Assembly: GCF_001299475.1 (NCBI RefSeq)
Contig: NZ_CYUJ01000002.1
Location: 186,001-250,000 of the forward strand
DNA length: 64,000 nucleotides
Source of the DNA: Neofamilia massiliensis
GTDB lineage: Bacteria > Bacillota > Clostridia > Tissierellales > Peptoniphilaceae
Reading direction: 5' to 3'
The first letter of the stretch is position 1. The number at the start of each line of letters is the position of its first letter. The translations under genes and the position numbers were made by a program. The notes below the pieces were generated by a model, which saw nothing but the letters and a program-made list of their open reading frames with translations, was not told the origin of the DNA and made no database searches. Shown here one piece after another: positions 1 through 64,000 of this stretch.

Positions 1-1
1 C

Positions 2-112
2 ACAGCAGGTAAAAATGCAAAAGCAATCCAAGAATATATCCAAAACCAATTAAAACAAGATCAGTTAAGCGAACAACTAACATTTGATGTAGTTGACCCT
101 TTTAAAGGGTAG
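2..112 (+). CDS. IS200/IS605-type transposase TnpA, C-terminal end (partial)
   Basis: The window opens inside a reading frame that runs 36 codons to a TAG stop. It encodes the helical tail usual in HUH Y1 transposases of the IS200 family, with an EYIQNQ block and a closing DPFKG. The catalytic HUH and tyrosine motifs would lie left of the window, so intactness cannot be judged. The sequence after the stop carries small palindromes and a strong hairpin, as expected at the right end of such an element. The family call rests on this short tail only. Confidence 0.65.
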   Translation, partial: TAGKNAKAIQEYIQNQLKQDQLSEQLTFDVVDPFKG

Positions 113-235
113 CAAGTAGAAGTTGCAAGTGGCGGACTAACCAACGCCATTGAGGCGTGGCTGGTAATACAGGCCCTTTGGGCCGCATGAGAAAAACCCC
201 CGGCTACGCCGGGGGATGATTATTAATTTGTGTTT
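113..235 (+). mobile_element. Right end of IS200/IS605-like element with hairpin
   Basis: After the transposase stop come small palindromes (cgcc...ggcg near 143-157, ggccctttgggcc at 172-184) and an 8-bp perfect stem at 197-204/208-215 with loop TAC, followed by an AT-rich stretch. IS200/IS605 elements end in imperfect palindromes recognised by TnpA on single-stranded DNA. The hairpin could also stop transcription. The exact outer boundary, about 220-240, cannot be fixed without an empty site. Confidence 0.55.
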
Positions 236-270
236 ATTGTTTTTATTAGTTTATTTTTTTAAGTTTCAAA

Positions 271-319
271 GGGGACACAGCTAAAACGTAATGGGACTGT
301 CCCTTGTGGCCTGTCCCCG
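271..319. repeat. GGGGAC-type dispersed repeat
   Basis: This block starts ggggacacagct and ends ctgtccccgt, with an internal gggactgtccc palindrome. The same ggggacacagct start recurs at 8975 and, inverted, at 2666-2677. A minimal palindrome GGGGACaGTCCCC stands at 1071-1083. All copies are intergenic, which suggests a REP-like family. No gene overlaps it. Confidence 0.6.
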
Positions 320-496
320 TGGGAACCAAGGTAATTCTTGCTAGCAAAATTATTGTTGTTAAAGCTTCGCCGTATGCTTAAGTTTTTTTGATGCTAAGTC
401 TTTTTTGTTAGCTTATTGATTGTGGTGGCTGTCGCCGTATTCTGACTATGTTTTTGTGTAATTACTTTTTCTTTTTAACATAATGACTTCCAGCTC

Positions 497-548
497 TTGG
501 GGAGGAGAACGAAGGGAAGCTCAAACTCCCTCATGTTCTCCTCCCCAA
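497..548. repeat. Large palindromic repeat, copy 1
   Basis: Left arm 497-517 (core GGGGAGGAGAAC then AAGGGA) pairs with right arm 527-548 (TCCCT then GTTCTCCTCCCC), with a loop of about 9 bases. The right flank reads cctctttttacaccct, as in copy 3. This is an intergenic hairpin unit of a three-copy family; see 880-930 and 1875-2029. Confidence 0.8.
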
Positions 549-879
549 ACCCCTCCTCTTTTTACACCCTGTAGAGCTCTTGCAGAGGGCTGATCGTTGT
601 GTTAGCAAAAATTATTGTTACTCGTTAACTTTTTGTATTTGGCAAAGTTGTTGGAGCTAACGCTAGCTTCGCCGTTTGAAGTAGTTTTTTTCTTCTTTGC
701 TCTATTTAATAATAAAATAATTAGAGCTATCGCTTTTTTATTTTTCAAATTTTAATCTTTTTATAAAATGTCACCACAACTCGCTAGTTAAGATACAGAA
801 ATTCTTTCCTAAACGGATTATGCCAATGGCGACAGCAAGCTTTCCGCAGGAACAGTTTAGGGTGAAAGGGGAGGAGGGT

Positions 880-930
880 CTCGGGAGGAGGCGATGAGGG
901 AGAATCTGACTCCCTTAGCCTCCTCCTGAG
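880..930. repeat. Large palindromic repeat, copy 2 (inverted orientation)
   Basis: Left arm 880-902 (CTCGGGAGGAGGC then GAGGGAG) pairs with right arm 910-930 (CTCCCT then GCCTCCTCCTGAG). The flank at about 830-870 (aagctttccgcaggaacag, then tttagggtg) is the reverse complement of the right flank of copy 3, so this copy is inserted in the opposite direction. Confidence 0.8.
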
Positions 931-1070
931 GGAGAGAGAATTATTTTTTTAAGAGAAAGACTATGCGTCACAATAAAGTTACAATATAGCGAAGCTAACC
1001 ACGATTAGCTAGTTAAGAGAAAAATTTTTGCTTATCAAAAACTTTTTTAACGGTGATAGTAATTTGAAAG

Positions 1071-1083
1071 GGGACAGTCCCCT
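1071..1083. repeat. Minimal GGGGAC/GTCCCC palindrome
   Basis: GGGGACaGTCCCC is a perfect 6-bp inverted repeat around one base. It has the same core as the repeats at 271-319 and 9048-9075. It lies just before the terminator-like hairpin at 1089. Confidence 0.55.
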
Positions 1084-1088
1084 TACGA

Positions 1089-1118
1089 GATGCTGGAAAA
1101 TAATCCAGCGTCTTTTTT
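1089..1118 (+). terminator. Rho-independent terminator-like hairpin
   Basis: Stem GATGCTGG (1089-1096) pairs with CCAGCGTC (1105-1112), with one mismatch, and is followed by a T-run. No clear gene precedes it. It may end read-through from the repeat region before the next promoter. Confidence 0.6.
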
Positions 1119-1127
1119 ATTTTGACC

Positions 1128-1156
1128 TTGTAATAGAACAAATGTTCTGATACAAT
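1128..1156 (+). promoter_or_regulatory. Promoter with embedded LexA-type (SOS) box
   Basis: A -35-like TTGTAA (1128-1133) and -10 TACAAT (1151-1156) are 17 bp apart. The spacer holds a perfect dyad AGAAC-AAAT-GTTCT at 1135-1148. Its GAAC-N4-GTTC core is the known Firmicutes LexA/DinR operator pattern, and its place between -35 and -10 suits repression. The promoter call is sequence-based. SOS control of the downstream gene is an inference. Confidence 0.6.
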
Positions 1157-1184
1157 ATATTTATCTTAACAAGGAGGACGATTT

Positions 1185-1664
1185 ATGAATTTTAATTTTG
1201 ATCTTTTTAATGAAGACTTTCAGTACATTATTCCAAAATACGATGATTATGGCGACGGAACTTTGATCTACACTTTTTCGTCTAAGGATGTTTATATTCC
1301 TAAAACTCTTTCTACTGTTTTGAAGAAGTTTTATTTTTTCCAATCTTTAGACAGAAAGGCCATTAACAAAAAGTTTAAAGATTTTGGTATTAAGGAAAAC
1401 GGCCCGATTTTTATTAAGTCTAGTGTCTTTGTAAAGGCAAAAGTGAGAAAGCCTAAGACTAAATCTGATGGCGCCTACGGTTATGTAAATTTAAAGGCCA
1501 TTAAGTTTTTAAATGAAAAAGGCGGCAGGGTCATTATCGGCCTAGATGACGGAAAGGAACTTGAGATTCTAGATAGGCTAGAGACGATTTCTAAAAACAT
1601 ATTCCTCGCCAAGGCCATGAAAGGTGCTTTTTCATCTGACGAAAGTGCTTTAGAGGTGGTCTAA
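1185..1664 (+). CDS. ComK-like protein (tentative)
   Basis: A 159-residue soluble protein with a strong binding site (aaggagga, 1171-1178) before its ATG. I see no signal peptide or membrane segment. The layout after residue 70 resembles ComK, the competence transcription factor: a PI(F/M)(I/V) segment, a K/R-rich stretch ending in YGYV, then GG-x-V-x-(I/F) followed by DGKELEI, and a tail like the NQVYRTAWLR-type helix. This is pattern similarity, not a proven family match. The gene stands alone between repeats and terminators. The LexA-type box in its promoter suggests DNA-damage induction. It could instead be an unrelated small regulator. Confidence 0.5.
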   Translation: MNFNFDLFNEDFQYIIPKYDDYGDGTLIYTFSSKDVYIPKTLSTVLKKFYFFQSLDRKAINKKFKDFGIKENGPIFIKSSVFVKAKVRKPKTKSDGAYGYVNLKAIKFLNEKGGRVIIGLDDGKELEILDRLETISKNIFLAKAMKGAFSSDESALEVV

Positions 1665-1695
1665 GTGAAAGTAAAAAAGTTTATAAGTGATTAAA

Positions 1696-1730
1696 AACCT
1701 GGAGACGACATTTCGCCCCAGGTTTTTTTG
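1696..1730 (+). terminator. Terminator of the ComK-like gene
   Basis: AACCTGG (1696-1702) pairs with CCAGGTT (1718-1724) and is followed by a run of T. It lies about 30 bases after the stop codon. Confidence 0.85.
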
Positions 1731-1874
1731 TGTTTTTATTTTTTAGCTTCGCTGTATGCTAAGTTTATTCTTACTCATTATTCTTTTTCTTAACTAAATG
1801 ATTTGTGGTAGCTTCGCCATTTTCTTAAACTACTTTAACGCAAACTCTTTTTCTTTGACTAACGAATCAACAAC

Positions 1875-2029
1875 CTCAGGAGGGGAACGAAGGGAGTTGA
1901 AGCCCTAGTCCAAATCTTTGATTTGGCTAACAGGTCTCATGCCAAGAATTCCCAATAGACCGACCAAAGGGAGAGTCGATTGGCTAGAATTCGACGGCCT
2001 AGTATTCTCCCTCATGTTCCCCTCCTGAG
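1875..2029. repeat. Large palindromic repeat, copy 3, with 110-bp internal insert
   Basis: Arm 1875-1896 (CTCAGGAGGGGAAC then AGGGAG) pairs with 2007-2029 (CTCCCT then GTTCCCCTCCTGAG). Here the arms are split by about 110 bp. Part of that insert (1960-2000, ccgaccaaag to ttcgacggcct) is repeated inverted at 8991-9032. A second piece (gccctagtccaaat) matches near 9098-9115. A 60-codon open frame here looks like chance over the repeat. Confidence 0.8.
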
Positions 2030-2380
2030 ACCCTCCCTTTCTTACACCCTAAACTGTTCCTGCGGAAAGCTGCTTCGCCGTTTGCAAAATTTAATTAGGA
2101 AAAAAGTTCAATTTTTTAACTTGCGAGTTGTGGTGCTTCGCCGTTTGCGAAAGTTATTGTGACGCAAAGTCTTTTTTATTAGCTAGTGAGTTGGGGTAGC
2201 TGTCGCTGTTGGCATATTTTATTTTCGTTCTTAACTTATTTTTTTTAGCCTGCGACTTGTGGTAGCTTTGCCGTATTTGAAATTAATTCTGAAACAAAGT
2301 TTTGTGAATATAAAAAAAGGAGACAACCTTTTAGGGTTATCTCTTTTAGTGATTACTTATATTAGAAGTTAAAATTTTTA

Positions 2381-2409
2381 TTGCACTTTGTCCAAACTAC
2401 ATTTATAAT
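2381..2409 (+). promoter_or_regulatory. Strong sigma-A-type promoter for small RNA
   Basis: TTGCAC (2381-2386) and a consensus TATAAT (2404-2409) are separated by exactly 17 bp. No open reading frame with a binding site follows, so it most likely drives the structured transcript starting near 2416. Confidence 0.7.
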
Positions 2410-2415
2410 GAAGTT

Positions 2416-2510
2416 GATAAAGATAACTTGTGAGGGGTAAACACTGGGTCCCAAAATGGGGTAGATGTTAATACACTCTACATTCCTACGTGCCTGGGGT
2501 TATCTTTTTT
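2416..2510 (+). ncRNA. Candidate small structured RNA, family unknown
   Basis: About 95 bases lie between a consensus promoter and a T-run. A 9-bp closing stem joins AAAGATAAC (2419-2427) to GTTATCTTT (2499-2507), and its 3' side merges with the T-run as in a terminator. Inside is a second hairpin, GTAGA-TGT-taat-ACA-c-TCTAC (2461-2480). A GGGTCCC palindrome lies before it. I find no SRP RNA tetraloop region, 6S RNA layout or tmRNA features. The next gene starts about 480 bases downstream, so a cis-leader role is unlikely. Confidence 0.55.
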
Positions 2511-2993
2511 TATTTCATCTATTATAAATTGATTTGGTCAATTATTCACTTATTAAGCAAAACTTAATATCTCAAAGATTTTGAACTATTAGGAATTTCC
2601 TAAGAGTTGATTTTGAACTCTTAAGTAAAACTTAATAGTTGATTTTTGAATGGAGACGTTTCTTTAGCTGTGTCCCCGTTTTAAACAAAAAATTTCAATT
2701 TCACAAAAAAAAAAAGAAAACTTAAATGATAATTTAAAACTGGTCTACTATTTTATAATAATATTTAGAAATGAGAGGCTATCATTTTTTCTAACTTTTT
2801 TCTCCAGACATTTCTATTTTGTATCTACTAATTTAAAATAACTTTTTTATGGCATAGTTAAATTTTTTCCCTTATTTTAATTTTGTCCAAGACTAAAAAA
2901 CTTTTATAATTTAACTGTTGCAAAATGGTATGATTAGGAGTAAAATGAAAAATGTAAACGTTTATCGCGAATAGAATTAGGAGGTTTGGAAGA

Positions 2994-5900
2994 ATGAAAA
3001 GAAGATTATCATTAGTTTTAGCATTACTTATGATTTTCTCAAGTGTAGTTCCAGTTTTAGCTAAGACCACAGATGAAAAAATTCAGTGGCTTGTTGATAG
3101 GAATTACGTAGAAGGATATGAAGATGGCAGTTTAAAACTTGAAAACAAAATAACTAGGGCAGAAATGGCCAAGATGGTTATTAAAATCAAAGACAAAAAG
3201 GACTTAGCCGATCAATTAAAAGACATAAAGTCTAAATTTAATGATGTAGACCTTGATCATTGGGCTAATGGTTATATTAATGCTGCCGTAAAAGAAGGCT
3301 ATATTAAAGGTTACGAGGATGGAAGCTTTAGACCAGATAGTTTTATTACTAATGAAGAAGTTATAACAATTATTGCAAGGCTTCATCCTGATTTTATAGA
3401 AGACAAAATTTTAGGCACAGATTGGTCTAAACAATTTGTAGACTTTGCTGGCAAATCTAATTTATTAGATGGAGTAGTTATAGGAGATTCTTTAAAAGAT
3501 TATGCCCTAAGAAGGACAACGTTTGAAATTTTCTATAATTATTTACATGAACTTATTAATAGGATGGATAGGATAGCAAAAGCTGAAAGAGAAAAAGAAA
3601 AATCTTCTAACAATGGCTTTTTCGATTTTCTATTTCCTTATATAGGTGGAAATTATTGGAATCCAGATCCTAGACCAGATAGGCCATCTAGACCAAGTGA
3701 ACCAACAGAACCAAGTGAACCAACTGATCCAACTGATCCAACTGAACCAGTTAAAAAGGTTAAAGTAACTTTTGACTCAAACGGTGGAAGCAAAGTTGAA
3801 GCTGTAGAAGTTGAAAAGGGAAAGACTGTAGAAAAGCCAGCAGATCCGACAAGAGAAGGATTTGAATTTGTTGGTTGGTATTTAGGAAATGAAAAATTTG
3901 ATTTTGCAAGTCCAGTAAATGAAAATATTACACTTAAAGCAGTTTGGTCTCAAATTGAACCAGCTGAAGAACTTATTTTTAAACCAGCATTAGGCACAAG
4001 ATCTTTTGTAGATGAAGCTGAAGTTGAAATTTCTTTAGGAGTTGTAAACAAGGAAGGCGAAGACCTAACTTCTGAAACAGAATTTACAGCAGAAAATCTT
4101 CCAGAAGGCCTAGAAATTGCAGGCAATCATATAATAGGAACATTAGAACCATTAACATGGGAAGAAAATGAAACTGAAAGAGAATTTAAAGTTTCTGTAA
4201 CTGCTAAATCAAATGGCTTAGAAGTTACAGAAGAAATTACAATTGTTATTAGAAAAGCAGCAGACAAAACCGAATTAGAAAAGGCTTTAGAAAAAGCTAA
4301 AGCACTAACACCAGCTGATACAACAAGTGAAGATGGCACAGATGTTCCTACAGATGAAACATGGGTAACACAAGATGTCCAAGATATTTTAGATAGTAAA
4401 ATAAAATCTGCTGAAAATGCAATGAAAGACAAAAGCGCTACACAAAAACAAGTAGACGATGCAACTAAAGCACTAAATGACGCAATTGAAGCTTATAATC
4501 CACAAAAAGGAACAAAAGCTCCAGAAATGCTAACAGTAACTTTCGACTCAAATGGTGGTAGTGAAGTAGAAGCTATTGAAGTTGAAAAGGGAAAGACTGT
4601 AGAAAAACCAGATGATCCAACAAAAGACGACTTAACATTTGAAGGTTGGTTCTTGGAAGGCGTAGAATTTGACTTTACAAAACCAATAGATGAAAATATC
4701 ACTTTAAAAGCTAGATGGTCAACAGACTTGACACCAATTGAACCAATTCTAACAATTGCAATTGATGAAATTGGACCAAGAGTTTTTGACGAAAAAGCGG
4801 AAGTAATAATTCCACTTACAGTTAGAAATGACGAAAAAGAAATTGTACAAGCAGATTTAACTGCTCAAGGACTTCCACAAGGTTTAGAGCTTAAAGATGG
4901 AAAAATTCAAGGAACACTTGAAGCTTTTGACTGGAAAGATGGCGAAACTGAAAGACCATTTACTGTTAAAGTTACAGCTAAATTAGATAGCGCAGAAGCC
5001 AGCCAAGAATTTGTTCTAACAGTAAAGAGAGAATTAAAAGACTTTAATATAACTTACAAATTTGTAAGTGGCACTGAAGGAAAAGAATTACCTGACCAAG
5101 TAAAAGCTCTTCTTCCAGAAAGTGGAACAGCCAAAGAAGGAAGCAATGTTAGTCCTGCAAGTCTTGAAAAAACAGAAGTTATAATAGAAACTGAAACAGA
5201 AGTAGGCAAGTGGACCTTTAAAGGTTTTGAACCAGCTCAAGTAGATTCGATAGAAGCTAATACAGAATTTATAGGAACTTGGGAATACGAAAAGATTCCA
5301 ATGAGTGAATACTATAAACCTGTCGGCGGAAAAATGACTTGGGTAAAGAGAAAAGACCAATTTGACCATAATAAACCTAGAATATCGATAGTTGATGTTA
5401 CTAATTCTATTATTTATAACTCTCCAAGTATTGTTAGACGTGGATCTAATTATCCTTCTAAACTAATTAATTGGATTAATGATGGTAAGTACTCAAAAGG
5501 AACTATAGTAGAAATACCAATAACAATTAATTATAAGGATGGATCAAGTGAAGATGTTATTGTAAAAGTAAAAATAGTTTCTAGGGTAGGAGATCCATTT
5601 TACGATCAAGCATTAAATGAAAAATATACTGCAGAAGCTAGTGAGTTGATAAAGAAAGTTGGCGAAGATTTAGATATAGCAGATATTTACAAGTCAATTA
5701 AATTTAATTCACCAGAAGATGATAGAATAGACAATCAAGGGAAAACAGAGGTTAAAGCTGAAGACCTTGATGCAGTTAATAAAGCTACAGAGCCTGGAGA
5801 TTATTTTGTAACTTATACTATAACTTACGCAGATAAGACAACTCAAGAAGTAAAAGTTAAGGTAAAAGTTGTTGATGACATAGAGTACAAGATTGAATAC

Positions 5901-6707
5901 AGCTTCCAAGCTGCTGATGGAAGCAACTTACCAGACCAAGTAAAAGCTTTAGTTCCAGCAAGTAAAGTTATTGAAAAAGGGGAAAAAATTCAAGCCCAAC
6001 AACCATCACAAACAGAATATTTAGTAGAAACATTAACTGAAGTAGGAAAATGGATCTTTACAGGATATAAATTAGATGAAGCAAATTCAACTGAAGATAA
6101 TTTTAAGTTTATAGGAACCTGGGTCTATAAAAATATTCCAATGAATGAATTTTATAAACCTGAGGGAATGAAAATTACTTCAAAAGACCTATTTGATATG
6201 GGCAATGGAGAGTACAATTCTCATAATTTTAGAAAATTAATAAGCTATAACTCTCCTCAATCATCATTTACTACTGTGTCAGAAATTAGCTGTAGTAGAG
6301 TAATAAAAAGGTTGAAAGCTGGAAAAGAAAAAATCGGTACTGAATTAAAGGCGGAAATTACTCTAAAATATAAAGATGGAACTGAGACAACAGTTCCAAT
6401 AATAGTTAAAGTGTCTAATGAAAACACTAAATATACTAGTCCACTAAGTGAACAATTCAAACCTTATTCAATTATAGTTGAAAAGAAAACTACTGATGAA
6501 TTTACAAATCATACTTTCCGTAATGCTATAAACTTTAACTCTCCTGAATATCTAAGAATAGATAGACAAGGATTTGAAATAACAGATCAACCAGGTTATA
6601 AAAATATAAAATCAAAAAAACCAGGTGACTACACTGTAAACTATAAAATCACTTATATTGATAATTCTTTTACCGAAATAGATGTTACAATCAGAGTTGT
6701 TGAATAA
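2994..6707 (+). CDS. SLH-domain surface protein with InlB-B and SHIRT-like repeats
   Basis: A 1237-residue secreted protein. Residues 1-23 are a signal peptide (cut near VLA/K). Three SLH domains follow at about 24-65, 80-130 and 140-190; these bind pyruvylated wall polymer. Residues 220-252 are a Pro/Glu/Thr linker with PSEPTEP repeats. Two InlB B-type repeats (VTFDSNGG to LKAxW) lie at about 256-318 and 513-575, with an Ig-like segment and a FIVAR-like helix bundle (about 423-502) between them. Two SHIRT-like modules (YKFVSGTEGKELPDQV at about 688 and a related copy near 965) alternate with Rib-like segments (PGDYFVTYTITY). There is no LPXTG sorting signal, so anchoring is by SLH. The start has ttaggaggt. 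Likely adhesin or S-layer-associated protein; ligand unknown. Confidence 0.88.
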   Translation: MKRRLSLVLALLMIFSSVVPVLAKTTDEKIQWLVDRNYVEGYEDGSLKLENKITRAEMAKMVIKIKDKKDLADQLKDIKSKFNDVDLDHWANGYINAAVKEGYIKGYEDGSFRPDSFITNEEVITIIARLHPDFIEDKILGTDWSKQFVDFAGKSNLLDGVVIGDSLKDYALRRTTFEIFYNYLHELINRMDRIAKAEREKEKSSNNGFFDFLFPYIGGNYWNPDPRPDRPSRPSEPTEPSEPTDPTDPTEPVKKVKVTFDSNGGSKVEAVEVEKGKTVEKPADPTREGFEFVGWYLGNEKFDFASPVNENITLKAVWSQIEPAEELIFKPALGTRSFVDEAEVEISLGVVNKEGEDLTSETEFTAENLPEGLEIAGNHIIGTLEPLTWEENETEREFKVSVTAKSNGLEVTEEITIVIRKAADKTELEKALEKAKALTPADTTSEDGTDVPTDETWVTQDVQDILDSKIKSAENAMKDKSATQKQVDDATKALNDAIEAYNPQKGTKAPEMLTVTFDSNGGSEVEAIEVEKGKTVEKPDDPTKDDLTFEGWFLEGVEFDFTKPIDENITLKARWSTDLTPIEPILTIAIDEIGPRVFDEKAEVIIPLTVRNDEKEIVQADLTAQGLPQGLELKDGKIQGTLEAFDWKDGETERPFTVKVTAKLDSAEASQEFVLTVKRELKDFNITYKFVSGTEGKELPDQVKALLPESGTAKEGSNVSPASLEKTEVIIETETEVGKWTFKGFEPAQVDSIEANTEFIGTWEYEKIPMSEYYKPVGGKMTWVKRKDQFDHNKPRISIVDVTNSIIYNSPSIVRRGSNYPSKLINWINDGKYSKGTIVEIPITINYKDGSSEDVIVKVKIVSRVGDPFYDQALNEKYTAEASELIKKVGEDLDIADIYKSIKFNSPEDDRIDNQGKTEVKAEDLDAVNKATEPGDYFVTYTITYADKTTQEVKVKVKVVDDIEYKIEYSFQAADGSNLPDQVKALVPASKVIEKGEKIQAQQPSQTEYLVETLTEVGKWIFTGYKLDEANSTEDNFKFIGTWVYKNIPMNEFYKPEGMKITSKDLFDMGNGEYNSHNFRKLISYNSPQSSFTTVSEISCSRVIKRLKAGKEKIGTELKAEITLKYKDGTETTVPIIVKVSNENTKYTSPLSEQFKPYSIIVEKKTTDEFTNHTFRNAINFNSPEYLRIDRQGFEITDQPGYKNIKSKKPGDYTVNYKITYIDNSFTEIDVTIRVVE

Positions 6708-6731
6708 TTAAAGTAAAAAACTAAAACTAGA

Positions 6732-6764
6732 AAAGATAGGTGCAAAATGTGCCTATCTTTTTTA
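6732..6764 (+). terminator. Terminator of the SLH protein gene
   Basis: AAAGATAGG (6732-6740) pairs with CCTATCTTT (6752-6760) around an 11-base loop and is followed by T residues. Confidence 0.85.
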
Positions 6765-6838
6765 TCTTTAAATCACCACAAAATTGGGTAGATTTTAAAT
6801 AGAAATTTATTTGAACTTGAAATTTAAGGAGAGTTAAG

Positions 6839-7276
6839 TTGATAAGAAAAGCTGACAAAGATGATGCAAAAGTTTTGGCGGATTTGGCTTTGAATATTTT
6901 CGATGGAGCTAGTAGAGATGAGCTTATAAAAGAGTTTGAAGATTTTGCTGGTGATGAAAATATTGTTTCTTTTATAAAATTTATTGGAGACGAAGTTGTT
7001 GGTTTTGCCCAGTGTGGTCTGCGCTTTGACTATGTTGAAGGCTGCGAAAATTCTCCTGTTGCATATCTAGAGGGAATTTATGTCAAAGAAGCCTTTAGAA
7101 AGAAAAACATTGGAAGAGATTTAGTTATGGCTTGCGAAAAATGGGCCAGAGATAAAGGTGTTTACGAATTTGCCAGTGACTGTCAGTTTGATAATATTTC
7201 TAGCTACAATTTTCACTTAGCCCTTGGCTTTAAAGAAGTTGGGAGAATTATTGCTTTTAAAAAAGATTTAAAATAA
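6839..7276 (+). CDS. AAC(6')-like GNAT acetyltransferase
   Basis: A 145-residue single-domain GNAT enzyme using acetyl-CoA. It starts at TTG with aaggagag six bases upstream. The segment FAQCGLRFDYVEGCENSPVA then YLEGIYV, the acetyl-CoA loop RKKNIGRDLV, and the end FASDCQFDNISSYNFHLALG match the AAC(6')-Ic/Iz group, which acetylates the 6'-amino group of aminoglycosides. Length equals that family. The gene is monocistronic, between two terminators. The family call is firm; resistance activity is an inference, because chromosomal relatives can have other amine substrates. Confidence 0.78.
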   Translation: MIRKADKDDAKVLADLALNIFDGASRDELIKEFEDFAGDENIVSFIKFIGDEVVGFAQCGLRFDYVEGCENSPVAYLEGIYVKEAFRKKNIGRDLVMACEKWARDKGVYEFASDCQFDNISSYNFHLALGFKEVGRIIAFKKDLK

Positions 7277-7279
7277 AAA

Positions 7280-7315
7280 AAGGCTGGAACTTTAATTCCA
7301 TGCCTTATTTTTTTA
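7280..7315. terminator. Shared terminator between convergent genes
   Basis: Stem AAGGC-t-GGAA pairs with TTCCA-t-GCCTT, with A-runs and T-runs on both sides. It can serve the acetyltransferase and the convergent TetR gene. Confidence 0.7.
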
Positions 7316-7876
7316 TAAGATTGGATCTATAACTGCTTTAAAATATTTGTCTAGGTCTTTTGCTGGGTATTTTTTTCCATCTTTTATCCACCACAAAATC
7401 ATTTCTACAAAGCTTGTGGAGATGTGGTTGATTAGAAAGTCTTCTGGGACATTTTTATTTTTTCTTTCTTGAAGATTTATATATTGGGATTTTATTAGGT
7501 TTTTGAGGCTGTCTTTAAAGTAGCGGAGAAATATTTCATTACTTTCGCAGGCTAGGAGGGATAAAATTTTGTGGTCGTTTTTTTCTAGGTGTTGCAAGAG
7601 ATGAGAAAAGACTGACTTAGGGGCGGACTTCTGCGAGTAAAGGCCAGTGACTGAATTTTTGTCTACTGCAGTTTCTAGAACATGAGAAAATAGTTCTTGG
7701 CAGATTTCGCTTAGGAGTTGGTCCTTGGTTTCAAAATGGGCATAAAATGTGGACCTGCCAATATTTGCCTTGTCAATTATTTCTTGGACTGTTATTTTGT
7801 TATAATTTTTTTCTTCTAAAAGAAAACTAAAGGCTGTAAAAATTGCCTGTCTGGTTTTTTCTTGGCGTCTATCCAT
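7313..7876 (-). CDS. TetR/AcrR-family transcriptional regulator
   Basis: 187 residues from an ATG preceded by GGAG; an in-frame TTG four codons upstream lies on that binding site and is less likely. Residues about 5-60 are the TetR helix-turn-helix (ITVQEIIDKANIGRSTFYAH). The remainder is an all-helical ligand and dimer domain of the TetR_C type with WWIKDGKKYP. It is divergent from the EamA transporter at 8025. The 148-bp gap carries TTGTTC (7903) and GAACAA (7968) in inverted order and a GTATAATAC dyad (7910). It probably represses itself and the transporter; the ligand is unknown. Confidence 0.88.
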   Translation of the reverse strand: MDRRQEKTRQAIFTAFSFLLEEKNYNKITVQEIIDKANIGRSTFYAHFETKDQLLSEICQELFSHVLETAVDKNSVTGLYSQKSAPKSVFSHLLQHLEKNDHKILSLLACESNEIFLRYFKDSLKNLIKSQYINLQERKNKNVPEDFLINHISTSFVEMILWWIKDGKKYPAKDLDKYFKAVIDPIL

Positions 7877-8024
7877 TTTAATCTCCAATCAATTTTTAAG
7901 ATTTGTTCAGTATAATACATTTTCAAAGATTTACTTATTATTTTAATAATTTTTTCATGATACAATCGAACAAAGTGTACGATATTATACAAATATTACA
8001 TCTTTATTTTAGGAGTGTCAAGAA

Positions 8025-8930
8025 ATGATAGATAATAAGAAAATAAATGAAGGAATAACTTTGGCTATTTTGGCAGCTGGTCTTTATGCAATAAGTGCCC
8101 CTTTTTCAAAAATCCTTTTGGCCTATATGGAGCCAACTTTAATGGCGGGATTTTTATATTTGGGTGCAGGTTTGGGAATGGTATTTTTAACTTTTTTTAG
8201 GAAGATGAGGGTCAAGGACCAAGTAGAGGCAAGGCTTACTAAGAGAGAACTTCCCTTTACTATAGCCATGGTTCTTTTAGATATTATTGCACCAATTTGT
8301 CTGCTTATTGGTCTAAGTTCTTCAAGTGCTGCTAGTGCGTCTCTGCTTAATAATTTTGAAATTGTAGCTACTGCCTTAATTGCCCTAGGAGTTTTTAAGG
8401 AAAAGATCAGCCTAAGACTTTGGTTGGGAATTATTTTTATCAGTTTGTCTTGTATGATTTTGTCTTTTGAGGATTTTTCGTCTTTGAAATTTTCTTACGG
8501 ATCTTTATTTGTCTTACTTGCTGCTGTTTGTTGGGGCTTTGAAAATAATTGTACTAGAAAAATTTCTTCTAAGGATCCTCTTGAAATTGTTTTGATTAAG
8601 GGAATTTTTTCTGGTCTAGGTTCTCTTATTATTGGCCTAGTTATTGGTGAAAGGGTTCAAAATCTTTGGAGCGTTTTTGCAGTTTTGCTTTTAGGTTTTG
8701 TGGCCTATGGGCTTAGTATTTATTTTTATGTTTATGCTCAAAGGTATTTGGGTGCTGCTAGGACTAGTGCCTATTATGCAGTGGCTCCTTTTATTGCAAC
8801 TTTTTTGTCTTTGATAATTTTTAAAGAAATGCCAGGGGCAAATTATTTTCTTGCCTTGGCTTTAATGGCTATTGGAGCCTTTGTTTCTTCTAATGACAAA
8901 CCCTTGTTTAAAAAGTCTAAGGATATTTGA
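8025..8930 (+). CDS. EamA/DMT-family membrane transporter
   Basis: 301 residues forming ten predicted membrane helices in two EamA repeats (about 10-145 and 158-292), the usual size of drug/metabolite transporters. The second repeat opens with LLAAVCWGFENNCTRK, the typical start of EamA halves. The binding site is aggagtgtcaag before ATG. It is divergently paired with a TetR regulator, so export of a compound sensed by that regulator is plausible. The substrate cannot be read from sequence. Confidence 0.88.
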   Translation: MIDNKKINEGITLAILAAGLYAISAPFSKILLAYMEPTLMAGFLYLGAGLGMVFLTFFRKMRVKDQVEARLTKRELPFTIAMVLLDIIAPICLLIGLSSSSAASASLLNNFEIVATALIALGVFKEKISLRLWLGIIFISLSCMILSFEDFSSLKFSYGSLFVLLAAVCWGFENNCTRKISSKDPLEIVLIKGIFSGLGSLIIGLVIGERVQNLWSVFAVLLLGFVAYGLSIYFYVYAQRYLGAARTSAYYAVAPFIATFLSLIIFKEMPGANYFLALALMAIGAFVSSNDKPLFKKSKDI

Positions 8931-8974
8931 GAAGTTTTAATAAAGAGTTTGGAGTTATTTATAACAAATAGAAA

Positions 8975-9120
8975 GGGGACACAGCTAAATAGGCCGTCGA
9001 ATTCTAGCCAATCGACCTTCTCTTTCGGTCGGCAGTAATATGGTAAAGGGGGACAGACCACAAGGGTCAGTCCCCACGATATTGCAATCAAAGGGGAGAT
9101 TTGGACTAGGGCTTTGAATG
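8975..9120. repeat. Composite dispersed repeat (GGGGAC type plus copy-3 insert)
   Basis: The block begins ggggacacagct, as at 271. It then holds 8991-9032, the inverted match of 1960-2000; then a hairpin-forming gggggacagacc...gtcagtcccc (9048-9075); then atttggactagggctt, the inverted match of 1905-1920. It fills the gap between two genes and does not code. The mosaic order shows that the two repeat types travel together. Confidence 0.7.
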
Positions 9121-9219
9121 TCTCTTAATGTTTTGTAGGCTGAGAAAATTTTCTATCTTTAAATCTATTTTAAATTGGGTAGATTTAAAGATAGAAAAAT
9201 AAAAATACTAGGAGAAGAC

Positions 9220-9702
9220 ATGGAAGAAAACAAAGACTTATTTTTTAGAGAAGATTTAGAGGACCTTAGCCACAGTTTTGGAAAAGGAAACCAAGAAGGT
9301 GTTAAGGCTGCTCTTAGGGTCTGCCAGGATTATTTTGACCAGGTTTCTGAAAGTCATATTAGTGAAATTGCTTCAGCCTTTGAAGTTGATGAAAAGATTA
9401 TTAACACTCTCCTTAGGTTTATGCCTGGAATAAAAAAGTCAGCCCTAGTTTACGACATAGTTTGTTGTACTGGACCAAGGTGTGCCAAGAGAAATTCAGC
9501 TGAGGTCATTAAAGTTATAAGGTCGGAATTGGGTTTTGATTTTAATCAAACTAGTTGTGATGGGAAGGTTCGCCTAAGAAGTCAAAACTGTTTTAGGCAC
9601 TGCACCAAGGGGCCTAATGTTTTAGTAAACGACAAGTTTTTCCACAATATGGACGCCGAAAAGGCCAAGGACTTAATGAAAAAGATAAAAGAAGATTTGT
9701 AG
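9220..9702 (+). CDS. NuoE-like [2Fe-2S] thioredoxin-fold protein
   Basis: 160 residues from ATG 9220, which has aggaga five bases upstream; an in-frame TTG at 9175 has no binding site. The N-terminal half is a helical bundle as in the 24-kDa subunit of NADH dehydrogenase. The C-terminal half carries CCTGPRC and CFRHC, the four-cysteine pattern (C-x4-C ... C-x3-C) of thioredoxin-like [2Fe-2S] ferredoxins, and GPNVLVND. NuoE proteins normally pair with a NuoF flavoprotein, but none is nearby, so the electron partner is unknown. It lies between a repeat and a shared terminator. Confidence 0.85.
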   Translation: MEENKDLFFREDLEDLSHSFGKGNQEGVKAALRVCQDYFDQVSESHISEIASAFEVDEKIINTLLRFMPGIKKSALVYDIVCCTGPRCAKRNSAEVIKVIRSELGFDFNQTSCDGKVRLRSQNCFRHCTKGPNVLVNDKFFHNMDAEKAKDLMKKIKEDL

Positions 9703-9709
9703 ATAAAAT

Positions 9710-9740
9710 AAGACCAGGAAATTTAGATCCTGGTCTTTTC
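9710..9740. terminator. Bidirectional terminator
   Basis: AAGACCAGGA (9710-9719) pairs with TCCTGGTCTT (9728-9737). It sits between convergent genes ending at 9702 and 9744. Confidence 0.85.
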
Positions 9741-9743
9741 ATT

Positions 9744-11114
9744 TTATAAATCATTTAAAATTCTTGCGATTTGGACTCCTGATGCTGAGGCTTGGGATAG
9801 GGAGTGAGTTAGACCTGAGCCGTCGCCTACTGCATAAAGGCCCTTCTTTTCAGTTTGGAAGTTTTGGTCAATGCTAACTTGGGAGTTATAAAATTTTACT
9901 TCAACTCCATATAGAAGGGTGTCTTCGTTGGCAGTTCCTGGGGCGATTTTATCTAGCTGGTAGATCATTTCTATTATTGTGTCCAGCTGTCTTTTTGGAA
10001 TTACTAGAGAAAGATCGCCAGGGGTAGCTTGAAGGGTTGGCTTAGTAAAGCACTTTCTCATTCTTCTTTCTGAAGACCTTCTGCCTTTGACCAGGTCGCC
10101 GAACCTTTGCATAAGAACTCCGCCACCTAACATATTTGAAAGTCTGGCTATGGACTCGCCGTATTCGTTTGAGTCTCTAAAGGGTTCAGTAAAAGTGTTA
10201 GAAACCAAAAGGGCAAAGTTAGTGTTTGGAGAGAGTTTGTTCTTGTCAGCATAGGCATGGCCATTTACTGTAATTAGGCCGCCTGTATTTTCTGCAACTA
10301 CATTGCCATAAGGGTTCATACAAAAAGTTCTAACCATGTCGTTGTACTTGTCTGACTTAAAGACGATTTTTGCTTCATAAACTTCGTCTGTTAGGTGTTT
10401 GAAAATTTCTCCTGGAAGTTCAACTCTAACTCCAATGTCAACCTTGTTAGATTTTGTCTCTATGGAAAACCTGTCAAAGATTTTGCTCATCCATTTTGAT
10501 CCAGACCTGCCAGAGGCAAGGACTAAGTTGTCACAAGTAAAAATTCCCTTGTCTGTATGGACCAAGTATTTGCCATTTTCGTAGTCTATTTCCCTGGCGA
10601 TGGTGTTAAACATATAGCTTACTGAGTCTTTGGTATAGGCATAAACTTTCTTTAGAATTTCTTGGTTCCTATCTGTGCCAAAGTGTCTGACCTTGGCATC
10701 AAGTAGGTGGAGATTGTTTTTTAGACAAAGGGTCTTTAAGTTGGTAGAAGTTGTTTCGTAGAGTTTTGATTCTCCCTTATCAAAGCTGACCATGGCCTTG
10801 TCTACATATTCCATTAGCTCTAGCGCCTTTTTTTCGCCAAGAACCCTGTGAAGGTCGCCGCCAAATTCTGTGGTAATGTTGTATTTTCCATCTGACAAAG
10901 TTCCTGCTCCGCCAAAGCCTTGCATAATATTACATGGCTTGCAGTTTATACAAGTTTCAACTTTTCCAGCAGTTATTGGACAAGACCTTTTATAAATGTC
11001 GTTGCCTCCATCTATTATGAGAATTGATTTTTTTGTTTGTAATTTTGTAAATTCGTAGGCAGCAAAAACTCCGGCAGCTCCTGAGCCTACAAAGATTATG
11101 TCATAAGATTTCAT
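9744..11114 (-). CDS. FAD-dependent oxidoreductase (COG2509-type)
   Basis: 456 residues. The N-terminal dinucleotide fold has VGSGAAGVFAAYEF, then IIDGG at the end of beta-2. A cysteine group (SCPITAGKVETCINCKPC) precedes the glycine-rich GFGGAGTLSDGKYN segment. The C-terminus ends with the FAD-contact block YAVGDGSGLTHSLSQASASG. This layout fits the uncharacterised FAD-dependent dehydrogenases of COG2509. The CxxCKPC cluster may be redox-active or bind iron-sulfur. It faces the NuoE-like ferredoxin, a possible but unproven partner. The binding site aggagg is about 14 bases before the start. Substrate unknown. Confidence 0.85.
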   Translation of the reverse strand: MKSYDIIFVGSGAAGVFAAYEFTKLQTKKSILIIDGGNDIYKRSCPITAGKVETCINCKPCNIMQGFGGAGTLSDGKYNITTEFGGDLHRVLGEKKALELMEYVDKAMVSFDKGESKLYETTSTNLKTLCLKNNLHLLDAKVRHFGTDRNQEILKKVYAYTKDSVSYMFNTIAREIDYENGKYLVHTDKGIFTCDNLVLASGRSGSKWMSKIFDRFSIETKSNKVDIGVRVELPGEIFKHLTDEVYEAKIVFKSDKYNDMVRTFCMNPYGNVVAENTGGLITVNGHAYADKNKLSPNTNFALLVSNTFTEPFRDSNEYGESIARLSNMLGGGVLMQRFGDLVKGRRSSERRMRKCFTKPTLQATPGDLSLVIPKRQLDTIIEMIYQLDKIAPGTANEDTLLYGVEVKFYNSQVSIDQNFQTEKKGLYAVGDGSGLTHSLSQASASGVQIARILNDL

Positions 11115-11170
11115 TTTATCAGCTAAGCCTCCTAGGATAATTTTACCAAGAAAGATAAAAAATTCAAAGT

Positions 11171-11199
11171 AAAAAAAGGACCCAGATCTTGGGCCCTTA
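11171..11199 (-). terminator. Terminator of the hydroxyacid dehydrogenase gene
   Basis: On the minus strand GGGCCCAAGA pairs with TCTGGGTCC and is followed by seven T residues. It lies just after the stop at 11212. Confidence 0.75.
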
Positions 11200-11211
11200 A
11201 AAAATCTCTTT

Positions 11212-12165
11212 TTAGATTCTAGTTTTTATGTCTCTTCCCTTTAAAAAATCTTCAGCATTTGCAAAGACGATTTCCGCTCTCTTATCCATTGATTCTCTAG
11301 TGAAAAATCCTATGTGGGGAGTGAGTAAGGCCAGGTCTTGGTCTAGGATTTCTTCGCCAGCTGTAAATGGTGGCTCTGTATCAAAGACGTCAATGCCTGC
11401 TCCTGCAAGTTTTTTATTTTTAAGGGCGTGGACTAGGGCCTTTGTGTTTACAATTGGACCTCTGGCGCAGTTAATTAATATTGCAGATTCTTTCATCAAG
11501 GCAAGTTCTCTTTCAGAAATTGTGTCTCTTGTTGAATCGTTTAGAGGCAAGTGGACTGTTACTATGTCAGAGATTTTTAAAAGTTCGTCTAGGTCTAGGA
11601 ATTTTACTCCAAGGTCTAGGGCTTCTTTGGACTGAGATCTGTTGTAGCCGTAAAGGTCTGCTCCAAAGGCCTTAAAGAGTTCTGCTGTTCGAAGGCCGAT
11701 TTTTCCAACTCCAATTATGCCAACTTTTTTCCCTGCAATTTCTTGGCCAAGAAAGTCAGAGGTTTTCATTTTATTTCTTGTTCCCCAGTCGGCTTTTTTT
11801 ATGTCTCTAAGTAGGTTTATTGTCATGCCAATGGCCAGTTCTGCAACTGCTTGGTCTGAATAGCCTGCAGCATTTGAAACGATTATGCCCTTGGACTTGG
11901 CTAGGTCAACTGGCACGTGGTCAGTTCCTGTAAAGGCAATGTTGATGTATTTTAGATTTTTGTTTTCTTCAATAACTGCTTCTGGCATTTTTGTGTTGGC
12001 GAGAATTATTTGGTCGGCGTCTTTAGTTCTTTCTAGCCATTCTTCTGTGCTTGTTGGCTTTGTGTCATAAAAGGCAAAGTCATTGCCGGCAGTTTTTAAA
12101 TTTTTCCCGTAGTTTTCTAAAGCTTCTTTACTAATTGTTAGTGGTTCAACTAATACTGTTTTCAT
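11212..12165 (-). CDS. D-2-hydroxyacid dehydrogenase (NAD-dependent)
   Basis: 317 residues with the D-isomer-specific 2-hydroxyacid dehydrogenase layout. The NAD fold starts at about 145 with KKVGIIGVGKIGLRTAELF. The catalytic set is Arg in INCARGPIVNT, Glu in DVFDTEPP, and His in LLTPHIGFFT. Length is typical for lactate, glycerate or phosphoglycerate-type members, with no ACT domain. It stands alone on the minus strand, divergent from the CYTH fusion gene. The gap holds TATACCC (12204) and GGGTATA (12242) as an inverted pair of unknown use. Substrate not determinable. Confidence 0.88.
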   Translation of the reverse strand: MKTVLVEPLTISKEALENYGKNLKTAGNDFAFYDTKPTSTEEWLERTKDADQIILANTKMPEAVIEENKNLKYINIAFTGTDHVPVDLAKSKGIIVSNAAGYSDQAVAELAIGMTINLLRDIKKADWGTRNKMKTSDFLGQEIAGKKVGIIGVGKIGLRTAELFKAFGADLYGYNRSQSKEALDLGVKFLDLDELLKISDIVTVHLPLNDSTRDTISERELALMKESAILINCARGPIVNTKALVHALKNKKLAGAGIDVFDTEPPFTAGEEILDQDLALLTPHIGFFTRESMDKRAEIVFANAEDFLKGRDIKTRI

Positions 12166-12270
12166 ATTTTATCCGTCCTCTCTTTTTCTTTTCGTATTTA
12201 TCCTATACCCTTCTTCTCTAGTCTTAAGATAGGAATTTTTAGGGTATAAGCGATAATAAGAGGAGGCTAG

Positions 12271-13242
12271 ATGATGAACAAGAACGATATTAAAAAAACT
12301 TATGTCCTTTTAAGGGGAAGTGAAAGTGATTGGGAAAAAATAGAAGCAGGAAAGAGCCTGTATTTTTATTTAGATAAAAGAGTAGAAGGGGACCTTGTTG
12401 GATTTTTATTTGACCCAGATGAGAAAATTCTCTACGGCCAAATTAATTTTTCAGAAAGTGTCTGCCTGCCTGGAGATGACATGGTAGACTTTTCAAATGA
12501 ATACGACTTTGGAAACTTTTCTGTGGCTGGTGAGGGAGAAACTTGTGCCTGGGCCATTGAGTCTTTTATAAAAATTCATCAAGTCTACATTGAAGGCCTA
12601 GATGACTTTGAAAATGGAAAAGTCTTAGACGAAGAAGAGGCAAAGAACTTTTTAGCCTTAGTAAATGAAAACTATTTAGTTAAGGAAGATTTTGAACAGG
12701 AAATAAAATTTCTTCTAGCCAAGGAGACTTTTGAAAAAATTTATAAGGACTTTGTAAAAGATAAAAATCCAAAGAGACAGGTTAATTATTATTTCGACCC
12801 AAAAGCTTTAGTAAAAGACAAGTCGACTACTATTAGAATTAGAGAAAAAGCAGGCAAGTACACCTTGACAGTTAAAGAAAAAAAGATAGATGCTAAAGAT
12901 CTTTCAACAGAAAAGTCTGCAACTATTTCTAAAGATGATTTTGATAAAATTATGGCAGCAGGATCTTTAAAACTTGAAGACTATCTTGAAAATTCTCTAA
13001 AAGGATCTGTGCCATTTTTAGGATCTCTTGAAACTATAAGAGATGAAGTAAAATATAAAAACATAGCCCTGGCCTTTGATAAGTCTAGCTATTTTAATAA
13101 GGTCGACTATGAAATAGAAATGGAAGGTCCACAAAATAATATTTCTGAACTTAGAAAGACCCTAGGCCTTGATGAAGTTAAAGTCAATGACTTGTCTAAA
13201 TTTGGAAGATTTTTAAGAGCCTTGGAGGAAAGACAAGGTTAA
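12271..13242 (+). CDS. CYTH-domain protein with unknown N-terminal domain
   Basis: 323 residues; the next codon is also ATG (12274) and has the better distance from aggagg. Residues about 155-320 form a CYTH domain, a metal-dependent tunnel fold for triphosphates: EQEIKFLLA gives the signature E-x-E-x-K, followed by RIREKAGKYTLTVKEK and YEIEMEG at the usual places. The first about 150 residues (YLDKRVEGDLVGFLFDPDEK, then an acidic stretch) match no domain I recognise. CYTH members hydrolyse inorganic triphosphate or make cyclic AMP, and the signature Glu and Lys residues are present. The combination is unusual. Confidence 0.75.
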   Translation: MMNKNDIKKTYVLLRGSESDWEKIEAGKSLYFYLDKRVEGDLVGFLFDPDEKILYGQINFSESVCLPGDDMVDFSNEYDFGNFSVAGEGETCAWAIESFIKIHQVYIEGLDDFENGKVLDEEEAKNFLALVNENYLVKEDFEQEIKFLLAKETFEKIYKDFVKDKNPKRQVNYYFDPKALVKDKSTTIRIREKAGKYTLTVKEKKIDAKDLSTEKSATISKDDFDKIMAAGSLKLEDYLENSLKGSVPFLGSLETIRDEVKYKNIALAFDKSSYFNKVDYEIEMEGPQNNISELRKTLGLDEVKVNDLSKFGRFLRALEERQG

Positions 13243-13286
13243 TATTTAAGCTAGACTGAAATTCTTTATAAAAATTTAAATTTAAC

Positions 13287-13315
13287 TTGACAGACCTTGG
13301 CCCAAGTCTTATAAT
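13287..13315 (+). promoter_or_regulatory. Consensus promoter of the brnQ T-box transcript
   Basis: TTGACA (13287-13292), a 17-bp spacer and TATAAT (13310-13315) form a full consensus sigma-A promoter. It starts the long leader of the BrnQ gene. Confidence 0.9.
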
Positions 13316-13321
13316 ACTTTT

Positions 13322-13594
13322 AATAATAAAAAAATCTTAGAAATTAAATTTATGAAAAAACGAGTAGTCTTTTTGAAACTTCCAGAGAGTAGGCAGTTGG
13401 TGGGAGCTTATAGTTGAAATTAGATGAAAATCATTTTTCTTATAAAGCAGTCTGAATAAAGTAAGACTTGCCGTAGTGGTTTTTCGTTATCAAAACCCAA
13501 CATTGTTAGATGTTTGAGTGCTTAATTTTTAAGAAAAAAGGTGGTACCGCGGAAATTATTCGTCCTTTGTAAAATAGACAAGGGACTTTTTTTT
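13322..13594 (+). promoter_or_regulatory. T-box riboswitch leader upstream of brnQ
   Basis: About 270 bases. Stem I features are visible: AGTA in cgagtagtc (about 13371), cagagagta, and ggtgggagc. The invariant T-box AAGGTGGTACCGCG lies at 13539-13552. The terminator pairs GTCCTTTGT (from 13562) with ACAAGGGAC, followed by eight T residues. Uncharged tRNA binding would favour the antiterminator. I could not assign the specifier codon safely: AUC (in gaaaatcat) and GUA (in gaataaagtaag) are candidates. A branched-chain amino acid agrees with the transporter downstream. Confidence 0.93.
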
Positions 13595-13644
13595 ATAGGT
13601 AATTTGTCAATTTATTTTTCTAAGGTTTTAAGGGAGGAAGTTTT

Positions 13645-14982
13645 ATGAAAAAATTATCGAGAAGTGAATTTTCACAAGTAAGTGTTATGCTATTTGCTAT
13701 GTTTTTTGGTGCAGGAAATTTAATTTTTCCACCACTACTAGGCAACCAAGCAGGGACATTTTTGTGGCCAGCACTTTTAAGTTTTTCTATTACTGCAGTT
13801 TTGTTTCCTGTTCTTGGTTCTATTGCAGTTGGAAAAACTCGAGGACTTACAAATTTAGCTAATAGGGTTGGGCCAAAGTTTTCTATAGTTTTTACTTTAA
13901 TCACTTTTTTTTCTATAGGACCAGGTCTTGGAATTCCTAGGGCAGGAAGTGTTCCTTTTGAACTTGCAATTGCCCCTTATATTCCTGCAAACATTAATTT
14001 AAATGCTGCTAGATTTATTTATACTCTAATATTTTTTGCTTTTGCCTTACTTGTTAGTTTAAAACCAAATGAACTAGTGGACAAAATGGGAAAATATTTA
14101 AGCCCTCTTCTACTTATATTAATAGCCTTTATGTTTTTTAGACTTTTATTTTTGCCAGCTAGTGTTGCAGATCCTGTTGGCGCCTACAAAACTAGTCCTA
14201 TCGCCCAAGGATTTTTAAAAGGCTACGAAACTTTAGATGCAATAGCTGCTTTAAATTTTGGTTTGGTTATAGCTATGTCTATTTCTCAGCTTGGTATAGA
14301 AGATCAAAATGAAGTAACAAAATATACAGCTAAGGCTGGAATTGGCGCTGGAGCCTTATTATTTATTGTCTATGCCATGTTGTCTTTTTTAGGCCAAAGA
14401 TCTTCAGCTACTTTAGTTGGCGTTGAAAATGGAGCTATAATTTTATCAGAAGCTGTAAGTTTGGCCTTAGGAAATTTTGGTATAGTTTTACTTGCAGTAA
14501 TTTTTACTCTTGCTTGTTTAACAACTTGTATAGGTCTTATTACTTCAGGAGGAGATTACTTTTATAGACTTTTTAAAGAAAAAATTTCTTATAAAAGTTG
14601 GGTTATTATTTGGACCTTGTTCTCCTTTGTATTTGCAAACTTTGGTCTAAATAATTTGCTTGCTTATTCTGTTCCGTTACTGACTTTAATTTATCCTGTG
14701 TCTCTTTTATTAATTGTACTTGGAATAAGCCAAGACTATATAAAGTACCCAAGGCTTTCTTACCAAGTCGGAGCATTTTTAGCAGTGATTTTGCCTTTTA
14801 TTAACTTGGCCAACTCTTATAATATAAAATTGCCGTTTTTAACTGCCTTTGAACAAGGCTTAAAGTTTTCCGATGTAGGCTTAAGTTGGATTTTGCCAAC
14901 GACTTTTGCAGTTATTTTAGTTACTTTAATATATAAAGTCTTTTCTAGACAAGGCTCTAAGGTAAAAAGTGATTTGATATAA
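13645..14982 (+). CDS. brnQ: Branched-chain amino acid:cation symporter BrnQ
   Basis: 445 residues with about 12 membrane helices. The start (FAMFFGAGNLIFPPLLG) is the hallmark of LIV-II carriers, which import Leu, Ile and Val with Na+ or H+. GPGLGIPRAGSV and the end of the family layout are present, at the usual length. The binding site is agggaggaag. Expression is set by the T-box leader just upstream, so it should rise when a cognate branched-chain tRNA is uncharged. Monocistronic as far as visible. Confidence 0.95.
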   Translation: MKKLSRSEFSQVSVMLFAMFFGAGNLIFPPLLGNQAGTFLWPALLSFSITAVLFPVLGSIAVGKTRGLTNLANRVGPKFSIVFTLITFFSIGPGLGIPRAGSVPFELAIAPYIPANINLNAARFIYTLIFFAFALLVSLKPNELVDKMGKYLSPLLLILIAFMFFRLLFLPASVADPVGAYKTSPIAQGFLKGYETLDAIAALNFGLVIAMSISQLGIEDQNEVTKYTAKAGIGAGALLFIVYAMLSFLGQRSSATLVGVENGAIILSEAVSLALGNFGIVLLAVIFTLACLTTCIGLITSGGDYFYRLFKEKISYKSWVIIWTLFSFVFANFGLNNLLAYSVPLLTLIYPVSLLLIVLGISQDYIKYPRLSYQVGAFLAVILPFINLANSYNIKLPFLTAFEQGLKFSDVGLSWILPTTFAVILVTLIYKVFSRQGSKVKSDLI

Positions 14983-15052
14983 GTAGCTTAAAAAATTTGC
15001 TTTTGTCTATTAAGGGTATTAAGATAGAAGTAAAACTATATTAGGTGATTAA

Positions 15053-15637
15053 ATGAAATTGTGGCTTGTTAGACATGGACAAACTGATTTAAATAAAGAA
15101 AAATTAATGCAGGGCCTAGTGGACCAACCTCTAAATGACTTTGGCAGAGACCAGGCGAGAAGAGTTGGAAGGCTTAAAGGCGACTTAGTCTTTGATGGAG
15201 TTTATGCATCTCCATTAAGTAGGGCAAAAGAAACAGCTTCGATTATTGCAGGCATTCCCATAGATGAAGTTAAAGTCGATCAGAGAATAATTGAAGTTGA
15301 CTTTGGTCTTTATGACAAAAAGCCTTTTAAGAAACTCGGCCTAAAGATGTGGGCCTACTGGCTGCTTCCAGAAGTTTTTCCAAATCCAAAAACAGTTGAA
15401 TCAATTAACTCGATGACTGAGAGAGCAGGAAGTTTTTTAAAAGATTTAGAAAAAAAGTCTTATGACAATGTACTAGTTGTCTGCCACGGAGGAATTATTC
15501 GCGCCTTGGCTGGTTATTTGGAAAACAAAAAAAATAAAATCAAGTGGCGCCCAAAACCAAAAAACTGCGAACTAAAAGTCTATAATTTCGAAAATGGCAA
15601 ATGGACCTTTGAAAAATCAATTGTTGATGACAAATAA
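15053..15637 (+). CDS. Histidine phosphatase (phosphoglycerate-mutase-like)
   Basis: 194 residues of the histidine phosphatase superfamily. The catalytic LVRHGQTDLN lies at residues 4-13. ASPLSRAKETA follows, and the second histidine is in VVCHGGIIRAL. The Glu in the VDFGLYDK region is Asp/Phe-shifted compared with cobalamin phosphatase CobC-type members. These enzymes remove phosphate from small molecules. The substrate cannot be read. It is preceded by aggtgat and followed by a strong terminator. Confidence 0.9.
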   Translation: MKLWLVRHGQTDLNKEKLMQGLVDQPLNDFGRDQARRVGRLKGDLVFDGVYASPLSRAKETASIIAGIPIDEVKVDQRIIEVDFGLYDKKPFKKLGLKMWAYWLLPEVFPNPKTVESINSMTERAGSFLKDLEKKSYDNVLVVCHGGIIRALAGYLENKKNKIKWRPKPKNCELKVYNFENGKWTFEKSIVDDK

Positions 15638-15649
15638 ATATGGACACGA

Positions 15650-15677
15650 AAAAAGACCCAAGATCTGGGTCTTTTGT
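15650..15677. terminator. Bidirectional terminator
   Basis: AAAAGACCCA and TGGGTCTTTT form a long stem around agatc, with A- and T-runs at both sides. It lies between convergent genes ending at 15637 and 15697. Confidence 0.9.
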
Positions 15678-15696
15678 TTTGTGAGAAAGTTTTAAA

Positions 15697-17040
15697 TTAA
15701 CCGATACCACCTAAAATTGCTCCTAAAATTAAAGCAACTATACAAAGTGGTACGTAAACAAATTTTCCTAGGTTGTAGAAATAATTTCCAATTGGTTTGC
15801 CATCTTTTCTTCCTTGGTTAACTGCATTTAGGGCAAAGTCCTTGTCAGCAACCCAGAAGAACATAGCTCCTGCTAGGAAGGCTCCTAGTGGACAAATATA
15901 AATTGAAACAAAGTCCATCCACTCGCCAGTTATCTTTTGGATAAGAATTGCAACAACGCAACCTATGGCAAGTATTATGGCTGTAGATTTTATACGAGAC
16001 ATTCTAAATTCGTCTTGAAGAGTTGCAACTGATGCTTCGTATAGGTTTATAATTGAGCTTACTCCTGCAAATAAAACACAGACAAAGAAAATTATTCCAA
16101 TTAGTGTTCCAGCAGGCATGCCGTTAATTACATTTACTAACCAAACAAACATTAGACCAGGGCCACCTTTTTCAAGGGGAGCTCCACCAGCTGCCATAGC
16201 AGGAATTATTACAAAGGCTGCAAGTAAGGCTGCCATAGTATCAAAGACTGCAACGTTTAAGGCAGACCTTGGAAGGTCTTCGTCTTTTGGCAAATATGAT
16301 CCATAAATTACTGAGCCGTGGCCTGCAACTGAAAGTGAGAAGAAGGCTTGGCCAAAGGCAAAGATCCAAAGCATTGGGTCAGATAGCCTTGATGGGTCTA
16401 GGGTAAAGATATATTTGTATCCATTAGCTGCTCCAGGTAGGGTTGCTATATAAATAGCTAGACCTACAAAGAGGAAGAATAAAATAGGCATCATAATCTT
16501 ATTGGCCTTTTCAATTCCATTAGAAACTCCCATTGACATTATTATAAAGGTAACGACAATGGCAACAATGATCCAAGGAACATTATCTACTGCAACTTGG
16601 TCAAAGGTTCCGCCAATTACGTTCATGTCTTGGCCCATGGCTATAAGTTTTCCTGTAAAGGACATGGCTGTGTATTTAAAAATCCATCCCATTACAACTG
16701 TGTAGCCAATTGCTAGGGCAAGGGAGCCTAAAATTGGAATGGCACCAATTAACTCTCCAGGTCTACTTTTTCCAGATCTTACTGCTGTACAAGTTCCAAA
16801 GGCACCAATTGGGCCAGCGCCAGTTGATCTTCCTAGGGCAAATTCTTCTATAACTCCTGTTGATCCAATTAAAATTACACATAGGAAATAAGGAATTAAA
16901 AAGTCCATGCCTCCCCAAAGGGAAACCATTATTGGGAACCTCCAAATATTTCCCATACCAACTGCTGAGCCTATACAGGCAAGGATAAAGCCCCACTTAC
17001 TAGTAAAGCCATCACGGTTTTGTATATTATTATTTTCCAT
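15697..17040 (-). CDS. Sodium-dependent amino-acid transporter (NSS/SNF family)
   Basis: 447 residues from the second of two in-frame ATGs; GGAGG touches the first ATG but is six bases from the second. The start of helix 1, WGFILACIGSAVGMGNIWRF, is the NSS hallmark with the unwound Na+-site region. About 11-12 helices follow, as in the bacterial Trp/Tyr transporter MhsT. It lies downstream of the tryptophanase-like gene on the same strand, separated by a terminator-like hairpin. Import of the lyase substrate (Trp or similar) is the natural reading, parallel to tnaB but from another family. Confidence 0.92.
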   Translation of the reverse strand: MENNNIQNRDGFTSKWGFILACIGSAVGMGNIWRFPIMVSLWGGMDFLIPYFLCVILIGSTGVIEEFALGRSTGAGPIGAFGTCTAVRSGKSRPGELIGAIPILGSLALAIGYTVVMGWIFKYTAMSFTGKLIAMGQDMNVIGGTFDQVAVDNVPWIIVAIVVTFIIMSMGVSNGIEKANKIMMPILFFLFVGLAIYIATLPGAANGYKYIFTLDPSRLSDPMLWIFAFGQAFFSLSVAGHGSVIYGSYLPKDEDLPRSALNVAVFDTMAALLAAFVIIPAMAAGGAPLEKGGPGLMFVWLVNVINGMPAGTLIGIIFFVCVLFAGVSSIINLYEASVATLQDEFRMSRIKSTAIILAIGCVVAILIQKITGEWMDFVSIYICPLGAFLAGAMFFWVADKDFALNAVNQGRKDGKPIGNYFYNLGKFVYVPLCIVALILGAILGGIG

Positions 17041-17067
17041 AAGCATCCTCCGTTATGGTTTTTTAAA

Positions 17068-17102
17068 AATAAGGACAACTCAAATTGCGAATTGTCCTTA
17101 TT
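17068..17102 (-). terminator. Terminator between tryptophanase-like and transporter genes
   Basis: On the minus strand AATAAGGACAA and TTGTCCTTATT form an 11-bp stem followed by T residues. It may partly separate or attenuate the downstream transporter. Confidence 0.75.
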
Positions 17103-17121
17103 CAAAATTTTATTTTTTAAT

Positions 17122-18768
17122 TTATTTGTCTTCGTTTGGATATGGCTCTAAGAAAGCGTGGAAGTGACGCATTGGTAAATTGTGTCCCCAAACAATTCTC
17201 ATGTTTGGAATATTTTCACGGTCTTCATAAAGAGCTTTTACAGCAGCTATTACATAGTCAAGGTGCTCTTGAGTAAGTCTACTTCTATCAAGGGCAAAAC
17301 GAACTACGTTAGCAGTTTCAGCTTGTTGTTCTGGAGTCTTTAGGTCGTATTCCATAGAATAATTTCCTAGTTCTGCTGTTCTAATTCCATATCTTCTTAG
17401 TAATTCAATTGAGAAACCTTGGCCAGCAAAAGTAAGTGGTCCACGTTTGTTGTCAAAGAATTCGTCCATGTTAATATAAACGGCGTGGCCACCTGCAGGA
17501 AGAACAACTCCCTTTACTCCAGCTTTGTAGAAACCTTGGGCTAGGTATTCGCATTGACTTACACGATTGTGCATATAGTTAAAGTCACAAGATTCATATA
17601 GGCCAACAGCTAAGGCCATAATGTCTCTACCTGACATTCCACCATAAGAGTCGTTACCATAGCAAGAAATTTGTTTAACTTTAAGTCTAACACCTACGTC
17701 CATTTTCATTGAACCGTCTTCGTTAAAGTCAGAGAATTTTTGCCAGAATAGACCCTTGTCACGGAAGGCAAGCATACCGCCCATGTTAGAGTGGCCGTCT
17801 TTTTTAGCTGACATACAGAAGCCGTCACAGTAGGAGAACATTTCTGTAGCAATTTCTGCAATTGATTTATCTTCGTAACCTTCTTCGTTCATCTTAATAA
17901 AGTAGGCGTTTTCTGCCCATCTAGCTACGTCAAAAATTAGTGGTATTTCATATTTGTGGGCAACTCTATTTATTTCTCTAAGATTTCCCATAGAAACTGG
18001 TTGGCCACAAATTGTGTTGTTAGTAATTGTTGTAAAAACTAGAGGAACATTTTCTGGTCCAAGTTTTGTAATAAGTTCTTCTAATTTTTCTATATCCATA
18101 TTTCCTTTAAATGGATTCTTTTCGTATTTTCCACCTTCAGGAATTTCATAAAGTAGTTCTTTGTTATAAAGATTTCTTGGGATAGATCCCATTTGTTTAA
18201 TGTTTCCTTCAGTTGTGTCAAAGTGTCCGTTAGATGGAATTGTAAATACTTTTCCTGGATGACGTTCGTTTAAAATGTTTCTAACAATTTCCATTAAAAC
18301 AGATTCAGCTGCACGGCCTTGTTGGATAATAAAGGCATTAGGTCTTTCCATTTGAGCAGCTCCGCCATTAAATAGGCCACCTTCGTATTCGCATAGGTAC
18401 ATTTCGTCCATCATTTTTTCAACATCTCTACAGTCAGTGCGAACTAGGTCAATAACTTTTTTCCAATTCTTTTCGCCACCACGTTCGAAAATGTCTCTAA
18501 AAGTATCAAGTAGTACATAATAACCAGTGTTTCTACCATAGGCTTCGTCGCCATAGAATAGGGCAGCCCATTGGGTGTTGGTCATTGCAGTTGTACCAGA
18601 GTCAGAAAGCATATCAACAGTTAACATAGCTGCTGGGAAGGCAAACTCGTTGTAGTGAGTAGCCTTAAGTGCTCTTTCTCTTTGTTCCAAACTTACACTT
18701 GGTAAATCTCTTACGGCAAATGTAAAATGGGTTGGTGCGGGAACGTTTAATTTGTATTTTTCAGTCAT
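17122..18768 (-). CDS. Tryptophanase-family beta-eliminating lyase (long form)
   Basis: 548 residues, PLP-dependent. LLTDSGT-like (MLSDSGTTAMT), GDEAYGR, ITNNTICGQPVSM, FDVARWAENAYFIK and the PLP lysine block MSAKKDGHSNMGG all match tryptophanase and tyrosine phenol-lyase. The position of TPL Arg381 (SMERG) is Leu here (TAELG), as in tryptophanase-like enzymes (Ile), so phenol-lyase activity is unlikely. It is about 75 residues longer than E. coli TnaA; the extra part lies around residues 90-145 (NWKKVIDLVRTD to LFNGGAAQ). Binding site ggaggtaat. The expected reaction is indole, pyruvate and ammonia from tryptophan; the substrate is inferred. Confidence 0.85.
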   Translation of the reverse strand: MTEKYKLNVPAPTHFTFAVRDLPSVSLEQRERALKATHYNEFAFPAAMLTVDMLSDSGTTAMTNTQWAALFYGDEAYGRNTGYYVLLDTFRDIFERGGEKNWKKVIDLVRTDCRDVEKMMDEMYLCEYEGGLFNGGAAQMERPNAFIIQQGRAAESVLMEIVRNILNERHPGKVFTIPSNGHFDTTEGNIKQMGSIPRNLYNKELLYEIPEGGKYEKNPFKGNMDIEKLEELITKLGPENVPLVFTTITNNTICGQPVSMGNLREINRVAHKYEIPLIFDVARWAENAYFIKMNEEGYEDKSIAEIATEMFSYCDGFCMSAKKDGHSNMGGMLAFRDKGLFWQKFSDFNEDGSMKMDVGVRLKVKQISCYGNDSYGGMSGRDIMALAVGLYESCDFNYMHNRVSQCEYLAQGFYKAGVKGVVLPAGGHAVYINMDEFFDNKRGPLTFAGQGFSIELLRRYGIRTAELGNYSMEYDLKTPEQQAETANVVRFALDRSRLTQEHLDYVIAAVKALYEDRENIPNMRIVWGHNLPMRHFHAFLEPYPNEDK

Positions 18769-18906
18769 ACTATTACCTCCTTAAAGCTAAGCTTTGTGCA
18801 TTTGAGATACCCCGGTTATCACAAATTGTTTCCCAGACAAAATGTGACTAGCGGACAGTAAAAACTATCAGGGCAAGGCAAAGAGGAAATCCTTTGCATA
18901 TCGCCT
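18769..18906 (-). promoter_or_regulatory. Structured 5' leader of the tryptophanase-like gene
   Basis: The transcript should start near 18906 and runs about 137 bases to the start codon. On the minus strand it can form GCAAAG/CTTTGC (near 18897-18878), GATAG/CTGTC (near 18867-18852) and a long CACA...TGTG hairpin (near 18845-18820). CCC and GGGG segments could close a multi-branch core. I do not recognise a known riboswitch. A 26-codon frame with no tryptophan starts at 18899 behind a weak binding site, so a TnaC-like leader peptide is not supported. Confidence 0.5.
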
Positions 18907-18912
18907 AAAATT

Positions 18913-18941
18913 ATTATAATTGTTAAAAAAGTAAAAGTCAA
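18913..18941 (-). promoter_or_regulatory. Promoter of the tryptophanase-like gene
   Basis: On the minus strand TTGACT (18941-18936) and TATAAT (18918-18913) are 17 bp apart, a near-consensus sigma-A promoter. No CRP-like site is obvious beside it. Confidence 0.85.
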
Positions 18942-19073
18942 TTATAGAAAAATACATTTGCTTTAGATTTTTAAAGGCTGAAACTTTAGAATTAAAAAAT
19001 TATTTTAAAAGAGCGCAAAACTAAGGGGAATTATGAATAATAAAAGAAAATTTTATAAAAACTTCATTACTTC

Positions 19074-19102
19074 TTGTTTAAAATCTTAAATTGTGGTATA
19101 AA
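19074..19102 (+). promoter_or_regulatory. Promoter of the iron-type ABC operon
   Basis: TTGTTT (19074-19079) and TATAAA (19097-19102) are 17 bp apart, about 25 bases before the binding site of the substrate-binding lipoprotein gene. Confidence 0.55.
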
Positions 19103-19133
19103 TTACAATGTTAATAATTTTATGGAGGAAAGT

Positions 19134-20252
19134 ATGAAAAAGAATTTTTACAAAGTGTTAGCACTTTTAATGGTTTTCATGGTAGTTTTAACTGCTTGTG
19201 GAACTAAAGATGCTAACGAAGCTGAAAAACCAGCTGAAACACCAGCTGAAGCAACTGAAGAAAAAGTTGAACAAGCTGAAGAACAAACAGAAGAAGAAGT
19301 TGAAGAAGCTAACTTCGATGGTAGAACATTAAATGTAGTAGCAACTAGCGAATCTTATGTTCCACTATTTGATAAGTTCACTGAAAAAACAGGAGCAAAG
19401 GTAGAATTTTTATCTATGTCTTCTGGTGAAGTTCTAGCTAGAACAGAAGCTGAAGGAAAATCAATGGCAGACCTATGGTTTGGCGGCGGTCTTGATGCTT
19501 TTATGGCAGCTAGGGACAAAGGACTTTTAGAAAACCACACATCTGAAATGACTGAAGTTGTTCCAGCTGACTACAAGGATGCTGATGGAGCATTTATTGC
19601 TAAGGGACTTACAGTTGTTGGTTTTATTGTAAACGACGAACTTATGAAAGAACAAAATCTTCCAATGCCAAAAACTTGGGAAGATTTAACTGACCCAGTT
19701 TACGAACACAACATCATTATGTCAAACCCAGCTATTTCAGGAACTAACTATGCAGCTCTTAAGGGCCTACTTGACCTTTATGGAGAAGAAAAAGGTTGGG
19801 AAATTTTTGAAGGCATTAATAAGAACATCGACTTCTATTCAAAACGTGGTAAGGACCCTCAAGAAAAAACAGCCCAAGGCGAATTTGCAATTGGTATTAT
19901 TCCAGCTGACAAAAAAGCCTTTGACGTTGCAAAAGATAACGGTCTAACAGTTATCTATCCAGAAGATGGTATTCCATGGGTTCCAGAAGGAGTTGCAATT
20001 TTCAAGGGATCAGAAAATGCTGACATTGCTAAGGCCTTCATCGACTTTATGTTAACTGAAGAAGCCCAAGAAATGATCGCTGAAATTGACGGCAAAGATT
20101 CTGCTCAACTTATTGTACCAGGAGTTAATGGTTTTGACCTAGGCCTTCCAGCTGACAAGCTTGTAAAAGAAGACCTATCAACTTTCGGTTCTGATAGAGA
20201 AAGAATCCTAGAAAGATTTAACGAACTTTCATCAGGAAAAACTGTAGAATAA
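19134..20252 (+). CDS. ABC transporter substrate-binding lipoprotein (iron(III)-type)
   Basis: 372 residues from ATG 19134, which has ggaggaaag upstream; the longer frame from 19074 overlaps the promoter. The signal peptide ends in the lipobox LTAC/G, giving a lipid-anchored protein. A Glu/Ala-rich tether (about 30-65) precedes an extracellular solute-binding family 1 domain (LNVVATSESYVPLFDKFTEKTGAKVEF, then SNPAISGTNYAALKG). This fits Fe3+-binding proteins of the FutA/AfuA/FbpA group. A terminator lies between it and the permease gene, which would give more binding protein than channel. The metal ligand is an inference; other anions are possible. Confidence 0.88.
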   Translation: MKKNFYKVLALLMVFMVVLTACGTKDANEAEKPAETPAEATEEKVEQAEEQTEEEVEEANFDGRTLNVVATSESYVPLFDKFTEKTGAKVEFLSMSSGEVLARTEAEGKSMADLWFGGGLDAFMAARDKGLLENHTSEMTEVVPADYKDADGAFIAKGLTVVGFIVNDELMKEQNLPMPKTWEDLTDPVYEHNIIMSNPAISGTNYAALKGLLDLYGEEKGWEIFEGINKNIDFYSKRGKDPQEKTAQGEFAIGIIPADKKAFDVAKDNGLTVIYPEDGIPWVPEGVAIFKGSENADIAKAFIDFMLTEEAQEMIAEIDGKDSAQLIVPGVNGFDLGLPADKLVKEDLSTFGSDRERILERFNELSSGKTVE

Positions 20253-20265
20253 AATTTAAATTTTT

Positions 20266-20294
20266 AAAGTGGGGCCAAGGAGCTCCACTTTTTT
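20266..20294 (+). terminator. Intra-operon terminator/attenuator
   Basis: AAAGTGG and CCACTTT form a stem with a partly paired interior and are followed by T residues. It sits between the binding-protein and permease genes. Confidence 0.75.
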
Positions 20295-20362
20295 TACATA
20301 ATCAAAGAAATATTTATTCAAATAGGCTATAATTATATAAGAGAAATTTTAAGGATGATTTT

Positions 20363-22015
20363 ATGAAGAAAGTTAAAGCAGTAAATATTTTAGATTTTTT
20401 TGTGGCCTTGTCGCTGGCGAGCCTAGTTATAATTTTTATCCTCCTACCTTTTTTAAGTGTCTTTAAGGAGAGTTTTTTTGTTGACGGATCTTTTAGTCTT
20501 AATTACTATAAGGAAATTTTAGCAAATAAGACTTTGCTTACTAATACTTTTAAGATGGGAATTTTAACTACGATTTTTGCCTGTATATCTGCTACCTGTG
20601 TTGCGATTTTTTATTTTTTATCAGGCAAGAAGACCCAGGCCTTTATAATTGGAATTTTGTCTCTCACTTTAATTAGCCCGCCTTTTGTTTCGTCACTTTC
20701 CTATATAAGTCTCTTTGGTCGTAGGGGATTAATTACTTACAGGCTTTTAGGTTTAAATATTTATCCCTATGGCATGTGGGGAGTTGTCTTTATGCAAGTC
20801 TTATCCGACCTTTCACTTAACAGTTTGCTTTTAATTGGATTTTTACAGGCTTTAGATTTAAATGTTATCAATTCAGCAAGAAGTCTTGGGGCTACAACTG
20901 ACAATATTATTTTAGATATAATTATTCCATCGATGAGAAATGGTCTTAAGGCAGTTGGCCTTTTAAGTTTTTTTAGGTCTCTGTCAGATTTTGGAACTCC
21001 AGCTATAATTGGCGGAAGATTTTCCGTTCTCTCATTAGAATCTTATTTTGAAGTTATAGCAAATGGAAACTTATCCAAGGCGGCAGCAATGAATGTAGTA
21101 ATTTTACTGCCAACTCTTTTAATTTATTTAATTTTTTCCAAGGACATAAATTCTACAAGCCTGGCCCAACACAACAGGTCCAGAAGCAATCAAGTTGATT
21201 TGAAAAAATCTGGTTTGGTCTACTATTTTGTTTCAATTCTGGCAATATTTTTTATTCTCTGGATCCTAAGTCTTTATGGGTCAATAATTTTAACAGCCTT
21301 TTCAAAAATGAAGCTGGGAAAACTTGTCTTTACCTTAGATAACTTTAGAGAAACTAAGTTTTTTATAGGCGATGTAGTTTATAGGTCAATAGCTTATTCG
21401 TTAATTTCAGCTGTTGGCGGATCTCTTCTTGGACTTTTAATTGGCTATTATTTAATTATTAGAAAAAATAAATTTATGAAGGTCATCGACCTTATTGCAA
21501 ACCTACCCTATATAATTCCAGGAACTTTTTTTGGCCTAGGCTATCTGCTATTTTTTAGATCTCCACCAATAGCCATTACTGGAACTTCTGCCATTGTTGT
21601 TTTAAATGTGCTTTTTAAACAGCTGCCATTTTCAACTAGGGTCCAAAACGCAGCAATGAAAGATGTTGATAAAAATACTTTAAATTCAATTAGGGACCTA
21701 GGTGGATCTTATGTAAACGAGTTAGTTGACGGAGTTCTTCCAATGACTAAATCAGCTATAATGGTAACTATGATTAACGCCTTTACTACAACTATGACAA
21801 CAGTTGGGACAATAATCTTTTTAGTCTATCCAGGCAGGAAGGTCCTAACCCTAGTTATGTTTGATGTTATCCAATCAGGCAAGTACAACATCGGTTCAGT
21901 AATTGCCTTTTATATAATTTTAATTTGTCTGGCCTTTAATATTCTATTGAGATTTTTAATGGGCGACTGGCTAGAAAAATTTAGAGGAAGAAAGAGGGAT
22001 TTTAATGTTTCTTGA
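20363..22015 (+). CDS. ABC transporter permease, two fused permease domains (iron-type)
   Basis: 550 residues with about 12 helices, made of two binding-protein-dependent permease domains in tandem, as in FbpB. Each half has the EAA loop contacting the ATPase: INSARSLGATTDNIILDII near 175 and LNSIRDLGGSYVNELVDGV near 445. It acts with the lipoprotein upstream and the ATPase that overlaps its end by 11 bp. The start ATG has aaggatg. Confidence 0.9.
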   Translation: MKKVKAVNILDFFVALSLASLVIIFILLPFLSVFKESFFVDGSFSLNYYKEILANKTLLTNTFKMGILTTIFACISATCVAIFYFLSGKKTQAFIIGILSLTLISPPFVSSLSYISLFGRRGLITYRLLGLNIYPYGMWGVVFMQVLSDLSLNSLLLIGFLQALDLNVINSARSLGATTDNIILDIIIPSMRNGLKAVGLLSFFRSLSDFGTPAIIGGRFSVLSLESYFEVIANGNLSKAAAMNVVILLPTLLIYLIFSKDINSTSLAQHNRSRSNQVDLKKSGLVYYFVSILAIFFILWILSLYGSIILTAFSKMKLGKLVFTLDNFRETKFFIGDVVYRSIAYSLISAVGGSLLGLLIGYYLIIRKNKFMKVIDLIANLPYIIPGTFFGLGYLLFFRSPPIAITGTSAIVVLNVLFKQLPFSTRVQNAAMKDVDKNTLNSIRDLGGSYVNELVDGVLPMTKSAIMVTMINAFTTTMTTVGTIIFLVYPGRKVLTLVMFDVIQSGKYNIGSVIAFYIILICLAFNILLRFLMGDWLEKFRGRKRDFNVS

Positions 22016-22967
22016 AATAAAAAATATGTCAAAAAAATACGGCGACAAATACGCCATAAGGGATATTAATTTTTCCCTAGAAGAAGGAAAATTTTTGTGC
22101 CTTCTTGGTCCATCTGGATCGGGAAAGTCCACTATCCTCCACTCAATTGGAGGTTTTATCCACCACGAGGGCCAGGTCTTCTTAGATGGCCAGGATATTA
22201 CAAGACAGTCACCAGAAGACAGAGACGTTTCAACAGTCTTTCAATCTTACGGCCTCTTTCCCCATATGACAGTGGAAAAAAATGTGGCCTATGGCCTGAA
22301 ATTTAAAAACAGGTCAGACTCAAAAGCAAAAAGACACAAAGAAGCCAGAGAAATTTTAGAAATTGTCGGCCTTAAGGGCTACGAAAACAGGTATCCAAGT
22401 GAACTGTCTGGAGGAGAAAAACAAAGGGTGGCCCTTGCTAGGTCTCTTATAGTTAAACCAAAACTCCTACTAATGGACGAGCCCCTTTCTGCTCTTGATG
22501 CAAAACTTAGGGACCAAATGCAGGTTGAAATTAGAAGGATTCAGAGGGAATTTAATATAACTACAATTTTTGTAACCCACGACCAAAAAGAGGCCTTTGT
22601 AATGGCAGATGAAATTATAATCTTAGACCAGGGAAGAATTGTAAACCAAGGCAGGCCAGACGAAATTTATAACCAGCCAAAAAATTCCTTTACCCTAGAC
22701 TTTATTGGTCAAAAAAATTTCATTGGCGACTCCTACGTTAGACCAGAGAAAATTGAATTTGCAGATGATGGAGAAGACTTTGAAATTAAAGACCTGACCT
22801 TCTTTGGACCTACTATAGAATTAAAAATAGAAAACCAAGACAAGAAGTTAAAAATGTTAGTTTTAAACCAAGACTTTTCTTACAAGGTCGGAGACAAAGT
22901 TAAAGTAAAATACAAAGAGGAGCATATAAATGAAAATCCTACATGTACTGACCCAGCTTCCTGCTAA
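22005..22967 (+). CDS. ABC transporter ATP-binding protein (iron-type)
   Basis: 320 residues. Walker A GPSGSGKST (about 33-41), Q-loop in VFQSYGLFPHMT, signature LSGGEKQRVALARSL, Walker B LLLMDEPLSALD and H-loop FVTHDQKEA are all intact. The C-terminal about 80 residues are a short TOBE-like region. The start overlaps the permease gene by 11 bp. The last 38 bp overlap the glycosyltransferase gene, so the final about 12 residues (ending TCTDPASC) may be a non-conserved extension. Confidence 0.92.
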   Translation: MFLEIKNMSKKYGDKYAIRDINFSLEEGKFLCLLGPSGSGKSTILHSIGGFIHHEGQVFLDGQDITRQSPEDRDVSTVFQSYGLFPHMTVEKNVAYGLKFKNRSDSKAKRHKEAREILEIVGLKGYENRYPSELSGGEKQRVALARSLIVKPKLLLMDEPLSALDAKLRDQMQVEIRRIQREFNITTIFVTHDQKEAFVMADEIIILDQGRIVNQGRPDEIYNQPKNSFTLDFIGQKNFIGDSYVRPEKIEFADDGEDFEIKDLTFFGPTIELKIENQDKKLKMLVLNQDFSYKVGDKVKVKYKEEHINENPTCTDPASC

Positions 22968-24132
22968 AACTGGATCGGGAGTTTATTTTAGCAACTTAAT
23001 TGAATCGTTAAATAATTTAGGCGTAGAAAATGCGGCGATTTATGGCTACGAAGAAGGTCATGAAGTTAGGGTCAAGGCAGATTTAATTGATGAGGTTATC
23101 TACGATACAAAGGACCTTCCCTTTCATATTTGTGGCATGAGCGACCTAATGCCTTACGAGTCTACAATTTATTCAAAGATGACAGAAGCTGAGATTGACA
23201 TGCTGTTAGGAGCCTTTGAAGAGAAACTTTTAAAGATGAAGGAGACCTTTAAACCTGATCTTGTTATTTCTCACCATTTATTTTTAGTAACTGACTTAGT
23301 TAGAAGGGTCTTTCCTAAGGCAAAAGTCGTTGGCATCTCTCACGGAACTGATATTCGCCAAATAAAAAAATGCCAGCACTTCCTTCACAGGTTAGAAAAT
23401 TTAAAGGACTTGGATTTGGTTTTGACAGTAACTTCAGCTGAAGACCAGGCCATGGTAGAGCTTTTAAAAATTGATCCTTCAAAAATACGTTTGGTAGGCG
23501 GCGGCTATAATCAAAATGTCTTTTATCCATCTAAGGAGAAAAGAGCTTCTGACAAGATTATAATTATGTATGCAGGAAAAATTTCTCCATCTAAGGGAGT
23601 TTTTGAACTTGCATCAACTGTGCCCCTACTAGCTGAGGCCAATAAAAATATTGAAGTCCACCTAGTAGGAAATGCCAGCGAAGAAGACAAGAAAATCTTA
23701 AGAGCAAATGCTAAGAACTTAGAAAATTTAAAAATCTACGACGCAGAAAACCAAGTAATAATGGCCAATCACTTGAGATGCGCAGATATTTTTGTTCTGC
23801 CATCTTATTTTGAAGCTCTAGGCCTAATTGCAATTGAAGCCCTTGCCTGTCACAAATTTGCAGTGACTTCTCAAATTGAAGGACTAAAAACTCTCCTAGG
23901 ACCAGACCTTTGTTCTAGTGGCATAATTGAATTTGTAGATCTGCCAAGAATTATAAATGTAGACCAGGCAGTGGAAGAGGACAAGCCAGCCTATGTTAAA
24001 AGACTGGTAGAAAAAATTCTCCTCCAAGTTTCAAGACTGGACAAAGAAATATTTACAGAAGAAATCAACCAGGCAATTTATTGCTATTCCTGGGACCACA
24101 TTGGCAAGAGAATTTTTGAAATAATTAAATAG
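22930..24132 (+). CDS. Glycosyltransferase family 4-like (GT-B fold)
   Basis: 400 residues. The N-terminal half (MKILHVLTQLPAKTGSGVYF, ISHGTDIRQIKKCQ) and C-terminal half (MYAGKISPSKGVFELAST, then VLPSYFEALGLIAIEALAC) are the two Rossmann-like lobes of GT-B retaining enzymes. The E-x7-E motif is EALGLIAIE. It starts inside the ATPase gene by 38 bp with its own gaggag site, so it is translationally tied to the iron-type ABC operon. Sugar donor and acceptor are unknown; the link to metal uptake is unexplained. Confidence 0.85.
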   Translation: MKILHVLTQLPAKTGSGVYFSNLIESLNNLGVENAAIYGYEEGHEVRVKADLIDEVIYDTKDLPFHICGMSDLMPYESTIYSKMTEAEIDMLLGAFEEKLLKMKETFKPDLVISHHLFLVTDLVRRVFPKAKVVGISHGTDIRQIKKCQHFLHRLENLKDLDLVLTVTSAEDQAMVELLKIDPSKIRLVGGGYNQNVFYPSKEKRASDKIIIMYAGKISPSKGVFELASTVPLLAEANKNIEVHLVGNASEEDKKILRANAKNLENLKIYDAENQVIMANHLRCADIFVLPSYFEALGLIAIEALACHKFAVTSQIEGLKTLLGPDLCSSGIIEFVDLPRIINVDQAVEEDKPAYVKRLVEKILLQVSRLDKEIFTEEINQAIYCYSWDHIGKRIFEIIK

Positions 24133-24138
24133 GAAAGC

Positions 24139-24168
24139 AAAGATGTTCAGAAGTGGACATCTTTTTTA
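24139..24168 (+). terminator. Operon terminator
   Basis: AAAGATGT and ACATCTTT pair around a 10-base loop, followed by T residues, just after the glycosyltransferase stop. Confidence 0.85.
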
Positions 24169-24329
24169 TTTTAATAGCAAGATTTTAAAATTTTAAGAAA
24201 GTTTAAAAATCAAAGTTTAAAAATTTGTAAAAATAAAAGTCGCCTTTTATTAGTTTTTTTAAAAGGAAACCAGGGATTTATAGAAAAATTAAATAGATAA
24301 GCCATATACTTAAATTAAATTTATATATA

Positions 24330-24358
24330 TTGAGATTTATAGATTGTTATTATAAAAT
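24330..24358 (+). promoter_or_regulatory. Putative promoter of the sulfur/selenium cluster
   Basis: TTGAGA (24330-24335) and TAAAAT (24353-24358) are 17 bp apart, upstream of aggagg and ATG 24391. The 24169-24390 stretch is otherwise AT-rich and featureless. Confidence 0.5.
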
Positions 24359-24390
24359 CAAAGTGAGATATTTATACTAGGAGGCCAAGG

Positions 24391-25545
24391 ATGTATTACT
24401 TTGACAATGCTGCCACAACAAAGATAAAACCAGACTCAGTTATTGCTGCAGTTGTTGATGCTATGAAAAATTCTGGCAATGCCTCTAGGGGAGCGTCAGA
24501 TGAAAGTCTGTCTGCTGATAGAATTGTTTTTTCCTGTAGAAGAAAGATAAACGCACTTTTTAATGGCGACGGACCTAAACAAGTTGCCTTTACAAAAAAT
24601 TCTACTGAGGCTTTAAATGTAGCCTTACTTGGCCTAATAAAAGAAGACGACCATGTTATTACAACTGTGACAGACCACAATTCTGTTTTAAGGCCCTTAA
24701 ACTTTTTAAAGATAAGTAGAAATATTAGCCTAGATTATCTTGGCATTGACCCAGAAGGTCACTTGCTTTTAGACCAATTAGAAGATTTGAAAAAAGCAAA
24801 TACTAGGGTCCTAGTAGCAAATCACATTTCAAATGTAACTGGCAATATTAATGACTTGTACAGACTTGGAGACTTTTGTAAGAAAGAGGGAATTATTTTT
24901 ATTGTAGATGGGTCTCAAAGTGCTGGCGCCTTTAATATTGACATGGAAGCTATGAATATTGACGTCTTTTGCTTTACTGGCCACAAGTCCTTGTACGGAC
25001 CTCAAGGAACAGGAGGCCTTTGTGTGAAGAAAAATATAAGTATCGATCCACTTTTATATGGAGGTACAGGAGTTCAAACTTATTATGAACTTCAGCCAGA
25101 AGAAATGCCAACTAGACTTGAAGCTGGAACTTTAAATTCCCACGGCCTAGCTGGTCTCGAAGCAGGGCTTACTTATATTAAGGACCAAGGCATGGAAAAG
25201 TTAACAGAAAGAGCTCAAAAGATTGCTAAAAATTTTTATGAGGGGATCAAAGACCTTCCTTCCATAAAATTTTTTGGAGACTACTCAGATTTTTCAAAAA
25301 GAGCTCCAATTGTCAGCTTTAATCTTGGGAAAATAGATTCGGCCTATGTGTCTATGGTCCTTGCAGACAAGTATAAAATCTCTACCAGGCCAGGAGGTCA
25401 CTGTGCGCCTTTATTGCACAAAAGTTTTAAAACTGTAGACCAGGGAATGGTTCGCTTTAGTTTTTCCCACTTTAATACTAAAGAAGAAGTTGAAATAGCC
25501 ATCCAGGCTATAAGAGAAATCTCAAAAGAAGAAGTAGGTTTTTAA
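24391..25545 (+). CDS. Cysteine desulfurase family protein (class V aminotransferase)
   Basis: 384 residues, PLP-dependent. It starts with YFDNAATTKIKP. The PLP lysine is in CFTGHKSLYGPQGTGG. The catalytic cysteine loop near the end reads RPGGHCAPLLHK. This fits the TIGR01977-type group of NifS/SufS relatives (the EF2568 group), which is often found next to selenium genes. It would remove sulfur or selenium from cysteine or selenocysteine and hand it to the TusA-like and DUF3343 carriers encoded downstream. The stop touches the next start codon. It is the first gene of a four-gene operon. Confidence 0.9.
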   Translation: MYYFDNAATTKIKPDSVIAAVVDAMKNSGNASRGASDESLSADRIVFSCRRKINALFNGDGPKQVAFTKNSTEALNVALLGLIKEDDHVITTVTDHNSVLRPLNFLKISRNISLDYLGIDPEGHLLLDQLEDLKKANTRVLVANHISNVTGNINDLYRLGDFCKKEGIIFIVDGSQSAGAFNIDMEAMNIDVFCFTGHKSLYGPQGTGGLCVKKNISIDPLLYGGTGVQTYYELQPEEMPTRLEAGTLNSHGLAGLEAGLTYIKDQGMEKLTERAQKIAKNFYEGIKDLPSIKFFGDYSDFSKRAPIVSFNLGKIDSAYVSMVLADKYKISTRPGGHCAPLLHKSFKTVDQGMVRFSFSHFNTKEEVEIAIQAIREISKEEVGF

Positions 25546-26646
25546 ATGGATTTTTTTGAAAAGAAAAAAGGTTTATTTGTCATAGGTTTATTAGTTGGAC
25601 TTGGAGCAGCAATCCTTGCATACTTTGGCAACCCAAAGAACATGGCATTTTGTATAGCTTGTTTTATTAGAGATACAGCAGGAGCCATGCATTTGCATTC
25701 AGCTGAAGCAGTCCAATACTTTAGACCAGAAATTGTTGGAATGATTTTAGGAGCCTTTTGTTTATCACTTGTAAACAAAGAATTTAGATCAATGGGAGGA
25801 TCATCTCCTGTTATTAGATTTGTCCTAGGCTTTATAATGGTAGTGTGTGCCCTAGTATTTTTAGGCTGCCCACTTAGAATGGTACTTAGAATGTCAGCTG
25901 GAGATATTTCTGCTTATGTTGGCCTAATAGGATTTGCAGCAGGAGTTTATGTTGGAGTATTATTTTTGAAAAAAGGTTTTTCACTTGGAAGAGCTTATCC
26001 AACTAAACAAGGAAACGGCTATGCCTTTCCACTTATAACTCTATTTGCCTTTATCCTAGTTCTTGCCGTCCCACAATTATTTGCCTTTTCTGAAAAGGGA
26101 CCAGGTAGCATGAGAGCACCAATGCTTGCATCACTTGTTATCGGACTAATAGTTGGAGCTTTAGCTCAAAAAAGCAGAATGTGTTTTGCAGGATCACTTA
26201 GAGACATATTTTTACTAAAAGACTTTAGCCTAATTTCAATAATCGGTGGAATCTTTGTTGTAATGACTATTTTCAATATTGCAACAGGTAACTTTAAGTT
26301 TGTAGCCTTTGGACCAGTTGCCCATGCCCAAACCCTTTGGAACATTTTATCAATGTTTGCAGTTGGTTTAGCTGCAGTATTATTAGGCGGCTGTCCACTA
26401 AGACAAATTATTTTAGCAGCATCAGGATCAGCTGACTCAGTTGTAACTTTCTTAGGAATGTTTGTTGGCGCAGCCTTTGCCCACAACTTCTCTCTAGCAG
26501 CATCACCAGCAGCTGCAGCAACTGCAGAAAAAGCAGCATCAATAGGTGGACCTGGACCTAATGGAAAGATTTTTGTAATTTTTTCAATTATAGTCCTACT
26601 AGCAATTGGCTTTTGGGGCCAAAAGAAAGAAAGCACAGAAGCTTAG
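25546..26646 (+). CDS. yedE: YedE-family sulfur/selenium transport membrane protein
   Basis: 366 residues with about ten helices in two YeeE/YedE repeats. Each repeat carries the cysteine motif in a helix: LGCPLRMVLRMSAGD near 105 and LGGCPLRQIILAASGSAD near 283. A further cysteine lies in KSRMCFAGSLRD. In relatives these residues pass thiosulfate or a selenium species across the membrane. It starts directly after the desulfurase stop and is followed by the TusA-like carrier. The selenium role is inferred from neighbours. Confidence 0.9.
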   Translation: MDFFEKKKGLFVIGLLVGLGAAILAYFGNPKNMAFCIACFIRDTAGAMHLHSAEAVQYFRPEIVGMILGAFCLSLVNKEFRSMGGSSPVIRFVLGFIMVVCALVFLGCPLRMVLRMSAGDISAYVGLIGFAAGVYVGVLFLKKGFSLGRAYPTKQGNGYAFPLITLFAFILVLAVPQLFAFSEKGPGSMRAPMLASLVIGLIVGALAQKSRMCFAGSLRDIFLLKDFSLISIIGGIFVVMTIFNIATGNFKFVAFGPVAHAQTLWNILSMFAVGLAAVLLGGCPLRQIILAASGSADSVVTFLGMFVGAAFAHNFSLAASPAAAATAEKAASIGGPGPNGKIFVIFSIIVLLAIGFWGQKKESTEA

Positions 26647-26658
26647 AAGGAGAAGAAA

Positions 26659-26862
26659 ATGAAAGAATTAGATGTTAGAGGCCTATCTTGCCCACAACCA
26701 GTTTTAATGGTAAAAGAAGCCCTTGAAGGCGGAAACGATGAGCTAAAAGTTTTAGTAAGCGAAGCTCATGTAGTAAAAAATATTAAGAAGGCTGTTGAGC
26801 CACTTGGAAAAAAAGTTGATCTTGTAGAAGATGGCTTAGACTTTGTTCTAACCATTAAATAA
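26659..26862 (+). CDS. TusA/YedF-like sulfur carrier
   Basis: 67 residues of the SirA/TusA fold. The start LDVRGLSCPQPVLMVKEAL contains the CPxP motif whose cysteine carries persulfide or selenide. The length is that of stand-alone TusA; YedF proteins add a second domain, which is absent here. Binding site aaggaga. The stop overlaps the next start by one base (taATGg), giving coupled translation with the DUF3343 gene. Confidence 0.92.
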   Translation: MKELDVRGLSCPQPVLMVKEALEGGNDELKVLVSEAHVVKNIKKAVEPLGKKVDLVEDGLDFVLTIK

Positions 26863-27083
26863 TGGAAAAATATTTATACGTCGCCTTCCATGTCACAGCA
26901 GATGCCATAGCCACAGAAGCGATAATGGCAGAAAAAGATCTTTACGGCAAATTGGTCCCAGTACCAAGAAGCCTATCAGCAGGCTGCGGCACAGCATGGA
27001 GAGGAAGACCTTCAGACGAAGAAGTAACAAAAAAATTACTTGAAGCAAATGATATAGAGTGGGAACAAATTAAAGTTTTATAA
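26862..27083 (+). CDS. DUF3343 putative Se/S carrier protein
   Basis: 73 residues. YLYVAFHVTADAIATEAIM, then VPVPRSLSAGCGTAWRG, is the DUF3343 pattern with its single conserved cysteine. In many anaerobes DUF3343 follows YedF and SelD. Together with the upstream desulfurase, YedE and TusA genes it suggests a short relay for sulfur or selenium. No selD is present in this window. Confidence 0.85.
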   Translation: MEKYLYVAFHVTADAIATEAIMAEKDLYGKLVPVPRSLSAGCGTAWRGRPSDEEVTKKLLEANDIEWEQIKVL

Positions 27084-27086
27084 TAA

Positions 27087-27120
27087 AATGGCACTAGTTG
27101 AGAAGCTAGTGTCATTTTTT
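27087..27120 (+). terminator. Terminator of the sulfur/selenium operon
   Basis: AATGgCACTAG pairs with CTAGTGtCATT and is followed by six T residues. Confidence 0.85.
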
Positions 27121-27173
27121 AGTTGGATTGAGGAAAGAATGGTATAATAGAAATATAAAAGGGAAGGGTAAAA

Positions 27174-27356
27174 GTGAAGATTAAGTTATTCGATAGAGTA
27201 AAATTAAAAGATGGCCGTGAAGGAGACATAATGGAAATCTATGGAGACCAAGAAGCATTTGAGGTAACACTTGGTGATTTTGGTCGTTGGTACGATGAGA
27301 CTATTGAATATGACCAGATAGAAAAAGTTATTTATCCAGGAAAAAAAGGAGAATAA
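27174..27356 (+). CDS. Small SH3-like protein, unknown function
   Basis: 60 residues from a GTG with gggaagggt upstream and an extended -10 (TGgTATAAT, 27140-27148). It begins FDRVKLKDGREGDIMEI, a beta-strand pattern seen in small KOW/SH3-like barrels and in DUF4926-type proteins. It is the first of three tiny genes in one transcript. Such sets occur as immunity or toxin-antitoxin parts, but nothing here proves that. Confidence 0.65.
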   Translation: MKIKLFDRVKLKDGREGDIMEIYGDQEAFEVTLGDFGRWYDETIEYDQIEKVIYPGKKGE

Positions 27357-27357
27357 A

Positions 27358-27552
27358 ATGGTAAGTGAAAAAATAATGGCCAAGTGTGTTGGCAAGAAGA
27401 TAAAAATAACATTACTTGATGACTCAACTGTGGAAACTTTTTGTGAACAATTTATTAGAAAAGAAGATGATGAAGATGAAGCTATGTTGTTTTTACCTAA
27501 TAGTCTTGCTGCACTACAATCAGAAATAAAATCAATTAAAATACTTGAATAA
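27358..27552 (+). CDS. Small Sm/SH3-like protein, unknown function
   Basis: 64 residues with aaggagaa before the ATG, which is one base after the previous stop. CVGKKIKITLLDDSTVETFC resembles the first strands of an Sm-like or SH3 barrel, followed by an acidic loop (KEDDEDEA) and FLPNSLAALQSEIKSIKIL. I do not recognise a named family. Confidence 0.6.
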   Translation: MVSEKIMAKCVGKKIKITLLDDSTVETFCEQFIRKEDDEDEAMLFLPNSLAALQSEIKSIKILE

Positions 27553-27575
27553 GAACCGACTAAAGAGGAATTAAA

Positions 27576-27782
27576 ATGACAGAATATGGCAGAAGTGGCC
27601 TTCCAATAGAATTTGAAGAGGAAGAAGCAAAAATAGTGGATGCGTATTTTGCAGATGACAATGAGCAAGGAAATCTTGAAGAGTATGTAATTAAACATGC
27701 ATCTCCTGGGCTTTTAAAGGCCAGAAGTAAGAGAGATAAGTATTATGCCAAGATGAAGAAAAAAGGAGCGATTATAAATTAA
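27576..27782 (+). CDS. Small acidic-to-basic protein, unknown function
   Basis: 68 residues with agaggaat upstream. The first 35 residues are acidic (IEFEEEEAKIVDAYFADDNE) and the tail is basic (ARSKRDKYYAKMKKKG). The middle could be helical. It closes the three-gene cassette and is followed by a terminator. No known family recognised. Confidence 0.6.
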   Translation: MTEYGRSGLPIEFEEEEAKIVDAYFADDNEQGNLEEYVIKHASPGLLKARSKRDKYYAKMKKKGAIIN

Positions 27783-27795
27783 CATTGCTAACAAG

Positions 27796-27825
27796 CACCA
27801 ACTAAAAATTAGTTAGGTGTTTTTA
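27796..27825 (+). terminator. Terminator of the three-gene cassette
   Basis: CACCaACT and AGTTaGGTG pair around aaaaatt, with a T-run after. Confidence 0.8.
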
Positions 27826-27859
27826 TTTTGCAAATAATTTTAAATTAAATCCAAGAAAA

Positions 27860-27889
27860 AAAGAGATAACTTTATCAGTCATCTCTTAA
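27860..27889 (-). terminator. Terminator of tRNA-Arg
   Basis: On the minus strand AAGAGAT and ATCTCTT pair around a short loop and are followed by seven T residues, three bases past the tRNA. Confidence 0.85.
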
Positions 27890-27891
27890 AA

Positions 27892-27968
27892 TGGTGTTCG
27901 TGGCGGGAGTCGAACCCACGGCCTTTCGCTTAGGAGGCGAACGCTCTATCCAGCTGAGCTACACAAAC
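27892..27968 (-). tRNA. tRNA-Arg (anticodon CCT)
   Basis: 77 bases on the minus strand fold as a full cloverleaf. The acceptor stem is GTTTGTG/CACGAAC (one G-U pair), and the D-arm is in AGCTCAGCTGGATAGAGC. The anticodon stem TTCGC/GCGAA encloses loop CTCCTAA, and the T-arm carries GGTTCGACTCC. The 3' CCA is encoded. The anticodon CCT reads AGG, a codon used often in this window. Confidence 0.96.
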
Positions 27969-28125
27969 ATATTTTGTTTTTATTACCTATTTATAATACT
28001 TAAAACTTAGTCCTTTGTCAAATGTAAATTCTAGGTAAAGGCTGGCTTATTTTAATAAGATCATCCATTTGTGGGTATATATTTAATAGAATTTATCTAA
28101 ATGTTTTTGAGAGGAGGATTTGTTT

Positions 28126-29937
28126 TTGAAATTTTTTAAAGATAAGAAAAAATATTTACTGGGACTTTTGATCTTAAGTCTGTGCATACTTATTGTCAAC
28201 CCAGTTTTTGCCAAAGAGTCTTATGGAGAAAATCTTTTTGAAAATGAAGGTACTTATGGGATCCAAGAGATTAAAACTCTGGCAGACATCGATTCAGATG
28301 GGACTATGACTTTGAAGCAGAGATGGGTTTTTAATGACAGCGGCTCAAGTGGAACTGAACACTACATTGTTTTTGACAAAGGATCTTTAAAAGGAGCAAA
28401 ACTTAAAGACTTTCAAGTTTATCAAGATGGAGTCTTGTTAGAAGAAATTCCTTGGGATATTGATGCTAGCTTTGAAGAAAAAGTTGGAAAATTTGGCATC
28501 AATGAAACTGCTGACAGCTTGGAACTTTGTTTTGGCATTGGTAAGAGAGTTGACGAAAATGTCTTCGAAGTGACCTACAAGGTTGAAAATATTATGGAAA
28601 AAACCAGCGACGGAGCTTTTTTTCTCCACTGGAAGTTTATAAACGATAGTCTATCTGACCTAGTAGGCAAGGCCAGACTTGATTTAAGTTTTCCAAATGA
28701 AGTTAAAAAAATTTTTGCCTTTGGCTATGATGGCATTGTGGCCATGGCAGATGATGAGGAAAATACTGTCATCTTTGAAAATGCCAAGGACCAGCCCTTA
28801 GATGCCAACAATTATCTAGTTGCCTTAGTTGAAGTAAATGGGCCTTTTAATGCTTACAGGGACTTAGATTTTACGAGAGACGATCTTTATGAGGAGGCCT
28901 TTGCAGGAAGTTCATATAATTTAGCAGACTTAGACAAAGAGACAGACTTTTATACAGCCAGCCAAATTGTAGACCAAATTGAAAATGGCGGAGATTATAA
29001 TACTCACGAAGGAGAAAATTATATTGTTTCAAATGATGATACGCCAGCGGGAATGATTATATTTTTTGTAATAATTTTTCCTATTATCCTTATGGGCATA
29101 ATTCTCACAGCTGTTTTTAAAAAGAAAATTAAGGTTGATCTTTCTAGGGCAGAGAAAAAGGATGCTTATTTTCGCGACAATGTTACAACTGAACCTAACA
29201 AGATGCTAGGACTTTTGACCCAAGAAAGTCTGACAAGTCTTCAAGGAACTATTCTCTACTATTTTGTGAAATGGGTTAACGATGATTTAGTTGAACTTGG
29301 AAAAGAGGAAAAGGAAAGACTCTTTAGAAAAAATAAGGAGATTGACGTATTTTACTTTAAAGATCCAAGTAAACCAATGGCCTATATTGAAAAGATTTTT
29401 TATGATTTCTTTCTTGAGGAAGCAAGTTTTGACGGACCAAGTCATCTTATGAAACTTACAACTGATGACCTAAAGAAAATTAATTACCAAGACCTTGATA
29501 GAAAATTTTCTAAGTATTTAAAATCTGACAGGGCCTATGAGGGAATTGCTCAATTTATTGACCAGGTAAAGAAAAAGAAGTTTTTAAATGAAGAAGGAAA
29601 GAAGCACCTTCTCCAATACTATGGCATGAAAAACTTTTTAAAGGACTTTACTTTAATGGACGAAAGGGAGATCTGTGAAGTTAAACTTTGGTCCTATCAT
29701 CTTGAACTGGCGGCCCTTTTAGGTCTGGCTGAAAAAGTTCAAGAACAATTAAAGGTTTATCCACAAGTTTATCAGGACACTGGAGTGAGGATGAACCCTT
29801 ATACAGCATCGGTAATTTTACACTCAGTTAATTCCAGCTTGAACACTGCTATGGCATCTTCTGGCTCTGGTGGATTTTCATCTACTGGCGGTGGCGGAGG
29901 ATTTTCTGGCGGCGGCTCTGGCGGTGGAACAAGATAA
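28126..29937 (+). CDS. DUF2207-domain membrane protein
   Basis: 603 residues from TTG 28126, eight bases after gaggagg; an in-frame TTG six bases earlier is too close. A signal peptide (to about VFA/KES) precedes an extracellular beta-rich DUF2207 domain (about 40-270). A membrane helix (MIIFFVIIFPIILMGIILTA, about 305-327) follows, then a large cytoplasmic part. The tail is very glycine-rich (GGGGGFSGGGSGGG), as usual for this family. The LemA gene 18 bases downstream is a standard partner. Cell-envelope function, exact role unknown. Confidence 0.9.
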   Translation: MKFFKDKKKYLLGLLILSLCILIVNPVFAKESYGENLFENEGTYGIQEIKTLADIDSDGTMTLKQRWVFNDSGSSGTEHYIVFDKGSLKGAKLKDFQVYQDGVLLEEIPWDIDASFEEKVGKFGINETADSLELCFGIGKRVDENVFEVTYKVENIMEKTSDGAFFLHWKFINDSLSDLVGKARLDLSFPNEVKKIFAFGYDGIVAMADDEENTVIFENAKDQPLDANNYLVALVEVNGPFNAYRDLDFTRDDLYEEAFAGSSYNLADLDKETDFYTASQIVDQIENGGDYNTHEGENYIVSNDDTPAGMIIFFVIIFPIILMGIILTAVFKKKIKVDLSRAEKKDAYFRDNVTTEPNKMLGLLTQESLTSLQGTILYYFVKWVNDDLVELGKEEKERLFRKNKEIDVFYFKDPSKPMAYIEKIFYDFFLEEASFDGPSHLMKLTTDDLKKINYQDLDRKFSKYLKSDRAYEGIAQFIDQVKKKKFLNEEGKKHLLQYYGMKNFLKDFTLMDEREICEVKLWSYHLELAALLGLAEKVQEQLKVYPQVYQDTGVRMNPYTASVILHSVNSSLNTAMASSGSGGFSSTGGGGGFSGGGSGGGTR

Positions 29938-29955
29938 GAAAAGGAGAAGATAAAA

Positions 29956-30495
29956 ATGATAATAGCAATAATTATTCTAGTCCTTGTTGGACTTTGGGGA
30001 GTGACAACTTACAACGGTTTTGTTTCCTTAATTGAAAGATTAAAAAATTCTAAGTCCCAAATTGCTGTGCAAATGGAATCTAGATGGGACGCTTTAACAA
30101 ATTTAATTTCAGCTACAGAAAAGTATAGCGACTATGAAAAAGAAACTCTAGAAGAAGTTATAAAAAATAGAAAGCAAGTTACTATAAACTCATCTTTAGA
30201 TGAAATTCAAAAGGCAGAAGACCAATTTGCAAGTGCCTTTGGAAAAATTGTCGCCTTGGCTGAAGCTTATCCAGACTTAAAGGCCAGCGAGGTTTACAAG
30301 AAAACTATGGATTCTGTAAACAAGTACGAAGACAATGTTCGCTACGCAAGAATGACCTACAACGACATGGCAACTAAGTACAACAGGGCCAGAAGGCAAG
30401 TGCCAAAAAACATTATTGCCTCTATAATGGGCCTTGAAGAAGAAAATTATTTTGTTTTAAGTGAAAATAAAAGTCAAATGCCATCTTGGAAATAA
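29956..30495 (+). CDS. LemA family protein
   Basis: 179 residues. One N-terminal helix (MIIAIIILVLVGLWGVTTYN) anchors a cytosolic coiled four-helix bundle, starting LIERLKNSKSQIAVQMESRW and ending in ARRQVPKNIIASIMG. Length and motifs are those of LemA proteins. It forms an operon with the DUF2207 gene (aaaggag upstream). Function in the family is poorly defined. Confidence 0.93.
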   Translation: MIIAIIILVLVGLWGVTTYNGFVSLIERLKNSKSQIAVQMESRWDALTNLISATEKYSDYEKETLEEVIKNRKQVTINSSLDEIQKAEDQFASAFGKIVALAEAYPDLKASEVYKKTMDSVNKYEDNVRYARMTYNDMATKYNRARRQVPKNIIASIMGLEEENYFVLSENKSQMPSWK

Positions 30496-30500
30496 AAAAT

Positions 30501-30537
30501 AAGCTGCTAGGATTTATGATCCTGCAGCTTTTTTCTT
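30501..30537. terminator. Terminator between convergent genes
   Basis: AAGCTGC-ta-GGAT pairs with ATCC-t-GCAGCTT, with T residues after. It ends the LemA operon and may serve the convergent gene. Confidence 0.85.
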
Positions 30538-30539
30538 TA

Positions 30540-31532
30540 TTAGTTTATTGATGAAAGTTTAAACTCTCTAAGTTCATTTAAGTCCTTGTCAAAAATTACA
30601 AATTTAGAATTTCCTAGGTTCTTAGTAGAAATTTCTAAAAAGACCAGGCCTTGAGGGTACTTTCCTAGAGAATAGGAAAAGTCTTCAAGGCTCTCTACCT
30701 TGTCTAAGATTTCTTTTTCTTCGTCTAGGGATGTGCTTTCTCCTTCTTTAAAGGAAAAACTTCCAGCATTTTCGTAGAACTTCATTTGATTTTTTGAAAT
30801 ATTGTATACATAGCCTTGGGTGCTTTGAGAATTTTTCTTTAGTAAAATAAAATCTTCTGCGCCTAAAATTTTTACATAGTCATCGCCTTGAAGCTGGTTA
30901 TAGCCAAGGGCCCTGTTGTCAATGGCGCCTTTAAGTTTTCCTGTTTTGTTGTCTACAATTAAAATTCCATTGTAGTTTAAAATAACTGAGTAAGAAGAAT
31001 TTACATAGGCAAGTCTTGGGCTAGAAGCACCAAAGGGCTCGTTAGTAAAATTTTTAAAGACGGTATCCTTATCTAAGTACTCGTCTAAAGCTGGGTCTCC
31101 TTGAAAGGCCTTGTCGTCAATAAATATTGTCTTGTCTTCATCCTTCCAGTTGACAACTTTTCCTAAAGCTTCTGCAACAAAGCGAACTGGAACATAGGTC
31201 CTGTCATTTTCAATAAAAGGGCTGACGTCTAAGTCTTTTTTTATATTATTTACTGTCATTTGCTTCTTGTCAATTTCCATGAGAATTTTTAAGGCATCTG
31301 TAGAAATTTTGACTCTTTTATTTTCTTGGTCCCAGTCGACCTTGCAGGCTAGATTTTCGCACACTAGTCTTAGGGGAATAAAATTTCTGTCGTCTTTAAA
31401 TATAATTTTTTCCTCTCCTAGGTCTAAGCATTGGCCGTTAATAACTATGCTAGTTTGGCATTCTTGGGCGTAGGCTAGGCTACTTAGGCCAAGGACCAAG
31501 ATTAAAATAAGTAAGAAAATTTTCTTTTTCAT
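30540..31532 (-). CDS. Copper-amine-oxidase N-terminal-domain secreted protein
   Basis: 330 residues. A signal peptide ends near YAQ/E. Residues about 25-140 are a Cu-amine-oxidase-N1 stalk module in two copies of the pattern: DRNFIPLRLVCENLACKVDW, then RTYVPVRFVAEALGKVVNW. This module is a common surface domain in Firmicutes and is not itself an oxidase. The rest (about 150-330) is beta-rich with YNxxxGILIVDNKTGKLKG, possibly a propeller fragment. It has its own terminator and is divergent from the SLH gene at 31693. Cell-surface role, ligand unknown. Confidence 0.85.
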   Translation of the reverse strand: MKKKIFLLILILVLGLSSLAYAQECQTSIVINGQCLDLGEEKIIFKDDRNFIPLRLVCENLACKVDWDQENKRVKISTDALKILMEIDKKQMTVNNIKKDLDVSPFIENDRTYVPVRFVAEALGKVVNWKDEDKTIFIDDKAFQGDPALDEYLDKDTVFKNFTNEPFGASSPRLAYVNSSYSVILNYNGILIVDNKTGKLKGAIDNRALGYNQLQGDDYVKILGAEDFILLKKNSQSTQGYVYNISKNQMKFYENAGSFSFKEGESTSLDEEKEILDKVESLEDFSYSLGKYPQGLVFLEISTKNLGNSKFVIFDKDLNELREFKLSSIN

Positions 31533-31692
31533 AAGCTCAACTCCTTGTATCCATTATACTTTATAAATATTTTCTCTAGGTTACAAAAAAGTTAAATATG
31601 AAAATCTTATTATAATTTTCTCAAAGCCTTTAAAATATCTTATTATCAAGTATAATAAGAGAGAATAAATAAGACGAAAAAAGGGTGGTTTT

Positions 31693-33888
31693 TTGAAAAA
31701 GAAGATATTTTGTTTTATCTTACTAGTCGTAAGTTTAATAAACTCTTCTGGCCTAGCTCAGGCTGAGGAAGTTAATATAAATAAATCCATGAAGGTCCAG
31801 TATCTAATTGACAACAAAATTGTCATTGGGAGGACGACTGAAGATGATTCTAAGGTGGACTATGCCCTTCACGAAAATATTACTAGGGCAGAGATTTCAA
31901 AACTCCTAGTAAATCTCTTAGACCTAGATCAAATTGCTGAATCCTTAAAGGGGACTGTCTTATCTTTTGCAGATGTTAAGGCAGACCACTGGGCATCAGG
32001 TTATATAAATGCCTTGACTACAGAAGATTTAGATAAAAATCTTAGAAGACGAGTTATTGTCGGCTTCCCAAATGGAAAATTTTTGCCAGAAAAAGATCTT
32101 TCCTACGAAGAACTGGCGACTATGTTAGTTAGAATTTGTAAAAGCGATTTGACTAAAGAAGATGAAGAGAAAGCTATTTGGGCGACATCTTATATGAAAT
32201 GGGCTGCTGACCTTGGAATTCTCGATGATATTACTTTTGACGATTCAAGAAAGAGAATTTCTAGAGAAGATGCCTTTGTTATGGTCTACAATGCCAGAGA
32301 GATTCTCGGCATGAATAAAGAAAACTCTGTAGACTTTGGCGACAAGTTGGGTATTATTTCTAAGTTTCAAGCTGGATTTTTAGAGGTCAACCAAGACTCA
32401 GAAAATCTTTATACCATTGACGAAAATACAAGATTTGCCCAAGGGACAAATATATTTGACCTTTATAAAAATGCAGATAGGGTAGGGTCCCTAATTAGAT
32501 TTATTGCAGATGAAAACAAGCATGTTGATATAATTATGGAACTTGGAAATCCTAGAGATTTAGCCATCGAAGGCAACTGGCAGGACCTTGCTGAAAAAGT
32601 AATATCGGCTAGAGAGGACACTTATTTTTCTTATGACTACACAGGGTCTTATGAAATTACTCTTGCTGGAGTCAAGGCAGAAATTACCAAGGACACAAAA
32701 CTCTTTGCAGCAGATGAAAAGAATAATATTCTCGGGCCAATAAAAGACCCAGGCCAAGTTTTTGAACATTATGTCAAGTACAGAAGGCCTTTAAAAAATG
32801 TCTATATGGGCTACACATCTTATAGAACATACAATGAAGCCAATATTATAGTCTTTAATGACGTAGACCTTTTCCAAGGCAAGGAAGAACTTAGAAGAAT
32901 TACCACTCCAATAACTTCAGACTTTAAATTTACAGCTGAGTCTATGATTGGTGGAGAAGAAAAAGTTTTTGATCTTAGAAATTCAGGAGTTTTTCCTGGC
33001 GACTTGGACCTAGACTTTATGGATGTCATCTTAATGAGATTTGATTCTTACGAAAATGCCAGACTGCTTCAAAGGCCAAAAAAACTTATTGACTATAAGA
33101 CTGCGCCAGTTTATAGGGTCCACTCTTATGATGGAAGAGTTTTAGTTTTAAGAGACCAGTACAATAGAGAGCTACCACTTACAACTAGGCAGACGGCAAT
33201 TTTTAAGCCAGGTCAGCTTAAAGTTGGAGACCATGTTCAAGTTTTAATCCTGCCGCCTCAAGTTATTGTTGACTTACTTGGACAGGACAAGTTAATGGAT
33301 TTAGACCTAGAAGATTTTGATTTAGGAAAAATTGATTTTAAAGACCTGCTTAAGGATATAAGAATAGAAGATTTGATTATTGCTCTTGAGTCTATTCACT
33401 CAGCCTATGATCTTAGCCTGCAAGCAATGGCAGTTTCAATTGTGCCTGATGACTTGAGAGGAGCCTTGCCACTTTCTTTTAGAAATGGAGATAACAAGGC
33501 CTATGTAAGCGAAATTTATGACGACTATGTTGTCTTAGGAGAAAAAGTTGATGGGATTTTTGTAAACCAAAAGGCCTACAAGTACTTCCAAGCTGATAGG
33601 AAAAAGTTAGACCTAGCGAAAAACTTTTCTCTGCCAATAGTCTATGACCAAGCTTATATGGGATATTATGAACCTTATCTTACTAATGTAGATTTTTATT
33701 TTGACTATGAGGAATTTGCTAAACTTTCTAATGAGGCCCTAGAAAAAATTTTAGCAGCAAGTGATAAAAATAAGGTTGACTTAGACAGGCTAGTAGAACT
33801 TTACAGGCAAATAGAAAAGTCAAAGATAAGAGAAGACCTTAAAGACCAGGTAAAAAACTTTGGAACTTGGCTTTATTTAAATAATTAA
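31693..33888 (+). CDS. SLH-domain surface protein
   Basis: 731 residues from a TTG with agggtggt upstream. The signal peptide is cut near AQA/E. Three SLH domains cover about 28-205; the clearest is FADVKADHWASGYINAL, followed by VGFPNGKFLPEKDLSYEELA. The remaining 500 residues are a mix of beta-rich segments and an acidic patch (MDLDLEDFDLGKIDFKDLL, about 535-560) that match nothing I know. It shares the anchoring type with the protein at 2994 but not its repeats. Confidence 0.85.
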   Translation: MKKKIFCFILLVVSLINSSGLAQAEEVNINKSMKVQYLIDNKIVIGRTTEDDSKVDYALHENITRAEISKLLVNLLDLDQIAESLKGTVLSFADVKADHWASGYINALTTEDLDKNLRRRVIVGFPNGKFLPEKDLSYEELATMLVRICKSDLTKEDEEKAIWATSYMKWAADLGILDDITFDDSRKRISREDAFVMVYNAREILGMNKENSVDFGDKLGIISKFQAGFLEVNQDSENLYTIDENTRFAQGTNIFDLYKNADRVGSLIRFIADENKHVDIIMELGNPRDLAIEGNWQDLAEKVISAREDTYFSYDYTGSYEITLAGVKAEITKDTKLFAADEKNNILGPIKDPGQVFEHYVKYRRPLKNVYMGYTSYRTYNEANIIVFNDVDLFQGKEELRRITTPITSDFKFTAESMIGGEEKVFDLRNSGVFPGDLDLDFMDVILMRFDSYENARLLQRPKKLIDYKTAPVYRVHSYDGRVLVLRDQYNRELPLTTRQTAIFKPGQLKVGDHVQVLILPPQVIVDLLGQDKLMDLDLEDFDLGKIDFKDLLKDIRIEDLIIALESIHSAYDLSLQAMAVSIVPDDLRGALPLSFRNGDNKAYVSEIYDDYVVLGEKVDGIFVNQKAYKYFQADRKKLDLAKNFSLPIVYDQAYMGYYEPYLTNVDFYFDYEEFAKLSNEALEKILAASDKNKVDLDRLVELYRQIEKSKIREDLKDQVKNFGTWLYLNN

Positions 33889-33915
33889 AGATGGATACAA
33901 GGATGATTAAAGACA

Positions 33916-34734
33916 ATGATAAAAATTTCAGATGTGTATTTTAAATACAACGAAGACGAAGATGAAAAATACGCCTTAAGGGGAATAAATTTAGATATTA
34001 AAGACGGAGAGTTTGTAGCTATAATTGGCCACAATGGATCTGGCAAGTCAACCCTTGCAAAACTTTTAAATGGCCTCTATCTACCAACTAAGGGAGATAT
34101 TTTCATTAAGGATATGAACACCAAGGACGAAGACAAAATTTGGGACATAAGAAAGGCAGCAGGTATGGTCTTTCAAAATCCTGACAACCAAATTGTAACT
34201 ACAATTGTCGAAGAGGAAATTGCCTTTGGGCCAGAAAATATTGGCCTGCCAAGGGAAGAAATTAGACAGAGAATTGACTATGCCCTTAAGGTTGTTGAAA
34301 TGGAAAAATATCTCCACCACGCTCCTCATCTTCTCTCAGGTGGACAAAAGCAGCGTATAGCCATAGCTGGAATTCTCGCTATGAATCCATCTTGCATAAT
34401 TTTAGATGAGCCAACGGCTATGCTTGACCCAACTGGGAGAAAAGAAGTTATTGATACAATTTATAAATTAAATGCAGTGGAAAAAAAGACTATCCTCTTA
34501 ATTACCCACAATATGGAAGAAACTGTTAAGGCAGACAGGGTTGTAGTTATGAACAAGGGCCAAGTTTATTTAGAAGGAACTCCAAGGGAAATCTTTTCTA
34601 AAGTTGAGGAGCTAAAGGCAATTGGCCTAGATGTTCCTGCAGTAACTGAACTTGCCTACAAGTTAAACGCAGATGGTTATTTAGATGACTTCAAGGTTTT
34701 AAATATAGAGGAGCTAGTTGATAAATTATGTTAA
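33916..34734 (+). CDS. ecfA1: Energy-coupling factor transporter ATPase EcfA1
   Basis: 272 residues. Walker A GHNGSGKST, Q-loop VFQNPDNQIVTT, signature LSGGQKQRIAIAG, Walker B CIILDEPTAMLDP and H-loop ITHNMEE are intact. It is the first gene of ecfA1-ecfA2-ecfT-truA, the standard ECF module that powers vitamin and metal S-components encoded elsewhere. The binding site is weak and distant (aagga, about 13 bases). A 13-codon frame with similar spacing overlaps the start, so translation may be coupled or low. Confidence 0.95.
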   Translation: MIKISDVYFKYNEDEDEKYALRGINLDIKDGEFVAIIGHNGSGKSTLAKLLNGLYLPTKGDIFIKDMNTKDEDKIWDIRKAAGMVFQNPDNQIVTTIVEEEIAFGPENIGLPREEIRQRIDYALKVVEMEKYLHHAPHLLSGGQKQRIAIAGILAMNPSCIILDEPTAMLDPTGRKEVIDTIYKLNAVEKKTILLITHNMEETVKADRVVVMNKGQVYLEGTPREIFSKVEELKAIGLDVPAVTELAYKLNADGYLDDFKVLNIEELVDKLC

Positions 34735-35591
34735 TTGAATTAAAAGATGTGTCACATTATTATAGCAAGGGCAGCCACTATGAAGTTAAGGCCTTGGACC
34801 AAGTAAACTTACAAATAAATGAAGGAGAGTTTGTCGCTATAATCGGCCACACAGGGTCAGGAAAGTCAACTTTGATCCAACACTTTAACGGCCTTATTGA
34901 ACCTACTGAAGGGGAAGTTATAGTTGAAGGCCAGTCTCTTAAGGATCCAAAAACTGTTAAGGCAAAAATTCGTCAAAAGGTTGGCCTGGTCTTCCAATAT
35001 CCAGAACACCAACTTTTTGAAGAAACTGTTTCTAAGGACATAGCCTTTGGGCCACTAAATTTAGGATATAGCAAGGAAGAAACTGAAAAGTTAGTTAGGG
35101 AAACTATGGAAAGAGTTGGTCTTTCTTACGAAAAATACAAGGACCAATCTCCAATGGCCTTATCAGGTGGAGAAAAGAGAAGGGTTGCCATAGCTGGAGT
35201 TTTAGTTATGCAGCCAAAGGTTTTAGTCTTAGATGAACCAACTGCTGGCCTAGACCCAATGGGACGAAATGAAATCTTAAATGAGATCAAAGAAATCTAT
35301 GAGACCCTAGGCATAACAGTAATTTTAGTTTCTCACTCAATGGACGATGTAGCAGAGTTAGTTGATAGAATTATTGTTATGAAAGGCGGGAGGGTTTTTA
35401 TGGACAATAAACCTAAAGAAGTTTTCCGCCACGAAGAAGAGCTTGTTTCCATCGGCCTAGGCGTTCCCCAAATCACTTCCTTTATGAAGGCAATGAAAGA
35501 AAAAGGCTGTGATGTAAATACAGATATTATAAATATAGAAGATGCAAAAGTTGAAATAGAAAATTATTTAAGGAGGAGAAAAGATGCTTAA
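34728..35591 (+). CDS. ecfA2: Energy-coupling factor transporter ATPase EcfA2
   Basis: 287 residues. GHTGSGKST, VFQYPEHQLFEET (typical of EcfA2), LSGGEKRRVAIAG and VLVLDEPTAGLDP are present. It overlaps ecfA1 by 7 bp and ecfT by 8 bp, so the three are co-translated. It forms the ATPase heterodimer with EcfA1. Confidence 0.96.
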   Translation: MLIELKDVSHYYSKGSHYEVKALDQVNLQINEGEFVAIIGHTGSGKSTLIQHFNGLIEPTEGEVIVEGQSLKDPKTVKAKIRQKVGLVFQYPEHQLFEETVSKDIAFGPLNLGYSKEETEKLVRETMERVGLSYEKYKDQSPMALSGGEKRRVAIAGVLVMQPKVLVLDEPTAGLDPMGRNEILNEIKEIYETLGITVILVSHSMDDVAELVDRIIVMKGGRVFMDNKPKEVFRHEEELVSIGLGVPQITSFMKAMKEKGCDVNTDIINIEDAKVEIENYLRRRKDA

Positions 35592-36384
35592 GGACATAAC
35601 AATTGGCCAGTATTATCCTGCAGATTCAATCGTCCACAAAACTGATCCTCGTGTAAAGATGATCCTAGGTTTTATCTATATAATTTTTCTATTTATTGTA
35701 TCTAGTTTTGTTGGCTACGGCCTAGTTTTTCTCTGGATTTTATTGGCAACAAAAATTTCAAAAATTCCAGTAAAGTTAATTGTAAAAGGCCTAAAGCCCT
35801 TAAGATGGATTATTTTAATTACCTTTATAATAAATATGCTCTTTACCAAGGGAACAGTTCTCTATGCCCTTGGACCAATAAAAGTAACTGAAGAAGGCCT
35901 TTATAATGCATCGAGAATGGCAGTTAGGCTTTGTCTACTAGTAATGGGAACCTCCCTTACAACACTAACAACTTCACCTGTAGCCCTTACAGATGGAATT
36001 GAAGGACTTTTTTCTCCGCTTAAAAAAATTGGCTTTCCAGCCCACGAACTGGCAATGATGATTACTATTGCCTTGAGATTTGTGCCAACATTAATTGACG
36101 AGACAGACAAGATTATGAAGGCCCAAATGGCTAGGGGAGCAGACTTTGAATCTGGAAATGTAATTAAAAGGGCAAAAAACACAGTGCCACTTATTATTCC
36201 CCTACTTCTAAGTTCAATTAACAGGGCAGACGAACTTGCCATTGCTATGGAGGCTAGATGCTACCATGGAGATGAAGGCAGGACAAAATTAAATCCACTG
36301 AAAATTGATTCAAGAGATATAATGGTATTTGTCTTTACTATACTTTCCTTTGTAGCAATTTTCTTTGTGGAGAGACTAGTATGA
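35584..36384 (+). CDS. ecfT: Energy-coupling factor transmembrane protein EcfT
   Basis: 266 residues with about five to six membrane helices. The start GQYYPADSIVHKTDPRVKM is the family signature. The cytoplasmic coupling helices carry AQMARGADFESG and AMEARCYHG, the Ala-Arg motifs that bind the ATPases. Its stop overlaps the truA start (ATGA). Confidence 0.95.
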   Translation: MLKDITIGQYYPADSIVHKTDPRVKMILGFIYIIFLFIVSSFVGYGLVFLWILLATKISKIPVKLIVKGLKPLRWIILITFIINMLFTKGTVLYALGPIKVTEEGLYNASRMAVRLCLLVMGTSLTTLTTSPVALTDGIEGLFSPLKKIGFPAHELAMMITIALRFVPTLIDETDKIMKAQMARGADFESGNVIKRAKNTVPLIIPLLLSSINRADELAIAMEARCYHGDEGRTKLNPLKIDSRDIMVFVFTILSFVAIFFVERLV

Positions 36385-37145
36385 TAAACATCGCCCTTAA
36401 AGTTTCTTATAAGGGAAAGGCCTATGCAGGTTTTCAAATTCAACCAGACCAAGAAACTATCCAAGGGGTTTTAGAAGATGTCCTGTCTCAGACCTTTAAA
36501 GAAGAAGTAAAAGTCGTTGCAGCAGGGAGAACTGACGCAGGAGTTCATGCCCTAGGCCAGGTTATAAATTTTCAAGTTACTAAATGCCACATTGACATTG
36601 GCAACCTGCCTAAGGTTTTAAACTACAAACTGCCAGAAGATATTTCTATAATTGGAGCAGCCTTTGTAGATGAAAATTTTTCTGCCAGGTTTTCTGCCCA
36701 GTCAAAAATTTACAAGTATGTAATTTATAACAACCGTTACAGATCGGCGCTTTATGGAGATTATTCTTTTTGCTTTCCCCACTACTTAGATGTAGATAAA
36801 ATGAGAGAGGCGGCAAAAGCCATTGTCGGCACTCACGACTTTCAGTCTTTTATGGGCCGCTATGCTCAGGTGAAGGATTCAATAAGGACTATTTATTCAG
36901 TTGATATAAAAAGAAAGGGGGACTTTGTTGAAATAGTATTTCACGGCCAGGCCTTTTTAAAGAACATGATTAGAATTTTAGTAGGGTCTCTGTGTGACAT
37001 TGGGAGAGCAAAGCTCGCAGTTGACTTTATAGAACAAGCAATAAAAGCAAAAGACAGGACCAAGGCAGGCTTTACAGCTCCAGCTTGTGGCCTGTTTTTA
37101 ATGGAAGTCATCTATGACCAGAAAATAAATTTTAGAGAATCATAA
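36381..37145 (+). CDS. truA: tRNA pseudouridine synthase A
   Basis: 254 residues. It makes pseudouridine at positions 38-40 of tRNA. The catalytic aspartate is D52 in AAGRTDAGVHALGQV. FSARFSAQSKIYKYVIYN and VGTHDFQSFMG are the other family blocks. It overlaps ecfT by 4 bp, the conserved order in Firmicutes. Confidence 0.97.
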   Translation: MINIALKVSYKGKAYAGFQIQPDQETIQGVLEDVLSQTFKEEVKVVAAGRTDAGVHALGQVINFQVTKCHIDIGNLPKVLNYKLPEDISIIGAAFVDENFSARFSAQSKIYKYVIYNNRYRSALYGDYSFCFPHYLDVDKMREAAKAIVGTHDFQSFMGRYAQVKDSIRTIYSVDIKRKGDFVEIVFHGQAFLKNMIRILVGSLCDIGRAKLAVDFIEQAIKAKDRTKAGFTAPACGLFLMEVIYDQKINFRES

Positions 37146-37175
37146 GATAGCAGAGAGGAAAAATTAGGAGATCTA

Positions 37176-38084
37176 ATGAGTAGTTTTTTAGAAACATTTT
37201 TATTGGTATTTTTTGCAGAAATGGGAGACAAGTCTCAGTTTTTGGCCCTGGCCTTTGCATCTAAGTACAAGTTGTCGAAAGTGCTTTTAGGTGTTGGCCT
37301 AGGCATTGGCCTTAACCACGGCCTAGCTATAATTTTAGGATCTTTTTTAGGATCGGTAATTGACCTGAACTTGTTAAAATTTTTTGCCAGTATTTTATTT
37401 ATTGTCTTTGGACTTTTGTCCCTGGTCTTTGACTATGGAGAGGAAGAAGACGAGGATCATAGATTTGAAAAATTTGGTCCAGTTGTTTTAATAGCTGGAA
37501 CATTTTTCTTAGGAGAACTTGGCGACAAGACCCAAATTATTGCAATGACCATGGGAGCAGTTAGCGGAAATAAAATTCTAACCTTTCTAGCAACTTGGTC
37601 GTCAATGATGTTAGTTTCCTTAATTGGAATTCTCTTGGCCAAGGTTTTACAAAAACAGCTGCCAGAAGTTACAATGAAACTTATTGCTGCAGGACTTTTT
37701 ATTTTCTTTGGTCTAACAGGTCTTTGGGAAGGCTTTAAGTACTTTGACCTTTCAAAAATTTATATGGTCTTAGTTTTAGCTCTCTTAGGTCTGGGACTTT
37801 ATTTAATAATCAAGAAAAACCAAAAAGCCAAGGACGAATATTTTATAAAAGAGATTACAAAAAACCTAGACTCTTGTGTGGGCTGCACTGAAGAAGTTTG
37901 CAACTGCCAAACTAGGGACAACATAGAAGAGCTGACTAGGGAATATTTAGGCGGCGACCTAGCCTTTGTGGGAAATATTATAAACTATCTAGAAGGCCTA
38001 AAAAAGATTTCACCTAAGCACTACTACAAACTCTATCAGACAATTATTGACGAAAATTACAAGGACAAAATTATAAATAGATGA
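37176..38084 (+). CDS. GDT1/TMEM165-family transporter with Cys-rich tail
   Basis: 302 residues. Two copies of the E-x-G-D-(K)-(S/T) motif (FFAEMGDKSQFLALA near 14, ELGDKTQIIAMTMGA near 112) and six to seven helices define the UPF0016 family, cation (Mn2+/Ca2+) exporters. The family is about 200 residues long. Here an extra about 90-residue cytosolic tail carries CVGCTEEVCNC near residue 240 and a helical end. The cysteines could bind a metal and gate transport. It overlaps the next gene by 4 bp. Confidence 0.88.
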   Translation: MSSFLETFLLVFFAEMGDKSQFLALAFASKYKLSKVLLGVGLGIGLNHGLAIILGSFLGSVIDLNLLKFFASILFIVFGLLSLVFDYGEEEDEDHRFEKFGPVVLIAGTFFLGELGDKTQIIAMTMGAVSGNKILTFLATWSSMMLVSLIGILLAKVLQKQLPEVTMKLIAAGLFIFFGLTGLWEGFKYFDLSKIYMVLVLALLGLGLYLIIKKNQKAKDEYFIKEITKNLDSCVGCTEEVCNCQTRDNIEELTREYLGGDLAFVGNIINYLEGLKKISPKHYYKLYQTIIDENYKDKIINR

Positions 38085-38811
38085 AAAATATAGAAATGGT
38101 CTACTTCGACTATGGAAACACTTTAATCTACGAAGAGATTTCCTATGGCCCTCAGACCCTAGAGAAAATTTATCAGACCCTTGAAGAAAAAACTCTTAGC
38201 CTAGAAGACTTTTACCAAAAGTTTTTAGAAAAAGTCATTTCTTACCAGGAGGAATATTTTTCAAAAGACAGAGACTTTCTCTATAGAAATATTTTTGCTG
38301 AAATTTTTAGGGAAGAAAATTTAAAATCAGATTTGACCTTTGAAGCCATGGACAAAATTTATTTTGACAGCCATGCAAGAGGCTATCCAATTGAAGGGGC
38401 CAAAGAGCTTTTAGCATATTTAGATGAGAAAAATATTTTCTACGGAGTTATTTCAAATCTTTCTCTTTCTGCAGATAATTTAAGGCAGAGGATCAAAGAA
38501 GTTTTAGAGTTCATGTAGACTTAGTTCTTACTTCAGGTGAATCTTATTATAGAAAACCAGATAAAAATCTCTTTGAACTTGCAGGAAGACAAGTAGAACT
38601 TCCACTTGAAAAAATTCTCTATATAGGAGATAATCCTCTTTGTGATTACAAGGGAGCAAGGGATGCAGGGATGAAGGCCATTTATTTTAATAGCCCTAGA
38701 AATTCTCCCTTTGTTTTAGAAGCAGATAAAATTCCCTTAGAGGAAGGTGCCCTAAGGGTTGACAAACTTATAGATATAATAAAAATTTTAGAAGGTGATA
38801 AAGATGTGTGA
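38081..38811 (+). pseudogene. HAD-family hydrolase, frameshifted
   Basis: The first frame (38081-38518, 145 residues) begins with YFDYGNTLIYEE, the HAD nucleophile motif, and breaks off at LEFM-stop. The next frame over continues directly with VDLVLTSGESYYRKPDK, then ILYIGDNPLCDYKGARDAG, which is motifs III and IV of the same enzyme, to a stop at 38811. Adding one T in gagttcat (about 38507-38514) would restore one 243-residue protein. So this is a one-base deletion or a sequencing error. The intact family removes phosphate from small molecules. Confidence 0.85.
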
Positions 38812-39235
38812 AGATGAAAAATTAGAAAGATTAAAAAATGCCAGAAACGAAGACAAGGGCTTTGCTAGATATATGAATATTGAAACCATAGCCTTAGACG
38901 AAGGTATGGCCCAGGCGAAAATTGAAATGAAATCAGAATACAACAATGCCCAAATGATAGTTCACGGCGGAGTCTTATTTGCCCTAGCAGACGACTGTGG
39001 AGGAACAGCTGCAAGGACCTACGGCCACAATGTAGTTACAGTTAATGCAAACATCGAATACCTAAACCCAGGCATTGGCGTTGAAACTCTTTATGCCAAG
39101 GCCACAGTTTTAAGTAGGGGCAGGAAGATTTTAAGATTTAAAGTTGAAGTAGAAGACCAAGTGAAAAATCTTCTTTGCATGGGGATTTTTACCTACGCAA
39201 CAAAATCTAAAGTTCCAGAAATGCACGAAGGGTAA
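38804..39235 (+). CDS. PaaI-type hotdog thioesterase
   Basis: 143 residues from ATG 38804, six bases after aaggtg; an in-frame GTG at 38795 overlaps that site. The hotdog fold carries NAQMIVHGGVLFALADDCGG, the active-site helix with HGG and Asp, and VTVNANIEYLNPG. Such enzymes cleave acyl-CoA thioesters. It overlaps the end of the HAD reading frame by 8 bp, so the two were one operon. Acyl group unknown. Confidence 0.9.
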   Translation: MCEDEKLERLKNARNEDKGFARYMNIETIALDEGMAQAKIEMKSEYNNAQMIVHGGVLFALADDCGGTAARTYGHNVVTVNANIEYLNPGIGVETLYAKATVLSRGRKILRFKVEVEDQVKNLLCMGIFTYATKSKVPEMHEG

Positions 39236-39255
39236 ATAAATTTAAATCGATCTTG

Positions 39256-39284
39256 AGAGATGAGAAAAACTCGTCTCTTTTTTA
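39256..39284 (+). terminator. Terminator after the thioesterase gene
   Basis: AGAGAtGAG pairs with CTCgTCTCT around aaaaa, followed by six T residues. Confidence 0.8.
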
Positions 39285-39312
39285 TTTTAACTTTTTTGTA
39301 AATATATTTTTC

Positions 39313-39368
39313 TTGACAAAGGAGTTGACAAGGCGTAAACTAAAATTAAATAGTTTACATGATGTAAA
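39313..39368 (+). promoter_or_regulatory. Promoter and BlaI-type operator
   Basis: Two TTGACA boxes lie at 39313 and 39325; the second is 16 bp from TAAATA. Over and after the -10 are two dyads: GTAAACTA (39335-39342) with TAGTTTAC (39351-39358), and TTTACAT-G-ATGTAAA (39354-39368). The TACA/TGTA core is typical of BlaI/MecI/CopY operators, so the BlaI-like gene downstream probably represses itself here. Confidence 0.75.
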
Positions 39369-39382
39369 GCAGGAGGGATAAA

Positions 39383-39745
39383 ATGAAAATAGAAAAGTTA
39401 AGCCAGGCAGAAGAAAATTTAGGAAGACTTATTTGGGACCTTGAACCAATAAAGTCAGCTGACCTAGTTGACATCTGCAAGGAAAAATATTCTTGGTCCA
39501 AGTCCACTACCTACACTCTCCTTAGACGAATTGAGAAAAAAGGAGTTTTTGAAAATAAAAATTCTACAGTGAGATCTAAAATGAGTTTTGATGATTATCA
39601 GGGAAAAATCAGCCAGGACTTTATAGAAGAAAACTATGCAGGGTCCCTGCCAAGATTTTTAACTGCCTTTACTAGAAAAAATAAGTTGACCGATGACGAA
39701 ATTAAAGAATTAGAAGACCTAATTGCCAAACACAAGGAGGAATAA
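39383..39745 (+). CDS. BlaI/MecI-family repressor
   Basis: 120 residues: winged helix at about 5-75 (LGRLIWDLEPIKSADLVDIC, SWSKSTTYTLLRRIEKKG) and a dimerisation helix at the end. In the family the repressor is cut when the membrane protease encoded next to it is activated. Binding site caggagg. The operator overlaps its promoter. Its stop is one base before the protease start. Confidence 0.92.
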   Translation: MKIEKLSQAEENLGRLIWDLEPIKSADLVDICKEKYSWSKSTTYTLLRRIEKKGVFENKNSTVRSKMSFDDYQGKISQDFIEENYAGSLPRFLTAFTRKNKLTDDEIKELEDLIAKHKEE

Positions 39746-39746
39746 A

Positions 39747-42263
39747 ATGACTGGATTTATAAACACCCTACTTGACCTTTCTCTAAAGGGATCACTTGTA
39801 ATTGGAATTATCCTTGTCCTTAGGCTGGCCTTAAAAAAGGCGCCAAAGATTTTTTCCTACAGCCTTTGGGCCATTGCCTTTGTCAGTTTGATACTGCCAT
39901 TTTCTATAAAAAGTCCCTTGGCCTTTACAAATTTCCTTCCAGGAGACCTTGTTATAAAAAATGAGGTTGAGACTAGAGATAATTTTATAAAAGACCAAGA
40001 GCCCCAAGGAGAAAATAATTTTATTGCAAAGACAAGTGACAGGAAAGAAAACTTTCAAGCCATAAGCCCAAGTGAAAACGGAAAGATTTTAGAAAATTCT
40101 TCTACAAATTCAAAGACCCTAGCAAAGGAAGAAATTTATTTTTACATCTGGTTAAGTGGAGTGAGCATATTAGTAATCACAAGTGCTCTTTCAACCTTTA
40201 AGCTTAAGAAAAAATTAAAAGACTCAAAACAAGTTGACGACAATGTCTACGAAAATGACAGAATCCCAACTGCCTTTGTCTTTGGCCTTATAAAACCGAA
40301 AATTTATTTGCCAAGAGGCTTAAGCTCTGAAGAAGAAAAATATATTAAAAAGCACGAACAAGTTCATATAGAAAGACTAGACCACCTTTGGAAATTTTTA
40401 GCCTTTGTAATAACCATCGTTCACTTTTTCAACCCCCTAGTTTGGCTGGCCTATTATTTAATGGGCCTAGACATGGAACTTTCCTGTGACGAAAAAGTTA
40501 TTAAAGACCTAGGTCACGGAATTAAAAAAGACTATTCTCAGTCACTTTTGGCCTTTTCAACTGGCAGGAAAATTTTAACTGCCTCGCCTTTGGCCTTTGG
40601 TGAAAATAACACCAAGACCAGGATAAAAAACATTTTAGCCTACAGAAAACCGAAAAAATTTGTTCTAGCAGTATGCTTTATTTTAATCGCCTTAGTTGCA
40701 GTTGGCTGTTTGACAGAAAGAAAGGCAAAAGAGTCTGTAGAAAAACCTGTAGACCAAGAAGAATTCCAAGCAGAAAACTTTGATTCTAAAGAGATCTACT
40801 CAAGTCCTGAAGAATTTTTAAAGAGCCAAATAGAAAATCAAATAGCTTCTTTGTTTTCGTCCTTAGGTTATGAAATTTCTGACTATAGAATTGATGAATT
40901 AAAAAGTGTTTCTGAGGACCTAGAAATTGACGGCGAAAAAATTGAAGTCTATAAATACGATTACTCTTTAAAAACTGACCGAGCAGAGGACTTAGCAAAG
41001 ACATTAAATGGAAAAGCAGCAGACGATTTTTGGGTAAGTGGTTTTAATAGAACTCCTTATCTGATTTTTGAAAAAGTTGCTGAAGGCTATAAACACAAGG
41101 GCTACATTGACGAAGATAAATTTTCAGCTGACTTAGACAGCTACTTGCAAGAACTTATGGTAAAGGCTGCCTTAGTTTTCCAAGACGAAAATGCAAGTGT
41201 AGAAGACTATGCCAAAAGTTATATTGGCGAGAGAATTTTAGCCTTATACTCAGCTGGAGCTAAAGTTTCGGACTATAAAATAGATAGCTTAGAAAAGTTT
41301 CTCTCCTATGATGACATCAGAGGAAAGGCCTATGAAGTTTATAAGCTAAACTACAGCCTGCAATTTGCTGATGAAAAATCCTACAATAACTACGATGGCT
41401 TTATTGGCCAGGGAAAAGGTGATAGGTGGATTGGTGAATTTTATGGAGACAATTATATGATTTTCCAACTTAGGTCATCAGGCAAGGTTTATATTGATAC
41501 GACCAGAGGCGTCGGAAGCTTTTTAAACGATGGATCCAAGGAAGCAAATGAAAATGCTTTAAGAGAAATCTTAGAGAGAAAAAATATTATTCCTAGAGAA
41601 ACTTATGCCTCTGACCACTATGTGGCCTCTTATAGGGACTTTGTCGGCAGGGCCAATAAAGTTTTACTTTCTCAAGAAGGCCAAGAAGACCTTTGGCTAG
41701 TAGAAAGGTGGATGGACGAAAACGGCACCGTCTACTATGAAGAAAAACCTTCTATAAGCAAGGACGAAAACTGGAGAAAGGATCCTCAAGCTGTTGCCTT
41801 AGATTTTATAAACTCAATGACAACTGTGAAATTATCTGCAGACAAGGTCCAAGTTGAAAAATTAGAAAACTTAGATGACTTTTATAAGCTGCCAGAATCT
41901 ATCTACCTTGGCTACATTGAAGAAGTAAAAACAGACCAAGATAATATGAGCGACCTTATCCATGTAACTTTAGTTGAATGGCTGACTCAAGATGATGAAG
42001 AAAGAGCCAAGGCCTTGGGACTTGATATAAACGAGGACATGCCATCTGGTTTTTATGTAAACAAGACCCAAATCCTTGAAACATTTTTCTTAGACGACGA
42101 TACTAAATACTACATTGGCGATTACATTTTATCGTCTCAGGCTGATCCATCTGTTTCTAAAAAAGTCTTTATCGACTATGTAAAGGCAAACAAGGATGTC
42201 CTTTTTGAAATATATTCAATAGGTGGCAAGGCAATAAAAATTCAAGAAGCCTACTTGCCATAA
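39747..42263 (+). CDS. M56/BlaR1-like membrane protease with novel sensor region
   Basis: 838 residues from ATG 39747 (aggagg upstream). The N-terminal membrane domain has HEQVH near residue 203 (zinc-binding HExxH) and ELSCDEKVI, as in BlaR1. A helix at about 305-322 leads outside. The outer part (about 330-838) has no penicillin-binding motifs. Instead it carries at least two related modules of about 115 residues, marked by SLGYEISDYRIDELKSV (near 386) and SAGAKVSDYKIDSLEKF (near 505). The signal is therefore not a beta-lactam bound in the usual way; it is unknown. Pairs with the BlaI-like repressor. Confidence 0.88.
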   Translation: MTGFINTLLDLSLKGSLVIGIILVLRLALKKAPKIFSYSLWAIAFVSLILPFSIKSPLAFTNFLPGDLVIKNEVETRDNFIKDQEPQGENNFIAKTSDRKENFQAISPSENGKILENSSTNSKTLAKEEIYFYIWLSGVSILVITSALSTFKLKKKLKDSKQVDDNVYENDRIPTAFVFGLIKPKIYLPRGLSSEEEKYIKKHEQVHIERLDHLWKFLAFVITIVHFFNPLVWLAYYLMGLDMELSCDEKVIKDLGHGIKKDYSQSLLAFSTGRKILTASPLAFGENNTKTRIKNILAYRKPKKFVLAVCFILIALVAVGCLTERKAKESVEKPVDQEEFQAENFDSKEIYSSPEEFLKSQIENQIASLFSSLGYEISDYRIDELKSVSEDLEIDGEKIEVYKYDYSLKTDRAEDLAKTLNGKAADDFWVSGFNRTPYLIFEKVAEGYKHKGYIDEDKFSADLDSYLQELMVKAALVFQDENASVEDYAKSYIGERILALYSAGAKVSDYKIDSLEKFLSYDDIRGKAYEVYKLNYSLQFADEKSYNNYDGFIGQGKGDRWIGEFYGDNYMIFQLRSSGKVYIDTTRGVGSFLNDGSKEANENALREILERKNIIPRETYASDHYVASYRDFVGRANKVLLSQEGQEDLWLVERWMDENGTVYYEEKPSISKDENWRKDPQAVALDFINSMTTVKLSADKVQVEKLENLDDFYKLPESIYLGYIEEVKTDQDNMSDLIHVTLVEWLTQDDEERAKALGLDINEDMPSGFYVNKTQILETFFLDDDTKYYIGDYILSSQADPSVSKKVFIDYVKANKDVLFEIYSIGGKAIKIQEAYLP

Positions 42264-42278
42264 AATTTTGCTAAAGAA

Positions 42279-42309
42279 AAAACCTGCTAGCTGTTAGCAG
42301 GTTTTTTTA
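42279..42309. terminator. Bidirectional terminator
   Basis: AACCTGCTA pairs with TAGCAGGTT, with A- and T-runs at both sides, between convergent genes ending at 42263 and 42327. Confidence 0.88.
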
Positions 42310-42326
42310 TGAAAATTTTCAAATTT

Positions 42327-43913
42327 TTAGTTTAAACAGTCTTTTAAATCTTCATCAACATCTCCAATTGGAGCGATATTGTAGTTTTCTACTAAATAGT
42401 CTAAAACATTTTTTGAAACAAAGGCTGGAAGAGTTGGTCCTAATTTAATATTTTTAATTCCTAAATAAAGAAGGGTTAGTAAGATACAAACTGCCTTTTG
42501 TTCATACCAAGACAGAACCATAGAAAGTGGTAGGTCGTTAACTCCACAGTCAAAGGCTTCAGCTAGGGCAAGGGCTATTTTAATGGCTCCAAAGGCGTCA
42601 TTACATTGGCCAACGTCAAGAAGTCTTGGAATGCCGTTAATGTCTCCAAGGTCCAAGTCGTTAAAACGATACTTGCCACAGGCTACAGTTAAAATAACTG
42701 TGTCCTTTGGTGCTTTTTCAACAAAGTCAGTGTAGTAGTTTCTACCAGGTTTTGCTCCGTCACAACCACCAACTAGGAAGAAGTGAGAGATATTACCGCT
42801 TTTTACTTGGTCTACAATTTTATCAGCTAGACTAATAACAGTGTTGTGGCCAAAGCCTGTTGTAACAGTTTTTCCTCCATTAATTCCTGTAAAGCTTTGG
42901 TTTTCTTTATAACCGCCAAGTTCAAGGGCCTTATTAATTACAGGAGTGAAGTCCTTGTCTGGGCCGACGTGAACTAGGTCAGGGAAGGAAACAACTTCAG
43001 TTGTAAATACTCTGTCCTTGTAAGAAGTCTTTGGTGGCATTAGGCAGTTAGTTGTAAATAGAATTGGTCCAGGAATGTTGTCAAATTCTTTTTGTTGGTT
43101 TTGCCAAGCTGTTCCAAAATTTCCCTTTAGATGAGAATATTTTTTTAATTCAGGATAGCCGTGGGCTGGAAGCATTTCTCCGTGGGTGTAAATATTAATT
43201 CCCTTACCTTCAGTTTGGTCTAAAAGTAATTTTAGGTCATAAAGGTCGTGGCCAGTTACAACTATAAATGGTCCCTTTTCAACTTCTAATGAAACTTCAT
43301 TTGGTTCAGGGTTGCCAAAGGTTTCTGTATTTGCTCTGTCAAGAAGTTCCATGCACTTTAGATTTATTTTTCCAACTTCTAATACTAGAGGTAGAAGTTC
43401 GTCCATGCCTAGACTTTCATCTCCTAAGGCAGCAAGGGCCTTGATAAAGAATTCGTCAACTTCATCATCTCTATAGTCTAAAACCATGGCGTGGTAAGCG
43501 TAGGCAGCCATACCTCTGATACCAAATAGAATTAAAGACTTTAAAGACCTAATATCTTCGTCTGTAGTCCATAGGTTTTTTAAATTGTAGTCTGAATACT
43601 TTCCAATAGTTTGGTCAGAAACATTAATAGCCTTAGTTTCTTCATGAATTTTTGCTGTAACTTCTGCTACAGTTTGGTCATTAAAGTTTACATTAGTAAC
43701 TGTAGTGAAAAGTCCTTCTAAAATTAAATTATAAGTTTCCTTTCTTGCCTTACCAGTGTTAATAGCAGTTTGAGCAAGACCGATAAGAGCGCCTGTCAAT
43801 TCATCTTGCAAGTTTGATACATCAGCAGTCTTTCCACAAACCCCCATGGCTCCTGTACAAGCATTTGAGCCAGCAGTTTGTTCACATTGAAAACAAAACA
43901 TTTCCTTAGTCAT
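42327..43913 (-). CDS. hcp: Hydroxylamine reductase / hybrid cluster protein
   Basis: 528 residues. The N-terminal cysteines C7-x2-C10-x8-C19-x6-C26 bind the first iron-sulfur cluster, in the spacing of the [4Fe-4S] class. Ligands of the hybrid Fe-S-O cluster lie in TTNCLMPP, VGGCDGAKPGRNYY, VACGKYRF and the final CNDAFGAIKIALALAEAF/WYEQKAV region. Hcp reduces hydroxylamine and acts as an NO reductase in nitrosative stress. It is divergent from a Crp/Fnr regulator. A -10-like TATGCT (43960-43955) lies such that the palindrome at 43983-43996 is centred about 41.5 bp before the predicted start, the activating class II position. Confidence 0.96.
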   Translation of the reverse strand: MTKEMFCFQCEQTAGSNACTGAMGVCGKTADVSNLQDELTGALIGLAQTAINTGKARKETYNLILEGLFTTVTNVNFNDQTVAEVTAKIHEETKAINVSDQTIGKYSDYNLKNLWTTDEDIRSLKSLILFGIRGMAAYAYHAMVLDYRDDEVDEFFIKALAALGDESLGMDELLPLVLEVGKINLKCMELLDRANTETFGNPEPNEVSLEVEKGPFIVVTGHDLYDLKLLLDQTEGKGINIYTHGEMLPAHGYPELKKYSHLKGNFGTAWQNQQKEFDNIPGPILFTTNCLMPPKTSYKDRVFTTEVVSFPDLVHVGPDKDFTPVINKALELGGYKENQSFTGINGGKTVTTGFGHNTVISLADKIVDQVKSGNISHFFLVGGCDGAKPGRNYYTDFVEKAPKDTVILTVACGKYRFNDLDLGDINGIPRLLDVGQCNDAFGAIKIALALAEAFDCGVNDLPLSMVLSWYEQKAVCILLTLLYLGIKNIKLGPTLPAFVSKNVLDYLVENYNIAPIGDVDEDLKDCLN

Positions 43914-43982
43914 TATTTACCTCCTAAAGTTTTTCTTTTAAATAACTTAGCTTTAGCATATAATTTATTTCAAGATAAGTAG

Positions 43983-43996
43983 GTTGTTATAACAAC
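43983..43996. promoter_or_regulatory. Perfect 14-bp palindrome: Crp/Fnr-type operator
   Basis: GTTGTTATAACAAC is fully self-complementary. It lies between hcp and the regulator gene. It overlaps a TATAAC -10 of the regulator (expected self-repression). It is about 41.5 bp upstream of the predicted hcp start (expected activation). A related copy is at 44692. Confidence 0.8.
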
Positions 43997-44020
43997 AAAA
44001 AATTAAAAAGGTGGAAAATT

Positions 44021-44698
44021 ATGGAGCAGACAATTTTACAGGCAAAAATTTTTAAAGATATAAATGAAAGAGAAATAGAGGCCCTTCTTAAGTGTATAGA
44101 TAATTATAGGAAGACTTTTGAAAAAGGTCAGATTATTTTTGGAGAAGGAGAGCCAACAGAATACATGGGCCTAGTAGTTACAGGTAGTGTCGTCATTGAA
44201 AGATCAGACCTTTGGGGTAACAATACAGTTTTAGGAATTGTTGGGGCCGGAGGAGTTTTTGCAGAGACCTATGCGATTTTGCCAGACGAGCCTTTAATGA
44301 TTAACGTCTACGCCAACGAGCCTTGCGAAGTTTTATTTTTAAAAGCCAGGGACCTATTAACAACATGTGAAAAAGCCTGTAACTTTCACAACCAATTAAT
44401 TATAAATTTAATTCAGCTGGCCTCTATGAAAAATTTAAACTTGTCTAGAAAAGTCCTTCACACTGGACCCAAGACTATAAGGGCTAGACTACTTTCATTT
44501 TTCTCCCAGTGGGTAAAAAAGGAAAAATCTCTTTCCTTTACTATTCCCTACAACCGCCAGCAAATGGCAGATTATTTATCAGTAGACAGGTCAGCTATGT
44601 CTAACGAACTTTCAAAAATGCAAGGGGAAGGGATAATAAGCTTTAAGAAAAATAAATTTAAGATTATCGATAAAAATATAGTTGACGATTTGTTGTAA
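44021..44698 (+). CDS. Crp/Fnr-family regulator (HcpR-like)
   Basis: 225 residues: cyclic-nucleotide-type beta barrel (about 15-125), dimer helix, and winged helix with the recognition region IPYNRQQMADYLSVDRSAMS. Cysteines occur at CIDNY, ANEPCEVLF and TTCEKAC, but no N-terminal Fnr cysteine cluster is seen. Divergence from hcp and the DUF438 gene downstream suggest HcpR, a sensor of nitrosative stress (heme or NO in other groups). The shared palindromes are its likely binding sites. Binding site aaaggtgg. Confidence 0.87.
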   Translation: MEQTILQAKIFKDINEREIEALLKCIDNYRKTFEKGQIIFGEGEPTEYMGLVVTGSVVIERSDLWGNNTVLGIVGAGGVFAETYAILPDEPLMINVYANEPCEVLFLKARDLLTTCEKACNFHNQLIINLIQLASMKNLNLSRKVLHTGPKTIRARLLSFFSQWVKKEKSLSFTIPYNRQQMADYLSVDRSAMSNELSKMQGEGIISFKKNKFKIIDKNIVDDLL

Positions 44699-44705
44699 TA
44701 ACAAC
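44692..44705. promoter_or_regulatory. Second Crp/Fnr-type palindrome over the regulator stop codon
   Basis: GTTGT-AATA-ACAAC differs from the 43983 site only in the central four bases. It spans the TAA stop of the regulator. A TAAACT -10 (44728-44733) puts its centre about 41.5 bp before the predicted start of the DUF438 transcript, again class II spacing. Confidence 0.7.
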
Positions 44706-44769
44706 AGAAAAATTTTCGAAGACCAGCTAAACTTAAATCAAGAAATAAAAAACTTGAAGGGAGAAAATT

Positions 44770-45954
44770 ATGAATAGACAAGATAGAATTGATTTAATTA
44801 AATCCTATTTAAAGAGACTAGGAGCAGGCGAAGACTTAAAAGTTTTAAGAAAAGAATTTAGGAATAACTTTAAGGATGTTGACCCAAGTGAAATCTTAGC
44901 AGCAGAAGAAAGCCTAATAAAAGATGGAGCGCCAATAGAAGAATTACAAAAACTTTGTGATCTTCACTCAGCCCTTTTCCACGAAGAAGATGACGATGAA
45001 GTCAAGGGCCAAGAAGAAAGACAAAAGACCTTTGAAAATAAAGATGAAATTACTGCAGAGTTAATTAAGGAAGACTTTCATCCCCTAAATACCTTTGAGC
45101 GTGAAAATCAAGCCCTTAAAAAATTAATTGCTCAGGCCAAGGATGCATTTGAAAATGGAAAAGATTTTTATCCAATATTTGCAGAGATGAAAGATTTAAG
45201 TATCCACTATGCAAAAAAAGGCGACCTTCTCTATCCGCTTTTAGAAGCAGGCTACGATATAGTTGGCCCATCAAATGTTATGTGGACAGTTGATGGAGAA
45301 ATAAGATCAGACATAAAAAGACTTCTTAGAAATAAAGACCAGGCCAACGACAATATAGAAGACTTTAAAGACCTCTTAAATAGAATAGAGGAGATGATCT
45401 TTAAAGAAGAAAAGATTTTATTTCCAAACTGTGCCGTAAACTTTACAGAAGACCAGTGGATTGGAATTTATAAGGACATGAAGGACTACGATCCAGCCTT
45501 TGGAGTAGAGGGAACTTGGGCCAAGGGAGAAGAAGCAATAGATGATACTAAATTAGATTTTGCAGGTGAAGAGGTCCACCTATCTGGAGGATCTTTAAAG
45601 ATAAATGAATTAAACGCCCTTTTAAATACCATTCCAGCTGAAATAACCTTTGTAGACAAGGACAATATAAACAAATACTTTAATGACGGCGAAAAATTAA
45701 TGAAGAGACCAAAGATGGCCCTAGGTAGAAATGTTATGACCTGCCATCCACCTAAGGTCCAAGTTATGGTAAATTCAATAATTGAAGACTTTAGAAATGG
45801 CCTTAGGAACAATGTGCCTGTTTGGATGGAAAAAGCTGGCAAGACTCTTTATATAAACTATATAGCTGTAAGAGATGAAGAAGGTCAATATGTAGGAACC
45901 TTAGAACTAGTTCAAGATATGACTTTTGCCAAAGACCACTTTAAAAACTGCTAG
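44770..45954 (+). CDS. DUF438 / hemerythrin / PAS protein
   Basis: 394 residues. Residues about 5-75 are DUF438 (LIKSYLKRLGAGEDLKVLRK). About 98-235 is a hemerythrin-like di-iron bundle: HPLNTFERENQAL, SIHYAKKGDLLYPLLE, then FKEEKILFPN. About 275-390 is a PAS-type domain (GRNVMTCHPPKVQVMVNSII). Such proteins are linked to NO or oxygen handling in anaerobes. Likely controlled by the regulator encoded upstream through the palindrome at 44692. Start has agggaga. Confidence 0.9.
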   Translation: MNRQDRIDLIKSYLKRLGAGEDLKVLRKEFRNNFKDVDPSEILAAEESLIKDGAPIEELQKLCDLHSALFHEEDDDEVKGQEERQKTFENKDEITAELIKEDFHPLNTFERENQALKKLIAQAKDAFENGKDFYPIFAEMKDLSIHYAKKGDLLYPLLEAGYDIVGPSNVMWTVDGEIRSDIKRLLRNKDQANDNIEDFKDLLNRIEEMIFKEEKILFPNCAVNFTEDQWIGIYKDMKDYDPAFGVEGTWAKGEEAIDDTKLDFAGEEVHLSGGSLKINELNALLNTIPAEITFVDKDNINKYFNDGEKLMKRPKMALGRNVMTCHPPKVQVMVNSIIEDFRNGLRNNVPVWMEKAGKTLYINYIAVRDEEGQYVGTLELVQDMTFAKDHFKNC

Positions 45955-45969
45955 ACATAGCAGTTTTTT
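45945..45969 (+). terminator. Terminator overlapping the DUF438 stop codon
   Basis: AAACTGCTA (45945-45953) pairs with TAGCAGTTT (45958-45966) around gaca. The TAG stop is inside the stem. Confidence 0.9.
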
Positions 45970-46016
45970 TCTGTCCTAAAATAATTTTATTTGATAAAAT
46001 AAGCCTAGGTGATCTT

Positions 46017-47144
46017 ATGAAAAGAGACGACTTATTAAAAAGAGAGAAGTATAAAAGTGATCTGTCAGGGGCAGAGAGATTGGAAAAATATTTACAAGGA
46101 GAGCCTGTAGACCACCAACCACTTTATCTCCACTATCCAGACTATGCCCTAGCCAATGTTTTAGGATTTTCAACTAGAGACTTTGAAGAAGACTTTGAAG
46201 TTTTTGAAAGTGTTATGGTCTACAATGCCAGAGAATATTTTAGTCCCTGGGCCAATGTTAGGCTGTCCTTAAGGACCCTAGGCCAGGCAGCAGGTTCAGA
46301 CCTAGTATTTCCAAAAAATGGCATTGACTATGTAAGTTCATATTTTTTAGAAGACTATGACAGACTTAAAAATTTAAAGGACTTAGATCCTTATAAGGAC
46401 AAGGTTTTAAGTAGAATTTTATCTCGAGCCTACAAGTTAAAGGAGAGAAATCCAGACTTAAATGTGACAACAGGAGTAGCTGGGCCTTTAACAACAGCTG
46501 TTTCACTTAGGTCCTATGGCAAGTTAATGGAAGACTTAAAAACAAATTCGGAAAATTTAAAAAGTCTTTTAACTTGGTCTGTAGAAAACTCGCTCAAATG
46601 GATTGAAGTTTTTACTAGAGAACTTGGTCCAGGTCTAGTTAGCATTTCTGATCCAATGTCTTCTTTAGATGTTTTAGACTTGAAAGACTTTAAAAAGTTT
46701 TCCTATCCCTATTTAAAAACTTTAGTTGATGAGACGAAAAAAATTTCAAAGGAAAAAGCCTTTGTCCATATTTGCGGAAAGACCCAAGGCCTTTGGCCTG
46801 ATCTTTTAGATTTAGACCTAGGTTACTTTAGTCTAGGCAACACAGAAGACCTAAAGGCAGGAGCGAAAATTCTTGGAGAAAAATTTATTCTAGTCGGAAA
46901 CATTGATCCAATTAAAGTGCTAAGAGATGGAAATCAAGATGAAATTATCCATGCAGTAAAAACTTGTTTGGATTTTGGAGCTGAAGCCAAGTCAGGTTTT
47001 ATTCTTGCACCAGGCTGCCAAGTTCATTTGGAAACAAGGGAAGAAAATCTTCTGGCCTTTAAAAATGCAGTTTTAAAATATGGAACTAAGGCCCAAAGAG
47101 GATTGAAACCTCAAGGTTTAGACAAAGAAAAAAGCAGGCTATAA
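46017..47144 (+). CDS. Uroporphyrinogen decarboxylase / MtaA-CmuA-type methyltransferase family protein
   Basis: 375 residues with the URO-D TIM-barrel fold. VHICGKTQGLWPDL supplies His and Cys, and GFILAPGCQVHLETREENL a second Cys, the H-x-C...C zinc set of MtaA/CmuA methyltransferases and not of true HemE. These move methyl groups between corrinoid proteins and thiols such as coenzyme M. No corrinoid protein lies nearby, so the substrate is open. It stands alone, with aggtgat before the ATG and a terminator after. Confidence 0.85.
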   Translation: MKRDDLLKREKYKSDLSGAERLEKYLQGEPVDHQPLYLHYPDYALANVLGFSTRDFEEDFEVFESVMVYNAREYFSPWANVRLSLRTLGQAAGSDLVFPKNGIDYVSSYFLEDYDRLKNLKDLDPYKDKVLSRILSRAYKLKERNPDLNVTTGVAGPLTTAVSLRSYGKLMEDLKTNSENLKSLLTWSVENSLKWIEVFTRELGPGLVSISDPMSSLDVLDLKDFKKFSYPYLKTLVDETKKISKEKAFVHICGKTQGLWPDLLDLDLGYFSLGNTEDLKAGAKILGEKFILVGNIDPIKVLRDGNQDEIIHAVKTCLDFGAEAKSGFILAPGCQVHLETREENLLAFKNAVLKYGTKAQRGLKPQGLDKEKSRL

Positions 47145-47162
47145 AAAAAGTCTGCTTTTTAT
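47129..47162 (+). terminator. Terminator of the URO-D family gene
   Basis: AAAGCAGgcT pairs with AgtCTGCTTT, followed by T residues, overlapping the last codons. Confidence 0.75.
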
Positions 47163-47173
47163 TTTTACTTTTA

Positions 47174-47247
47174 TTGGGGACATTCCTTTAGGTTTGTCTC
47201 CATTATATTTTGACTTAGGTGACATTCCTTTAGGTTTGTCCCCATTG
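47174..47247. repeat. Two tandem GGGGACATTCC-type repeats
   Basis: Two nearly equal units, ggggacattcctttaggt then ttgtctcc, and ggtgacattcctttaggt then ttgtcccc, stand about 42 bp apart. A third unit is at 52237-52267. Each can fold as GGGGACA...TGTCCCC. They resemble the GGGGAC repeats at the left of the window but have a different inner part. Confidence 0.75.
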
Positions 47248-47252
47248 TTTTT

Positions 47253-47783
47253 TTATGAAATTAATACAAAGGCCCTAAAGCCTCTAGACTCAAAATATGA
47301 ATCGGCCTTGTTGTAGTAGAAAAAAGTTCTGCCATAGTGTTTGTTTGCAAAAATTGCTCCGCCTTTATTTCTAAAGTCATCTTCAGTCTTTAACCAAGAT
47401 GTGGTTTTAGTATCAAAGTCTTCGACTTCTTGCATAAGAGAATATATTTTTTCATCAACTAAGTCCACTTGCATGTCTTCACACATTTCTTCAACGGAAG
47501 AAAGGGCAGGGCGGACTTTTCTATTTTCCCTAGCAGCCTTGTCATAGCAAAGAGACCTTCTCCCTTCAGGACTTTCTTTGGAACTATCAATAAAATAAAT
47601 ACCATCTTCAAGAACAAAGACATCAGGTTGGCCGCCAGTATCTTCCATGCCAGCAACTTTTTCTATTAAACTTGGATCGTTAGAAAAATATTCTTCAACT
47701 AAATCCCAAGTTAAGGACCTGTGCCTTTGCATGTTGGTTTCAAATCTATTTTTAAGTGTCTCAAGTAAATTTTCTCTAGTCAT
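47253..47783 (-). CDS. DUF4256 family protein
   Basis: 176 residues. LKNRFETNMQRHRSLTWDLV, METTGG-like EDTGGQPDVFVLEDG, SSKESPEGRRSLCYDKAA, FDTKTTSWLKT and the end YFESRGFRAFVLI follow the DUF4256 family along its whole length. Function unknown. Monocistronic, with aggagat before the start, and flanked by repeats on its 3' side. Confidence 0.88.
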   Translation of the reverse strand: MTRENLLETLKNRFETNMQRHRSLTWDLVEEYFSNDPSLIEKVAGMEDTGGQPDVFVLEDGIYFIDSSKESPEGRRSLCYDKAARENRKVRPALSSVEEMCEDMQVDLVDEKIYSLMQEVEDFDTKTTSWLKTEDDFRNKGGAIFANKHYGRTFFYYNKADSYFESRGFRAFVLIS

Positions 47784-47907
47784 TTTCTCATCTCCTAGGT
47801 CTAGTATAACAAAAAAATTTAAATTATTGTGAAATTGTGAAAATCTTTTAAAAGCTAAGTCTTAAGAATTTTTTTACAAGTTTTTCCAAGCAAGATAGGC
47901 CTTGATG

Positions 47908-47916
47908 TGCTATAAT
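47908..47916 (+). promoter_or_regulatory. Extended -10 promoter very close to the tsaC start
   Basis: TGcTATAAT at 47908-47916 is a full extended -10 box. Transcription should begin near 47923, only about three bases before ATG 47926, so the mRNA is probably leaderless. Confidence 0.6.
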
Positions 47917-47925
47917 TATAAAGAT

Positions 47926-48957
47926 ATGAAAACTAAAATTATTAAGGTTAAGGATGACAATTTTAATATTTTATCTCAAGCTGTAGAAATTTTAGATCGT
48001 GGAGACCTAGTGGCCTTTCCAACTGAAACAGTTTACGGCCTAGGAGCTGACGGCCTAAATCCTCAGGCAGTTGAAAAAATTTTCCTAGCCAAGGGCAGGC
48101 CCCAAGACAATCCGCTGATTTTACACATAAGCGATTTTAGAATGCTAGAAGATTTATCTTCAGGGGATTTAACCAAGGCGAAAATCTTGGCAGAAAAATT
48201 TTGGCCAGGGCCAATGACCTTGGTCTTGAAAAAATCAAATTTAGTGCCAGACATTATTACTGGAGGCCTAGACACAGTTGCCCTAAGACTTCCTGCAAAT
48301 GAAATTGCAAGAAACTTAATTAGAAAACTTGGCAGGCCAATTGCTGCTCCATCTGCAAATATTTCTGGCAGACCTTCGCCAACTGATGCAAGGACTACCT
48401 TTGAAGACTTAGATGGAAAGATTCCACTAATTATTGATGGCGGTAGTACAAGAGTTGGCCTTGAGTCTACAGTAATTGATCTTACAGAAGATGAGCCAGT
48501 AATTTTAAGACCAGGGGCTATAACCCTAGAAATGTTAAGAGAGATTTTTCCATCTAGCTCAATTGACTTGTCCCTAGTTAGTGCCGACCAAGTTCCAAAG
48601 TCACCTGGACAAAAGTACAAGCACTATGCACCTAAGGCTGAAGCCTATTTGTTAAAGGGATCCCTTTTAGAAAAAGTCAACAAGCTTTCTGACTTTATAA
48701 AAGAAAATTCTGATAAAAAAATTGGCATCATGGGATCTTCTCAACTTCTTAGCCTCTTTCAGGCTAGTCAAATTGAAGCCATTGACCTAGGACCTTGGGA
48801 GGACTTGGACCAAGTCGCCTCAAAAATTTTTAAGGGCCTTAGAGACCTTGATAGAAAAAATGTAGACATTATTGTTGTAGAAGCTTTTTCAGAAGCAGGC
48901 CTAGGCCTTGCAATTATGAACAGGCTAAAAAAATCTACTGGAAATAAATATTTATAG
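47926..48957 (+). CDS. tsaC: L-threonylcarbamoyladenylate synthase (Sua5/TsaC)
   Basis: 343 residues: YrdC domain (about 1-200) plus C-terminal Sua5 domain (about 235-340). It makes threonylcarbamoyl-AMP for t6A37 of tRNA. FPTETVYGLGADGLN, KGRPQDNPLILHI, APSANISGRPSPT and the linker SPGQKYKHYAPKAE are family hallmarks. No binding site precedes ATG 47926; the in-frame TTG (47902) and ATG (47905) lie upstream of or within the -10 region and also lack one. Leaderless translation is inferred. rpiB follows three bases after the stop. Confidence 0.94.
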   Translation: MKTKIIKVKDDNFNILSQAVEILDRGDLVAFPTETVYGLGADGLNPQAVEKIFLAKGRPQDNPLILHISDFRMLEDLSSGDLTKAKILAEKFWPGPMTLVLKKSNLVPDIITGGLDTVALRLPANEIARNLIRKLGRPIAAPSANISGRPSPTDARTTFEDLDGKIPLIIDGGSTRVGLESTVIDLTEDEPVILRPGAITLEMLREIFPSSSIDLSLVSADQVPKSPGQKYKHYAPKAEAYLLKGSLLEKVNKLSDFIKENSDKKIGIMGSSQLLSLFQASQIEAIDLGPWEDLDQVASKIFKGLRDLDRKNVDIIVVEAFSEAGLGLAIMNRLKKSTGNKYL

Positions 48958-48960
48958 GAG

Positions 48961-49392
48961 ATGAAAATGAAAATTTCAATTGGCAGTGACCACGCAGGTT
49001 TTGATCTTAAAGAACAATTAAAAAACTATTTAGAAGAAGAAGGCTATGAAGTTATTGACGAGGGATGCTATTCCCATGAGTCAGTTGACTATCCAGACTT
49101 TGGAAAAAAAGTTGGCAAGAGGGTAGCAGACAAAGAAGCTGACAGAGGCCTAGTTGTATGTGGGTCTGGAATTGGAATTTCCATTGCAGCCAACAAGGTT
49201 TCAGGAATTAGGTGTGCACTTGTCTCTGAACCACTTTCAGCAAGACTTGCTAGACAACACAACGACGCAAATGTTCTTGCCCTAGGCGGCAGGTTAACTG
49301 GCCTAGAAATGGCCAAAGAATGCCTAAAAGTTTTTTTACAAACAGACTTTGAAGGCGGCAGGCACCAAAGACGTATTGATAAATTAGTGTAA
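48961..49392 (+). CDS. rpiB: Ribose-5-phosphate isomerase B
   Basis: 143 residues. GSDHAGFDLKEQLKNYL at the start, ESVDYPDFGKKV, the VVCGSGIGISIAANKVSGIR loop and RLARQHNDANVLALGGR are the RpiB signature blocks. It interconverts ribose-5-P and ribulose-5-P. In operon with tsaC and upp (spacing 3 and 11 bases). Confidence 0.96.
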   Translation: MKMKISIGSDHAGFDLKEQLKNYLEEEGYEVIDEGCYSHESVDYPDFGKKVGKRVADKEADRGLVVCGSGIGISIAANKVSGIRCALVSEPLSARLARQHNDANVLALGGRLTGLEMAKECLKVFLQTDFEGGRHQRRIDKLV

Positions 49393-49400
49393 AGGAGTAA

Positions 49401-50036
<636 letters not shown>

Positions 50037-50051
50037 AAATAAAGAAGGAAT

Positions 50052-51110
50052 ATGTTAACTTATTTAAAAATATTTATTTTTGCCTTTGCTTGCTCTTATC
50101 TTTTGACACCATTAGTTAAGGCGCTGGCAATAAAATTTGGAGCCATAGATGTTCCTAAGGACAATAGAAGAATGCACAAGGAGCCAATTCCTCTTTTAGG
50201 GGGCTTGGCTATTTATGGTGGATTTTTATTTGCGACCTTGCTCTTTATGAGACCTCTTTCTAAGGAAGTCCAAGCTATAATTTTTGGCTCAGCTGTAATT
50301 GTAGTTTCAGGTTACTTAGATGACACAAAAGGCCTTAGTCCTTCAATGAAAATTATCTTCCAACTAATTGCTGCCTTTATAGCAATTTATGGCGGCCTCT
50401 ATGTAGATAGTTTTTCTAATCTCCTTGGAGAAAGGGGTTCCACTATTAGTCTTGGATTTTTAGGCTATCCATTTACTATTCTTTGGATTGTTGGAGTGAC
50501 CAATGCAGTAAATTTAATTGACGGCATGGACGGACTTGCAGATGGAATTTCACTAATAGGTGCAATTTCACTTTCTATTACTTCCTTTTTATTTGGCAAT
50601 GCCCAAGTGGGAACTATGTTTTTAATTTTAGCAGGAGCTTGTTTAGGTTTTTTGCCTTACAACTTCAACCCGGCAAAAATTTTTATGGGAGACACAGGAG
50701 CCCTATTACTTGGCTACTTGTTTTCTGTTTTAACTATAGAAGGAGTTATGAAAACTGCAGCGACAGTGGCTATAGTTGTTCCGATTTTAGTCCTAGCTGT
50801 TCCAATTTCTGACACTCTCTTTGCCATAGTTAGAAGGACTTTAAGCGGCCAGTCATTTGCAGTAGCAGACAAGGGCCACCTCCACCACAAAATTTTACAA
50901 AGAGGCTACACTGTTAAACAGACAGTTTTGATCCTCTACATTATGGCAGCAATTTTAGGTATGTTAGCAATATTAGTAAGCCTAATTGGAGGCTTGTATG
51001 GCAACCTCTTAGCCCTTGGAATTATAATTTTAATAATTGTTGCAGCCAAGAGGATAGGAATTTTTCAAACAGACGATAAAAACAAAGAACAAACAAAGGA
51101 GCGAAAATGA
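50052..51110 (+). CDS. Undecaprenyl-phosphate HexNAc-1-phosphate transferase (TagO/WecA-like)
   Basis: 352 residues with about 11 helices, a MraY-family enzyme. GYLDDTKGLSPSMK supplies the first Asp pair, NLIDGMDGLADG the next, and GHLHHKILQRGY the cytosolic His motif of WecA/TagO. It puts a sugar phosphate on the lipid carrier to start wall polymer synthesis. It overlaps wecB by 4 bp, so lipid-linked GlcNAc and ManNAc supply are co-expressed; such polymers can serve as the anchor of SLH proteins in this genome (inference). Confidence 0.93.
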   Translation: MLTYLKIFIFAFACSYLLTPLVKALAIKFGAIDVPKDNRRMHKEPIPLLGGLAIYGGFLFATLLFMRPLSKEVQAIIFGSAVIVVSGYLDDTKGLSPSMKIIFQLIAAFIAIYGGLYVDSFSNLLGERGSTISLGFLGYPFTILWIVGVTNAVNLIDGMDGLADGISLIGAISLSITSFLFGNAQVGTMFLILAGACLGFLPYNFNPAKIFMGDTGALLLGYLFSVLTIEGVMKTAATVAIVVPILVLAVPISDTLFAIVRRTLSGQSFAVADKGHLHHKILQRGYTVKQTVLILYIMAAILGMLAILVSLIGGLYGNLLALGIIILIIVAAKRIGIFQTDDKNKEQTKERK

Positions 51111-52219
51111 AAATAGCTTTAATTTTTGGAACTAGACCAGAGGCAATTAAAATGGCCCCAATAGTTAAAGAACTAAAAAGACAAGATGACATTGAAACTA
51201 TAGTTTGTGTAACTGGCCAGCACAGGGAAATGTTGGACCAGGTTTTAGATGTATTTAATATTGAGCCAGACTACGACCTAGATATTTTTAAACCAGGCCA
51301 AAGTCTAACAGATATTACAGTAAATTCCCTTCAAGGAATTGAAAAAGTTTTAGAAAAAGAAAATCCAGATGTGCTTTTGGTCCAAGGAGATACGACCACA
51401 GTATTTTCTGGAGCCCTGGCTGCCTTTTACCAACAAATAAAAATTGGCCACGTTGAAGCAGGACTTAGAACTGGAAATATTTATTCACCATATCCAGAAG
51501 AGGCCAACAGAAAAATGGTAGGAACAATTACCAACTACCACTTCTGCCCAACAGATGCCAACAGACAAAACCTTTTAAAAGAAGGCTACAAAGACGAAGA
51601 CATTTATATAACAGGTAACACTGTAATAGACGCCCTTAAATACACAGTTAAAGACGACTATGTCTTTGCAGATGAAAAATTAAACGCCCTTGACTATGAA
51701 AATGAAAAAATAATTTTACTAACTTCCCACAGAAGGGAAAATCTTGGCCAGCCGATGAAAAATATTTTCTCAGCTGTTAGAGATGAAATAAAAGATAGAA
51801 AAGATGTAAAAGTAGTCTTTCCAATCCACCTAAATCCAAAGGTTAGAGACATAGCTCATGAAGTATTTGACGGCATTGACCAAGTTATTTTCATTGAGCC
51901 ACTAGACTACCTGCCATTTACAAATCTTATGAACAAGGTTTATTTAGTAATGACAGACTCAGGAGGAGTCCAAGAAGAGGCACCATCACTGGGAAAACCA
52001 ATTTTAGTTTTGAGAAATGAAACTGAAAGAATGGAAGGCATCGAAGCAAACACAGCCCGTCTTGTAGGCACAGACTATGAAGTCATTAGAAAAAATCTAA
52101 GAGAACTATTAGACGACAAGTCCGCCTATGATCAGATGGCTCATGCTCAAAATCCTTATGGAGATGGAACAGCCGCCGAGCAAATTGTAAAAATATTAAA
52201 AGACCTAGCTGCTAAATAA
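51107..52219 (+). CDS. wecB: UDP-N-acetylglucosamine 2-epimerase
   Basis: 370 residues, non-hydrolysing type. FGTRPEAIKMAPIVKEL, VQGDTTTVFSGALAAFY, GHVEAGLRTGN, TSHRRENLGQP and TDSGGVQEEAPSLGKP are the standard blocks. It makes UDP-ManNAc for wall or capsule polymers. Start overlaps the upstream gene (ATGA). Confidence 0.96.
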   Translation: MKIALIFGTRPEAIKMAPIVKELKRQDDIETIVCVTGQHREMLDQVLDVFNIEPDYDLDIFKPGQSLTDITVNSLQGIEKVLEKENPDVLLVQGDTTTVFSGALAAFYQQIKIGHVEAGLRTGNIYSPYPEEANRKMVGTITNYHFCPTDANRQNLLKEGYKDEDIYITGNTVIDALKYTVKDDYVFADEKLNALDYENEKIILLTSHRRENLGQPMKNIFSAVRDEIKDRKDVKVVFPIHLNPKVRDIAHEVFDGIDQVIFIEPLDYLPFTNLMNKVYLVMTDSGGVQEEAPSLGKPILVLRNETERMEGIEANTARLVGTDYEVIRKNLRELLDDKSAYDQMAHAQNPYGDGTAAEQIVKILKDLAAK

Positions 52220-52231
52220 GGCAGCTTTTTT
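52207..52231 (+). terminator. Terminator of the tsaC-wecB operon
   Basis: AGCTGC (52207-52212) pairs with GCAGCT (52221-52226), followed by T residues; it overlaps the last wecB codons. Confidence 0.85.
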
Positions 52232-52236
52232 CTTTT

Positions 52237-52267
52237 TTTGGGGACATTCCTTTAGGTGTGTCCCCAT
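52237..52267. repeat. GGGGACATTCC-type repeat, third copy
   Basis: The unit ttggggacattcctttagg then tgtgtcccc matches the two units at 47174-47247 almost base for base. It lies directly after a terminator. Confidence 0.75.
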
Positions 52268-52341
52268 TTCTTGGGAAAATTTTAAATTCAACTTTAAAAA
52301 CTTTTCTCACTTTGTTATATTATAAAGAGAATGGAGGACCT

Positions 52342-53889
52342 ATGAGCATATTAGAAGTTACAAACTTAAACCACTCTTATGGTGGCAGAGATATATTAAA
52401 AGACGTAAACTTTAGACTTTTAAAAGGCGAACACGTTGGACTAATTGGACCTAACGGCGAAGGCAAGTCGTCTTTTTTAAATATAATTACAGGCAAACTT
52501 CAACCTGACCAAGGAGAAATTGAGTGGGCCAAGAGAGTTCGTGTAGGCTATCTTGACCAGCACACATCTTTAAAGGCAGACATGACTATCAGAGATGTTT
52601 TAAAAGATGCCTTCTCTTATCTTTACGATATTGAAAGTGAAATCAACGACATATATATGAAAATGGGAGACTTAGACCAAGATGATCTTGACAAAATGTT
52701 AGAAGAAGTTGGAACTCTGCAAGACTACTTAGACCACCACGACTTTTATTTAATTGATGCAAAAATTGACGAAGTCTCAAGGTCCATGGGAGTTGATAAA
52801 CTTGGCCTAGACAATTTAGTAAATGAACTATCAGGCGGACAAAGGTCCAAGGTTTTGCTTTGTAAATTACTTTTAGAAAAGCCAGACATTTTACTTTTAG
52901 ACGAGCCCACCAACTACCTAGACGAAGAGCATATTAATTGGCTAAAGAGATACTTGCAAGAATATGAAAACGCCTTTATCTTAATTTCCCACGACATTTC
53001 ATTTTTAAATTCAGTAATAAATTTAATTTATCATTTGGAAAACAACGAACTTAATAGATATGTCGGAGACTATGACGAATTTAAAAGACTTCACGCCCAA
53101 AGACAAGCCCAACTTGAAGCGGCCTATAAAAAACAGCAGCAAGAAATTGCCGACCTTGAAGACTTTGTAGCTAGAAACAAGGCCAGGGTTGCAACGAGAA
53201 ATATGGCCATGTCCCGCCAAAAGAAGTTAGACAAAATGGATCTCATTGAACTTCCCAAAGAAAAAGTCAGGGCGTCTTTTGACTTTAAAGACAAGGCAGC
53301 TCCAGGCAGATTAATTTTTGAAACCAAGGATTTGGTCATTGGTTACGACAAGCCACTAACACGCCCATTAAATCTTAGAATGGAAAGAGGCCAGCGAATT
53401 GCAGTTGTAGGAGAAAACGGCTTAGGAAAAACTACTTTTATAAAAACTATCTTAGGCTATATAGAAGAGCTTTCTGGAACTATTGAAAGGGGACAGAATA
53501 TTGAAATAGGTTACTTTGAACAAGAAGACTTGTCAGATAACAACAGAACTTGCATAGAAGAAGTTTGGGAAGAATTTCCATCTTATAACCAGGCTCAAAT
53601 TAGAGGCATGTTAGCCAAGTGCGGCTTGACAACTGATAACATTGAAAGCAAGGTCAAGGTCTTATCAGGTGGCGAACAAGCCAAGGTCCGTCTCTGTAAA
53701 ATTATGAACAAGGAGACCAACATCCTTATGCTAGACGAGCCTACCAACCACTTAGACCCTGAGGCCAAAGAAGAATTAAAGAGGGCCTTGAGAGCCTACA
53801 AGGGCGGCATCTTTTTAATTTCTCACGAAAGAGATTTTTATGAAGACATAGCTACAGATATTTGGAGAATGGAAGATTTTAAAGAATAG
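52342..53889 (+). CDS. ABC-F family ATPase
   Basis: 515 residues from ATG 52342 (ggagg upstream); the longer frame reads through the repeat. Two ABC domains without membrane parts: GPNGEGKSS, ELSGGQRSKVLLCKL, LLLDEPTNYLD in the first, and GENGLGKTT, VLSGGEQAKVRLCKI, LMLDEPTNHLD in the second. A charged linker (about 235-305, KKQQQEIADLEDFVARNKAR) is the ribosome-reaching arm. ABC-F proteins act on stalled ribosomes; some protect from antibiotics. Which type this is cannot be told from sequence alone. Confidence 0.94.
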   Translation: MSILEVTNLNHSYGGRDILKDVNFRLLKGEHVGLIGPNGEGKSSFLNIITGKLQPDQGEIEWAKRVRVGYLDQHTSLKADMTIRDVLKDAFSYLYDIESEINDIYMKMGDLDQDDLDKMLEEVGTLQDYLDHHDFYLIDAKIDEVSRSMGVDKLGLDNLVNELSGGQRSKVLLCKLLLEKPDILLLDEPTNYLDEEHINWLKRYLQEYENAFILISHDISFLNSVINLIYHLENNELNRYVGDYDEFKRLHAQRQAQLEAAYKKQQQEIADLEDFVARNKARVATRNMAMSRQKKLDKMDLIELPKEKVRASFDFKDKAAPGRLIFETKDLVIGYDKPLTRPLNLRMERGQRIAVVGENGLGKTTFIKTILGYIEELSGTIERGQNIEIGYFEQEDLSDNNRTCIEEVWEEFPSYNQAQIRGMLAKCGLTTDNIESKVKVLSGGEQAKVRLCKIMNKETNILMLDEPTNHLDPEAKEELKRALRAYKGGIFLISHERDFYEDIATDIWRMEDFKE

Positions 53890-53899
53890 TTGAATTAGA

Positions 53900-53932
53900 A
53901 ATAGTGGAAGATTAATTTCTCCACTATTTTTT
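53900..53932 (+). terminator. Terminator of the ABC-F gene
   Basis: AATAGTGGA (53900-53908) pairs with TCCACTATT (53920-53928), followed by T residues. Confidence 0.88.
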
Positions 53933-53977
53933 AAATGAATGGGTATAGTAACTTTAAGAAAAGAAAAAGGAGCAGTT

Positions 53978-54646
53978 ATGGAAATTAAAAAAATTAAGGG
54001 AGCCCTTCCCTATGGATTTTCAAATATTGAAGGGACAGACAGATGGATTTATCAAGTTGACACAACAGTTGATTTTTATGACAACAATATGCTGGCCCAA
54101 ATTGGCCAGGACCTTCTAGGATCAGAAATATTATTTATTTCCTTTCCTGAGGGCAAAATTTACAAGCCCTTTGAAAGGGAAAGGGGAATTTACTATGACA
54201 AGCCAGCCTACTTTAACGGAAGATTGTTTTTTATAAAAGTTGATTTCAATAAGAGGGAAGTTTTCTTATTAAAATATTTTGTAGAAGAAAATACATGCCA
54301 GGAACTTTTTACAGCAGCCATAGATGAAATAGACCTTTATAATTTAAACTTAGCCAAGTCGCCGATAATGCTTTACAGCCAAGGCCAAAGTGTCGAAATC
54401 TATTATCCTCAAAGACTAAGCCTAAAAAAAGAAGCCAACGAATCCTTTATAATGAGAAAAGATGATGACTTTTATTTTTATAGCTGGGTTGAAGAAGGAC
54501 TAGAGAGGTCTGGATCCTTAGGTGAAGACTATAAATACTATGAAGAAATAATAATTAAAGACAAGAACTCAAAAGTTTTGAAAAAAGAAAAAGGCAATAT
54601 TTTTCAAATGCCAAATGGAGACTACTGGGCCTTTACAGAAGAATAA
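53978..54646 (+). CDS. Hypothetical protein
   Basis: 223 residues from ATG 53978 with aaaggag upstream. It looks soluble and rich in beta strands, Tyr and Phe, with a repeating pattern of strand pairs (WIYQVDTTVDFYDNN, RLFFIKVDFNKREVFLLKYF). It could be a propeller-like or jelly-roll protein. No signal peptide, membrane segment or known motif is visible, and I do not recognise the family. Monocistronic, ended by a shared terminator. Confidence 0.75.
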   Translation: MEIKKIKGALPYGFSNIEGTDRWIYQVDTTVDFYDNNMLAQIGQDLLGSEILFISFPEGKIYKPFERERGIYYDKPAYFNGRLFFIKVDFNKREVFLLKYFVEENTCQELFTAAIDEIDLYNLNLAKSPIMLYSQGQSVEIYYPQRLSLKKEANESFIMRKDDDFYFYSWVEEGLERSGSLGEDYKYYEEIIIKDKNSKVLKKEKGNIFQMPNGDYWAFTEE

Positions 54647-54652
54647 AAAAAC

Positions 54653-54684
54653 AAGGTGGAGGAAAAATCCTTCACCTTATTTTT
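54653..54684. terminator. Bidirectional terminator
   Basis: AAGGTG-ga-GGA pairs with TCC-tt-CACCTT. It lies between convergent genes. Confidence 0.85.
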
Positions 54685-55333
54685 ATTCCATATCCAATTC
54701 TTTAAACTTCCTTATATAAAGGCGAGTCAAAGGGAAAAATATAATTTCATAAATTGTCTCTAAAAGAGTCATTGAAAAAGCCATATAAATAATTTGAGTC
54801 ACTTCCATTACTCCCAAGAAGGCAAGCGATGCAAAAATTAAATTGTCAGCAAGCTGGCCGACCATAGTGGAGACAACCGCTCTTGAAAAGAGTGAAGATG
54901 ATCCCTTGTCTTTCATCTTAGCCATAATTTTTACATTTAAAGTTCCACCAATAAGATAGGCAGTTAAACTTGCAAACAAAATTCTCGGAACATTGCCTAA
55001 GATAATTTCAAAAGCCTCTTGGATAATAGGGGCAGAAGCATAAGGCAGGGCAATTGCAATTTGACAGGCCAGGGCCACAATGAGATTTAGAAAAAAGCCC
55101 CAGTAGATCATTCGCTTTGCGGAAATGTATCCCCGAGTTTCTGTCTCAACATCTTGGGCAATAAAGGTCACTGGCTCAAAAATATAGGCAGCAGGCGCAG
55201 TTAAAAATCCAATTTTCCAAGTCTTAGTTGCTAAAATATTTTTCATAATTACTGCCACAGCATAAAAAGACCAAAGCATTAGCCTGTAATAAATTTTTTT
55301 CTCTTCCTTAGTTTTTAATTTTAATGAATCCAT
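54683..55333 (-). CDS. yhhQ: Queuosine precursor transporter (YhhQ/VUT family)
   Basis: 216 residues with about six helices. The segments LTAPAAYIFEPVTFIAQDVE, TRGYISAKRMIYWGF and STMVGQLADNLIFASLAF follow the YhhQ family, which imports preQ0 or preQ1. It lies nine bases after queF under the same preQ1 riboswitch, which supports the substrate. Confidence 0.92.
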   Translation of the reverse strand: MDSLKLKTKEEKKIYYRLMLWSFYAVAVIMKNILATKTWKIGFLTAPAAYIFEPVTFIAQDVETETRGYISAKRMIYWGFFLNLIVALACQIAIALPYASAPIIQEAFEIILGNVPRILFASLTAYLIGGTLNVKIMAKMKDKGSSSLFSRAVVSTMVGQLADNLIFASLAFLGVMEVTQIIYMAFSMTLLETIYEIIFFPLTRLYIRKFKELDME

Positions 55334-55342
55334 AATGAACCC

Positions 55343-55837
55343 CTATCTATTGTCTACTTTTTCTGGGTAGAGGTCGTGGTGCTTTAATCTTTCCCAGGCT
55401 AGGTGTTCCCACTTGGTGCCCTTCATTCCATAATTGCAATAAGGGTCAATGGAAATTCCGCCACGAGGAGTAAACTTGCCCCAGACTTCAATGTACTTTG
55501 GGTCCATTAGCTTAATTAAGTCCTTCATAATAATATTCATACAGTCTTCGTGAAAGTCTCCGTGATTTCTAAATGAAAAGAGATAGAGCTTTAAAGACTT
55601 AGACTCAACCATTTTTATATTTGGCACATAGGAAATATAAATTGTGGCAAAGTCTGGCTGGCCAGTAATAGGGCACAGAGATGTAAACTCTGGACAATTA
55701 AATTTTACAAAATAGTCATTGTCAAGGTGCTTGTTGTCAAAGGCCTCTAAAACATTTGGGTCATAATCTGTAGGATATTTAACCCCTTGGTTGCCAAGAA
55801 GGCTAAGGTCATCCTTTAATCTTTCTTCATTTCTCAT
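55343..55837 (-). CDS. queF: NADPH-dependent 7-cyano-7-deazaguanine reductase QueF
   Basis: 164 residues, the short unimodular type. Catalytic C55 and D62 fall in [20 protein letters not shown]; the substrate-binding [20 protein letters not shown] follows. It reduces preQ0 to preQ1 for queuosine in tRNA. No queC, queD or queE is in the window; import through yhhQ may feed it. The leader upstream holds a preQ1 aptamer. Confidence 0.96.
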
Positions 55838-55864
55838 AAATTCTCCTTCTGACTAAGAGCAAAG

Positions 55865-55890
55865 AAAAAAGAGATGCTTATTACATCTCT
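55865..55890 (-). terminator. Expression-platform terminator of the preQ1 riboswitch
   Basis: On the minus strand AGAGATG and CATCTCT pair around taataag, followed by six T residues, about 30 bases before queF. It would stop transcription when the aptamer is bound. Confidence 0.85.
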
Positions 55891-55957
55891 CTAGAAACCA
55901 AATTAACTACAAAAATGCCAAAAAACTTTTCGGCTCTTTGCTTTCTTTACAATTAGT

Positions 55958-55998
55958 CCCTAGTTTTATTTTACGATAGGATGGTTACGAACTATCGG
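55958..55998 (-). promoter_or_regulatory. preQ1-I riboswitch aptamer
   Basis: On the minus strand CGATAG (stem), loop ttcgtaaccatc, CTATCG (stem) and an A-rich tail ending aaaataaaactaggg form the compact H-type pseudoknot layout of preQ1-I. The GTAACC loop and AAAA/AAAAC-AGG tail closely parallel the Thermoanaerobacter tengcongensis aptamer. It precedes queF-yhhQ, the expected genes. Confidence 0.88.
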
Positions 55999-56006
55999 TC
56001 CTTGCT

Positions 56007-56035
56007 ATTATAAGTTAAATTAAAATGATATTCAA
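56007..56035 (-). promoter_or_regulatory. Promoter of the queF-yhhQ operon
   Basis: On the minus strand TTGAAT (56035-56030) and TATAAT (56012-56007) are 17 bp apart; transcription starts just before the preQ1 aptamer. Confidence 0.8.
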
Positions 56036-56139
56036 GGAGGGAAGATGAAAATTACAAAATCTTAAAGACACCGACATTTTAAAAGTTGACAATTGTGGTA
56101 TAATAGTTCAAGTTATTAATTTAAAAAGGAGAATGTACC

Positions 56140-57792
56140 TTGGAAAATAAGGAAATTGTATATATAAGCGGCCACAGAAACCCTGACTCAGATTCAATTT
56201 GTGCTGCTATTGCCTATGCAGATTTAAAAAACAGACGAGGCAAGGTTGAAGCTGTACCAATTCGCCTAGGAGAATTATCTAGGGAGACAAAATTTATTTT
56301 AGATTACTTTGGCATCGAGCCGCCTCTTTTAAAAGAGACTATGAAACCTCAAGTCAAAGATTTAAATATCGATCCGCCTTATAGGATTGCGCCGTCAACA
56401 ACCTTGAGCAAGGCTCTTAACATAATTAAAAACGAAAAGATTTCAGCCTTACAAGTAGTTGATGAAAGCGACCAGCTTCTAGGAATAATTACCCTATCAA
56501 ATTTAACAGACGGCTATATGGATATTTGGGACGACAATATTTTAGGAAGATCTGAAGCCACAATTGACAACATAGTTGAAGTCATGCGAGGAGAAATTCT
56601 CTATCAACCAGAAGACCCAAGGCCCTTAGACGGAAGAATGGCAGTTTATGCCATGGAACAAGCCAAGGACAACATTGATGAAGCTGACATAGTAATTGTC
56701 GGCAACAGAGAAGACGCCCAAAGAGATGCCATTCTTAAAAATGTTTCGGTTTTAATTTTAACAGTAGGCTCTCACATCTCCAAAGAAAACATTGAACTTG
56801 CAAAAAAACACGGAGTGACAATACTGACAACAGAGCTAGATTCATTTTTAGCAGCCAGGTTACTTCCACTTGCAGTTCCAGTTTCTTATGTAATGACAAA
56901 AACAGACCTAGTAGAATTTAAAATAGATGACTTTGTCGACGACATAGAAAACATAATGGGAAACACCAGGTACAGGTCCTATCCAATTATCGACCACAAA
57001 AACCAAGTTGTCGGATCAATATCCAGATACCACTTGCTTTCAAATAAGAAAAAGCCACTGATTTTAGTTGACCACAACGAGAGAAACCAATCAGTGCCAG
57101 ACTTGGAATACGCAGAGATCATAGAAATAATCGACCACCACAGGGTGGCAAATGTTTCAACCTCACAGCCAATATTTTTTAGAAATATTCCAGTAGGATC
57201 AACATCTACAATAATATCCATGATGTACTTTGAACAAGGAGTTTCACCAGCAAAAGAAATAGCAGGCATCCTCTGCGGAGCAATAATATCAGACACCCTT
57301 CTTCTACGTTCACCAACAACAACAGATGAAGACAGAAGAATGTTAGACAGGATGGCAAAAATTGCAGGCATAGACATAGAAGACTTTGCAACTCAAATGT
57401 TTAGGGCAGGAACTTCCCTTGAAGGAAAAACCCCAAAAGAACTTCTGTCCCAAGACACAAAGGACTTTAACATCGAAGGCGAAAAAGTAAAAGTCGCCCA
57501 AGTCTTTACCATGGACAAGGACAACCTAGGCACAATAGAAGCAGACCTAATAGCAGAAATGAAAGAAGCAGTAGACCAAAAAGAAGTCTCAACCTATCTA
57601 TTATTATTTACAGACATCCTAGAAGAATCATCAGAAATAATAGTAGTAGGCTATTACAAAGAACAAATCGCCTCAGCATTTGGCGCAAAATTAAAAAACA
57701 ACTCCTTTACAGCCCCAGGAGTTTTATCTAGGAAAAAACAAGTAATCCCAACCCTGACCAAAGCTTTAGCAGCAAACGGCCAAGGAGCGTAG
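56140..57792 (+). CDS. ppaC: CBS-containing manganese-dependent inorganic pyrophosphatase
   Basis: 550 residues from a TTG with aaaaggag eight bases upstream and an extended -10 (TGgTATAAT, 56096-56104). Family II pyrophosphatase with the DHH fold: GHRNPDSDSICAAIAYAD binds Mn2+, EIIDHHRV is the DHH site and RKKQVIPTL the C-terminal substrate loop. Between about 70 and 300 are two CBS domains around a DRTGG domain, which sense adenine nucleotides. The 3' end (from 57722) is repeated at 59403 beyond two foreign-looking genes. Confidence 0.94.
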   Translation: MENKEIVYISGHRNPDSDSICAAIAYADLKNRRGKVEAVPIRLGELSRETKFILDYFGIEPPLLKETMKPQVKDLNIDPPYRIAPSTTLSKALNIIKNEKISALQVVDESDQLLGIITLSNLTDGYMDIWDDNILGRSEATIDNIVEVMRGEILYQPEDPRPLDGRMAVYAMEQAKDNIDEADIVIVGNREDAQRDAILKNVSVLILTVGSHISKENIELAKKHGVTILTTELDSFLAARLLPLAVPVSYVMTKTDLVEFKIDDFVDDIENIMGNTRYRSYPIIDHKNQVVGSISRYHLLSNKKKPLILVDHNERNQSVPDLEYAEIIEIIDHHRVANVSTSQPIFFRNIPVGSTSTIISMMYFEQGVSPAKEIAGILCGAIISDTLLLRSPTTTDEDRRMLDRMAKIAGIDIEDFATQMFRAGTSLEGKTPKELLSQDTKDFNIEGEKVKVAQVFTMDKDNLGTIEADLIAEMKEAVDQKEVSTYLLLFTDILEESSEIIVVGYYKEQIASAFGAKLKNNSFTAPGVLSRKKQVIPTLTKALAANGQGA

Positions 57793-57873
57793 AAAAATAA
57801 GACGTCGCGATGGCGTCTTTTTTTAGTTTTGGGATATTGTAAGTGGGCCTTATATAAGGTAAGATAAAGTTAA
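57722..57873 (+). repeat. Direct repeat, copy A: ppaC 3' end plus terminator
   Basis: This stretch covers the last about 23 codons of ppaC, its stop, the terminator and about 50 bases beyond. It matches 59403-59560 at roughly 90 percent by eye. The copies flank a segment of about 1.5 kb with two genes. Confidence 0.88.
57799..57824 (+). terminator. Terminator of ppaC
   Basis: AAGACG (57799-57804) pairs with CGTCTT (57814-57819), then seven T residues. The same hairpin recurs about 1.7 kb downstream. Confidence 0.88.
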
Positions 57874-57941
57874 ATCTTTATTAGAAAAACAGAATTTAAA
57901 TAATTAGTGCAAGTAAGAAAAAATATTTTCAGGAGATTTAA

Positions 57942-58784
57942 ATGAGTAAATGGAAAGAAACTTCAAAGATTGATGCCCATATCCATCTGACACCAGATGA
58001 TGTTATAGAAGCAAATAGTGATTTTGATGGAAAGTTTATTGTAAATGGATCCGCTAAAGACTATTTAAATCTTATGGAGAAATATAAAATTGAAAAAGCC
58101 TTCATTATGCCATTTAATGATCCATATATGCTTTCAATGGAATTTACAATTGAAGCAGTTCATAACAACTTGCTAAAAATAGCCAAGGAATATGAAGGAA
58201 AATTCCTATGCTTTGCTGATATAGACATTAGAAGAGATATTTTTGAAACGTTAAATGAATTTGACCGTGTTTTTAAAAATGAAAACTTTATTGGCATTAA
58301 AATTCACCCAACAAATACAGGCTATCCAATAGATGGACTTTATTATGATAAGATTTTCGAATATGCAGAAAAGAATAATCTTCTTTTAGAAATTCATTCA
58401 TACCCAAGAGAATCCCTATTAGATGATGTATGTTCGCCACTAAGAATAAAAAAGATGTTAAGGAAATATCCAAATGCAAGAGTTTCAATAGCCCATCTAG
58501 GAGGATTTCAGTTTAATGAATTGATTGGCAGCGATATTTATGCAAATATTTCTGCAGTACTTCCAGATTTAGTTAAGCGACTTGGTTTAAAACAAACAAA
58601 CAATATTCTACGATCATTTGGAGTCGAAAGACTGATTTTTGCAACTGATTATCCAGATAATAGGATATTAAAAGCAGAAGAAATATATGATAGCTATTTT
58701 GAGATTCTAGATAGTATGGATTTTAGTCAGGAAGAAATCATGAAAATCTGTAAGACAAATGCATTAAAGATGATAGGGAAATGA
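57942..58784 (+). CDS. Amidohydrolase family 2 (metal-dependent hydrolase)
   Basis: 280 residues with a TIM-barrel. KIDAHIHLTPDD gives the H-x-H metal pair, IGIKIHPTNTG and LEIHSYPR the next strands, VSIAHLGG the later His, and FATDYPDNR the final Asp. Members hydrolyse or decarboxylate small ring or carboxyl compounds. Binding site caggaga. The gene lies inside the islet framed by the ppaC-tail repeats, and its codon choice (more AAT, ATA, GAT) looks different from the flanks. Substrate unknown. Confidence 0.85.
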   Translation: MSKWKETSKIDAHIHLTPDDVIEANSDFDGKFIVNGSAKDYLNLMEKYKIEKAFIMPFNDPYMLSMEFTIEAVHNNLLKIAKEYEGKFLCFADIDIRRDIFETLNEFDRVFKNENFIGIKIHPTNTGYPIDGLYYDKIFEYAEKNNLLLEIHSYPRESLLDDVCSPLRIKKMLRKYPNARVSIAHLGGFQFNELIGSDIYANISAVLPDLVKRLGLKQTNNILRSFGVERLIFATDYPDNRILKAEEIYDSYFEILDSMDFSQEEIMKICKTNALKMIGK

Positions 58785-58892
58785 TTAAAATTTAATGTTT
58801 GCTGATTATATTGGCAGAACATCTATAGAGCGTGAAACTGGATATACAATAAAAGTTACAAAAAGATAAAAGAATAAATGAGGTGTTTGAAT

Positions 58893-59372
58893 ATGGCGAA
58901 AATAAAAAATATCGCAACTATTATAATTATAATGTTGATGTTGGTAGGATGTAATGCAACTGAGAAAGATCAATTGAGAGTATATTCATTTGAAGGGGAA
59001 AATGAAAACTTTACAGTCTCTAATGGTATTATTATTTTGCATGATTCAGAAGAAATCTTTGATGGGGGCAAACTAAATACAACAGATAATTTTTTCAAAA
59101 ATATAATATCATATACAACGACATTTTATACTGCTTCTGATAAAGGCAAGGAAGTTATTATGAAAAATAGTGTAGAAGATATGACTGGAGAAGCACTTAA
59201 TGCTCCAAATGCTTTAGGTGGAATATCAGGAAATAGCATAATAAATTCAAAAGATGATTTAAACAATAATCTGTATTTTGAACTTGTTACAAAAGACAAA
59301 GATAACAATGAAAAAAGTTATCAAATACAATTGATTTTATCGGAAATAACAAAAAATGATAGCATTGAGTAA
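58893..59372 (+). CDS. Putative lipoprotein
   Basis: 159 residues from ATG 58893, which has gaggtg seven bases upstream. The signal peptide has the lipobox LMLVGC/N, so the product should be lipid-anchored outside the membrane. The rest is polar and beta-rich, with no family I recognise. It is the second gene of the islet. A 24-codon frame just before it (58795-58869) is probably not a gene. Confidence 0.75.
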   Translation: MAKIKNIATIIIIMLMLVGCNATEKDQLRVYSFEGENENFTVSNGIIILHDSEEIFDGGKLNTTDNFFKNIISYTTTFYTASDKGKEVIMKNSVEDMTGEALNAPNALGGISGNSIINSKDDLNNNLYFELVTKDKDNNEKSYQIQLILSEITKNDSIE

Positions 59373-59402
59373 AGGACAAATACTTATTAAAGCATAAATA
59401 AT

Positions 59403-59560
59403 TTTTATAGAAAAAAACAAGTAATCCCAACCTTGACCAAAGCTTTAGCAGCAAAGAGCCAAGGAGCATAGAAAAAATAAGACGTCGTGATGGCGTCTTT
59501 TTTTAATTTTGGGATATTGTAAATGGATGTTTTATAAGGTAAGATAAAAATAAGTTAAAT
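59403..59560 (+). repeat. Direct repeat, copy B: ppaC 3' end plus terminator
   Basis: It matches 57722-57873, including the terminator (AAGACG/CGTCTT) and ttttgggatattgtaa, with scattered substitutions and small indels. The left border of the match is abrupt at about 59403, just after the lipoprotein gene. Confidence 0.88.
59409..59471 (+). pseudogene. Duplicated C-terminal fragment of ppaC
   Basis: Twenty codons plus TAG encode RKKQVIPTLTKALAA, then KSQGA, which is the pyrophosphatase C-terminus with NG changed to KS. There is no start codon or upstream part, so it is a remnant. The frame is kept and most changes look silent, which suggests the copy came from a related strain or is not very old. 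Confidence 0.85.
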
Positions 59561-59601
59561 AGAAAATTGAAGCAGAGATTAGAAATTATGTGAGGAATAA
59601 A

Positions 59602-60147
59602 ATGAAATTTACAGCAGAAAATTTCGAACTAAAAGATGGAAGAGTTTGCATAGTTCGAGAGATTGAAGTTAAGGACGCTGCAGAAACAGTTGAATATTTA
59701 AAAACCATTATGGGAGAATCTGATTTTTTAAATTCTTATCCAGAAGAAATAACTATGTCTGCTGAAGACGAAGCAAAAATGATAAAGGCTTTTAATGATT
59801 CAGATGATATCCTTATGCTTGTTGTTGAAATGGACGGAAGACTTATAGCAAATGGAACTCTTGAAAGACTAAGAAAAAAGAAGATGCGCCATAGAGGTAA
59901 TATTGCTGTCGCTGTCTTGAAAGAATTTTGGAATTTGGGAATAGGAAAAAAGATACTTCTTTGTCTAGAAGCATATGCAAAGGAATTGGGAGTCTCTCAG
60001 CTTGAGCTAGATTATTACTCAGGCAATGAAAGAGGCAGGGCTCTCTATGATAAAATGGGTTATATTCAAGTAGGCCAAAGTCCTAATGCCATAATTTTAA
60101 AAGACGGAAGATCATATAGCGATATAACAATGGTGAAGAGTATTTAA
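59602..60147 (+). CDS. GNAT-family N-acetyltransferase
   Basis: 181 residues from ATG 59602 (tgaggaa upstream). The acetyl-CoA loop is [11 protein letters not shown] near 122, with HRGNIAVAV before it and [20 protein letters not shown] after, the usual GNAT motif B. The start [20 protein letters not shown] is like members acting on protein N-termini or small amines. The gene follows copy B of the ppaC-tail repeat and may once have been next to ppaC. Substrate unknown. Confidence 0.88.
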
Positions 60148-60179
60148 AAAACTAATTGAAAAAATTCAATATCACATTA

Positions 60180-60212
60180 AAGACTAGGATCAAAACCCTC
60201 CTAGTCTTTTTC
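60180..60212 (+). terminator. Terminator after the GNAT gene
   Basis: AAGACTAGG (60180-60188) pairs with CCTAGTCTT (60200-60208), followed by T residues. Confidence 0.88.
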
Positions 60213-60284
60213 ATTTGCTCTTTCCTCTTATAATTTAATAAAACTATTTAATATGGGTATAAATAAAAGTATGAGAGGTGTCTT

Positions 60285-61565
60285 ATGGAAAAAGGAAAAA
60301 ATTTATTTGTAAACTATTTTAAAAGTAAAGAGAAAACTAAGGATGACCTGATGTTAGGTCCGGAGTTTGAACATATTATTGTTGACAGAAAGACTTATAA
60401 GTCTGTTTCTTATTATGGGGACAGAGGAGTTGAGTACATTTTTAAGCGTCTTGTGGATGCTGGTTTTGTTCCTGAGTATGAGGGAGACCATATTTTAGGT
60501 CTGGACCTTGATGATTTAAATATTGCAACTGAACCTGGTGGCCAAGTTGAACTTTCTATTGACAAAAAAGCCACTGTTATGGATATTGAAAAGTCTTATA
60601 AGAGATTTTTCTCCATTCTTCTTCCGATTTTAGATGAGGAAGATTATGACATTTTAGCAATTGCCTACCACCCTGTTACAAAAATTGACGAGATTAAACT
60701 TTTGCCTAAGAGCAGGTACGATTCTATGTTTGAATATTTTAAAAACCATGGAACAATGTCTCACAATATGATGAAGGGAACTGCTGGCTTACAACTTTCT
60801 ATTGACTATGTTTCTGAAGATGATTTTAAGAAGAAGTTTTTCTTAGCCAATGTCCTTACAAATATTTTGTATTCAATTTTTGACAATGGCTATTTCTTTG
60901 AAGGGAAGCCAACCCACCACAACATCAGGGCTTTGATTTGGGAAAATACAGATCCAGCAAGGTCAGGGATTGCAAAAAATGTCTTTGAAAATAATTCTTA
61001 TGAAGGCTATGCTGAGTATTTACTAAAGACTCCAGCAATTTTTGCCTACGTTGATGGAAAACTTCAAGCTGTTGGCGATAGACTTATTGGAGAATTTTTA
61101 GATGACAAGTCAACTAAAGAAGAAATTGAACATCTAATGACCATGGTCTTTCCAGATGTTAGACAAAAGGGCTATATTGAAATTAGAATTATGGACGCTG
61201 TTCCTTATCCTTATAATATGGCAGTCTTTGCCTTGATCAAGGGAATTTTTTATAATCAAATGAACTTAGATGCTCTGTACCAGCTTTTTGCCGATGTCAA
61301 CTATGAAGATATGGAAAGAGTTAGGAAGGACATGTACACCCACGGCAACGAAACTATTTTTATGGAAAGGTCATTAAAGGCCTGGTCTTTAGCCTTAATT
61401 GATATGGCAAAAGACGGCTTGAGTGACGAAGAGGGAAAATATTTAGATCCTCTTAAGGACTTTATTATGACTGAGTCTAGTTTCTATGACAAGACTGAAA
61501 AACTTTATAAGGAAACAGGAGATGTAAAAAAAGCTGTGTCCTTTAATAAAATATCAATTGACTAA
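60285..61565 (+). CDS. gshA: Glutamate-cysteine ligase, GCS2 type
   Basis: 426 residues. LGPEFEHIIVD at the start and ATEPGGQVELSI near 87 are the ATP, metal and glutamate-binding blocks of the plant/alphaproteobacterial GCS2 family, followed by GTAGLQLSIDY and NIRALIWENTDPARSG. It joins Glu and Cys to gamma-glutamylcysteine, the first step of glutathione synthesis. It sits 14 bases before an ATP-grasp ligase gene, a natural second step. Binding site agaggtg. Confidence 0.9.
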   Translation: MEKGKNLFVNYFKSKEKTKDDLMLGPEFEHIIVDRKTYKSVSYYGDRGVEYIFKRLVDAGFVPEYEGDHILGLDLDDLNIATEPGGQVELSIDKKATVMDIEKSYKRFFSILLPILDEEDYDILAIAYHPVTKIDEIKLLPKSRYDSMFEYFKNHGTMSHNMMKGTAGLQLSIDYVSEDDFKKKFFLANVLTNILYSIFDNGYFFEGKPTHHNIRALIWENTDPARSGIAKNVFENNSYEGYAEYLLKTPAIFAYVDGKLQAVGDRLIGEFLDDKSTKEEIEHLMTMVFPDVRQKGYIEIRIMDAVPYPYNMAVFALIKGIFYNQMNLDALYQLFADVNYEDMERVRKDMYTHGNETIFMERSLKAWSLALIDMAKDGLSDEEGKYLDPLKDFIMTESSFYDKTEKLYKETGDVKKAVSFNKISID

Positions 61566-61579
61566 GAGATGGAGGAAAA

Positions 61580-63124
61580 ATGCACGCAAGTAAAATAATT
61601 AATGAATACATTGACCTAATTAAGTCAGACCCAGAAAAATACTACAAGGACTTTTTAGTGACCAAGGAAATGGTAAAGAACTCTACAGCCTATTACAAGG
61701 GCCTGCCAGTTCCCTTTACCTACCAACCATTTTTTATAGATTCTCATGACGAGGAAAATTTTCAATATATTTTAGACATGATTCTTGGAATTTCAAAAAA
61801 GGTGACCAAGGAATATATTGCAAATCCAGAATACAGAAAGCTCTTTGGCTTTCCAAAGTTTATTGAAGACATGATCTTAGTTGACAATGGCTATGGAGTT
61901 GAAATTCCCATGGGCAGGTTTGATATTTTCTACGACAGCAGGGACAACTTTAAGTTTTGTGAAATAAATACTGACGGCTCTTCTGCCATGAACGAAGACA
62001 TGGTTATAGGAAAAATTTTAAGCCAGTCTAAGGGGCTAAAGGATTTCTCAAAGACTTATAATCTTTCAACCTATGAACTTTTTGATTCTTGGGTTGCTGA
62101 ATGTCTAGAACTTTATTCTAAATACGATCCTGATAACAAAAATCCAAATGTTGCCATTATGGACGTTATGGAGTCAGCTTCATCAAATGAGTTTAAAGAA
62201 TTTAAAAGGGCCTTTGAAAGGGCTGGTTTAAACTGCGAAATTGTCGATGTTAGAAATTTAGAATACAGAGATGGCGCCCTTTACCATGAAGACTATAAAA
62301 TCGACTTGATCTACAGAAGGCTGGTAACCTTTGAACTTATTAATTACAAGGATGAGTGCCAGGCCTTTATTGACGCCTACATGGACCAAAAGGTTTGTAC
62401 CATTGGCTCAATTCAGTCTCAAGTTGTTCACAACAAGATCTTCTTTAAGATTTTATTTGACGAAGAGACCAAGGCTTTGTTAACTGACGAAGAAAATGAT
62501 TTTGTCAAAAACCACATTCCTTATACGGGAATTTTAGGCGGTGATCGTAATGTTTTAGAAAAACTTAAAAAAGATAAGGATGCCTATATTATTAAGCCAA
62601 TGGATAGAAATGCCTCAACTGGTGTCTATGTTGGCCTAGACCTTAGCCAGGAAGAATGGGAAAAAAATATTGAAAGAGACTTTGATCAGGACTTTATCTA
62701 CCAAGACTTTGTAGACGATATGGACATTCCATTTATATTTTTTGACGAAGACGGAAAGCCTTATGTAAAAGAACTAATGAACACAACTGGAATTTTTGCT
62801 TATAACGAAAAGTTTGCTGGCCTTTATACTAGACTTGGTGACGAAAATATTATCTCTGGCCTAACTGACTACATTACTGGGCCAACAGTTTTAGCAGTTA
62901 AAAGGGACATGGACGACATCCTTCCAAGGATTAACGAACTAGCTAAAATCGCTAAGGAAAGACAGCTTACTGCTGAAGAAACCTTAGAGAGAGAAGACCT
63001 TAGAAAAGAATATATTTTTAGATTTAGGTCAGGTTTTAAATCTTCAATGAAAAACGTAAAAGTTGTGGACGAGGAAGGCACAGATGTGACCCCACAAAAA
63101 CTAAAGGACTTAAAAGATAAATGA
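61580..63124 (+). CDS. ATP-grasp ligase fused to a C-terminal DUF896 domain
   Basis: 514 residues. Residues about 1-440 form an ATP-grasp enzyme: FKFCEINTDGSSAMNED, IDLIYRRLVTFELI, VVHNKIFFKIL and YIIKPMDRNASTGVYVGLD are blocks like those in glutathionylspermidine-synthase and permuted ATP-grasp ligases. Residues about 446-512 read PRINELAKIAKERQLTAEE to DEEGTDVTPQKL, which is a whole DUF896 (YnzC-type) domain, normally a separate 60-80 residue protein. The pairing with gshA suggests it adds a residue to gamma-glutamylcysteine. The role of the fused domain is unknown. Binding site ggaggaa. Confidence 0.85.
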   Translation: MHASKIINEYIDLIKSDPEKYYKDFLVTKEMVKNSTAYYKGLPVPFTYQPFFIDSHDEENFQYILDMILGISKKVTKEYIANPEYRKLFGFPKFIEDMILVDNGYGVEIPMGRFDIFYDSRDNFKFCEINTDGSSAMNEDMVIGKILSQSKGLKDFSKTYNLSTYELFDSWVAECLELYSKYDPDNKNPNVAIMDVMESASSNEFKEFKRAFERAGLNCEIVDVRNLEYRDGALYHEDYKIDLIYRRLVTFELINYKDECQAFIDAYMDQKVCTIGSIQSQVVHNKIFFKILFDEETKALLTDEENDFVKNHIPYTGILGGDRNVLEKLKKDKDAYIIKPMDRNASTGVYVGLDLSQEEWEKNIERDFDQDFIYQDFVDDMDIPFIFFDEDGKPYVKELMNTTGIFAYNEKFAGLYTRLGDENIISGLTDYITGPTVLAVKRDMDDILPRINELAKIAKERQLTAEETLEREDLRKEYIFRFRSGFKSSMKNVKVVDEEGTDVTPQKLKDLKDK

Positions 63125-64000
63125 TAAGTGATAAAATTTTGGCCCTAGCAGTTGGAAAAAATCCCAACTACAATGACACAATAATTAGAACTAGGCTAGG
63201 GTCTGTTGCTGGCCTTATTGGCATATTTTTAAATTTAGCCTTAACTGCCTTTAAGGCCACAATTGGTTTAGTAACTGGGTCTCTTTCAGTTTTTGCAGAC
63301 GCCATGAACAATCTTACAGACACCCTTTCTTCAATTGTTTCCCTTGTAGGCATAAGAATGTCAGCCAAGGCCAAGGACGAAGACCACCCCTACGGCCACG
63401 GACGTATTGAATATGTGGCGACACTAATAGTTTCTCTTGGCGTTATTTTTGTTGGAGCTAGTTTATTTAAAAGTTCAATTGAGGGAATAATTAATCCCAA
63501 AGCTTTAAAGACAAATTTTATTGGACTTGTAGTTTTAATTCTTTCAATTGCAGTTAAGTATTGGATGTTTATCTTCTACAAAAAAGTTGGCAAGAAAATC
63601 AATTCAACAACCTTTATTGCAACTTCTGTAGATTCTCTAGGAGATGTTTTAGTTACTAGTTTAGTTTTAGTTTCCTACATTTTATCTAAGTTTTTAAGTT
63701 TTCCAATAGATGCAATTGGCGGAGCAGTAGTTTCAGTTTTTATTTTAAAATCTGGCTACGACCTAGTTAAAGATACAATTTCAGACCTAGTTGGCCGTGG
63801 ACCTAATGAAGAATTTATCTCAGCCATTGACGAAATTTTTTCAAATAGAAAGTACATTCAGTCTACCCACGACCTGCAAGTCTATGACTTTGGCCACGGA
63901 AATTCTTTTGCAACAATTGACGTCGTTGTAGACAGGGACTCTGACATTGTCAGCCTCCACAGGATTTTTACAGAAATTGAACACGAGGTCTTAGACCGTT
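63121..64000 (+). CDS. Cation diffusion facilitator transporter (partial at window edge)
   Basis: 293 codons run off the right edge without a stop. SLSVFADAMNNLTDTLSSIV and DDHPYGHGRIEY-like (DEDHPYGHGRIEYVATL) are the CDF signature with the HxxxD metal set, followed by ATSVDSLGDVLVT, the second metal pair. The cytoplasmic domain (STHDLQVYDFGHGNSFATID) begins near 245. It exports Zn2+, Mn2+ or Fe2+. The start overlaps the upstream stop (ATGA), so it is coupled to the thiol ligase operon. Confidence 0.93.
   Translation, partial: MISDKILALAVGKNPNYNDTIIRTRLGSVAGLIGIFLNLALTAFKATIGLVTGSLSVFADAMNNLTDTLSSIVSLVGIRMSAKAKDEDHPYGHGRIEYVATLIVSLGVIFVGASLFKSSIEGIINPKALKTNFIGLVVLILSIAVKYWMFIFYKKVGKKINSTTFIATSVDSLGDVLVTSLVLVSYILSKFLSFPIDAIGGAVVSVFILKSGYDLVKDTISDLVGRGPNEEFISAIDEIFSNRKYIQSTHDLQVYDFGHGNSFATIDVVVDRDSDIVSLHRIFTEIEHEVLDR

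Follow-up and report, generated by a model that had tools for sequence, protein, structure and literature searches.

The gene cluster and its fused protein

The window, the whole stretch of 64,000 nucleotides of Neofamilia massiliensis analysed here, contains a tight cluster of three genes (Table 1). A GCS2-type glutamate-cysteine ligase gene is followed by an open reading frame at 61580-63124 on the forward strand, which starts with ATG, encodes 514 aa and has no internal stops, and then by a gene for a CDF cation exporter. The first two genes are 14 bp apart, and the start of the exporter overlaps the stop of the fusion by 4 bp. This is the gshA-fusion-CDF cluster described in the original prediction, and matches to PF04107 and PF01545 agree with the identities it gave to the two outer genes.

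Table 1 Features of the cluster, with the evidence for each.
Feature	Position in window	Strand	Evidence
GCS2-type glutamate-cysteine ligase (gshA-like), 426 aa	60285..61565	+	PF04107 E=1.9e-27
ATP-grasp ligase part of fusion, residues 1-440	61580..62899	+	PF03738, AlphaFold2 model, VIA, alignment
Three-residue joint Lys441-Arg442-Asp443 before Met444	62900..62908	+	Alignment of fused, unfused and free proteins; codons
DUF896 domain, residues 444-514	62909..63121, stop codon 63122-63124	+	PF05979, YnzC 2hep match, model
CDF cation exporter, first 293 aa in window	63121..64000	+	PF01545 E=2.6e-47

Both halves of the middle protein score above the cut-offs of the Pfam profiles with which the original prediction proposed to check them. 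DUF896 (PF05979) matches residues 447-509 with 92.6 bits (cut-off 24.2) and E=1.4e-26, covering positions 2-64 of the 64 in the profile, and the C-terminus also matches B. subtilis YnzC (2hep, E=8.4e-14). The GSP_synth family (PF03738) matches residues 73-429 at E=1.2e-10, with 41.6 bits against 29.3. A complete DUF896 domain had been expected at residues 446-512, and the protein indeed joins a whole ligase to a whole DUF896. The NCBIfam DUF896 equivalogs score below their cut-offs (PRK02539, 67.7 bits against 112; PRK01546, 61.8 against 143; PRK01631, 48.1 against 144). No NCBIfam ligase model reached its cut-off with the fusion protein, and Pfam gave no amidase domain match in it.

The upstream ligase passes the broader PF04107 model and scores 223.5 bits with TIGR01436, the plant-type glutamate-cysteine ligase, below the cut-off of 463.15. 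It is the one GCS2 match in a genome-wide search, and the fused domain is the one DUF896 match in this genome, whose assembly has 3 contigs and an estimated completeness of 100%. The exporter extends beyond the window edge; complete, it has 393 aa and Pfam matches to PF01545 (160.5 bits against 26.6 for the full length) and ZT_dimer. Its 293 aa inside the window pass TIGR01297 (205 against 82.35 bits), and the metal-specific NCBIfam equivalogs that match this part are all below cut-off. A 477-aa reading frame begins 98 bp after the exporter and, on reading, is not TrkA. The genome has three glutaredoxin-family matches and no match to glutathione peroxidase (GSHPx); neither result is diagnostic of the product.

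Distribution, origin and conservation of the fusion

DUF896 is present in 17 of the 130 genomes of the window's family, and in four of the 17 it lies in a frame of more than 500 aa. These four are the window genome, G097 from the same genus, and G060 and G075 from other genera, making three genera. Their fusions match the window protein over its length at 100% (the window itself), 84, 61 and 56% identity. The second genome searched from the same genus, G098 (64% complete), was matched by neither the fusion nor the DUF896 query. The matches listed when 249 genomes of the order were searched include no full-length ones beyond these four, and those listed from the order and class searches held no further ATP-grasp::DUF896 fusions. 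In the named collection, the fusion occurs only in three MAGs (L139, L140 and L141) already counted as L094-L096, which are G097, G060 and G075. No fusion was seen among the plasmid matches listed (20 of 21 records); H1 spans residues 5-442, and H16-H20 match only the DUF896 end. Two scans of viral contigs, one with the fused alignment and one with free DUF896, returned pattern matches, among which tblastn confirmed no relative.

A tree of 56 enzyme-half sequences places the four fusions together in one group with support of 95/87. Two unfused genus g5 enzymes join this group with weaker support (91/76), and the branches of G060 and G075 are flagged as long. Codon 4 of the fused enzyme gene of G060 is an in-frame TAG (L095:6764-6775; the same in L141), which may be a sequencing error, a later start or a true lesion; the junction of this gene is intact.

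Seven unfused enzymes aligned with the fusions stop at about residue 440. Four free DUF896 proteins were aligned as well, and by reading, two start at the match to Met444, a third roughly one residue after it and the fourth roughly three before it. At the joint, the stretch MDDILPRIN is invariant in all four fusions. The comparison was extended to 89 DUF896 sequences outside the four fusions, three of them methyltransferase fusions and with L201, a repeat of the genome of L130, dropped. All ten columns conserved in at least 97% of these sequences are identical in all four fusions, as are 18 of the 24 columns at the looser level of at least 70%. The possibility that DUF896 is a metal protein was considered and rejected, there being no Cys or His among these 24 columns. 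In the model, the DUF896 half is predicted to form helices at 448-460 and 465-484, with lower confidence past about residue 480.

The window and G097, the one usable pair, give a dN/dS of 0.072 in the enzyme and 0.097 in DUF896, with dS already at 1.3-1.6; synonymous sites are saturated in the other pairs. Judged from these sequences, the fusion is real and old, arose once and is under selection. Its persistence in three genera, with identity as low as 56%, together with the invariant MDDILPRIN, goes beyond what a neutral accident would require.

The enzyme half and its likely product

The AlphaFold2 model of the fusion, made from an input alignment of 30 rows, four with DUF896, has a mean pLDDT of 89.9 and a pTM of 0.89. 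Its best structural matches (VIA) are E. coli YgiC/YjfC with Z 28.9-30.1 (YgiC 7uka, 30.1), and E. coli Gsp synthetase 2ioa matches with Z 28.0, in both cases within residues 1-440. Several ordinary ATP-grasp enzymes align up to model residues 493-500, into the DUF896 part, which describes the range of the alignment only. Links by sequence are weak, with E=7e-5 for Ligase Cp1B (9cjn) and E=0.04 for trypanothione synthetase (2vob), to which the RfD...EfNtD stretch aligns. Residues R113, D115, E128, N130, D132 and K339 do not vary across the 30-row alignment, and R113, D115, E128 and N130 would correspond to residues that bind metal and phosphate in Gsp synthetase. The modelled enzyme half has the eukaryotic-type glutathione synthetase / glutathionylspermidine synthetase fold.

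Sixty of the 130 genomes in the family and 31 of the 391 in the class encode the enzyme, the latter count including two weak matches (G314 and G410, approximately 1e-12 to 1e-13). The Peptoniphilus indolicus locus L144 encodes the same ATP-grasp as G107 (L104), which places Peptoniphilus in the family. Across 67 distinct ATP-grasp loci, a non-random set hand-picked from the hits and excluding three duplicates, L139-L141 (covered by L094-L096), the weak L175 and the window itself, GCS2 lies directly upstream in 46 and in the same ORF in four; its place is cut off by a contig edge in three, and it is absent from that place in 14. Judged by the fold, the conserved residues and the link to GCS2, the product is most likely glutathione or a close gamma-Glu-Cys-X peptide, in line with the gamma-Glu-Cys product originally proposed. 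Other products are possible, since the genome has no GSHPx match and GCS2 is not directly upstream in the 14 loci. A GCS2 ligase paired with a synthetase of predicted eukaryotic fold would form a probable glutathione route worth attention, and our limited literature search, in the sources it covered in part, identified no paper on such a clostridial route of GCS2 and a GSP_synth-type enzyme.

In four loci the two enzymes form single ORFs of 841-873 aa, GCS2::ATP-grasp (L150:2164-4689, L155:4726-7347, L160:395-2977 and L163:4747-7326). Pfam detects GCS2 in all four and PF03738 in one; the other ATP-grasp halves were recognised by BLAST to the window protein. G314, G358 and G410 have frames of 844-886 aa that may be of the same type. 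Peptidase_C26, the gamma-glutamyl hydrolase family, follows UDG and a hydrolase near GCS2-ATP-grasp in three of the 67 loci (L096:11664-12365, L107 and L246). A CDF gene lies beside GCS2-ATP-grasp in six of the 67 loci, all without the fusion (L102, L108, L245, L248, L253 and L254). The proposed theme of metal-thiol balance gains some support from these six, and they also make the link between exporter and thiol genes independent of DUF896.

DUF896 and the meaning of the fusion

The original prediction took DUF896 to be normally a tiny free protein, and in the genomes searched it is mostly a separate small frame. In the 13 genomes of the family where DUF896 is free, it is followed directly by TrkA in nine, by CDF in three and by neither in one (G064), with TrkH, UDG and an alpha/beta hydrolase further downstream in several. 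Twelve of the 13 are without the ATP-grasp. The fused DUF896 therefore sits in the ordinary slot of DUF896 in this family. In G129 and G128 the free gene overlaps CDF by 4 bp, like the fusion in the window. The order in G060 is GCS2, ATP-grasp::DUF896, CDF, TrkA-TrkH-UDG, and in G075 it is GCS2, ATP-grasp::DUF896, CDF, UDG-hydrolase-Peptidase_C26; in the window and G097, TrkA is not next after CDF. An origin from a downstream neighbour weakens the argument from guilt by fusion. In three order genomes (L107, L108 and L246), GCS2-ATP-grasp itself stands before TrkA-TrkH and UDG, so the order of events is unfixed and the genes may once have adjoined. An ancestral unfused enzyme-DUF896 pair was not found among the genomes searched.

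We also compared the occurrence of the two families. In the class (391 genomes) the ATP-grasp is present in 31 genomes, DUF896 in 194 and both in 17 including the window (Fisher p=0.58). Within the family, the 60 enzyme-bearing genomes comprise the four with the fusion, one of the 13 with free DUF896 and 55 of the 113 without DUF896. The enzyme is thus rarer with free DUF896 than without it, at p=0.006 uncorrected for kinship, and seven of the 13 free-DUF896 genomes belong to one genus. Neither result supports a shared pathway of DUF896 and the enzyme. DUF896 has no match in those 113 of the 130 family genomes, and the fusion lineage retains its copy on the enzyme.

Outside the family, 60 further DUF896 loci were taken from class and phylum hits, mainly the best-scoring ones (L201 repeats L130, and L207 has no DUF896 by profile). 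A lexA-like gene is near in eight and an M18-like gene in six, and many neighbours are unlabelled. The labels lexA, yneA, yneB, tkt, mutL, miaA and rnfC come from reading the proteins and not from Pfam, and those of Met-gamma-lyase and M18 were Pfam-checked on one member each. DUF896 lies immediately before an M18-type aminopeptidase in ten genomes of five families (L130, L133, L136, L137, L138, L180, L188, L190, L208 and L209); this adjacency may be a stronger clue to what DUF896 does than the fusion is. DUF896 is joined to a methyltransferase in three f71-family genomes (L129:3874-4821, L130:4834-5703 and L131:3790-4683; frames of 318, 308 and 310 aa), and these genes directly follow a Met-gamma-lyase-type gene. 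In G336 (L133:4084-4644) DUF896 continues into a long acidic tail with repeated units like GVYGSAEDL and GIYSEGEEL. G747 has a weak 261-aa DUF896 frame, and a 356-aa frame in G764, considered as a further fusion, was rejected as it yields only an 80-aa DUF896 ORF.

Structures of DUF896 (YnzC) have been solved, e.g. 2hep. In the parts seen of a B. pumilus H2O2 study, ynzC is grouped with LexA/SOS genes (PMC3896406). For the pneumococcal homologue spr1327, a viable knockout was not obtained in one study, according to the portion available (PMC4143570). A metal-depletion paper, seen in excerpt, marks the UPF0291 protein EF_1580 as 'Unique' in what is apparently a table of gliotoxin-raised E. faecalis proteins (PMC10533825). 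The partial texts on DUF896, ynzC and UPF0291, which included PMC3814617, PMC4143570, PMC10845952, PMC10533825, PMC9963975 and PMC3896406, contained no glutathione link, no such fusion and no stated function for DUF896.

These observations bear on several explanations of the fused gene. That it is an assembly or sequencing artefact, a stop codon lost in this one assembly, is a vanishingly small chance: one of the four fusion genomes does carry an in-frame TAG, the unrelated one at codon 4, but the joint is identical in four assemblies, the other three 56-84% identical to the window, and the window assembly itself is in few contigs and estimated as complete. The same fusion in three other genomes, its single origin and the retained DUF896 residues dispose of the concern, raised with the original prediction, that it might be confined to one assembly. 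The gene could instead have two products, with internal initiation at Met444 also giving free DUF896 and the fusion only partial. All four fusions retain an ATG at that position, and a purine-rich stretch precedes it in the window and two others. We consider this improbable, however, as a GGAGG-type ribosome site at normal spacing is found in none of the four fusions while several free DUF896 genes have one, MDDILPRIN is conserved as protein beyond the Met alone, and only two of the four aligned free proteins start exactly at Met444.

Somewhat less improbable, though still unlikely, is the functional hint for DUF896 that the original prediction drew from the fusion. Here DUF896 would regulate, localise or stabilise thiol synthesis, and the fusion would reflect a real partnership of DUF896 with glutathione. 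Purifying selection holds the fusion in four genomes of three genera, the CDF neighbours and Peptidase_C26 would suit metal-thiol handling, and the partly seen reports on EF_1580 under gliotoxin and ynzC under H2O2 are compatible with it. Against it stand the class-wide co-occurrence (17/31 vs 194/391), the uncorrected family result (1/13 vs 55/113), the ordinary TrkA/CDF slot of DUF896 and, outside the family, its place beside other genes, e.g. lexA-type and M18 peptidase. In the survey of neighbours that had been suggested, then, the fusion recurs, in four of the 130 family genomes, but the neighbours point to DUF896's usual slot. A bolder form, which we hold a shade more doubtful again, makes DUF896 a regulatory or docking hairpin, fixed on the enzyme since thiol synthesis and metal export need it, with MDDILPRIN as a functional linker and free DUF896 as an adaptor on stress or metal enzymes (CDF, the M18 zinc peptidase, the methyltransferase).

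The reading we favour, and regard as probable, is a selected fusion of neighbouring genes, joining a glutathione-synthetase-like enzyme to a retained and independently working DUF896. The GCS2 enzyme would make gamma-Glu-Cys, and the ATP-grasp part would activate the C-terminal carboxylate of this dipeptide with ATP and join an amine to it, glycine being the likeliest, to yield glutathione or a close analogue. The CDF exporter probably clears surplus divalent metal before it can engage the thiols. DUF896 in this family is generally a gene of its own immediately before (CDF-)TrkA; synteny, junction and tree support a single loss of the stop between it and the enzyme gene, leaving the two joined. 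The fused DUF896 most likely continues its usual job as a tethered helical hairpin, made with the enzyme and taking no part in catalysis, since the family-wide residues are kept and it is the only DUF896 detected in the genome. Points that count against this reading are the invariant joint and the long retention of the fusion, the unfixed order of events, a gene other than TrkA after CDF in the window, the high dS of the one usable pair and the long branches of G060 and G075. The fusion would then be a natural enzyme-tagged form of that domain, with the caution that the function of DUF896 is not readable from the fusion alone.

Several known proteins resemble parts of this system. Human glutathione synthetase (2hgs) shares the predicted fold over model residues 4-439 (Z 28.2, 412 residues aligned), and soybean homoglutathione synthetase (3kal) over residues 7-439 (Z 28.3), both with an rmsd of 4.0-4.1. 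The position of the gene after a glutamate-cysteine ligase gene is a further likeness to the eukaryotic-type synthetases, whereas the identity is only 12-13% and the window enzyme has DUF896 at its C-terminus. With the PF03738 family (2ioa, YgiC/YjfC) it shares a Pfam match over cut-off and the top VIA match, YgiC 7uka, but it differs in having no amidase match, in its link to GCS2 and in the added DUF896. The GCS2::ATP-grasp single frames contain the same two enzyme halves as the window but have GCS2 joined and DUF896 absent; they are GshF-like in arrangement only. The f71 fusions likewise join DUF896 to an enzyme, but there DUF896 is N-terminal and its partner is a class I SAM methyltransferase. 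Finally, the domain is like DUF896 / UPF0291 / YnzC (2hep) in its near-complete Pfam profile and all ten conserved positions; in the searched genomes DUF896 is largely a small protein of its own, whereas in the window it forms the C-terminus of an enzyme.
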